Assembly (NCBI GenBank): GCA_025055265.1
Contig: JANWXL010000475.1
Coordinates: forward strand, 1 to 45,940
DNA from: Roseiflexus sp.
GTDB taxonomy: Bacteria > Chloroflexota > Chloroflexia > Chloroflexales > Roseiflexaceae
DNA: 45,940 bases
Reading direction: 5' to 3'
Numbering within the stretch: position 1 is the first letter of the stretch; every line of letters begins with the position of its first letter. This document shows, in pieces, positions 1 through 45,940 of this stretch. The notes beneath the pieces were generated by a model that searched no databases, was not told where the DNA came from, and worked only from the letters and a program-made list of their open reading frames with translations. Position numbers and translations under genes: made by a program.

Positions 1-2
1 TG

Positions 3-140
3 CTCGAAGAGTTGAAGGGCATGCCGTGGTGCGCGGTCTGGGATATGTACTGCTACCGCCATGGTGTGCCGGTCGGCGCCAGTTTCCTGAACGAGGTGCG
101 CCGCTACGAAGCCGAGACGCTTGCAGCGCGGCGCCCGTGA
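3..140 (+). CDS. C-terminal fragment of L-rhamnose isomerase-like sugar isomerase (truncated by window edge)
   Basis: Open frame from the left edge reads LEELKGMPWCAVWDMYCYRHGVPVGASFLNEVRRYEAETLAARRP*, resembling RhaI-type C-termini (LKxLPxGAVWDYYC..GVP). Confidence 0.55.
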   Translation, partial: LEELKGMPWCAVWDMYCYRHGVPVGASFLNEVRRYEAETLAARRP

Positions 141-150
141 CTTGATGACT

Positions 151-178
151 CACACAAAGGCGCAGAGGCGCAGAGCCT
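151..178. repeat. Dispersed word repeat CACAAAGGCGCAGAGGCGCAGAG
   Basis: Related copies at 28505-28532 and 34797-34826 (CACACAAAGGCGCRAAGGCRCGAAG). Confidence 0.6.
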
Positions 179-209
179 TAATCTTGCGCTATTGCGTTTT
201 TACGCCAAA

Positions 210-389
210 TGGGGCTGCCACGTCCTGAGCGAGGGCTGATGAAGATTGAGAAAATGGTCCGGCATGCCTGGGCGCTGCGGGCTGAAGCCCTCGCTGAGAT
301 CATAAAGCCCCTTTGGGGCTGCCACGTCCTGAGCGAGGGCTGATGAAGATTGAGAAAATGGTCCGGCATGCCTGGGCGCTGCGGGCTGA
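210..389. repeat. Two 76-bp direct repeats (210-285 and 314-389) in intergenic DNA
   Basis: tggggctgccacgtcctgagcgagggctgatgaagattgagaaaatggtccggcatgcctgggcgctgcgggctga occurs twice, offset 104 bp. Confidence 0.9.
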
Positions 390-491
390 TGGAGTTTGAG
401 AAAATAATCCGGTATCGCACGGTCTAGCCCGCGCAGGCGGGCTTCGCAACCGTAGCCCGCGACTTCAGGCGCCGGGCGCTGGGCGACTCCG

Positions 492-2600
492 GTGCAGGAC
501 CCATCTGTGCAAACGAGCGCTTCTCCTTTCGTAATCGACGACCTCTACCGCCTCGGCTGGCTCGAAGATCCGCAGATCAGCCCGGATGGCCGTGAGGTCG
601 CCTTTGTGCGTGTGACGATTGATCGTCCGGCGAATGCCAACCGCCGCGCGATCTGGATCGCCCCGACCGACGGCGGTCCGCCGCGCCGCTTCACCTCCGG
701 GACGAACGACTCCGCGCCGCGCTGGAGTCCCGATGGCCGCTGGCTGGCGTTCGTTGGCGTGCGCGGCGATGACCAGCCACAACTGTATGTCATACGGCGC
801 GATGGCGGCGAGGCGCGCCGCCTGACCTCGCTGCTGCAGGGGGTGAGCGACCCGGCGTGGAGCCCCGATGGACGCCGGATTGCATTCCTCTCGCGCCTGA
901 ATGCGCCCGAGAGCGCGCGCGAGGATGCTGGCGAGCCGGAACCTGAGCCTGTGGATGAGTTCACGCGCAAACAACAGGCTGAGCGCCGCAAGTACGAAGA
1001 AGAGCGCCGCTTTGACCCGCGCGTGGTGCGGCGCCTCCCCTATCGCACTGGCGTCGAGTTCTTTGACGACCGCTACGCGCAGATCTATGTCGTCGAAGTT
1101 CCTGACGATGATGACGCGCCTGTACCCGCACCGCGCCGCATCACTGACGCCGACCTCGATTTTGGCGCGCCAGTGTGGATGCCGGACGGTCAGGCGCTGC
1201 TGACGACCGCCACGCGCGATCCGGAGGGAGATTCGCAGTTTTTCTTCTTTGATGTGCTGCGCGTGCCGGTGCTGGCGGAAGGGCGCGCCGACCCGCAACG
1301 TCTAACCGCTCCCGGTTTCACCTATTTTGCGCCGCAACCGTCGCCGGATGGCCGCTGGATTGCCTGCCTCCGCTCGCCGGAGGGTCAACCGTTCGCCTCA
1401 GCGACGTCGCTGGTGGTGATGGACGCCTCCGGCGGCGAGCCGCGCGATCTGACCGCCGCCGCCGATCTCAACATCGCCGCATATGACTGGTTGCCGGGGA
1501 GCGACGGGTTGCTGTGCCTCGCCGGGTATCGCGGCGCGCAGCCGCTGTGGCGCGTCGCACTGGACGGCAGCGGGTGCGAACGGCTCGCGCAGATGCCCGA
1601 CGACCGCGTCATCGCCGAGTTCGATGCCGGTAGGAATGGGACCATCGCGTTTGTGGCAGGGGACGCCGCCAACCCCTGTGAGTTGTACGCTTGCGATGTG
1701 CGCGGCGTCGAGCGCCGGTTGACGGCGTTCAACGCGCCGTTGCTAAACGAACGGATCGTCGCACCGTTCGAGGAACTGGTCTTTACTGCGCCGGATGGGT
1801 GTGAGGTGCAGGGGTGGGTGATCCATCCGCCCGACTTCGACCCGGCGCGTCCTGGCGGTTATCCCCTCGCGGTCTACATTCACGGGGGACCCCATCTGAT
1901 GTGGGGACCGGGGGTGCGCAGCATGTGGCACGAGTGGCAGACCGCTGCTGCGCGCGGGTATGTGGTCTTCTTCTGCAACCCGCGTGGTTCCGACGGCTAC
2001 GGCAACGCCTGGCGCCTGGCGACGCAGGCGAACTGGGGGTTTGCCGATGCGCCCGATATTCACGCCGGGATCGACGCGCTGATTGCGCGCGGGTATATCG
2101 ATCCGCGTCGCGTGGCGGTCACCGGCGGTTCGTATGGCGGGTATATGACCGCCTGGCTGATCGCTCACAGCGACCGGTTCGCATGTGCGGCTGCGGCGCG
2201 CGGCGTCTACAACCTGCTGACGCAGCACAGCACCAGCGATGCGCACGAACTGGTCGAACTGGTCTTTGAAGGGTTCCCGTGGGAGAACCACGAGTTGCTC
2301 TGGCGACACTCGCCGCTGGCGTATGCCCACTGCATCACCACGCCGCTGCTCATTCTGCACGCCGAACGCGACTATCGAACGCCGATCAGCGAGGCGGAGC
2401 AGTTGTTTACCTTCCTGCGCCGGCGAAAGCAGATCGTTGAGTTTGTGCGCTACCCGCGCGAAGGGCACGAATTGACCCGTACTGGCGAGCCGGGTCATCG
2501 CGCCGACCATATGCGCCGCATTCTGGAATGGTTCGACCGGTTCTGCCAGCCGCACACCGGCAATCACGTTGCATCTCGTGGGGAGCACGCCGATGGCTGA
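492..2600 (+). CDS. S9 family peptidase (prolyl oligopeptidase / acylaminoacyl peptidase type)
   Basis: WD40-like SPDGR repeats in the N-terminal half; GGSYGGYMTAW nucleophile elbow; C-terminal AERDYRTPISEAEQLF and REGHEL. Confidence 0.93.
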   Translation: MQDPSVQTSASPFVIDDLYRLGWLEDPQISPDGREVAFVRVTIDRPANANRRAIWIAPTDGGPPRRFTSGTNDSAPRWSPDGRWLAFVGVRGDDQPQLYVIRRDGGEARRLTSLLQGVSDPAWSPDGRRIAFLSRLNAPESAREDAGEPEPEPVDEFTRKQQAERRKYEEERRFDPRVVRRLPYRTGVEFFDDRYAQIYVVEVPDDDDAPVPAPRRITDADLDFGAPVWMPDGQALLTTATRDPEGDSQFFFFDVLRVPVLAEGRADPQRLTAPGFTYFAPQPSPDGRWIACLRSPEGQPFASATSLVVMDASGGEPRDLTAAADLNIAAYDWLPGSDGLLCLAGYRGAQPLWRVALDGSGCERLAQMPDDRVIAEFDAGRNGTIAFVAGDAANPCELYACDVRGVERRLTAFNAPLLNERIVAPFEELVFTAPDGCEVQGWVIHPPDFDPARPGGYPLAVYIHGGPHLMWGPGVRSMWHEWQTAAARGYVVFFCNPRGSDGYGNAWRLATQANWGFADAPDIHAGIDALIARGYIDPRRVAVTGGSYGGYMTAWLIAHSDRFACAAAARGVYNLLTQHSTSDAHELVELVFEGFPWENHELLWRHSPLAYAHCITTPLLILHAERDYRTPISEAEQLFTFLRRRKQIVEFVRYPREGHELTRTGEPGHRADHMRRILEWFDRFCQPHTGNHVASRGEHADG

Positions 2601-2850
2601 GCATCATCATGCGTCCGATTCGCATCCCTGGGCTGAGTTGACCGCACCGCAAACGCTGTCGCTGGTGTTGCACGAACTGTATGCCCCGGTCAGCGCGCTT
2701 GGCGACCAGGTGAACCGGCTGGCGAACGAGACGCTTGACGATGGCGAGCGCGCCGAGATTATCGGCCACATGCGCGCACGGATCGATGATCTGGGTCGTC
2801 TGGTAGTATTGCTCAAACGGTATCTCGATGATCACCTGACTCAGGATTGA
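2593..2850 (+). CDS. Small protein resembling a stand-alone HisKA (DHp) segment, no ATPase domain
   Basis: MAEHHH...LSLVLHELYAPVSALGDQVNRLANETLDDGERAEIIGHMRARIDDLGRLVVLLKRYL; HELxxPxSAL looks like an H-box. ATG overlaps the S9 peptidase stop. Confidence 0.6.
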   Translation: MAEHHHASDSHPWAELTAPQTLSLVLHELYAPVSALGDQVNRLANETLDDGERAEIIGHMRARIDDLGRLVVLLKRYLDDHLTQD

Positions 2851-2865
2851 GAAGCGAGCGCTGGT

Positions 2866-4623
2866 ATGACGCTGTTCCTGACCCGCCGAAAGCTGCTCAC
2901 CGAGCGCCAGGAGGCGCTGCTCGAGGAGATTCGCGCTGCGCTGGAGGCGCTGCGTGCAGCATTGAAACGGTTCGGCGTCGATGTGGCGCCCGCTGACGCC
3001 CGAATACTCGATGATGTGATCGCCAATCTCGACGAACTGTTCCTCCTTGTCGTCGCTGGCGAGTACAATTCAGGCAAGTCGAGTTTCATCAATGCGCTCC
3101 TGGGAGCGCCGGTGGTCGCCGAGGGGGTGACCCCGACCACCGACCGGATCACGGTTCTGCGCTACGGCGATACGCCCGGCGAAACGGTCAGCGGCGCGTT
3201 TCTGGTCGAGTATCGTTTCCCCGCCGATGTGCTGCGCCGCATGGCGATTGTGGATACGCCCGGCACAAATGCGATCATCCAGCGCCACGAAGAGTTGACG
3301 CGCAACTTCATCCCCCGCGCCGATCTGGTGCTGTTCATCACGTCCGCCAGCCAGCCGTTTTCCGCCAGTGAGCGCGCCTTTCTCGAACTCATTCGCGATT
3401 GGGGCAAAAAGGTCGTGATCGTCATCAACAAAGCCGATCTGCTCGACGACGCTGGTCTGACGGAAGTGGTCGCATTCGTTGGCAGGCATGCGGAAGACCT
3501 GTTCGGTATGCGCCCCGAAATCTTCCCTGTCTCAGCGCGGCTGGCGCGGCAGGCGCGCGATGGCGATGATCAGGCGTTGTGGGACGCCAGCCGCTTCCCG
3601 GCAATCGAACAGTATATCAGCGACACCCTCGACGAAGAGCAGCGGGTGCGTCTGAAACTCCTCTCGCCGCTCGGCGTGGCGCGTCGGCTGGCGGAACGCT
3701 ACCTGGTCGCCGTTGAGGATCGGTTGCTGTCGCTGCGCGACGATGTCGGCGCTATCGAGAACATCGAGCGACAACTTGAGCAATTCCGCAGCGATCTTGC
3801 CGACGATTTTCAGCGTCATCGCGCCGATGTCGCCAATATTCTCAATGAATTCGAACTGCGCGGCATGCATTTCTTCGACGATACCATCCGCGTCAGCAAT
3901 CTGTTCAACCTGGTGCGTCGCCAGCAGGAGATCAGCGAGGCGTTCGCGCACGAGGTGGTCGCCGATGTGCCGCAGCAGATCGAAGCGCGCCTGCAGGCGT
4001 TGGTCGACTGGATGGTGGAGAAGAACCTGCGCATGTGGCAGGGAGTTATGGACTATCTGCGCCGCGAACGGGCGGTGCAGCAGCGGAGCGGACTGATCGG
4101 CGAGATCGGCGGGACCTTCGAGTACAACCGGAATGCGTTGATCGAGTCAGTGGCCCGTGAGGCGGAAAAGGTCGTTGCGACCTATGATCGTGAGGCGGAA
4201 GCGCAGGCGCTGACCGAGGAGGTGCGTTCAGCGATTGCCAGTTCGACGCTGGTCGGCGCGGGCGCTGTCGGGATCGGCGCGTTGCTGGTGCTGTTGCTGC
4301 ACGGCGCGCTGCTCGACGTGACCGGCGTCCTGGTCGCCGGGGCGCTGGCGATCGGCGGGTTGTACATCATCCCGAATAAGCGGCGCCAGATCAAACGCCA
4401 GTTCCATCAGCGCGTCGCCGATCTGCGTGAGACGCTCGCTGACACGATGGAGCGCCAGTTCAACGCTGAACTTGACCGCATGATCACCCGCATCCGCGAC
4501 GCCATCGACCCCTACACTCGCTTCGTCTACACCCAGCACGACCATCTGCTGACGACCCAGCGCGAACTGTCGGATGCCGAAGCGGAGATTGGTCGATTGC
4601 AGGCGGAAGTGGAACGCTCTTGA
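2866..4623 (+). CDS. Dynamin-family GTPase with C-terminal membrane hairpin
   Basis: GEYNSGKSSFINALLG P-loop, TPTTDRIT, DTPGTN, NKADLL; hydrophobic LVGAGAVGIGALLVLLLHGALLDVTGVLVAGALAIGGLYI. Confidence 0.88.
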   Translation: MTLFLTRRKLLTERQEALLEEIRAALEALRAALKRFGVDVAPADARILDDVIANLDELFLLVVAGEYNSGKSSFINALLGAPVVAEGVTPTTDRITVLRYGDTPGETVSGAFLVEYRFPADVLRRMAIVDTPGTNAIIQRHEELTRNFIPRADLVLFITSASQPFSASERAFLELIRDWGKKVVIVINKADLLDDAGLTEVVAFVGRHAEDLFGMRPEIFPVSARLARQARDGDDQALWDASRFPAIEQYISDTLDEEQRVRLKLLSPLGVARRLAERYLVAVEDRLLSLRDDVGAIENIERQLEQFRSDLADDFQRHRADVANILNEFELRGMHFFDDTIRVSNLFNLVRRQQEISEAFAHEVVADVPQQIEARLQALVDWMVEKNLRMWQGVMDYLRRERAVQQRSGLIGEIGGTFEYNRNALIESVAREAEKVVATYDREAEAQALTEEVRSAIASSTLVGAGAVGIGALLVLLLHGALLDVTGVLVAGALAIGGLYIIPNKRRQIKRQFHQRVADLRETLADTMERQFNAELDRMITRIRDAIDPYTRFVYTQHDHLLTTQRELSDAEAEIGRLQAEVERS

Positions 4624-4634
4624 CGAGGTGGCGT

Positions 4635-5465
4635 ATGCAACCATCAGGGATTATCACGCTCACAACCGATTTCGGGCTGGCGGATAGTTACGTCGGCATC
4701 ATGAAGGGGGTCATTCTCGGGATCGCGCCCAGAGCAACCATTGTGGATATCACGCACCAGATTGCGCCGCAGGATATCCACCAGGCAGCCTACATCGTCC
4801 AGACCTTCGGCGCTTTTTTTCCGCCGGGAACGGTGCACGTCGTGGTGGTCGATCCAGGCGTGGGCAGCAAGCGGCGCCGGATCATCCTGACCACCCCGGT
4901 TGCTGCATATGTCGCCCCGGATAACGGCGTGCTGACATATGTGTGGCGCGAAGCGATCGCGCAGTGGGGCGCGGAAAAGTGCGCGGTCTACAACCTGACC
5001 GAGTCGCGCTACTGGTTGCCGCATGTCAGCAGCACCTTCCACGGGCGCGATGTGTTTGCGCCGGTGGCGGCGCACCTGACCCTCGGCGTTCCGCCAGCAG
5101 AGTTTGGCGAGCGGTGCGAAGAGATCGTCGAAGCCATGCTTGAGCAACCGTCGCGCGGACGGCACGGCGAACTTGTCGGACGCATCATCCATATCGACCA
5201 TTTCGGCAACTGCATCACGAACATCACGCTGAAGCACCTGAAGGAGGCGGGGATCGGCGAGCGCATGGTTGCCCAATTGATCGGACAACGGATCGAGGGT
5301 CTGTATCGGACGTACTCCGACGTGCCGATTGGCGCGCTGGTTGCGCTGATCGGCAGCAGCGATCACCTGGAGATCGCCGTGCGCAACGGCAATGCGGCGC
5401 AAACGCTGGGCGCCGGCATTGGCGACATTGTGCGCGTGTTCCCGTTTACGCACGATGCATCGTAA
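4635..5465 (+). CDS. SAM hydroxide adenosyltransferase (DUF62 family)
   Basis: GIITLTTDFGLADSYVGIMKGVI...DPGVGSKRR...PDNGVLT...HGRDVFAPVAAHL...HIDHFGNCITNI. Confidence 0.9.
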   Translation: MQPSGIITLTTDFGLADSYVGIMKGVILGIAPRATIVDITHQIAPQDIHQAAYIVQTFGAFFPPGTVHVVVVDPGVGSKRRRIILTTPVAAYVAPDNGVLTYVWREAIAQWGAEKCAVYNLTESRYWLPHVSSTFHGRDVFAPVAAHLTLGVPPAEFGERCEEIVEAMLEQPSRGRHGELVGRIIHIDHFGNCITNITLKHLKEAGIGERMVAQLIGQRIEGLYRTYSDVPIGALVALIGSSDHLEIAVRNGNAAQTLGAGIGDIVRVFPFTHDAS

Positions 5466-5515
5466 CGCTGGCGAAAATTTGTTTTGCAAAATCCTGAATT
5501 TCGTGTAATACTCCC

Positions 5516-5544
5516 TTGACGCTCGATACGCGGGTTGCTATAAT
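5516..5544 (+). promoter_or_regulatory. Sigma70-type promoter TTGACG-17-TATAAT for the prkA operon
   Basis: TTGACG at 5516-5521, 17-nt spacer, TATAAT at 5539-5544. Confidence 0.75.
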
Positions 5545-5810
5545 AAACAACACCTGGAATACCAGGACCTCCTACCCGCCCCCTGAGATGTCTAGCTGTA
5601 TCGGTGCAGCGACCAGCGGGTGTTGTATATCTGCGGTTAGCCGCATCTCTTCGTTGGGGCAGTGCACCATCTACAGTTGGAGTCAATGCACGTTATCAGG
5701 ACCACAGATACCCGACCGGCGGCAATGGCACAGGCTGTTGCGATCGGTCCATTTTGCCGCAGGCATTCGCATAGCGCGCGAATGGCGGCAACAAACCAGG
5801 AGGACAATTC

Positions 5811-7889
<2,079 letters not shown>

Positions 7890-7892
7890 GTC

Positions 7893-8022
7893 GGGCAAGA
7901 GGCAAGAGGCGAGAGGCAAGAGGCAAGGGGCAAGAGGCGAGAGGCAAAGGGTCACCTATAGCCTCTCACCTCTCACCTATAGTCTCTCACCTATAGCCTC
8001 TCACCCGTAGCCTCTCACCTAA
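7893..8022. repeat. Low-complexity intergenic repeats (caagaggcgagag words, then CCTATAGCCTCTCAC words)
   Basis: gaggcaagaggcgagaggcaagaggcaagg... followed by 4-5 degenerate copies of cctatagcctctcac. Confidence 0.8.
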
Positions 8023-8035
8023 TGAAGGCATCACT

Positions 8036-9145
8036 ATGTCTATCCACCGCGTTGAGCGCGATTTGAACCGCTTTCGCCAGATTGTGCGCGGCAAGATCAA
8101 GAAGGATCTGCGCAAGTACATGTCGCAGGGCGAGATGATCGGCCGCCAGGGGCGCAAGTATGTGTCGATCCCGCTGCCGCAGATCGATCTGCCGCAGTTC
8201 CGCTACGGCATGCGCCAGAGCGGCGGCGTCGGGCAGGGCGATGGCAACGTCGGCGATCCGATCGGGCAGGGCGATGGGCAGTCGGGGCAGGGTGAGGCGG
8301 GCTCAGAACCAGGCCAGCATATCATCGAGGTTGATGTCACCCTCGAAGAACTGGCGCAGATCCTCGGCGAAGAGCTGCAACTGCCCAATATCCAGCCGAA
8401 GGGCAAGAAGAATATCATCTCACAGAAGGATCGCTACTCCGGCATCCGCCGCGTCGGACCAGACTCGCTGCGACATTTCAAACGCACCTACCGCGAGGCG
8501 CTCAAACGCCAGATCTCCTCGGGAGAGTACAACATCGCCGACCCGATTGTCGTGCCGATCCGCCAGGATATGCGCTATCGCTCCTGGAAGGAAACGCTTC
8601 AGCCTGAGTCGAATGCGGTCATCATCTATATGATGGACGTGAGCGGCTCGATGGGCGCCGAGCAGAAGGAGCTGGTGCGCATTACGGCGTTCTGGATCGA
8701 AACCTGGCTGCGCTCGCAGTACAAGGCGATCGATATTCGCTACATTGTGCACGACGCTGCCGCCAAAGAGGTCGATCAGGAAACGTTCTACCACATCCGC
8801 GAAGGCGGCGGCACCAAGATCAGCTCGGCGTACAAACTGTGCAACAAACTGATCGATGAGCGCTACCCGGCTGATGAGTGGAACATCTACCCGTTCCACT
8901 TCTCCGACGGCGACAACTGGGGTGGCGGCGATACGCGCGAATGTATTGAACTGCTGCGCACCCAACTGCTTCCCAAGGTCAACCAGTTCTGCTATGGTCA
9001 GGTGCGTTCGCTCTACGGGTCGGGCCGCTTCGCGCACGATCTTGAAGAGCACCTGGGTAAGCACGAGGCGCTGGTGATCTCGGAGATTGCTGATCGCGAC
9101 GACATCTACGACGCGATTAAGGATTTTCTTGGCAAAGGCCGGTAG
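8036..9145 (+). CDS. YeaH/YhbH family protein (DUF444) with VWA-like MIDAS
   Basis: [39 protein letters not shown]; located between prkA and spoVR. Confidence 0.92.
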
Positions 9146-9170
9146 CCCATAAAAGTGGCATGAGCAATAT

Positions 9171-11867
<2,697 letters not shown>

Positions 11868-11888
11868 GTCTGCCGGGGAGGAATCACA

Positions 11889-12422
11889 ATGCTCGGGAAA
11901 CAGATGGTCGATACGCTGAAGCGCCTGGCGAGCGAAGGTCCGCACGCGGTGAGCGCCCTTTCCTGGACTGATGACGGCGTAAGGGTAATCGCGGTCCCCT
12001 CCGATGCCGCCGATGCTCGCATCGATCTTGCCGACCTGGATCGTTTCAGTGCGACGCTCCGCGAACTCGCAGTGACGCGCCATGCCGCGCCGGTTGTTGA
12101 CGATGTGCGCGCCTGGCTCAGTGACCACGCGGCTGCCACGATCCGGGCGTTGAGTTTTCTGGAGGAGCCGCTGGCCGTCTGGGAACTCGAGGAGAGCGAA
12201 GGGATCGCGCAACTGCGCTCATCCCCGCCGCACCGCGAGGAGTCCGACGTCACCTATTGGGAAGTCGTCCTGAGCTGCGCTGAACGACCGTCAGCAACGC
12301 TCGCCCGGTATCGCTGGACACCGGGAATGGTGGAGCGGGAGCGGGTCGAGTATCCGGCGACCTTTGCGCTGATCGGACGCATGGCTGATGCGCTCGAACG
12401 CGCATTGACCTGCGAGGCGTAG
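11889..12422 (+). CDS. Hypothetical protein, last gene in the prkA-yeaH-spoVR run
   Basis: 177-aa ORF 21 bp after spoVR and 3 bp before prmC; no family recognised. Confidence 0.7.
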   Translation: MLGKQMVDTLKRLASEGPHAVSALSWTDDGVRVIAVPSDAADARIDLADLDRFSATLRELAVTRHAAPVVDDVRAWLSDHAAATIRALSFLEEPLAVWELEESEGIAQLRSSPPHREESDVTYWEVVLSCAERPSATLARYRWTPGMVERERVEYPATFALIGRMADALERALTCEA

Positions 12423-12425
12423 CGG

Positions 12426-13298
12426 GTGACGCTCCGCGACTCTCGCGCAACCATCGATCAGGCGCTCGCCTGGGCGGTGGACACGTTGCGTGACATCAGC
12501 GAGACGCCGCGCCTGGACGCTGAGATTCTGCTGGCGCATGCGCTGGGCTGGTCGCGCGTCCGTGTGCTTGCCGGGGTTCGAGAGACAATCCCTGCAGATG
12601 CGCTTCAGACGTTTCGCGCGCTGGTGCTGCGCCGCGCAGCGCATGAACCGGTTGCCTACCTCATCGGGCGCAAAGAGTTCTATGGACTGGAGTTTGTTGT
12701 CGACCGGCGGGTGCTTGTGCCGCGTCCCGAAACCGAGACCCTGATTGATGCCGCGATTGAATGGGCGCGGCTGCATTTTGCCCCGCACGATACTCTTCTG
12801 ATCGCCGATATTGGAACCGGCAGCGGGTGTATCGCTATTGCGCTGGCGGTGCATCTGCCCAACGCCCTGATCTACGCAACCGACCTTTCACCTGACGCGC
12901 TGGCAGTGGCGCGGCAGAACATCGAACGGCATGGCGTCACCGATCGTGTTACGCTTCTGTGCGGCGATTTGCTGACGCCGCTGCCGCAACCGGTCGATCT
13001 GCTGGTCAGCAATCCCCCATATACGATCCTTGATGAGATTGACGCTGGCGTGCGGTTACACGAGCCGCACCTGGCGCTCGACGGCGGCAGCGATGGTCTT
13101 GCGGTCTATCGTCGCCTGCTGGCGGGGGCGCCGCAGGCGTTGCGACCAGGCGGCGCACTGATGCTGGAGATCGGCGCAACCCAGGCGGAGGCGGTGACGG
13201 CGCTAGCGCGCCAGGCGTTCCCAGCCGCCGTGGTGCGTGTGCGGTGCGACCTTGCCGGACGGGACAGGGTGGTGGAGGTGTTGCACGTTGCATCTTGA
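12426..13298 (+). CDS. prmC: Peptide chain release factor N5-glutamine methyltransferase
   Basis: [20 protein letters not shown] and LVSNPPYTI motifs; [23 protein letters not shown]. Confidence 0.93.
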
Positions 13299-13406
13299 AC
13301 GTTGCACGTTCGTTCCCGGCAAACGTTCGTTCCTGGCGGGCAGTCGTTTCCAGCAGGCGATCATTCTCGGCGAGCACTCGTTTCCGGCGAGTCCTCGTTG
13401 GCGGCA

Positions 13407-13586
13407 GGCATTCGTTTCCATTCGCTTATTCGTTCCCGCATTCGTGTATTCGTTGACAGTACAACAAGCAAGCTCTCCGATTTCCGGTGCGCAGTCGGCA
13501 TTCGTTTCCATTCGCTTATTCGTTCTCTCATTCGTTTATTCGCTGACCGCACGAAGAGCGAGCTTCCCGATTTCCGGTCTCAGTTC
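13407..13586. repeat. Tandem duplication, ~90-bp unit x2 (imperfect)
   Basis: ggcattcgtttccattcgcttattcgtt...gatttccggt at 13407 and again at 13497. Confidence 0.85.
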
Positions 13587-13639
13587 TCAGTTCTCGGTTC
13601 TCGGTTCTTGGTTCTCAGTTCTCAGTTCTCGGTTCTCGA
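13577..13639. repeat. Octamer-like repeats (GGTTCTCA / GGTTCTCG)
   Basis: ctcagttctcagttctcggttctcggttcttggttctcagttctcagttctcggttctcg. Confidence 0.85.
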
Positions 13640-13675
13640 TGTCGCTCTTGAATCCTGTACGACGGACACAAACCC

Positions 13676-14491
13676 ATGCCCTTCCAGCTTATCGCTCTTG
13701 ACCTTGATGGCACCGTTATCGACCGCGATCTGGTCATCCACCCTGAGGTGCGTGAAACGATTGCCGCAGTGCAGGCGCGCGGCATTCACGTCACGCTGGC
13801 GACGGGGCGCGTATTTGGCGCCGCTATGCCGTTTGCGCGCGAGCTCGATATTCGCACGCCGATCATCTGCTACCAGGGGGCAATGGTGCGCCACCCGCTC
13901 ACCGGCGCCACGCTGTACCACGCGGCAATGCCCGCCGATCTGGCGGCTGCGGCAGTACGCGAACTCCTCGATGCCGACCTCTTCGTGATCGCCTACGTCG
14001 ACGATATTCATTACATCGCGGCATATCGACCGGAACTCGAACCCTACCTCGCCTTTCACCCCGAAGGGACGGAGATTGCCGTAACCGCTGAACTGGATCG
14101 CCTGGTGGCGCGCGTACCGCCAACCAAACTGTTGTTCGTCGCTGATCCGCCAGTGGTCGAGCGCGAACTGCGTCGCCTGACCGCCCGATTTGGCGATGCA
14201 CTGGCAATCGTTCGTTCACACGCTATCTTTGGCGAACTGACTGCGCCGCATGTCAGCAAGGGGAACGCACTGGCTGCCCTGGCGCAGTCGCTGGGTACGC
14301 CGCGCGAGGCGGTGATGGCGATCGGCGATCAGGAGAATGACCTCTCGATGATCACCTGGGCGGGGCTTGGTCTGGCGATGGGGAATGCGGCGCCGCAGGT
14401 GCAGGCAAGCGCGCATGCCGTGCTGCCGCCGGTTTCCGAGGCGGGCGTCGCCCACGCGCTCAGGCGCTACGTCCTGAATTGCACGTCCTGA
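13676..14491 (+). CDS. Cof-type HAD superfamily phosphatase
   Basis: LIALDLDGTVIDRD, LATGR, KGNALAALAQSLG, GDQENDLSMI. Confidence 0.9.
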   Translation: MPFQLIALDLDGTVIDRDLVIHPEVRETIAAVQARGIHVTLATGRVFGAAMPFARELDIRTPIICYQGAMVRHPLTGATLYHAAMPADLAAAAVRELLDADLFVIAYVDDIHYIAAYRPELEPYLAFHPEGTEIAVTAELDRLVARVPPTKLLFVADPPVVERELRRLTARFGDALAIVRSHAIFGELTAPHVSKGNALAALAQSLGTPREAVMAIGDQENDLSMITWAGLGLAMGNAAPQVQASAHAVLPPVSEAGVAHALRRYVLNCTS

Positions 14492-14507
14492 CCCTATCCG
14501 CTATAAT
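14479..14507 (+). promoter_or_regulatory. Candidate promoter TTGCAC-17-TATAAT downstream of and antisense to rpmB
   Basis: TTGCAC 14479-14484, 17-nt spacer, TATAAT 14502-14507; directs transcription through rpmB in antisense toward asp23. Confidence 0.5.
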
Positions 14508-14577
14508 GTCGGACGTTTTAATGAGCAAGGCTGGCATCGCCGTGCGACGCCAGCCTGAGCGATCAGGAGCGGGACGT

Positions 14578-14784
14578 TTAGCGCGCCCGATACATCGTGC
14601 GCAGGCACTGGGTGCACACCTTGATCTGCACTTTTTCGCCATCGACCATGATCGTCGTCTTCTGCACATTCGGTTTGAAGGTGCGATTCGTCTTTGGCGC
14701 GCGCCGCGCCCAGCCGCCCGACGCTTTGTGCCGGATGTTGCGCCCAAAACTGACGCTCTTGTTGCAAACCATACACTTTGCCAT
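14578..14784 (-). CDS. rpmB: 50S ribosomal protein L28 (cysteine-containing form)
   Basis: MAKCMVCNKSVSFGRNIRHKASGGWARRAPKTNRTFKPNVQKTTI...VCTQCLRTMYRAR. Confidence 0.95.
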   Translation of the reverse strand: MAKCMVCNKSVSFGRNIRHKASGGWARRAPKTNRTFKPNVQKTTIMVDGEKVQIKVCTQCLRTMYRAR

Positions 14785-14845
14785 ATCAGTCTGCTCCCCC
14801 GGCGTTGCCAGGAATATCACAACGTTGTTGACACACTAGCAGGAG

Positions 14846-14874
14846 ACTATACCACATTCTGATGCACAACGCAA
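14846..14874 (-). promoter_or_regulatory. Candidate rpmB promoter TTGCGT-17-TATAGT
   Basis: Reverse strand: TTGCGT (14869-14874), 17-nt spacer, TATAGT (14846-14851). Confidence 0.4.
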
Positions 14875-15239
14875 CCGGAGAAATTATGAACAATCACGCC
14901 ACAAGCAGCACAGCGCCAGCCGGGCGCATACTTGTTGCGCCGCGCGCCATCGCCTCAATCGCCGCTGCTGCCGCACTGCAAACTGATGGCGTCGCCGGTC
15001 TGAGCGATCCGCAGGGTCCGCCGCGTGTCCTTCCGCCAGGCGACGAGCGCCGCGGCATCGAGGTGCATGTGCATCAGAACCATCTCGAGGTCGATGTGCA
15101 CCTGATCGTCCAGACAGGCAGACCTATTGCCGACGTGGCGCACGCTGCGCAATCCGCTGTGCGCGCTGCGCTATCGTTTGCGCTCGACCTTCCCGAACTG
15201 ACGGTCAACATTCGCGTGCAGGGGGTGGGAGGGCGATAA
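14862..15239 (+). CDS. Asp23/Gls24 family protein
   Basis: GRILVAPRAIASIAAAAALQTDGVAGL...VHLIVQTGRPIADVAHAAQSAVRAAL...VNIRVQGV; overlaps the next gene (ATGA). Start may be the ATG at 14886. Confidence 0.85.
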   Translation: MHNATGEIMNNHATSSTAPAGRILVAPRAIASIAAAAALQTDGVAGLSDPQGPPRVLPPGDERRGIEVHVHQNHLEVDVHLIVQTGRPIADVAHAAQSAVRAALSFALDLPELTVNIRVQGVGGR

Positions 15240-16798
15240 TGACGGGCGCGTGGAATGGCGAGCATCTGCTGGAGGCATTACGCACAGCGTCGCGCGATCT
15301 GGAGCGTCACGCGGCGTCGCTCAATGCACTGAACGTGTTCCCTGTTCCCGATGGCGATACCGGGACGAATATGGCGCTGACGTTGAGCGGCGCGCTGCGC
15401 GACATTACGCCGCACCCCTCGTGCAGCGTGGTGGCGGAGCGGGTCGGCTACTGGGCAACCATGCGCGGGCGCGGCAACTCGGGCATCATTCTGTCGCAGA
15501 TCCTGCGCGGCGTTGCGACGGCGCTCGCCGGACATCACCTGATGAGCGGGCGCGAACTGGCGGCTGCCCTGGCGCACGGCAGCGCCCGCGCCTATGAAGC
15601 CGTGCTGCGTCCGGTCGAAGGCACAATGCTGACGGTCATTCGCTGCGCTGGCGAGGCGGCGCAACGCGCCATCGCCGCTGGCGAAGCGTCGGTGAGCGCC
15701 GTGCTCGATGCAGCCGTGCGTGAAGCGCGCGCCGCTGTGATGCGCACGCCGCAGTTGCTGGCGACCCTGCGCGAGGCGGGGGTGGTCGATGCTGGCGGGC
15801 AGGGTTTACTTGTGCTGCTCGAAGCGCTGCTGCGCTATGCGCGCGGCGAAACGGGCGAGTTGCACGCACCAGCGGTTACGCCAGCAGCGATTGTTGACGA
15901 TCATGCCGGGAGCGCAGGCTATTGCACCAGTTTTGTGATCCATAAGGCGATTGCGTCGCTGGACGCGATCCGGCGCGTTTTTGCGGCGCTTGGCGACTCG
16001 CTGGTCGTGGCGGGGGATCAGGCGCTGGTCAAAGTGCATCTTCACACTCCGCGCCCGGGTGATGCGCTCAATCAGGCGCTGGAGTTCGGCGCGCTCGATC
16101 AGATTGAGGTGGTCAACATGGACCTGCAGCGCGCTGCGCGCGATGCGGGTGAGGCGCTGCCTGCGGATCCGCTGCCAGCGGAGAGCGTCGAGGCGCCCAC
16201 CGCTCCTGGCATTATCGCGCTGGCGTCGGGCGCCGGATATGCGGCGATCCTGCGCGACCTGGGCGCCGATCTGGTGTGGGAAACAACGGCGCTGCCGACG
16301 ATTGATGAGTGGCGCGCCGCTCTCGAGCGCCTGCCGCAGCGCGACATTCTCGTGCTGCCCAATGATCCGCAGGCGGTGGAAACGGCGCAGGCGGCTGCAC
16401 GCCAGGTCGCCAGGCGCGTTGAGGTCGTGCCGACGACCTCGCCGCCACAGGGGATCGCCGCGCTGCTGGCGCTGAACTTCCAGGCTGAGATTGATCAGAA
16501 TGTCCAGACAATGACGGCAGCCGCAGAACGTGTGCGGGTCATCACCTTCAACTGGCGCCAGGGCAACAAGCCCGAAACGCCTGCAGAAATGGCGCAAGAT
16601 GCGTATAATGTGTGTCATACGCTGCGCCAGATTGGAGCGAGTGACGCTGAAGTCGCAACGCTCTACTACAGCCAGGGGATCGACGATGCCCAGGCAGCGA
16701 TGCTGGCGGAAACCATCCGCGCCGCTTTCCCCGCGCTGCATGTCGACATGCACGCCAGCGGGCAGCCTGGTTGCGATATTATCATCGCTCTTGAATAA
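15239..16798 (+). CDS. DAK2-domain protein YloV / fatty acid kinase FakA-like
   Basis: LNALNVFPVPDGDTGTNMALTL, GRGNSGIILSQILRG, VDAGGQGLL. Confidence 0.9.
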   Translation: MTGAWNGEHLLEALRTASRDLERHAASLNALNVFPVPDGDTGTNMALTLSGALRDITPHPSCSVVAERVGYWATMRGRGNSGIILSQILRGVATALAGHHLMSGRELAAALAHGSARAYEAVLRPVEGTMLTVIRCAGEAAQRAIAAGEASVSAVLDAAVREARAAVMRTPQLLATLREAGVVDAGGQGLLVLLEALLRYARGETGELHAPAVTPAAIVDDHAGSAGYCTSFVIHKAIASLDAIRRVFAALGDSLVVAGDQALVKVHLHTPRPGDALNQALEFGALDQIEVVNMDLQRAARDAGEALPADPLPAESVEAPTAPGIIALASGAGYAAILRDLGADLVWETTALPTIDEWRAALERLPQRDILVLPNDPQAVETAQAAARQVARRVEVVPTTSPPQGIAALLALNFQAEIDQNVQTMTAAAERVRVITFNWRQGNKPETPAEMAQDAYNVCHTLRQIGASDAEVATLYYSQGIDDAQAAMLAETIRAAFPALHVDMHASGQPGCDIIIALE

Positions 16799-16844
16799 AT
16801 GCCGTCAGGCGCCGCTATGTGCGTACAGGTGAAATGAGAAACGT

Positions 16845-17693
16845 ATGGCTGGCATTAAAATCGTCACCGACAGTTCCAGTGACATCCCGCTGAGTGTTGC
16901 GCACGAGTTGGGGATCGAGATCGTGCCGCTGCAAGTTGTCGTTGGCAATCAGAGTTATCGCGCCGGTCTCGACATCACCGCAGATCAGTTTTATCAGGCA
17001 ATGCAGGAGAATCGTGCGCAGATCGCGGTGCAGCCGCCGCCAATGACGACCTTCGAGCAACTGTACCGCCGTCTGACGCTGGAGTACGATCACATCTTTT
17101 CGATCCATCTCTCCAGCCGCCTCGTGCCGGGTTATCGGGTGGCGCAGCAGGCGCGCAGCCGTTTGCCCGCGTCGTCCAGTCGGGTAGAGATCATCGACAG
17201 TAAATTGATCTCTATGGCGCTCGGCATGGTCGTCGTCCACGCGGCGCGCGCTGTGCGCGATGGCGCAACTCCGGCAGAAGTCGCGCAGTTGATCAGCCTG
17301 TTGACCCAGCATTGCCATCTGGTCTTCTTCGTCGATACCATCGAATACCTCGAGCATAGCGGAAGGCTGGCGCTGGCAACCACCGTGCTCGGATCGATGC
17401 AGCGCATCAAGCCGCTGCTCCTGCTCGACGACGGCGAGATCGTACCCTACGAACGCACCCGCACCCGCGCCAAAGCCATTGAAGGGCTGTACACCTTCAT
17501 CGAAGATTTTCCCCGCGTCCGCGAAGTGACGGCGCTGTATGCAACGACGCCGGAAGATGTCGAGAAGTTGCTGGAAAAGGTCGATCCAATCTTCCCGCGC
17601 GACCGGGTGCAGATCGCGCAGTTTGGTCCCAGCGTCGGCGCATTCCTCGGACCCGGCGCCATGGGCGTGGCTGTTTTCGAGGGGATCGATTGA
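16845..17693 (+). CDS. DegV family protein (FakB-like fatty acid-binding)
   Basis: IKIVTDSSSDIPLSVAHELGIEIVPLQV; VDTIEYLEHSGRL; PSVGAFLGPGAMGV. Confidence 0.9.
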   Translation: MAGIKIVTDSSSDIPLSVAHELGIEIVPLQVVVGNQSYRAGLDITADQFYQAMQENRAQIAVQPPPMTTFEQLYRRLTLEYDHIFSIHLSSRLVPGYRVAQQARSRLPASSSRVEIIDSKLISMALGMVVVHAARAVRDGATPAEVAQLISLLTQHCHLVFFVDTIEYLEHSGRLALATTVLGSMQRIKPLLLLDDGEIVPYERTRTRAKAIEGLYTFIEDFPRVREVTALYATTPEDVEKLLEKVDPIFPRDRVQIAQFGPSVGAFLGPGAMGVAVFEGID

Positions 17694-17696
17694 TCT

Positions 17697-18542
17697 ATGC
17701 CGTCGGTCAAGATTGTTGTTGATTCGACTGCTGACATCCCGGCTGATGTTCGCGCTGCATACCATATTCACGTCGTACCAGTGCTGTTGCATCGGCGCGG
17801 TGAAACGCTGCGCGACGACATCGATATCAGCCGCGATGAGTACTATCGCTGGATCGCCGAACACGACGACCTTCCAACGACCTCGGCGCCATCGGTTGGC
17901 ATGTTCGAGGAGGTGTTTCGGGAGTTGACGCGCGACGGCAGCGCAGTGCTGTCGTTGAGCGTCGCCGCTGGCTTGAGCGCTACGTACAGCGCCGCCGTTC
18001 AGGCCGCGCGTCTTGTTGAGGACGCGCGCATCGTCTGCGTTGACAGTCACTCGATTGCCATGCCGATTGCTTATCTGGCGCTCGCCGCTGCACGCCGTCT
18101 GTCGCAGGGCGCCACGCTCGACGAGGCGGTTGCGCTGGTTGAACGCCTGCGCGATCAAACGGTCGCATATGTAGCACTTCAAACATTGCGATACCTGGAG
18201 CGCGGCGGACGCATCAGTCGCACCCGCGCACTGCTCGGCACGTTGCTCGATGTCAAACCGATCCTGGAGGTGCGCGACTCGCAGGTGTTGCCGGTCGAGC
18301 GAGTGCGCACCTGGCGGCGCGTCCCAGCGCGCTTGCTGGAACTGGCACAGGCGCGGGGCACGTATCAGGAACTGAGCGTCGTCTACACGACTGACCGCGT
18401 TGAAGCCGAATCGCTGGCAGATGCCTGCGCCGATGCGGGACTGCTCGCGCGCGACCGCATTCGCACTGTGCAGATCGGCGCGGTGCTCGGCACGCATATG
18501 GGACCCGGAGCGCTTGGCATCACCGGTTTGCTGGCTTCATAA
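17697..18542 (+). CDS. DegV family protein (second FakB-like paralog)
   Basis: VKIVVDSTADIPADVRAAYHIHVVPVLL; LQTLRYLERGGRISRT; GAVLGTHMGPGALGI. Confidence 0.9.
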   Translation: MPSVKIVVDSTADIPADVRAAYHIHVVPVLLHRRGETLRDDIDISRDEYYRWIAEHDDLPTTSAPSVGMFEEVFRELTRDGSAVLSLSVAAGLSATYSAAVQAARLVEDARIVCVDSHSIAMPIAYLALAAARRLSQGATLDEAVALVERLRDQTVAYVALQTLRYLERGGRISRTRALLGTLLDVKPILEVRDSQVLPVERVRTWRRVPARLLELAQARGTYQELSVVYTTDRVEAESLADACADAGLLARDRIRTVQIGAVLGTHMGPGALGITGLLAS

Positions 18543-18551
18543 GAAGACCCT

Positions 18552-20983
18552 ATGGACGGCAAAGACCAGATTGTTCGCCTGGGCAAACTGCTGGCGGAGG
18601 AAGAGCGTCGCGGCTGTAACGATAGCGTCGTTGCCGGAGGTCTGGAGCGCTTCCTGACCGCATGGCGTCTGGACGCTGGCGCTGCGCTGCGCTACGAGCC
18701 GGTGCAACAGGCGCTCGAACTGCTTGCCGGATACACGATGCTCGATCAGCCGACCCGACGCGCGCGCCGACCCGTCGTTCTTCCCGTCCCGCTGCTCCAT
18801 CGCGCCCGCTCACCCCTGATTCGCCGCTCGATGACATACCAGGCATCACCCGCCAGATGGTGCAGTCGTTCCGGCGCCTCGGCGTTCACACCGTCCGCGA
18901 CCTGCTCTACCACTTTCCTCACCGCTACGACGACTTCACCTCGCGCAAGACGATCGCCGAACTGCAACCGGGCGCGGTTGAGACCATCATTGCCGAAGTG
19001 CTGGATGTGCGCACCCTGCCGATGAAGAGTGGCGGCTCGCGGCTCGATATCCTGGTCGGCGATGAAACCGGCACGCTCAAGGTGGTCTTTTTCCGCCAGC
19101 CCTGGCTGGCGCAGCGCTTCCTGGTCGGCACAAAAGTTGTGTTGAGCGGGAAGATCGGCGTTTACGACGGCTTGCGCCAGATGGCGTCACCCGAATGGCA
19201 ACCATTCACCGACGATGATCTGATTCACGTCGGGCGTCTGGTGCCGGTCCATCCCCTCACCCGCGGGCTGGTCGAACGGAGCGCGCGTGCGCTGATCAAG
19301 CAGGCAGTGGATCGCTGCGCGCCGATGCTGGAAGATCATCTGCCTCCCGCTGTGCGCGAACGAACCGGGTTGATGCCGCTGTCGGAAGCCATCGCGCAGA
19401 TTCACTTTCCCGATACTCACGAAAAGCTGGAGCAGGCGCGCCGTCGCCTCGGCTTCGACGAGTTCCTGTTCATTCAACTGGGCGTCCTGCAACGCAAGAT
19501 GATCTGGCAGGCGCAGCACGGGTACGCCATCACTCGCCGCGACGAGGTGCACGAAGCGTTTCTCAGGCGGCTGCCATTCGAGTTGACCGGCGCCCAGGTG
19601 CGCGCCATTGAAGAAATCATCGCTGACATGGAGCGTCCCGTGCCAATGGCGCGTCTCCTGCAGGGCGATGTGGGCAGCGGCAAAACCGTTGTCGCGGCAG
19701 CGGCGGCGCTGCAGGTGATCGCGGCTGGCTATCAGGCGGCGCTCATGGCGCCGACTGAGCTGCTGGCGGAGCAGCACTATCGTAGTTTGCGCGCACTCCT
19801 GAGCAAAGTGCCGGTTCCCCGCGATCAGCGTCACGCTCCAGAGAACGACGATCTTGACCCGGATCAGCGCGAGCGCCTGGAAGAGATCAAACGCATTCTG
19901 GGCATGAGCGGCGATGATGACCTCGACAGGCGCGGGGTGCGGGTGGCGCTGCTCACCGGCAGCCTCGGCGCAAAAGAGCGCCGCCGGGTGCTGGAAGGAA
20001 TTGCACGCGGCGACATCGACCTGATCGTCGGCACGCACGCGCTGATCACCGAAAGCGTGCAGTACGCCGCGCTCGGGCTGGCGATCGTCGATGAGCAGCA
20101 CCGCTTTGGCGTCGAACAGCGGCAGCGCCTGAAGGATAAAGGGTACAATCCGCATATGCTGGTCATGACGGCGACCCCCATCCCGCGGACGCTGACGTTG
20201 ACGATCTATGGCGACCTGGACGTATCGGTGCTCGACGAGTTGCCGCCGGGACGCCAGGAGATCAAGACGCGCTGGATCACCACCGTTGAGCGCGAAAAAG
20301 CCTACCGCCACATCCGGCGCGAGGTCGCCAAAGGGCGCCAGGCGTTCGTCATCTGCCCGCTGGTCGAAGAGAGTGAAAAGGTCGATCTGCCCTCCGCCGA
20401 AGAGATGCATGCCATGCTCTCGCGCGACGTCTTCCCCGATCTGCGGGTTGCGCTGATCCACGGCAAAATGCTGCCGCGCGAGAAGGACGCCGTTATGATC
20501 GCCTTTCGCAACCACGAATATGATATCCTGGTCGCCACTGCCGTGATCGAGGTCGGCATCGATGTGCCCAATGCGACAACGATCCTGATCGAAGGAGCGG
20601 AGCGGTTTGGTCTGGCGCAGTTGCACCAGTTCCGCGGGCGAGTCGGGCGCGGGGTGCACCAGAGTTACTGCATCCTGGTGTGCGACAAGGAACAGAATGA
20701 GGTAACGCGCCAGCGCATGGAGGCGATGGAGACGATCACCGATGGCTTTCGCCTGGCGGAGATCGACCTGCAACTGCGCGGACCTGGCGAATTCTTCGGC
20801 ACCCGGCAGAGCGGCACCCCCGACCTCAAAGTGGCGCAGTTGACCGACGTGCGCCTGCTTCAGACGGCATACCGCGAAGCGCACAAGATCCTGGCGGACG
20901 ACCCGCAACTTGAGCGACCTGAACACGCACTCTTGCGCGCAAAGATGGATGCGTTCTGGGTCAATGCCCTGCCAGCAGGATAG
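18552..20983 (+). CDS. recG: ATP-dependent DNA helicase RecG with apparent -1 frameshift near 18750-18830 (track ORF 18662-20983 carries the core)
   Basis: Core: LLQGDVGSGKTVVAAAAAL, MAPTELLAEQHY, DEQHRFGVEQR, MTATPIPRTL, QFRGRVGRG. Plausible N-terminus (MDGKDQIVRLGKLLAEEERRG...LELLAGYTMLDQPTRR) lies in another frame. Confidence 0.85.
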
Positions 20984-20989
20984 GAAGAG

Positions 20990-21013
20990 GGGTCCAGGCA
21001 TGAATTGTCAGAC
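20990..21013. repeat. 24-nt dispersed repeat end, inverted match to 29143-29166
   Basis: gggtccaggcatgaattgtcagac vs reverse complement of 29143-29166 gggtccaggcatgaagtgtcagac (1 mismatch). Confidence 0.8.
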
Positions 21014-21063
21014 GGATTGCGAACACGGCGGATGCACTATGAACGTCATGCACCCGAACATGC

Positions 21064-21092
21064 GTAAGGGCGGGTCTGAGACCCGCCCTTAC
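21064..21092. terminator. Perfect 14-bp inverted repeat hairpin downstream of recG (terminator-like, no clear U-tract)
   Basis: GTAAGGGCGGGTCT-G-AGACCCGCCCTTAC. Confidence 0.55.
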
Positions 21093-21181
21093 AGTGTCTG
21101 AGACCAGAATGACGGGTGGGGTGGCGGTAAACGCGGCGCTTGCTGTCAACTCATGACTGCACCCTGGGAAGAGTCTGGCTA

Positions 21182-21210
21182 TTGAGATTTGGTTGAGACT
21201 GGTGTAATAT
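21182..21210 (+). promoter_or_regulatory. Candidate promoter TTGAGA-17-TAATAT upstream of the MNT/HEPN pair
   Basis: TTGAGA 21182-21187, 17-nt spacer, TAATAT 21205-21210. Confidence 0.45.
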
Positions 21211-21247
21211 AGAACACGAAGCCCTGCTCTGACTCTGGCGGACTATC

Positions 21248-21664
21248 GTGTCATCTTCCGTCTCCGCTCTGCAAGGCGCTCTCATGAGTGCGAAGACCAA
21301 CATTCCGGGTATGGATCGCCCAATCGAAGAATATGTCGAACGCTGGCGTCGTCGCCAGGCTATTGAACGCGAGCGCAACCGGCGTCTGGCGCGCCAGGCG
21401 CGGCACGACGCTGAACATATTGCAGCCACGCTGCGTCAGAAGTTTGGCGCGACCCGCGTCATTCTGTTTGGCTCACTGGTCACCAGTCGCTTCGCCGCCG
21501 ACTCTGACATCGATCTGGCGGTGGACGGGCTTGCGCCTGCCGACTACTTCCCTGCGCCGGCGGAAGCCGGAAAGCTGACCGACTTTCCGGTGGATCTGAA
21601 GCCGCTTGGCGAGTTGTTTCCGCATGTTCGCGATCGGGTCCTGGCGACGGGAGAAGATCTGTAA
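21248..21664 (+). CDS. MNT-family nucleotidyltransferase (MntA-like)
   Basis: VILFGSLVTSRFAADSDIDLAVDGL fits GSX10DXD. Confidence 0.87.
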   Translation: MSSSVSALQGALMSAKTNIPGMDRPIEEYVERWRRRQAIERERNRRLARQARHDAEHIAATLRQKFGATRVILFGSLVTSRFAADSDIDLAVDGLAPADYFPAPAEAGKLTDFPVDLKPLGELFPHVRDRVLATGEDL

Positions 21665-21666
21665 GT

Positions 21667-22173
21667 ATGCAACCAGTGTCACCAGAACGCTTACGCGGCG
21701 TCGCAACTGATCTTTCCGCAGAACTCGAGCGGTTGCAACGCCTGTCAGAAGATATTGCATTTGTACACGCAGAAATCGCGCACGATCCAGGGCACGCCAG
21801 GCTGTTCTACGAAAACCTTGCGCTCAAGCTGCACAACTTCTACACCGGTTGCGAGCGCATTTTTCAGACAGTAGCCGCAGAACTGAATGGCGCTTCGCCG
21901 GGTGGCTTCGACTGGCAGCGGCGATTGTTCGAGCGCATGGGAGCCGCCTGGGGCGACCGTCCTGCCATGCTGTCCGGCGACAGCATTGATGGTCTGCGCG
22001 AATTCCTGGCGTTTCGCCACGTGGTAAGGAATCTCTACGGTTTCGAGCTCGACGAAGAGCGAATCGAACGTCTGATTGCACGTTATCCGGTTGTCTGGGG
22101 TCAGGTCGAAGTCGATCTCCAGCGGTTCATCGCCTGGCTGGAGACGCTTGCTGATCAGTTATCCGCCAACTGA
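21667..22173 (+). CDS. HEPN / HepT-like protein paired with the MNT protein
   Basis: All-helical-looking protein with FRHVVRNLYGFELDEERIERLI, located 2 bp after the MNT gene. Confidence 0.7.
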   Translation: MQPVSPERLRGVATDLSAELERLQRLSEDIAFVHAEIAHDPGHARLFYENLALKLHNFYTGCERIFQTVAAELNGASPGGFDWQRRLFERMGAAWGDRPAMLSGDSIDGLREFLAFRHVVRNLYGFELDEERIERLIARYPVVWGQVEVDLQRFIAWLETLADQLSAN

Positions 22174-22310
22174 GTTCATACCACTGCTCCGCACCTTCTA
22201 TTCGTCAGGCTCACAGCGCTGTGGCACACGCTCGGGCTGCATCGCCGTCTGTGCGTGTTTGCGAAGATTCTTCCGACTCGTCGGGCGTGGAACAATGACA
22301 GGAGGGGACA

Positions 22311-22985
22311 ATGCCGAGGGTGATCGTTTTCGATGTGAACGAAACGTTGCTGGACATGCGCGCGCTCGATCCGCTCTTCACGCGGATATTTGGGGTTGCG
22401 AACGCACGCCAGGCGTGGTTCAACCAGGTGCTTCAGTCGGCGTTCTTGACGACCATCACTGGAGAGTATGTCAACTTTACCAGGATCTGGGCAACGGCGC
22501 TGGAGATGACCGCTGCACGCTATGGCGTGTCGCTTTCGGCGGATGATAGCGCCGCTGTCCTCAATGGCATGCGTCACTTACCGCCCCATGCCGACGTCCC
22601 TGCTGCACTCGAGCGGCTGCGCTCCGCCGGTTTGCGTCTGGCAGCATTGACGAACTCAACCGAGGAAGTGGCGATGACGCAGTTGACGAATGCCGGGATT
22701 GCGCACTTCTTCGAGAACATCTTTTCCGCCGACATTGTGCGACGCCTGAAACCGGCGTCGGAACCCTACGAATACGCCGCAACCCGCCTCTACGTTCCAA
22801 CTCGACGGATCCGCATGGTTGCAACGCATGCCTGGGACATTGCCGGAGCCTTGCGCGCCGGTTGCGCCGCCGCCTTCGTCGCGCGCCCTGGCACGGTGCT
22901 CGACCCGCTCGTTCCACGTCCTGATGTCGTTGGTACGGATATGGCGGAGGTCGTTGATCAGATCCTTGCGATTGAATGTCCGTGA
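22311..22985 (+). CDS. Haloacid dehalogenase type II (HAD superfamily)
   Basis: VIVFDVNETLLDMRALDPLFTRIFG, LAALTNSTEEV, KPASEPYEYAA, MVATHAWDIAGALRAG. Confidence 0.88.
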   Translation: MPRVIVFDVNETLLDMRALDPLFTRIFGVANARQAWFNQVLQSAFLTTITGEYVNFTRIWATALEMTAARYGVSLSADDSAAVLNGMRHLPPHADVPAALERLRSAGLRLAALTNSTEEVAMTQLTNAGIAHFFENIFSADIVRRLKPASEPYEYAATRLYVPTRRIRMVATHAWDIAGALRAGCAAAFVARPGTVLDPLVPRPDVVGTDMAEVVDQILAIECP

Positions 22986-23115
22986 CGAACAGGGAGTTTC
23001 CGCCCGCGCGATCCGGCGCCGCGCCCGGCGCGTATTATGGTATGCTATGCTTCACTGACCGGCATGCAAGCACACACGAGCGACGGATGGCAGTCACAAG
23101 AGAAAGAGCAATGCC

Positions 23116-23400
23116 ATGCACGGCGAGTACAAAATCCCTGGCGGGAAACTGGTGGTCGTCGATCTGAACGTGACCGATGGCGCACTGCGTGATGTCGTCT
23201 TGAGCGGCGATTTCTTTCTCGAACCAGCGGAAGCGCTGGAATGGATGGCGGCAGCGATCGAAGGTCTTCCGGTAGACACGCCGGTGGAGATGATCGCCGA
23301 ACGGGTGCGTGGAGCAGCGGCGCACGCCGAATTGCTCGGCATTACGCCGGAAGGGGTCGCTGAAGCGGTGCGTCGCGCTCTGCAGGGAGGTGCGCAATGA
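23116..23400 (+). CDS. Lipoate-protein ligase accessory subunit (LplB-like, separate LplA C-terminal domain)
   Basis: MHGEYKIPGGKLVVVDLNVTDGALRDVVLSGDFFLEPAEAL; ATGA overlap with the LplA-like gene. Confidence 0.75.
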   Translation: MHGEYKIPGGKLVVVDLNVTDGALRDVVLSGDFFLEPAEALEWMAAAIEGLPVDTPVEMIAERVRGAAAHAELLGITPEGVAEAVRRALQGGAQ

Positions 23401-24182
23401 GCACATACCCATCATCTTCCTGGCGCGCGTATGACTGGCAGTTGATCCGGGACGCGCCGATCATCCCGGTGATGCACATGGCGCTCGATGAGGCGCTGCT
23501 GGAAGAAGTCGCCGCTGGACGGCGCCCGCCGACGCTGCGCATCTGGGAGTGGGCCGCCAGCGCCGTTGTAATCGGACGCTTCCAGTCGCTGCGCAACGAG
23601 GTCGATCTGGAAGGCGCGCAACGCCACGGCGTCCAGGTTGTCCGGCGAATCACCGGCGGCGGCGCAATGTTCATCGAACCGGGGAACACGATTACCTACT
23701 CGATCTACGCGCCGGTCGAACTGGTGGCAGGCATGAGCATGGTCGACTCCTACGCCTTCTTCGACCGCTGGGTGCTCGATGCGCTGGCGTCGCTCGGCGT
23801 CGAGGCGTGGTACCAGCCAATCAACGACATCACTTCGGCGGCGGGCAAGATCGGCGGAGCGGCGCAAACGCGGCGCAACGGCGCAGTGCTCCACCACGTG
23901 ACGATGGCGTATGACATCGACAGCGCCAAGATGCTGGAGGTGCTGCGGATCGGGCGTGAGAAACTCAGCGACAAGGGGATTGCCAGCGCCGCCAAGCGAG
24001 TCGATCCGCTGCGGCGTCAGACCGGTCTGCCGCGTGATGCAATCATCGAGCGCATGATCGAGACCTTCCGCACACAGAATGGCCTGACCGACTCCGCGCT
24101 GAAGCCAGAGGAATGGCAGGCCGCCGAACGGCTGGTCGAAACCAAATTCGGCACGGAGGAATGGCTGCGGGCGGTGCCATGA
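23397..24182 (+). CDS. Lipoate-protein ligase A catalytic domain
   Basis: MALDEALLEEVAAGRRPPTLRIWEW, VVRRITGGGAMFIEPGNTITYSI, PINDITSAAGKIGGAAQTRRNGAVLHH. Confidence 0.88.
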   Translation: MSTYPSSSWRAYDWQLIRDAPIIPVMHMALDEALLEEVAAGRRPPTLRIWEWAASAVVIGRFQSLRNEVDLEGAQRHGVQVVRRITGGGAMFIEPGNTITYSIYAPVELVAGMSMVDSYAFFDRWVLDALASLGVEAWYQPINDITSAAGKIGGAAQTRRNGAVLHHVTMAYDIDSAKMLEVLRIGREKLSDKGIASAAKRVDPLRRQTGLPRDAIIERMIETFRTQNGLTDSALKPEEWQAAERLVETKFGTEEWLRAVP

Positions 24183-24236
24183 TTTGAGCGCGGCAAAGAC
24201 GTTGCAATGCAACGTCTTTACCGCGCCGCAGGGGAT

Positions 24237-25283
24237 TCATTCCTCAAACCCAATTGCATCGGCGACGATGTAAAGGGGGCGTTGCTTAACCTCATCGTAA
24301 ATGCGGCCCAGATATTCGCCGATGATGCCGAGGAAGACCAGTTGTACGCCCCCCATGAACAGCACTGCCACCAGCGTCGTCGCCTGACCCGCCAGCTCAT
24401 TGCCGATCAACCGCAGAATGATCACCGCAATGATGCCGAGCAGACCGAGCGCCGCCACGCCGAACCCCACATAAGTCGCCAGTTGCAGCGGCAGGTACGA
24501 GAAGGCCGTGATGCCGTCCATCGCAAACTTTAGCATCTTGCGCAGCGGGTATTTGGTGACTCCTGCCTTGCGCGCATCGCGCTTGTAGGTGACGCCGGTC
24601 TGCTTGAAGCCGACCCACACCGACAACCCGCGCATGAAGCGGTGATGTTCGCGCATCGACTTGAGCGCATCGACCACCTTGCGATCCATCAGGCGGAAGT
24701 CGCCGGTGTCGGCGGGAATGTCAACACTGGTGATTTTGCGGATGAGACGGTAGAAGAGCGATGCAGTCGCAAGCTTGAACGCCGTTTCGCCCTCACGCTC
24801 AGAGCGCACGCCGTAGACGAGCTGGTATCCTTCGCGCCAGCGGGCGATCATGTCCACAATCACTTCCGGCGGATCCTGGAGGTCGGAGTCGATAACCGCG
24901 ACTGCCTTGCCGCGCGCATAGTCGGTGCCAGCGGTAATGGCGATCTGGTGCCCGAAGTTGCGTGAAAAGTTGATCACTTTGACGCGCGGATCGCGTTCAT
25001 GCAGTTCCAGCATGATCTGGAGCGACCGGTCGCGCGACCCATCATTCACCAGGACAATCTCGAACGGCTCACCCAGCGGCTCAAGGGCTGCCACGACGCG
25101 ACGATAGAACTCCGGCAGCAGCGCTTCTTCGTTATACACCGGCGCCACAATCGAAAAGGTCGGTCGTTCCGCACCAATGGCGCGTTGGTCGCGGGGACGC
25201 GCCTGCGTCACAGGTTCAACGAGGGTCATACGAGGATGGTCTCCTGAAAAGATGTCCTTTCCGGTCAGCACACCCGTGCTCAT
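24237..25283 (-). CDS. GT2 glycosyltransferase with two C-terminal TM helices (GtrB/DPM1-like)
   Basis: [57 protein letters not shown], two C-terminal hydrophobic helices. Confidence 0.92.
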
Positions 25284-25386
25284 CGTCGCGCCCTTTCATT
25301 GTAGCATATGCCTGCACTGATTGTGGCACGCGGGGGTGACACGAGGATGATACGAGCTCGGTTCTGGATATGATGTTTGTCATCTA

Positions 25387-28320
25387 TCACACCGGCGTCA
25401 GTTCTTCCCAGTTCAGTCCCTTTTCGATTTCGACGCGCAGCGGGACGGCAAATGGCGGGTGCATATCGCTCAACACACCCTCCATCCGATCGCGCACCAG
25501 CGCTACCACCTCGTCCACTTCCGCTTCCGGCGCCTCGAAGATCAGTTCGTCGTGAACCTGGAGCAGCATGCGGGTTTGCAACCGGCGGCGGCGCAGTTCG
25601 GCATCGACTGCGATCATCGCCAGTTTCATAATGTCCGCCGCCGTGGACTGGATCGGATGGTTGATCGCTTCGCGCTCGGCTGCCTGACGCCGCGGACCAG
25701 AGGTACGCAGGTCGAACATGGGGCGACGGCGCCCGAAGAGCGACTGCACGTACCCTTCGTTCCGCCCGGTTTCCAGCGTGCGGTCGATGTACTCGCGGAT
25801 GCGGGGGAATTCATTGAACAGGCTGTCGATCAGGGCGCGCGCCTGTTCGCGCGAAATGCCCAGGCGCTGCGCCAGACCGAACGGGCTGATGCCGTAGATG
25901 ACGCCGAAGACGACAGTTTTGGCGATCCGCCGCTGATTCTTATCCACGGCATTGAAGCCGACGCCGAACAGACGGGCGGCAGTGGCAGCGTGAATGTCGC
26001 GCCCTTCAATGAACGTCTGGATCAGATTCGGATCGCCGGTGATATGCGCCAGTACGCGCAACTCGATCTGCGAATAGTCAGCGGCGATCAACACGTGTCC
26101 CGGTGCTGCGATAAAGCCGCGCCGCACCTCGCGCCCCTCATCGGTGCGGGTCGGAATGTTTTGCAGGTTCGGCGAATTGCTGCTCAAACGCCCGGTCGCC
26201 GCGCCAAGCTGATTGAAATCGGTGTGGACTCTGCCGGTCTCAGGGTTGACAAGCGTTGGGAGTTCATCGACGTAGGTTGATTTGAGTTTGCTCAGGCGAC
26301 GATGACGCAGGATCAACTCGACGATGCCGGTGGTATCGCTTGCCTGCAATTCCTCGAGCGCCTGCGCCGTCAGCGAGTAGCGCCCCGTCCGCGTGCGGTC
26401 GAGACCGGTGGTGGGCAGGTTGATCTTGGGACCGAACAGCACCTCGCTCAACTGATCGCCAGAGTTGATGTTGAACGGCTGCCCGGCAATGGCGAAGATC
26501 TGCTGCTCGATCTGCGCCAGTTCCCGCCCCATGCGCTCGCCAAGCGCCCGCATATACGGAACATCGAGCAGAATACCTGCCTGTTCCATCCGCACCAGGA
26601 CCGGGACGAGCGGCATTTCCAGGCGGTAGAAAATATCGGCGACGCTGCCGGCAGCGCGCAGTTTCGCTTCGAGCACCGGTTTCAGGCGCAGCGTCATGTC
26701 AGCGTCGGCGGCGGCATACGGCGTGGCGCGTGCAATCGGCACCTCGGCAAAGGAGACCTGACTTTTCCCTTTGCCGATCAGATCGCCAATCACATCCAGC
26801 GGTTCAGTCAGTTCCAGTTCATAGAACGCCAGATCCTTCAGGTTACGGCGCTTGTCGAGCAACCCGGCAGCCAGCATCGTATCGAACGACAGACCTTCAA
26901 CCGGGACTCCGGCGCGTTCCAGCACTTCAATGTCAAACTTGGCGTGATGAGCGATCTTGGGGCGCGCTGGATCGGCAAAGAACGGGCGCAGCGCCGCGAT
27001 TACCCGCTCACGCGGCAATTGCGCCTCGCCGGTGGTATGCCCGACAGGGATGTACCACGCCCGACCGGGGACCGTTGCCAGCGACAGACCGACGAGATCG
27101 TCGCGCAGCGGGTTCATGCCGCTCGTCTCGGTGTCGAACGCTATCAGCGGCGCAGCGGCAAGTTCAGCGATCACCGCTTCCAGATCGGCGTCGCTGCACA
27201 CAGCGCGGTATTCGCCTGGCGCCGCGCGCAATGGCGCTTCGACGTGCGCTACACGAGGCGGCGCACCTTCCGTGTCGCCAAACAGGGTCAACTGCTGCGG
27301 TTCGACAGCAGGCTCTGACAGAGCAGGCGCTTCCGACGCAAACATGTCAGCCTGGAGCGGCGCTTCCGCCTGCGGCACGGATGGCAACGGCTGCGGCGCC
27401 GTCGGCAACGACTGTGCAGCGGTCGTGCTGCCAGTGGGAGGGAGGCGTTTGACCAGCGACGCGCCAAACTCCAGCTCCTGAAAGACCGCAATCACCCGGC
27501 TGCGGTCGTAGTCGGCGAGCGTCGCGGCTGCAAGATTGAGCGTCACCGGCGCATCACACACGATGGTTGCCAGTTTTTTGCTGAAGAGCGCGATATCGCG
27601 CTGCCCTGCGAGGTGCTTCTGGTAGCGCTTCGGCGCTTCGTCCAGATGGTCGTACAGGTTCTCGATTGTGCCGAACTGATTGAGCAGCGCAATCGCGCCA
27701 GTCTCGCCGATGCCCTTGACGCCGGGGATATTGTCGGACGGATCGCCCTTCAAGCCGCGCAGATCGGCGAGTTGATCGGGGCGCAGTCCTTTGTAGCGTT
27801 CCGCCACTTCCGCGACGCCGTAGCGCGTGATCGTTTTCGGTCCGCGGAGGTACGGATTGTTGAGAAGCACGGTCACGTGCTCGTTGACCAACTGGAGCGT
27901 ATCGGTATCGCCGGTGAGAATCAGCACATCGACGCCGCGCTCAGTCGCCTGGCGCGCCAGTGTGCCGATCACATCATCGGCTTCATACCCTTCGGCAGTA
28001 TAGATCGGAATATCGAACGCCGCCAGCACCTGTTTGATGCGTTCGAGTTGCTGTTCAAACTCCGCCGGGGTCTCGGCGCGGTTCGCCTTGTATTCAGCGT
28101 ACAGATCGTCACGGAAGGTCCTGCCGACATCGAACGCCACCGCTGCATACTCGGGATGATACTCCTCGATGGCGCTGAGCATTGCCGAGGTGAAGCCATA
28201 GACCGCGTAAGTCGGCTCGCCAGTCGAGGAGCGCAACCCGGCTTCCGCCAGCGCATGGAAGGCGCGATATGCCAGCGCGTGACCATCGATCAGTAACAGC
28301 AGCGGACGGTTGGGTGCCAC
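25387..28320 (-). CDS. polA: DNA polymerase I (5'-3' exo, 3'-5' exo and polymerase domains)
   Basis: LLLIDGHALAYRAFHAL; FDTETSGMNPL; DYSQIELRVLAHITGD; RRIAKTVVFGVIYGISPFGLAQRLGI; MLLQVHDELIFEAP. Confidence 0.96.
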   Translation of the reverse strand: MAPNRPLLLLIDGHALAYRAFHALAEAGLRSSTGEPTYAVYGFTSAMLSAIEEYHPEYAAVAFDVGRTFRDDLYAEYKANRAETPAEFEQQLERIKQVLAAFDIPIYTAEGYEADDVIGTLARQATERGVDVLILTGDTDTLQLVNEHVTVLLNNPYLRGPKTITRYGVAEVAERYKGLRPDQLADLRGLKGDPSDNIPGVKGIGETGAIALLNQFGTIENLYDHLDEAPKRYQKHLAGQRDIALFSKKLATIVCDAPVTLNLAAATLADYDRSRVIAVFQELEFGASLVKRLPPTGSTTAAQSLPTAPQPLPSVPQAEAPLQADMFASEAPALSEPAVEPQQLTLFGDTEGAPPRVAHVEAPLRAAPGEYRAVCSDADLEAVIAELAAAPLIAFDTETSGMNPLRDDLVGLSLATVPGRAWYIPVGHTTGEAQLPRERVIAALRPFFADPARPKIAHHAKFDIEVLERAGVPVEGLSFDTMLAAGLLDKRRNLKDLAFYELELTEPLDVIGDLIGKGKSQVSFAEVPIARATPYAAADADMTLRLKPVLEAKLRAAGSVADIFYRLEMPLVPVLVRMEQAGILLDVPYMRALGERMGRELAQIEQQIFAIAGQPFNINSGDQLSEVLFGPKINLPTTGLDRTRTGRYSLTAQALEELQASDTTGIVELILRHRRLSKLKSTYVDELPTLVNPETGRVHTDFNQLGAATGRLSSNSPNLQNIPTRTDEGREVRRGFIAAPGHVLIAADYSQIELRVLAHITGDPNLIQTFIEGRDIHAATAARLFGVGFNAVDKNQRRIAKTVVFGVIYGISPFGLAQRLGISREQARALIDSLFNEFPRIREYIDRTLETGRNEGYVQSLFGRRRPMFDLRTSGPRRQAAEREAINHPIQSTAADIMKLAMIAVDAELRRRRLQTRMLLQVHDELIFEAPEAEVDEVVALVRDRMEGVLSDMHPPFAVPLRVEIEKGLNWEELTPV

Positions 28321-28549
28321 AGCATGCTCACTTTGCCATCTGGCGCTTCAGCAAGTAACACGGATATTCTAGCGCATTCTGCGGAGCGAGACAAACGAAC
28401 TGAAAAAAAAACGCGCGCCATAGCGTGTGGCGCGCAAGCGTACGATTCCGTTCCGTACCTGAGCGGTTTCCCGACGACCCTCACGCTCGATACTGTTCGA
28501 AGCAACTCACACAAAGGCGCGAAAGCGCGAAGATTTTGAAACGTGCTGA

Positions 28550-28798
28550 TTACGCTACGTTCCGCAACTCCTCGCGCACGATGCGCCGCAGTAACTCTTC
28601 CAGCGACTGCCGCTCGATATAGTCGCGCAGCGCCTGATTGATCGCGGTCTGATAATTACCGCCGCCCGCCTCTTCAACCCACGACCGGAACCATTCGATA
28701 ATGTCGTTATCCAGGCGAATGGTAATGCGCGTTTTTCCCGCTGGTAAAGGCTCGATCGCGCCGCGTTTTCCCCGACTGAAATCGTACTCGTCTTTCAC
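28550..28798 (-). CDS. BrnA-like antitoxin (ribbon-helix-helix)
   Basis: MKDEYDFSRGKRGAIEPLPAGKTRITIRLDNDIIEWFRSWVEEAGGGNYQTAINQALRDYI. Confidence 0.75.
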   Translation of the reverse strand: MKDEYDFSRGKRGAIEPLPAGKTRITIRLDNDIIEWFRSWVEEAGGGNYQTAINQALRDYIERQSLEELLRRIVREELRNVA

Positions 28799-28860
28799 TG
28801 CCTCTTCCCCTCGTACTGCTGGCGCTCACGACGAGTCGCTTTACGCACCGAAATAATTAT
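28795..28860 (-). pseudogene. 3' remnant of a brnT-like toxin gene
   Basis: Reverse-strand reading ...IIISVRKATRRERQQYEGKRQ*, resembling BrnT C-termini (IISARRATRRERxxYE), stop overlapping the brnA GTG; the frame closes shortly upstream (TGA). Confidence 0.6.
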
Positions 28861-28897
28861 GTACAATCGTACACAAGGTCAAGGCGTGATGATTATC

Positions 28898-29167
28898 AGG
28901 GTGCAAGCATGATTTGTCAGAACCCGCCGTCTCGCTGCGGGCTGAAGCCCTGGCTGAGATCGTGCAAGCCCCTCCGGGGCTGGTCCGCGCGCCGGGCGCC
29001 GCTCCAGACGCCAAAGAAACAGCGCGATGGCGAACGAAGTCGCGCCTTCTCCCCGCGCATCCGACGGCTCGTGCGCCCATCGCAGCCCCGCAGGGGCTTG
29101 CCTGACCTGAGCAAGGGCTTTAGCCCGCCGCGCCAGGACGCTGTCTGACACTTCATGCCTGGACCCT
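28898..29167. mobile_element. ~270-bp MITE-like element with long imperfect terminal inverted repeats
   Basis: Ends agggtgcaagcatgatttgtcag / reverse complement agggtccaggcatgaagtgtcag; inner arms cgggctgaagccctggctgagat..aagcccctccggggctg vs reverse complement cgggctaaagcccttgctcaggt..aagcccctgcggggctg. Confidence 0.65.
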
Positions 29168-29178
29168 TCTGGCGCCCC

Positions 29179-29625
29179 TCACGGCGTGGCCAGCGTTGGC
29201 GTTGCGGGCGCTGGCGTCGCCCCCGCCAGGCTCGAATCAACCGTCGGTGAGGCGCGCAGTGATGGCGATGCGTCGATCAGTGAAGGGATGATCAGCGGCT
29301 GCCCGACCTGGAGCGAGTCGGGATCGGTCAGTCCGTTGGCGGCCATGATTTCGGCCACTGTGGTGCCGAACATGATTGCCAGTTCGCTCAGAGTATCGCC
29401 CGGCTGAACAATGTACAATCCGGCTGGCGTCGGCGAGGGCGCCAGCTGGCTGGCATATGCCGTTGCTGTCGCATCAACATCCAGCGTCGGCGCAGGGGTG
29501 ATCTCCAGAATGACCGGCGCTGTCGGTCGCGGGGTCGTCGGTTGCGGCGGCGCTGGCAACGTACAGGCTGTCGCTCCTGTGATCAGGCTGATCAGACAGA
29601 GAGAGCGAAACACGCGATACATCAT
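29179..29625 (-). CDS. LysM-domain lipoprotein
   Basis: Signal peptide with Cys (LITGATAC), Pro/Thr-rich linker, LysM YIVQPGDTLSELAIMFGTTVAEIMAANGLTDPDSLQVGQPLIIP. Confidence 0.88.
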   Translation of the reverse strand: MMYRVFRSLCLISLITGATACTLPAPPQPTTPRPTAPVILEITPAPTLDVDATATAYASQLAPSPTPAGLYIVQPGDTLSELAIMFGTTVAEIMAANGLTDPDSLQVGQPLIIPSLIDASPSLRASPTVDSSLAGATPAPATPTLATP

Positions 29626-29787
29626 CTATGGATCGGTCTTTGCAGGACGAGATGCAACCATTCGTTGCGCAATCTTGACGGGTCCTGGGGAGCGTGCTAT
29701 CCTCAGCGGCGCGCCAGAGGCGCGAGGAAGACAGGTCAGGCGGAACTCACTGTCTTCCTCGTGAGCCGGAACGTATCAGCACAGCAG

Positions 29788-29865
29788 CTACTTCTTCCCG
29801 GCGCCCTTCTTCGCTGCCGCCTGCTTCTTCTGCTTGCTGACGTTTTTCGGACTCTTGTCCCCCAT
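29788..29865 (-). CDS. 25-aa Lys-rich microprotein MGDKSPKNVSKQKKQAAAKKGAGKK (absent from ORF track)
   Basis: ATG..TAG on the minus strand with AAGGGAG upstream; the GDKSPK start is typical of tiny bacterial hypothetical proteins. Confidence 0.75.
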   Translation of the reverse strand: MGDKSPKNVSKQKKQAAAKKGAGKK

Positions 29866-29926
29866 ACACGGCTCCCTTCTGTGGCGCTGCTACTGATTGT
29901 TCTACCATTATATCACGAGGTTGAGA

Positions 29927-30976
29927 ATGAATGCTACATTGAACCCGCAGATGCGCCGTATGTCCACCATCATGCGCGGCGATCCTGAGAACCCGGATGA
30001 AGTCCTGGGCGTGCTCAATCCCGCAGCGGCGCGGGCGCCGGATGGGACGCTCTATCTCTTCCCGCGCGTCGTAGCAGCCGGCAACTATTCGCGTATCGGG
30101 GTTGCCCGCGTGATCTTCGATGACCGCGGCGAGCCGGTTGCGGTTGAGCGGATGGGGTATGCCCTTGAGCCAACCGAGTCGTATGAACGGAATGCACGCA
30201 CTGCTGGCTGCGAAGACCCGCGCATTACGTATGTCGGGGCTATCGGATGCTATGTAATGGCGTACACGGCGTATGGTCCGCTGGGACCGCGCATCGCGCT
30301 GGCGCTCTCCACTGATCTGTTGCACTGGGAGCGGCTCGGTCCGGTTATGTTCGCTTTTGAGCCGGATCTGCGGGTCGATTTCAACCTGTACGACAACAAG
30401 GATGCGTTCCTCTTTCCTGAGCCGGTGCGCGACCCGCAGGGACGTCCGGCGCTGGCGCTGATCCATCGCCCGGCGCATGTGCAGGGCGGTATGCCGGTTG
30501 TTCCCGCTGGTATCACTGAACAGCGCGCCAGTATCTGGGTGTCGTATTGCCCGCTCGACCGGGTACAGGCGGATCGGGCGGAACTGCTGATCTGGCGCAG
30601 CCATTCGTTTGTCGCCGGTCCGCAGGCGCCGTGGGAGGAGGTGAAGATCGGCGGCGGTGCACCACCGATCCGCACGCCGTATGGGTGGATGATGATCTAT
30701 CACGGCGTCTCGGGGCGGATTGTCGAGCAGACGGATCATCAACCGTTTGTACGATACTGTGCAGGAGTCATGTTCCTCGACATTGAAGATCCGCGGAAGG
30801 TTGTATATCGCTCGCCGACGCCGATCCTGGCGCCGGAGATCGAGGAAGAACGTAGCGGCGTGGTGCCGAATGTCGTCTTCCCAACCGCTGTTGATCCGCG
30901 CGAGAACGGCGTGTTCGACGTTTACTACGGCATGGCTGACGCCGCGATCGGCGTGGCGCGGTTGACGCTAGGGTGA
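29927..30976 (+). CDS. GH130-like glycosidase (beta-mannoside phosphorylase type)
   Basis: GVLNPAAARAPDGTLYLFPRV, RTAGCEDPRITYVGAIGCYVMAYTAYG, KIGGGAPPIRTPYGWMMIYHGV, YYGMADAAIGVA. Confidence 0.87.
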   Translation: MNATLNPQMRRMSTIMRGDPENPDEVLGVLNPAAARAPDGTLYLFPRVVAAGNYSRIGVARVIFDDRGEPVAVERMGYALEPTESYERNARTAGCEDPRITYVGAIGCYVMAYTAYGPLGPRIALALSTDLLHWERLGPVMFAFEPDLRVDFNLYDNKDAFLFPEPVRDPQGRPALALIHRPAHVQGGMPVVPAGITEQRASIWVSYCPLDRVQADRAELLIWRSHSFVAGPQAPWEEVKIGGGAPPIRTPYGWMMIYHGVSGRIVEQTDHQPFVRYCAGVMFLDIEDPRKVVYRSPTPILAPEIEEERSGVVPNVVFPTAVDPRENGVFDVYYGMADAAIGVARLTLG

Positions 30977-31011
30977 GGGGTTAGGGGTTAGGGGTTAAGG
31001 GTTAGGGGTTA
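30974..31011 (+). repeat. GGGGTTA telomere-like repeat (G-quadruplex potential)
   Basis: gggtgaggggttaggggttaggggttaagggttaggggtta immediately before the GT4 start; near-identical copy at 35082-35117. Confidence 0.9.
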
Positions 31012-31020
31012 TGAGACCCT

Positions 31021-32142
31021 ATGAATATTGCGCTCGACCTTCGCTTCGTCAATGATCATTTTCCGGGAATTGGGCGCTATGCCTTCAGCCTGGCGTCGGC
31101 GCTCGTCGCGCTTGACACGTCGCATCGGTTCATCTTCATCGTCACGCGGGACGCTCCGAACCGCCGCCCGGTCCTGAATACGCGCTACGATTTGACGAGT
31201 CTGATGCGTTCACCGAAAGCGCGAGCGCTCGCAGCGCCTCATCCATTCAGTATAGCCGGGCAGATCGCCCTGCCTGCCCTGCTGCGCCTGGCGCGCGCCG
31301 ATGTGTATCACGCACCGTACTATGTGTTTCCCTATGTCAGTCTCCCCTGTCCTGCCGTTGTGACCCTGTACGACATCATTCCGCGCCTCTTTCCGCGTGA
31401 GTCGTCGCTGCGCGCGCGCCTGTTCTTTGATCTGTCGGTTCGCATGGCGCTTCGCTCGGCGCAACGGATCGTCACATCGTCGCACTGCTCGCGTGAAGAC
31501 ATTGTGCGTGTGTACCGCGTTCGCGCTTCGCGGATTGATGTGGTGTACGGCGCTGCAGACGGACGATTCCGCCCTGCAGAGCCAGCAACTACGGCAGCGG
31601 TGCGGGCGCGGCATCAACTGCCAGAGACGTTTGCGCTCTGTGTGACATCCGACAAGCCGCATAAGAACGTTGATACTTTGGTGAAGGCATGGCGTCTATC
31701 GGCGACCGGGCAGCGGGACGATTCGCCCTGGCTGATCCTGGCTGGTCACCGCGGACGCGGGTTGCTGACGTTCGACCACTCACGGATCCGCGACCTGGGA
31801 CCGATTGCTGAAGCCGATCTGCCTGCGCTGTATGGCAGCGCAACGCTCTTCATCTATCCATCACGCTATGAAGGGTTCGGATTGCCGCCGCTGGAAGCGA
31901 TGGCGTGCGGTGCGCCAGTGATCTGCAGCCGCACCGGAAGTCTGCCGGAAGTCGTCGGCGATGCGGCGTTGCTGGCAGATCCCGACGACCCGCACGCGCT
32001 GGCGGCGGCTATCGATCAGGCGTTTGCCGACCCGACGCTGCGTGCCGCCCTGCGCGCTGCCGGTCTCGAACGCGCGGCATCCTTCTCCTGGCAGCGCGCG
32101 GCGCAGGAGACCGTGGCAGTCTATGAACGGGTGTGCAGGTAA
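31021..32142 (+). CDS. GT4 family glycosyltransferase
   Basis: [72 protein letters not shown]. Confidence 0.93.
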
Positions 32143-32265
32143 GAGGTGAGAGGTTCCAGGTGGGAAGGTTGAAGGTTGCGCGTTGAATTTGAGAGGGCGA
32201 CAAGTAGGGGCGCGTCGCGGGCGCGCCTGTGCAGGCGTGGCGCGTGACGTGAGGGAACGCGACAA

Positions 32266-32440
32266 GTAGGGGCGCGCTGCGGGCGCGCCCGGACGGACCA
32301 CGGCAAGGCAGTTGTAGGGGTGCGCCGCAGGCGCGCCCGGACGGACCACGGCAAGGCAGTTGTAGGGGCGCGCTGCGGGCGCGCCCGGACGGACCACGGC
32401 AAGGCAGTTGTAGGGGCGCGCCGCGGGCGCGCCCACGTCG
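32266..32440. repeat. 48-bp tandem repeats with GC-palindrome core
   Basis: ggacggaccacggcaaggcagttgtaggggcgcgctgcgggcgcgccc starts at 32291, 32339 and 32387. Confidence 0.9.
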
Positions 32441-32560
32441 CCGCGGGCGCGCCTACGTGGTCGTTGCGCATTGCCCGTTGCCCGTGGGACGGGCGCAGGT
32501 AGGGGCGCGCCTGCGGCGCGCCCACGCAGGCATTGCATTCTGAACGAGGTGCCGAACAAT

Positions 32561-33196
32561 ATGTCAATCGCCGATCTGCGAAAAGAATACACCCGACACG
32601 GGTTGAGCGAATCTGATGTTGATCCCGATCCGCTCATCCAGTTTCAGCGCTGGTTCGATCAGGCGGTTGAGGCGGGATTGATCGAACCCAATGCCATGAC
32701 CCTGGCGACCGCCACGCCCGATGGCAAACCTTCGGCGCGAATGGTGCTGCTCAAAGGTGTGGATAACGGCGGTTTCGTCTTCTTCACCAACTACGAGAGT
32801 CGGAAGGGAAAGGAACTGGCGGCGAATCCGTGGGCGGCGCTGGTGTTCTACTGGCCCGAACTGGAGCGCCAGGTTCGCGTTGAGGGGCGTGTTGAGCGCG
32901 TCTCTCCCGAGGAATCCGACGCCTATTTCACCTCACGACCAAACGGTAGTCGCATTGGCGCGTGGGCATCGCGCCAGAGCAGCGTCATCGGCAGCCGCGC
33001 CGAGCTGGAACAGCGCGTTGCCGATCTGGAGCAGTTCTATGTCGGGCGCGAGATCCCGCGCCCGCCGTTCTGGGGCGGGTTCCGCGTTATTCCCGATACC
33101 ATCGAGTTCTGGCAGGGACGCCCGAATCGCCTGCACGACCGTCTGCGCTACCGGCGCGACACCGGTTGCTGGATTATCGAACGTTTATCGCCGTAG
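32561..33196 (+). CDS. pdxH: Pyridoxamine 5'-phosphate oxidase
   Basis: [39 protein letters not shown]...[16 protein letters not shown]...[13 protein letters not shown]...[28 protein letters not shown]. Confidence 0.95.
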
Positions 33197-33211
33197 CAAT
33201 GGAGCAAGCCA

Positions 33212-34105
33212 ATGAACCCCATTCTCGCACGCCTGGGCTTTCGCGCCGATGATCGGGTGGTCATCATTCACGCCGATGATCTCGGCATGTGTCAGGCGAC
33301 GCTTCCTGCCGTCGCTGAACTCTTCGATGCCGGGCTGGTCTCATCAGCAGCGACGATGGTTCCCTGCTCGTGGTTTCCGGCAGTCGCTGAGTATGCCCGC
33401 GCGACGCCATCCGCCGATATCGGCGTCCATACGACGCTCACCTCCGAGTGGGATGCGTACCGCTGGGGACCGCTCAGCACCCGTGATCCTGCGTCGGGAT
33501 TGCTGGACGATGAAGGGTATCTGCATCGCACGACGCCTGCGGTTCAGGCGCAAGCTAACCCGGCGGCTGTCGCCGCAGAACTGAACGCTCAACTGGACAG
33601 GGCGCTTGCCAGCGGCATCGATGTGACTCATATCGACTCCCATATGGGAGCGGCGTTTGCGCCGCATTTCCTGCCCGCATACCTTGCCGCCGCCGCTCGC
33701 GCGCGAGTGCCGCCGCTCGTGCCGCGCCTAAGCGAGGAGCGCATGCGCGAACAGGGCATGCCGGAAGAGATGATCGCCTTTGCGCGCCAGGCGATTCCGC
33801 AACTGGAAGGGCAGGGCGTGGTGATGGCGGATCACCTGGTCGGCATGCCGCTCGACCAGCATGAGGATCGGGTGGAAACCGCAAAACACCTGCTTGGCTC
33901 ACTGCCGCCGGGTCTGAGCTATTTCATCATTCACCCGGCGATCGACACGCCGGAGCTGCGTGCGATTGCCAGCGACTGGCGCGCTCGCGTGGCGGATTAC
34001 CAGGCGTTCTGCAGCGTCGAACTGCGGGCGTGGGTGCGCGAACAGGGCATCCAGGTCATCGGCTGGCGCCCGATACGCGACGCGCTGCGGAGCGGGTGGA
34101 TGTGA
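33212..34105 (+). CDS. ChbG/HpnK (YdjC) family carbohydrate deacetylase
   Basis: VVIIHADDLGMCQATLPAV; GVHTTLTSEWD; VTHIDSHMGAAF; YFIIHPAIDTPELR. Confidence 0.88.
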   Translation: MNPILARLGFRADDRVVIIHADDLGMCQATLPAVAELFDAGLVSSAATMVPCSWFPAVAEYARATPSADIGVHTTLTSEWDAYRWGPLSTRDPASGLLDDEGYLHRTTPAVQAQANPAAVAAELNAQLDRALASGIDVTHIDSHMGAAFAPHFLPAYLAAAARARVPPLVPRLSEERMREQGMPEEMIAFARQAIPQLEGQGVVMADHLVGMPLDQHEDRVETAKHLLGSLPPGLSYFIIHPAIDTPELRAIASDWRARVADYQAFCSVELRAWVREQGIQVIGWRPIRDALRSGWM

Positions 34106-34210
34106 CTGTCACCATGCATAGGGCGGCGCGGGATGGGAGCGTGGCGTCAGCATCTGCGGTGAGGTCGGCGTTGCGAAGCGGGTACAGGTGACAGTCACAT
34201 GGGAAGGCGC

Positions 34211-34762
34211 CTACAAACTCTGTGGATCGATGCCCAACTCGCGCAGTTTCGCCCAGGCGGCTTCGCGCGCGGCGCGTTCCGCCTCCGCTTCGGTGGGGGC
34301 AATGCGTCCGTCAGGGAGCACGAGGCGCAGGAATGAACCATCAGGCATCAGCCAGCACCCCAGTTCATCGCTCCAGATGCGTCCCTGCTCATCCGCGCCT
34401 GCCTAGACCGCCTGGTTCCCGATGCAGCGCCAGACACGCAGCCGTCCCATTACTGCGGGCCAGTATGGCGGATCATTCGGGTCGTAGGCGACATATTCCC
34501 GCACGCCCAGCGCTGCATACCGCGCCGGTTTCTCTTCAACATCCGCCTGCCATGTCTCCTCGGAACTGAATTCAAACACCACATGCGGCGGTGGTCGATC
34601 TGGCTCATACAACCTCCAGCTGCGGAATTCGCGCGCTGCGGGGTTGGGAACGGTTACTCCCTTGAACACGGCGATATCCGGCGCCAGCGGATATTCATAG
34701 CGGCGACGACGCTGGTAGATGTTCAGGTTGCTGACGATGAAGCAGTCTTTGTCGCGGAACAA
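34211..34762 (-). pseudogene. Uma2 family endonuclease, apparent pseudogene (in-frame TAG, shortened N-terminus)
   Basis: YPLAPDIAVFKGV...HVVFEFSSEETWQADVEEKPARYAALGVREYVAYDPNDPPYWP...GNQAV*AGADEQGRIWSDELGCWLMPDGSFLRLVLPDGRIAPTEAEAERAAREAAWAKLRELGIDPQSL*; TAG at 34403-34405. Confidence 0.75.
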
Positions 34763-34921
34763 AAATGACTTCCTGACCCAAACCTTTCAAATAAATCGCA
34801 CACAAAGGCGCAAAGGCACGAAGATTCCGCATATGATCTGGAGGTGACGTCTAGCCTTTCTTGTTTGAAAGACGGCGCTTCTTTGCCTTCATCGATTTTT
34901 CCTTCCCTACGCTGGCGTGCA

Positions 34922-35068
34922 TCAATCGGGCGTAGCGCGATCACGGCGGTTGCGCGGCGCTGAGTTGCGCTTCATCCGCCCGCGGACATAGCCGCCGCGA
35001 AACGCCAGCGCGACCAGAAACGCTACCAGGATGAAGATAATCAGCGCTTCAGTCCAGCCAATGGTCAT
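34922..35068 (-). CDS. 48-aa single-TM basic small membrane protein (absent from ORF track)
   Basis: MTIGWTEALIIFILVAFLVALAFRGGYVRGRMKRNSAPRNRRDRATPD*, AGCAGG upstream. Confidence 0.55.
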   Translation of the reverse strand: MTIGWTEALIIFILVAFLVALAFRGGYVRGRMKRNSAPRNRRDRATPD

Positions 35069-35081
35069 GATACCTGCTTTC

Positions 35082-35117
35082 TGGGGGGTTAGGGGTTAGG
35101 GGTTAAGGGTTAGGGGT
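35082..35117 (+). repeat. GGGGTTA telomere-like repeat, second copy
   Basis: ggggggttaggggttaggggttaagggttaggggttacgag. Confidence 0.9.
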
Positions 35118-35226
35118 TACGAGAACCAGGAACTGAGAACCAAGAACCGAGAACTAAAACCACCTTGCCTTACCTCTTATACCCTGCCGTTTCTCGCCTC
35201 TTGCCTCTTATCTCTGGACTTGCTTC

Positions 35227-35474
35227 GCCTTCCCGCGTTCAACGTGCAATGCCCCATGGGCGCGCCCGCGGCGCGCCCCGACTGACCGCCTTCCCGCGTT
35301 CAACGTGCAATGCCCCATGGGCGCGCCCGCGGCGCGCCCCGACTGACCGCCTTCCCACGGTCCATCCGGGCGATGCGCGACACCGCCTGGGCGCGCCCGC
35401 GGCGCGCCCCGACTGACCGCCTTCCCGCGTTCAACGTGCAATGCCCCCATGGGCGCGCCCGCGGCGCGCCCCTA
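35227..35474. repeat. 61-70-bp repeats x4 with the same GC-palindrome core, opposite orientation to 32266-32440
   Basis: gccttcccgcgttcaacgtgcaatgccccatgggcgcgcccgcggcgcgccccgactgacc units start at 35227, 35288, 35349, 35419. Confidence 0.9.
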
Positions 35475-35526
35475 CTGGCAACCTTCCTACATTCAACGTT
35501 CAACCTTCCCATCTGAAACCTCGCGC

Positions 35527-36558
35527 CTACGACGGACGCACCGCGTACTGTTCCATCAACTCAATCGACTCCGGCGCGCGCCAGCAGGCGACAAAATGCC
35601 CATCGCCGTAGTCCTTGAACGGCGGCTCTTCGACTTTGCAGCGGTCAATGGCAATCGGGCAGCGGGTATGGAAGTGACATCCCGGCGGCGGATTGAGCGG
35701 ACTCGGCACGTCGCCTTCCAGAATGATGCGCTGCCGCTTCCGCTCAACGGTCGGGTCGGGAATGGGAGCGGCTGATAGCAGCGCCTGGGTGTAGGGGTGC
35801 ATCGGCATGGCGTAAAGTTTCTTCCCCTCCGCCAGTTCCACCACCTTCCCCAGATACATCACCGCCACCCGGTCGCTGATATGCTTCACGACAGCCAGAC
35901 CGTGCGCGATGAACAGGTAGGTCAGCCCCAGGCGCTGCTGAAGGTCTTCGAGCAGGTTGAGCACCTGCGCCTGGATCGATACGTCGAGCGCCGACACTGG
36001 CTCGTCGCAGACCACAAACTCGGGTTCAACCGCCAGCGCGCGCGCAATGCCGATGCGCTGCCGCTGCCCGCCGGAGAACTCGTGAGGGTAGCGGTTGATG
36101 AAATACGGGTTGAGGCCGACGAGTTCGAGCAGTTCCTGTACGCGCTCGCGGATGGCAGCCTTCCCCTGACGCAGATTGTGCACCGCGATCGGCTCGCCGA
36201 TGATGTCGCCGACCGTCATGCGCGGGTTGAGCGACGCATACGGGTCCTGGAAGATCATCTGCACTTTGCGCCGCATGCGCCGCAACTCTTCGCCCTTCAG
36301 TCGGGTGAGATCGACTCCCTGGAACAGCACTTCGCCAGCGGTTGGCTTGTATAGTTGCAAAATGGCGCGCCCGGTGGTGGATTTGCCGCAGCCGCTCTCG
36401 CCGACAAGCCCCAGGGTCTCGCCGCGCCTGATCGAGAATGTCACTCCATCGACGGCTTTGATATACCCGACGGTGCGCTTGATAATTGTACCCTTCATCA
36501 CCGGGAAATGCATCTTCAGGTTGCGCACCTGGATGAGATCAGTCGAAGCATCGCTCAT
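35527..36558 (-). CDS. Oligopeptide ABC transporter ATPase (OppF-type, copy 2)
   Basis: [61 protein letters not shown]. Confidence 0.93.
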
Positions 36559-36585
36559 CGCACTCGTCCCTCATTCGCTGTACAG

Positions 36586-37611
36586 TTACGCTGGCACTTC
36601 GCCGCCGGTGGTGGGAAGCGGCGTTTCGAGGGTGATGTCGAACAGGCAGGCGGCCTTGTGACCGGGAACCACCTCGCGCAGCGGCGGAACCTGCTGGTCG
36701 CACTTGCCGGGGATGAAATAGTCACAGCGCGGGCTGAACGGGCAGATCTGCGGCAGGTTGATCAGGTCCGGCGGCAGACCGCGAATTGGCGTCAGCTTAC
36801 GTCCCTCTTCCTCATCGAGGCGCGGGATCGAGCGCAGCAGCCCGATGGTGTACGGCATCCGCGGACGAGCGAAGATCTCTTCGGTGGGACCCTCTTCCAC
36901 AATCCGCCCGGCATACATAACGATCACCCGGTCCGCCATGCCAGCGACCACTCCAAGGTCGTGGGTGATGATAATCACCGCCGTGCCGAGTTCGTGCTGC
37001 AGCCGCTGAATGAGTTCGAGGATCTGCGCCTGAATTGTCACGTCGAGCGCGGTCGTCGGCTCATCGGCGATCAGGAGTTCCGGGTTGCACGACAGCGCCA
37101 TCGCAATCATCACCCGCTGCCGCATGCCGCCGGAGAACTGGTGCGGATAATCATCCAGGCGGCGCGCGGCGCTGGGGATGCCGACCATCTGCAACAGTTC
37201 GATGGCTCGCTTGCGCGCCTCTCTGGGGGTCAGTTTCATGTGGAGTTCGAGCGACTCGGTGATCTGCCGTCCAATCGTCAACACCGGATTGAGCGAGGTC
37301 ATCGGGTCCTGGAAGATCATCGCAATCCGGTTGCCGCGAATGTGGCGCATCTCCTCTTCGGTATAATCGAGCAGGTTCTCTCCATCGAAGATAATCTGCC
37401 CGCCGACGATCTTCCCCGGCGGATTGGGAATGAGGCGCATGATCGACAGCGAGGTGACGCTCTTTCCCGAACCGCTCTCGCCGACGATACCGAGAGTCTC
37501 GCCGCGATCCACGTGGAAAGAGACGTTGTTGACGGCTTTGACGACGCCATCCTGGGTTTTGAACTGAGTCTCAAGGTTCTTGACGACGAGCAGCGGTTGT
37601 GTCATCGGCAC
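36586..37611 (-). CDS. Oligopeptide ABC transporter ATPase (OppD-type, copy 2)
   Basis: [54 protein letters not shown]. Confidence 0.93.
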
Positions 37612-37617
37612 TCTCCA

Positions 37618-38625
37618 TCAGGGTGAAACTTCATGGGCGAAATGGCAGGCCGACCAGTGGCCAGACGTTTTTTCCTCAAATGCCGGTTCGATCTCGCGGC
37701 AAATGTCGCGCGCCATCCAGCAGCGTGGATGGAAGCGACACCCCTTCGGCGGGTTGATCGGGCTGGGCACATCCCCCTGCAGAATGATCCGTTCGCGCCG
37801 GATGTTGGGGTTGGGGATTGGAATAGCGGAAATCAACGCTTTGGTGTACGGATGGAGCGGACGGCGGAAGAGTTCGGTGCGGTCCGCCAGTTCGACCATC
37901 TTCCCCAGGTACATCACGCCGACGCGGTTGCTGATATGTTCGACAACGCTGAGGTTATGCGCGATGAACAGGTAGGTCAGCCCGAATTCCTGCTGCAGGT
38001 TGCGCAGCAGGTTGAGCACCTGCGACTGAATCGACACATCGAGCGCCGACACCGGCTCGTCGCACACGATCAATTTGGGGTTCATCACCAGCGCGCGTGC
38101 GATGCCGATGCGCTGCCGCTGACCGCCGGAGAATTCGTGCGGGAAGCGTTCCATGTGGCTGGGATGCATGCCGACCTTCGCCAGCACTTCGCGCACCCGC
38201 TCGATGCGCTCGGCTTTGCTGCCGATGCCGTGAATGGTCAAACCTTCCGCCACGCTCTCGCCGATTGTCATACGCGGGTCGAGCGAGGCATACGGGTCCT
38301 GGAAAACAATCTGCATATCGCGGCGGAGCGCCTTCAATTGACTGCCGGAGGCGGCGAGCACATCTTTGCCATCAAAGATCACCTCGCCATCGGTCGCCTT
38401 TTCAAGGCGCAGGATCGTGCGCCCGGTCGTGGTTTTGCCACACCCGCTCTCACCGACCAGTCCGAGCGTTTCACCGCGTTTGATCGTGAAACTGACGCCG
38501 TCGACCGCTTTGACGACCGCGACAGTGCGGCGCAGAATGCCGCCTTTGATCGGAAAATGCTTGACCAGGTTATTGACTTCCAGCAGCGTATCGCTCGACA
38601 CGCTGCGCTGTGTTACTGTTGCCAT
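37618..38625 (-). CDS. Oligopeptide ABC transporter ATPase (OppF-type, copy 1)
   Basis: [52 protein letters not shown]. Confidence 0.93.
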
Positions 38626-38640
38626 AGGGTTCTGTCCATT

Positions 38641-39678
<1,038 letters not shown>

Positions 39679-39693
39679 GTTTCGTACATTCTC

Positions 39694-40698
39694 TTACAGT
39701 TTCAAGCGCGGATCGAGCGCATCGCGCAATCCATCGCCAATAAAGTTGAACGCCAGCGAACAGAGAAAGATCGGCAGCCCAGGGATGAGCGGCATCCACG
39801 GGTGATTGAACATATAACTGGTGGCAAAGCCCATCATGTTGCCCCAGGTTGGCGTCGGATCCTGCACGCCGAAGCCAAGGAAACTGATCGCCACTTCACT
39901 CACCAGCGCGCCGTTGAGACCAAGCGTGAACGCCACGATCAGCGGCGGGAAGGCGTTCGGGAAGACGTGCTTGATCAGGATCCAGGCATTCGATCCGCCG
40001 AGCGCGCGCGCCGACTCGATGTATTGCATCTCGCGCACCTGGAGCACCATGCCGCGCATGAGGCGCGCCACGCCGACCCAACCGAGCGACGCGAGCACCA
40101 GGATCAGCAGCGCCACCTGCGTCGCCTCGCGGTTGGGCACTGCCATGATCCAGGCGACCGGACCAATGATCCAGGTCGGCAGCACGATCAGGTCGGCATT
40201 CTGGATCATAATCGCGCTGAGGATCAGCAGGATCGGCAGGTCCGGGATCGTCGCCACGAACTCCATAATGCGGCTGATCGTATTATCGACCCATCCGCCG
40301 AAGAACCCCGACAGCAAACCCAGGATGGAGCCGATGATCGCCACCAGGGTTGTGACCGAAATCGCCACCATAAGCGACACGCGCGCCGCGTAGATCACGC
40401 GGGTAAAGAAATCGCGTCCCAGGTGGTCGGTGCCGAGGATGTGGAGTTGCCCGGTCACCGGATCGGCGCTCATCGGCGGCAGACGGGTGCGGTTCAGTCC
40501 AATGTCGTCGCGTGGGAAGGGCGCAATCCACGGCGCCAGGATCGACGCACCAAAAATAATGATCAGAATGGCGAGACTCGCCATTGCCAGGCGGTGACGG
40601 CGAAACCGGCGAAAGACAACCGCCCACTGCCCTTCGGAGCGTGGTTGCAATCGCTCAATAGCGCCAGGTGCCGCCGGTGTCGATGTCGTGGTAGCCAT
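39694..40698 (-). CDS. ABC transporter permease (OppC-type)
   Basis: HILGTDHLGRDFFTRVIYAARVSL, EMQYIESARALGGSNAWILIKHVFPN. Confidence 0.93.
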   Translation of the reverse strand: MATTTSTPAAPGAIERLQPRSEGQWAVVFRRFRRHRLAMASLAILIIIFGASILAPWIAPFPRDDIGLNRTRLPPMSADPVTGQLHILGTDHLGRDFFTRVIYAARVSLMVAISVTTLVAIIGSILGLLSGFFGGWVDNTISRIMEFVATIPDLPILLILSAIMIQNADLIVLPTWIIGPVAWIMAVPNREATQVALLILVLASLGWVGVARLMRGMVLQVREMQYIESARALGGSNAWILIKHVFPNAFPPLIVAFTLGLNGALVSEVAISFLGFGVQDPTPTWGNMMGFATSYMFNHPWMPLIPGLPIFLCSLAFNFIGDGLRDALDPRLKL

Positions 40699-40710
40699 GC
40701 GTTACGCTCC

Positions 40711-41913
40711 TCACGTGAGCCGGATGCGCGGATCGACAACGGTGTACAGGATGTCGGAGATGAGATACCCGATCAGCACCAGCACCGTACTGATAAACAG
40801 GATCGCCATTGCCACCGTATAATCGCTATTGCCCAGCGCATCGACCAGCAACCGCCCCATGCCGGGCCAGTTGAACACCGATTCGGTCACTGCCGCGCCC
40901 GCCACCAGCGTCGGCAGCACGCCTGCAAGCAGGGTCACAAATGGGATCAGCGCATTACGCAGCGCGTGCTTGGTAATGACTGCGCGCTCACGCACACCCT
41001 TGGCGCGCGCCGTGCGTACATAATCTTGCCGCAGCACTTCGAGCATGCTGGAGCGAATGAAGCGGCTCCAGGAAGCGATATTGAAGAACGTCAGCACCGC
41101 GCACGGCATAATGAAGCGCAGCGTGCGATCCAGCGTCGAACCGGCCTGCACCGTGCCAATCCAGGGAATTGTATAGTCGCGAATGCCCCGCACGCCGCCT
41201 GACGGCAGATACGGCAGCCCGGCATCCTTTGCCAGGACTGAAAAGATCAGGATCGCCATCACGCCCATGAAGAGGGTCGGCAGCGACGAACCGACGAACG
41301 TAATGCCGGTCATCGCATAGTCGAAGCGCGAATACTGGCGCACCGCCGAATAGATGCCGATTGGCACGCCGATCAGGATGGCCAGCAATGTCGAGACGCC
41401 CATCAACTGGATCGTATAGGGCAGCCGGCTCATCAACAGATCGCTGATCGGGCGGTCGCGCGCGATCTGCTGCGACAGCCCGAAGTCGCCAAACAGAATG
41501 CCGCGGCTGGTGCGGCGTTCCGCCAGGTCCGCCAGCGTGACATCACGCACGCACCCTTCTTCGCGGATTTCGACCGTGCCATCAGGGTAGCGCAGGCGCA
41601 CCTGACCGGGAATGGCGCATCCGACGACAGTGTCTGGCGGGATCAGGTTGACGCCGCCGATTTGAATGGGACCGGCGGGGAAGCCCGCCAGCCAGCGGGT
41701 AAAGCGGATAGGCAAATAAAGATCAAGTTCATACCGCGCTTTCAGGCGCGCAATATCTTCTTCCGTCACCCGGCGCTGCCCAGTATTCTGCATCTGCTGC
41801 AAAAACAACAACGGTCCGCCCGGCGCAAGGTACAACAACGAGTAGCCGAGCATCGCCGAGAGGATGGTGACGATCACCATCTGAATCAGACGTCGAACGA
41901 GATATGTGGTCAT
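40711..41913 (-). CDS. ABC transporter permease (OppB-type) with enlarged first periplasmic loop
   Basis: TYLVRRLIQMVIVTILSAMLGYSLLYLAPGGP, DYVRTARAKGVRERAVITKHALRNALIP. Confidence 0.92.
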   Translation of the reverse strand: MTTYLVRRLIQMVIVTILSAMLGYSLLYLAPGGPLLFLQQMQNTGQRRVTEEDIARLKARYELDLYLPIRFTRWLAGFPAGPIQIGGVNLIPPDTVVGCAIPGQVRLRYPDGTVEIREEGCVRDVTLADLAERRTSRGILFGDFGLSQQIARDRPISDLLMSRLPYTIQLMGVSTLLAILIGVPIGIYSAVRQYSRFDYAMTGITFVGSSLPTLFMGVMAILIFSVLAKDAGLPYLPSGGVRGIRDYTIPWIGTVQAGSTLDRTLRFIMPCAVLTFFNIASWSRFIRSSMLEVLRQDYVRTARAKGVRERAVITKHALRNALIPFVTLLAGVLPTLVAGAAVTESVFNWPGMGRLLVDALGNSDYTVAMAILFISTVLVLIGYLISDILYTVVDPRIRLT

Positions 41914-42011
41914 GCCATTGTTCCTGAACGCGCCGTTATATTAGGCTTAATTATAATACGAAATGCGCGTGCAGGGGTGATCCCCGCACGCGCATCCCGC
42001 TACCCGACCGA

Positions 42012-43970
42012 TCACCGGATGAACAGGTTCATATCCATGTGCTCCCAGGTCGGGCTGGCATCGGTCTTGACGTTGATCTTGCCCTCCTGCGCCGCCTTGA
42101 TCACCGTCTCTACCTCTGGACCGGCGCCGAGCGTCGCCTTCTCCAGGATGTCGACTTCGCCAGTCAGCAGCGCCGCCACGGCGGCGTTGGTGTCAGCGAA
42201 GAACTGGATGACGACATTCTTGACCTTCGGCGCGCCGAGGACGAAGTTCGGGTTCGCCTCGAACCGCATGAACTCCTTCTTCTTCCACTCCTTCAGGATG
42301 TAGGGACCGTATCCCAACGGCAGTTCAGCGATCTCCGGCAGCGTCGACCACTCCTTGGCTGGCACGTCCGCCAGTTTCCGCCCATCCGACAGCGTGCGGT
42401 GCGAGGGGTAACCGCCGTAGGGAGCGGTGAAGTAGATCGGCCACTGCACGCCGGGCAGGAACTTGATCGTGTAGCTAGTGTCGCTGTTGAAGGTCACGCC
42501 GTTGAGATTATCGTGCGACTCGCAGAAGGTGAAGCTAGTCGCACCCGACTCACGATCACAGTTGATCTTCACTGCCAATTCCAGGTCGGCCTTCTTCAGC
42601 GGCTCGCCGTCCGACCACTTGATGCCCTTGATCAGGTCATAGGTGACGGTGAGCTGCTTCATCTTCACCGTGCCGCTCTCATACTTGATCGTTTCGCCGT
42701 CGGCGTTGACAATTTCAACACCTGGCTTGAGTTCGACCGCGGCGCCGGTGGCATCCCAGACCTTATCGCCCGCCTTAACCTCGACGACCTCATTCTTCGC
42801 CTTGCCGCTCTCGATTGTCGAGAGACCGTCCTGCAGCACCGGCTGGAAGTCGTAGCTGTACTGCGTGGACAACACGCCGAAAACAAGCTGCGCCGCCTGC
42901 ACCTGCACCGCTGCGCTCTCGACCAGCGAGAACATCGAGGCTGGCTCCTGGGTGAAGCCCAGGATGATGGTATCGCCGTTGTCGGTGCGTCCCCACTCAT
43001 AGGCGTTAGCAGTGATGTATTCGGTCGGGTCGGGCTTCAGGCCGGTCAGCGCTTTGTTCCAGGCATACGCCTCCAGACGCTGGAACAGCGGCAGGCTCAC
43101 CATGTCCTTGGTGAACTCGACCTGGAACGCTTTGTACTGCTTGATGCGCTCCTCGCGGTTCAACGTATTGTTGGCCGCTTTGATCGCTTTGCTGGCAGTC
43201 TCATTGCACCAGCCCATGTAGTTCTGGCCCTCCCAGTTGTTGTCCGGCAGCGGAATCTGGTCGCAGGCATAGAGAGTATAGCCGCCCGGATCCGCCTCGC
43301 CGACCCACGCGAACGCGCCAAGCTCGAAGTCGCGCCGGCGCAGACCAGAGGCGCCGCCGAACCACCAGGATGCCGGAGCGTGCTTGCGGATGATCTGGAT
43401 GCCGCAGTTATCGAGCAACTGCTTCTCCAGCACCGTCGCCCAGGTGATGCGGAACTGCGCGTTGGTCGTCGTGAATTCGAGTGACAGCGGTACGCCATCC
43501 TTCGTGCGAACGCGCTGACCTTCCGCCAGTTTCCAGCCCGCCTCATCGAGCAGCGCCTTCCCCTTCTCCGGGTTGAACGGATAGGTCACAATGCCGTCCG
43601 CCTCGCTGGCTGCCGCCCAGTGCGTCTTCGGCAGGTTGGTGTCCATCAGCAGCGCCTGCTGCTGTTCCGGCGTCAGGTAGCTATAGACCGACTGGATCAG
43701 TTCCGGCCGGTTGGTGCAGTAGGCAATCGCCTGACGCACACGTACATCGCTGAGGATCGGATGCGGCGTCCTGAACGCGCCGGTTGGCGCCGCCGTTGGA
43801 GCTTCGGCCACAACCGTCTCGCGGACCACCACCGTCTCACGAACCGGTGGCGCGGTAACGACCACCGTCTCGCGGACCGGCGCCTGTGCAGCGCCAGCAC
43901 AGGCCGAAAGAATCGGCACAACGAGCGCGAGCAGCATCGCAAGCGCGATTTTCTTGTCGAGAATCTTCAT
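42012..43970 (-). CDS. Family 5 extracellular solute-binding lipoprotein, apparently circularly permuted
   Basis: Lipobox LSAC; DVRVRQAIAYCTNRPELI and PFNPEKGKALLDEAGW occur before GDTIILGFTQEPASMF, KWSDGEPLKKADLELAVK and LGYGPYILKEW. Confidence 0.9.
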   Translation of the reverse strand: MKILDKKIALAMLLALVVPILSACAGAAQAPVRETVVVTAPPVRETVVVRETVVAEAPTAAPTGAFRTPHPILSDVRVRQAIAYCTNRPELIQSVYSYLTPEQQQALLMDTNLPKTHWAAASEADGIVTYPFNPEKGKALLDEAGWKLAEGQRVRTKDGVPLSLEFTTTNAQFRITWATVLEKQLLDNCGIQIIRKHAPASWWFGGASGLRRRDFELGAFAWVGEADPGGYTLYACDQIPLPDNNWEGQNYMGWCNETASKAIKAANNTLNREERIKQYKAFQVEFTKDMVSLPLFQRLEAYAWNKALTGLKPDPTEYITANAYEWGRTDNGDTIILGFTQEPASMFSLVESAAVQVQAAQLVFGVLSTQYSYDFQPVLQDGLSTIESGKAKNEVVEVKAGDKVWDATGAAVELKPGVEIVNADGETIKYESGTVKMKQLTVTYDLIKGIKWSDGEPLKKADLELAVKINCDRESGATSFTFCESHDNLNGVTFNSDTSYTIKFLPGVQWPIYFTAPYGGYPSHRTLSDGRKLADVPAKEWSTLPEIAELPLGYGPYILKEWKKKEFMRFEANPNFVLGAPKVKNVVIQFFADTNAAVAALLTGEVDILEKATLGAGPEVETVIKAAQEGKINVKTDASPTWEHMDMNLFIR

Positions 43971-44354
43971 GGAAAGAACGCTCCTTTCTGCGATCTCTCA
44001 ATAGAGAACAGCAGAGTCTTCGATCAGGAATCTGCAAGCAGTCCCTCAAGCGTTGTTCAACTCGATAGACCACCTCCTTTCCTGATGACAGTTGTTCCCG
44101 AAGACGATGCCAGATCATCGGCAGAGACCGTATGCATCAAGGCAGAGGCGTATGGCTGTGATACAGGATGTCCATATGACATCAAAAAAGGCTGTCGTTT
44201 ATCTCAGAGGAAAAGCCGCCAGTTGTGAGCCATTCGCCACATCTGCCTGGACGCGCCATGGAGTGTACCGGTTACTTTTGGGTAAAACATCACGATTGCG
44301 CGAAATGGTAACACGCGGCTACGTTGATGTCAAGCCAAAAACCGTGCAAAGCGA

Positions 44355-44382
44355 TTGACAATGCGCATCAAAGCGCTACAAT
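44355..44382 (+). promoter_or_regulatory. Candidate promoter TTGACA-16-TACAAT upstream of histidine kinase
   Basis: TTGACA 44355-44360, TACAAT 44377-44382. Confidence 0.55.
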
Positions 44383-44503
44383 ACACGCAGAGGGCTTCTT
44401 GGAAAGGCTGGCGCAAAGACGCGAAGGGATAGAGTATTGATGACAAGACTTTGCACCTTCGCGTTGACCTTTTGAGAGATGCTGCACATGCACGCTGCTT
44501 GAG

Positions 44504-45940
44504 ATGTACGCGCTCACCCGCACAACCGCCACTCTACCCCTTGTTCTGAACGCTTCACGCCTGCTGGCGGGCGATCAGTCGTTGACGGTTCGTCTGCTCG
44601 GGTTGTTCGATGTGTTGCGTCAGGCGATTGCGTTCCATGATGGTCGGATAACATGGTGGCGGTGCGCGCCGATCACGGCAACTACAGGCGAACAGTGTTA
44701 CGCTCCGAACGGTTTGAGCTTTCCATGGAGCGATGACGTCCTGCGCGAAGTCATTGAGCAGGGTAAGCCGTGCCGAAACTCTTCCCGCAACGCTCTTGTT
44801 CACTACGGCGCACCGATTGCCTGGAACGGCCAGTTGTGGGGGGTGCTCGAACTGCGCGGCGACGACCGGATGACGATCGGCGACGAGGAGCAGGCGTTGA
44901 TCGATGCGCTGGCGCCGCTGGCGGCTGCGGCTATCGCGTCTGACCACGGGACGAACGGGGCACTGACCCTGACGGCGCGACAGCAGCGGGTGATCGAGAC
45001 GTTGCGCACTGAACTCGAAGCGCCGCACGACCTGAGCAGGCTGCTGACATTTCTGCTGCGCTGGGCGCTCGATGCGACCGGCGCGGAAGCAGGCGCTATC
45101 GCTCTGGTTGACCGTGAGCGCGGAGAACTGGTGCTTCAGGCATACGAGGGGTATGGCGAAGATCCGCTCAGCCGCGACGCCTTCGGCGAAGCGCGGCGGC
45201 GCCGGAGCTGGGAGATCGGCGTTGCGGGCAAGGTCGCGCGCACGGGCCGCGCCACGTTGCTGCGCGATGTGTCGCACGACCCGGATTACCAGGCGCTGAA
45301 CCCGGAGGTGCGCGCTGAGCTGGCTGTACCGATCGGCGCCGATCCGCCGCTTGCGGTGCTCCTCCTTGATAGCCCGCGCTCGGCAGCGTTCGGCGACAGC
45401 GAGGTCGCGTTCGTCAATGCCCTGTGCGATCTGGCGGTCAATCCGCTGCGCCGCGCGCTGTACTACCAGCAGTTGCTCGAAACCAGCGCGCACCTGGGTC
45501 AGGTCTTCGCCAGCATGCCCAATGGACTGGTGCTGATGGATCAGCAGGGGCGCGTGTTGCGTCACAACCCGGCATGGCTGACAATCTGGGGGTTGCCGCC
45601 CGACTCAATGCGCGATCCGTTCTACATTCCGCTCGACCTTGTGCCGCTGTTGCTGCCCCGCCTGCGCGACCCGCTGGCGCTGACCGAACTGTGCGCCGAG
45701 GGGCAACGTTCGCCCACGGAGGTTCAGTCGCTGCTGGTACGTCTGACCAACCCGCACCAGGAGCTGATGCTCCTTTCGGCGCCAACGCGCGACAGTTTCG
45801 GGTCGCTGACCGGCAGGCTCTGGATTGTCAGCGATGTAACCCGCGAGCGCGAGGCGGATCGCCTGAAGAGCGAATTCCTGTCGATCGTGTCGCACGAGCT
45901 GCGCACGCCGCTCACGTCGATCATGGGGTACACCGAACTG
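44504..45940 (+). CDS. GAF/GAF/PAS sensor histidine kinase, truncated by window edge (not in ORF track)
   Basis: Uninterrupted 479-codon frame: GAF-like regions, PAS-like FASMPNGLVLMDQQGRVLRHNPAWLTIWG, H-box FLSIVSHELRTPLTSIMGYTEL at the edge. Confidence 0.88.
   Translation, partial: MYALTRTTATLPLVLNASRLLAGDQSLTVRLLGLFDVLRQAIAFHDGRITWWRCAPITATTGEQCYAPNGLSFPWSDDVLREVIEQGKPCRNSSRNALVHYGAPIAWNGQLWGVLELRGDDRMTIGDEEQALIDALAPLAAAAIASDHGTNGALTLTARQQRVIETLRTELEAPHDLSRLLTFLLRWALDATGAEAGAIALVDRERGELVLQAYEGYGEDPLSRDAFGEARRRRSWEIGVAGKVARTGRATLLRDVSHDPDYQALNPEVRAELAVPIGADPPLAVLLLDSPRSAAFGDSEVAFVNALCDLAVNPLRRALYYQQLLETSAHLGQVFASMPNGLVLMDQQGRVLRHNPAWLTIWGLPPDSMRDPFYIPLDLVPLLLPRLRDPLALTELCAEGQRSPTEVQSLLVRLTNPHQELMLLSAPTRDSFGSLTGRLWIVSDVTREREADRLKSEFLSIVSHELRTPLTSIMGYTEL

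Follow-up and report, generated by a model that had tools for sequence, protein, structure and literature searches.

The window, the whole stretch of Roseiflexus DNA that was analysed (45,940 nucleotides), carries on its minus strand a gene for a family-5 solute-binding protein (SBP) whose two halves stand in reversed order, followed by permease and ATPase genes of the Dpp/Opp type. The features of this locus are as follows.

42012–43970, minus strand: SBP_bac_5 lipoprotein in circularly permuted order, 652 aa plus stop (Pfam PF00496)
43899–43970, minus strand: predicted signal peptide with lipobox LSAC and lipidated Cys24 (aa 1–24; by inspection and regular expression)
43770–43898, minus strand: flexible linker with VRETVVV repeats (aa 25–67; pLDDT <50 for aa 1–60)
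42978–43769, minus strand: former C-terminal half, that is, the C-lobe and the original C-terminal segment, now first (aa 68–331; PF00496 profile 205–358)
42942–42995, minus strand: new junction from the old C-terminus to the old N-terminus (aa 326–343, WGRTDNGDTIILGFTQEP)
42015–42977, minus strand: former N-terminal half, now last (aa 332–652; PF00496 profile 9–207, conserved stop position)
40711–41913, minus strand: permB, DppB/OppB-type permease, 400 aa (PF00528; NCBIfam Opp2B/Opp4B below cut-off)
41509–41670, minus strand: periplasmic TM1-TM2 insertion of permB (about aa 82–135) with two conserved Cys
39694–40698, minus strand: permC, DppC/OppC-type permease, 334 aa (PF00528 and OppC_N; best NCBIfam match Opp4C, below cut-off)
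38641–39678, minus strand: atpD, DppD/OppD-type ATPase, 345 aa (PF00005 and oligo_HPY)
37618–38625, minus strand: atpF, DppF/OppF-type ATPase, 335 aa (PF00005 and oligo_HPY; NF008453 above cut-off)
36586–37611, minus strand: second DppD-type ATPase of the same operon (PF00005 and oligo_HPY)
35527–36558, minus strand: second DppF-type ATPase of the same operon (PF00005 and oligo_HPY)

Order of the two halves and the operon

A preliminary description of this DNA had proposed that the gene is one continuous open reading frame encoding a circularly permuted family-5 SBP. The frame is indeed open over all 652 aa, the strand, which had not been given, is minus, and all of the quoted motifs are present in the order described. 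The protein scores 154.4 bits against SBP_bac_5 (PF00496; cut-off 32.4) in two pieces, with profile positions 205–358 coming first (aa 65–234, 43778–43269) and positions 9–207 last (aa 432–648, 42677–42027), which is the reversed order of half matches that the description had anticipated. A linear full-length match in normal order, which it had named as evidence to the contrary, is not found with the native protein and emerges only once the halves have been put back manually in canonical order, whereupon a single stretch covers 9–358 of the 368 profile positions with 165 bits, versus 154.4 in two. NCBIfam and PDB chain comparisons give the same swap with the pieces out of order; for example, residues 161–240 of the 1xoc chain align with 530–609 of the protein and residues 275–506 with 70–315. 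The best PDB match of the reordered protein is 2d5w, in one stretch (222–566 to 209–561), and the score against the Opp4A equivalog NF045467 is 125.3 bits, below its cut-off of 650.

Both halves are thus present once, reversed, in a single open reading frame with the old termini joined; the breakpoints are complementary, and no sequence is obviously missing or duplicated at them. The chain ends with WEHMDMNLFIR and the stop codon, at the first inter-lobe crossover. The reversed halves and complementary breakpoints, together with the canonical relatives and the rotated order of predicted secondary structure discussed below, bear out the proposed permutation, and we consider it very likely that the protein arose by natural circular permutation of the substrate-binding lipoprotein of a Dpp/Opp-type importer (cluster C, family 5). 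Its best label is a circularly permuted subclass, homologous to SBP_bac_5 and not of canonical topology. Six cysteines (C85, C189, C236, C255, C471 and C483) are invariant across the alignment of permuted proteins, which suggests that up to three disulfides may form.

The two permease and two ATPase genes that follow (41913–37618) complete an importer operon, and the order permB-permC-atpD-atpF recurs downstream of the permuted gene in most of the at least 80 named loci, with permB directly after the SBP gene in 108 sampled ORFs. The second DppD/DppF-type ATPase pair (35527–37611), separated by small gaps, recurs in Roseiflexus-related loci and in some Anaerolineae. PermB itself is distinctive: in each of the 96 permeases next to permuted SBPs that could be measured, the segment from PGGP to GDFG is 93–109 aa long and has precisely two Cys, versus 41–77 aa in seven permeases beside canonical SBPs; a partial insertion, also with two Cys, is already present in one canonical-linked permease (locus L149).

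Conservation and spread among the Chloroflexota

Essentially the whole permuted protein is matched in one frame in 56 of 159 genomes of the window's class, some of them single-contig; the single-contig genomes with an intact ortholog include G066 (91% identity), G007 and G009 (68–69%) and CP059258. These contiguous whole-protein matches in many independent genomes exclude the assembly artefact against which the preliminary description had cautioned. A named scan gave at least 80 loci, and a check of half order showed all 80 of those listed to be permuted. Carriers include the genera Roseiflexus, Chloroflexus, Oscillochloris, Chloroploca and Viridilinea, as well as Anaerolineae-type bacteria (Caldilineaceae, Anaerolineales, Thermoflexales and the isolate Bellilinea caldifistulae), and the phylum sample added about a dozen genomes outside the window's class. 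After removal of duplicates, the matches listed comprise about 100 distinct permuted proteins from Chloroflexales and Anaerolineae. A plasmid search with the junction region gave no match. Coverage beyond the Chloroflexota consisted of one scan (at least 80 loci) and the plasmids, and the spread of the permuted SBP is possibly wider than the Chloroflexota sampling.

The permuted protein is under strong purifying selection, with dN/dS about 0.07 (0.029/0.402) between Roseiflexus orthologs, and its architecture varies little. The permuted chains almost always start near TTPHPILSDVRVRQA and stop 2–4 residues past WEH(I/M/V)D(M/F)NL. Counted from the conserved Trp of the former C-terminus to the QEP of the former N-terminus, the spacing is 17 or 18 residues in 112 permuted ORFs (with duplicates), which shows that the junction has been held constant. 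Of 133 permuted ORFs, again with duplicates, 123 have a lipobox-like motif by a simple regular expression; the linker from lipid anchor to fold has a median length of 45 aa in permuted versus 41 aa in canonical proteins, and throughout the family the N-halves are less conserved than the C-halves. The permuted SBP is an old, conserved, operon-linked family and no one-off, and it is not mentioned in the main text of the two Chloroflexus proteomic/transcriptomic papers that were searched. As a separate observation, the permuted gene at 4303–6343 of locus L050 (single-contig genome G006) is broken into two frames (480 and 210 aa) by a frameshift or sequencing error.

Predicted fold, hinge and function

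An AlphaFold2 model built with 46 permuted sequences has a mean pLDDT of 88 and a pTM of 0.83; values below 50 are essentially limited to the signal peptide and linker, and block means at the junction exceed 90. In a model of a canonical relative a long strand (E367–380) is followed by the RVRQA-type helix (H422–431), and in the permuted model the equivalent strand (E633–647) is C-terminal and the helix (H76–84) lies near the N-terminus, so that the secondary-structure order of one is a rotation of the other. Foldseek, a sequential aligner that is blind to permutation, aligned the permuted model with cluster C SBPs over about 230–330 columns among the listed matches, with TMt of about 0.3–0.42 (full-length targets), and solved SBPs were matched over half their length only. 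The canonical control model, although poorer (pLDDT 67.5), was matched over its whole length, about 590 columns, with TMt of about 0.6–0.8. The usual two-lobed Venus flytrap is most likely the fold that the permuted chain adopts.

The related peptide-binding protein MppA has its lobe connections at residues 286–287 and 507–508 (PMC6022919). Judged by alignment and by what is generally known of this fold, the permutation cuts at or just after what would be the first of these crossovers. A cut there would leave a single covalent inter-lobe crossover, the second, instead of two, and sequence and secondary structure point to just such a singly connected protein, in which the lipid tether would now sit on the C-lobe, at the hinge. 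The mature chain would begin at the first crossover, traverse the C-lobe as far as the old C-terminus, cross a junction of about five residues to the old N-terminus, and end at the last N-lobe strand just before the first crossover.

We infer that the protein functions in binding and transport: it would capture an extracellular solute and hand it over to permB/permC, with the DppD/F-type ATPases supplying the power. The ligand is probably a short peptide; this is guessed from those relatives whose structures are solved, the best sequence relatives, 2d5w (the Thermus thermophilus oligopeptide-binding protein) and 1xoc, being peptide binders. In E. coli DppB, the TM1-TM2 region (residues 32–62) contains the scoop motif that enters the DppA cleft (PMC12136057). 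It is conceivable, if rather doubtful, that the permutation and the two-Cys insertion of permB are co-adapted, such that a flytrap with one crossover and a C-lobe tether docks via the enlarged TM1-TM2 element near the scoop motif and couples closure to transport differently; both traits may stem from the same branch, so their association counts as one event.

Origin, alternative readings and comparison with known SBPs

Trees built separately from the N-half (100/99) and the C-half (100/100) each unite the permuted sequences in one clade, the permeases downstream of them likewise group together (100/97), and each of the three trees supports a single origin of the permutation. In the C-half tree the sister is the canonical-order protein of locus L045 in genome G042 (99/88), which is 48% identical to the window protein in this half and heads an operon with the same layout. 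The N-half tree does not resolve this relation, and an AU test does not reject it (p = 0.28). This pattern fits one permutation of one ancestral gene. Duplication is the usual model of circular permutation (PMC3320104), and for a secreted lipoprotein it requires in addition that the signal peptide and linker were retained or acquired anew. Most simply, a tandem duplication would have been fused in frame, after which copy one would have lost its N-half but kept the signal peptide and linker, and copy two would have lost its C-half. Among the fetched loci there is no intermediate of this putative route, as none of their ORFs contains the same half twice. Two candidates for traces of the duplication were rejected. 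The canonical family-5 SBP gene immediately upstream of the permuted gene in loci L113, L122, L138, L143, L144 and L145 falls, as a possible duplicate parent, deep in another canonical clade in the half trees, and a 958-aa ORF in locus L156, considered as an intermediate, is a phosphonate-binding domain (PF12974) fused to a canonical SBP.

The same trees bear on the possibility that the gene is a chimera, its C-half taken from one SBP paralog and its N-half from another by fission and fusion or by shuffling. The firm placement of the C-half beside L045 is not matched by the N-half, for which a weak neighbour, L057, fits equally well; but the AU test retains L045 as N-half sister, the breakpoints complement each other with neither overlap nor gap, and N-half divergence is higher throughout the family, so the weaker N-half signal could stem from lower conservation. 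We regard a chimera as improbable. That the gene is an assembly artefact or a decaying pseudogene might be suspected from the draft state of the window genome (604 contigs) and from the frameshifted copy in G006; the probability of this is negligible given the intact orthologs in many genomes, the four single-contig ones named above included, and the low dN/dS.

Other alternatives accept the permutation and question what the protein does with it. Because only one covalent crossover would join the lobes, and because lobes of periplasmic binding proteins can fold alone and swap segments (PMC9815098), the protein might be a domain-swapped dimer, or a pair of separately tethered lobes, instead of a monomeric flytrap. 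The monomer model, confident in both halves, speaks against this, as does TpMglB-2 (Tp0684) of Treponema pallidum, a permuted monomer that changes conformation normally upon ligand binding (PMC4990184), and such an arrangement appears very unlikely. Reuse of the fold in a sensor or scaffold, in place of an importer subunit, would suit the divergent paralogs at L133, L047 and L156, near which there are no permease genes; the main family, with permB directly downstream in the 108 sampled ORFs and permeases that form one clade, makes such a role very unlikely indeed.

We return to the permuted importer SBP and its place among known proteins. It has in common with the canonical cluster C SBPs (DppA, OppA, AppA and NikA) its homologous halves, its lipoprotein or secreted nature and its position as the first gene of an operon with two permeases and two ATPases, and it differs from them in the reversed order, the new termini at the first crossover and the putative C-lobe tether. 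Closer at hand, canonical relatives in the Chloroflexota (L045 in G042, L052, and L055/L056) have the normal order and a permB that lacks the large TM1-TM2 insertion, and L045, L055 and L056 have the same operon layout as the permuted SBP. TpMglB-2, a naturally circularly permuted type Ic/cluster Bc glucose-binding protein (PMC4990184), is likewise a natural permutant of a tethered SBP, but it has the type I sugar-binding fold and gains a fourth inter-lobe crossover, whereas the protein described here belongs to cluster C and would lose one. The matches of the latter are cluster C SBPs and not the type I (cluster B) fold, and the two permutations are independent events in different fold types. 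In the literature searched, no natural permuted SBP other than TpMglB-2 was recognised; no report of a natural permutant of the DppA/OppA family was found in the open-access part of it, so an earlier mention elsewhere is possible.

The permuted SBP is a phylum-scale natural circular permutant within one of the largest transport protein families, and allows the tolerance of Venus flytrap proteins to hinge rewiring to be tested in a natural case. Because permuted and unpermuted relatives share an operon layout, what the hinge crossovers and the position of the tether contribute can be tested on naturally occurring proteins. Only halves of the protein are detected by automatic annotation and by sequential structure search, so similar permutants may have been missed.

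Several divergent loci were also noted. Permuted paralogs of 822–861 aa are encoded at 7755–10220 of L133 (Chloroflexus islandicus) and in L046 and L051; at the C-terminus they carry an additional domain (about 157 aa, no Pfam match) that ends in a YLPIINR-like sequence. In L049 (4431–5675; genome G066, of the same genus) a 415-aa ORF comprises the C-half and a similar extra C-terminal domain, and the N-half is missing. At 4412–9477 of L156 a divergent permuted SBP adjoins the 958-aa fusion of PF12974 with a canonical-order SBP_bac_5 domain. Finally, the canonical SBP gene immediately upstream of the permuted one in the six loci listed above indicates that one importer operon may use two SBP topologies.
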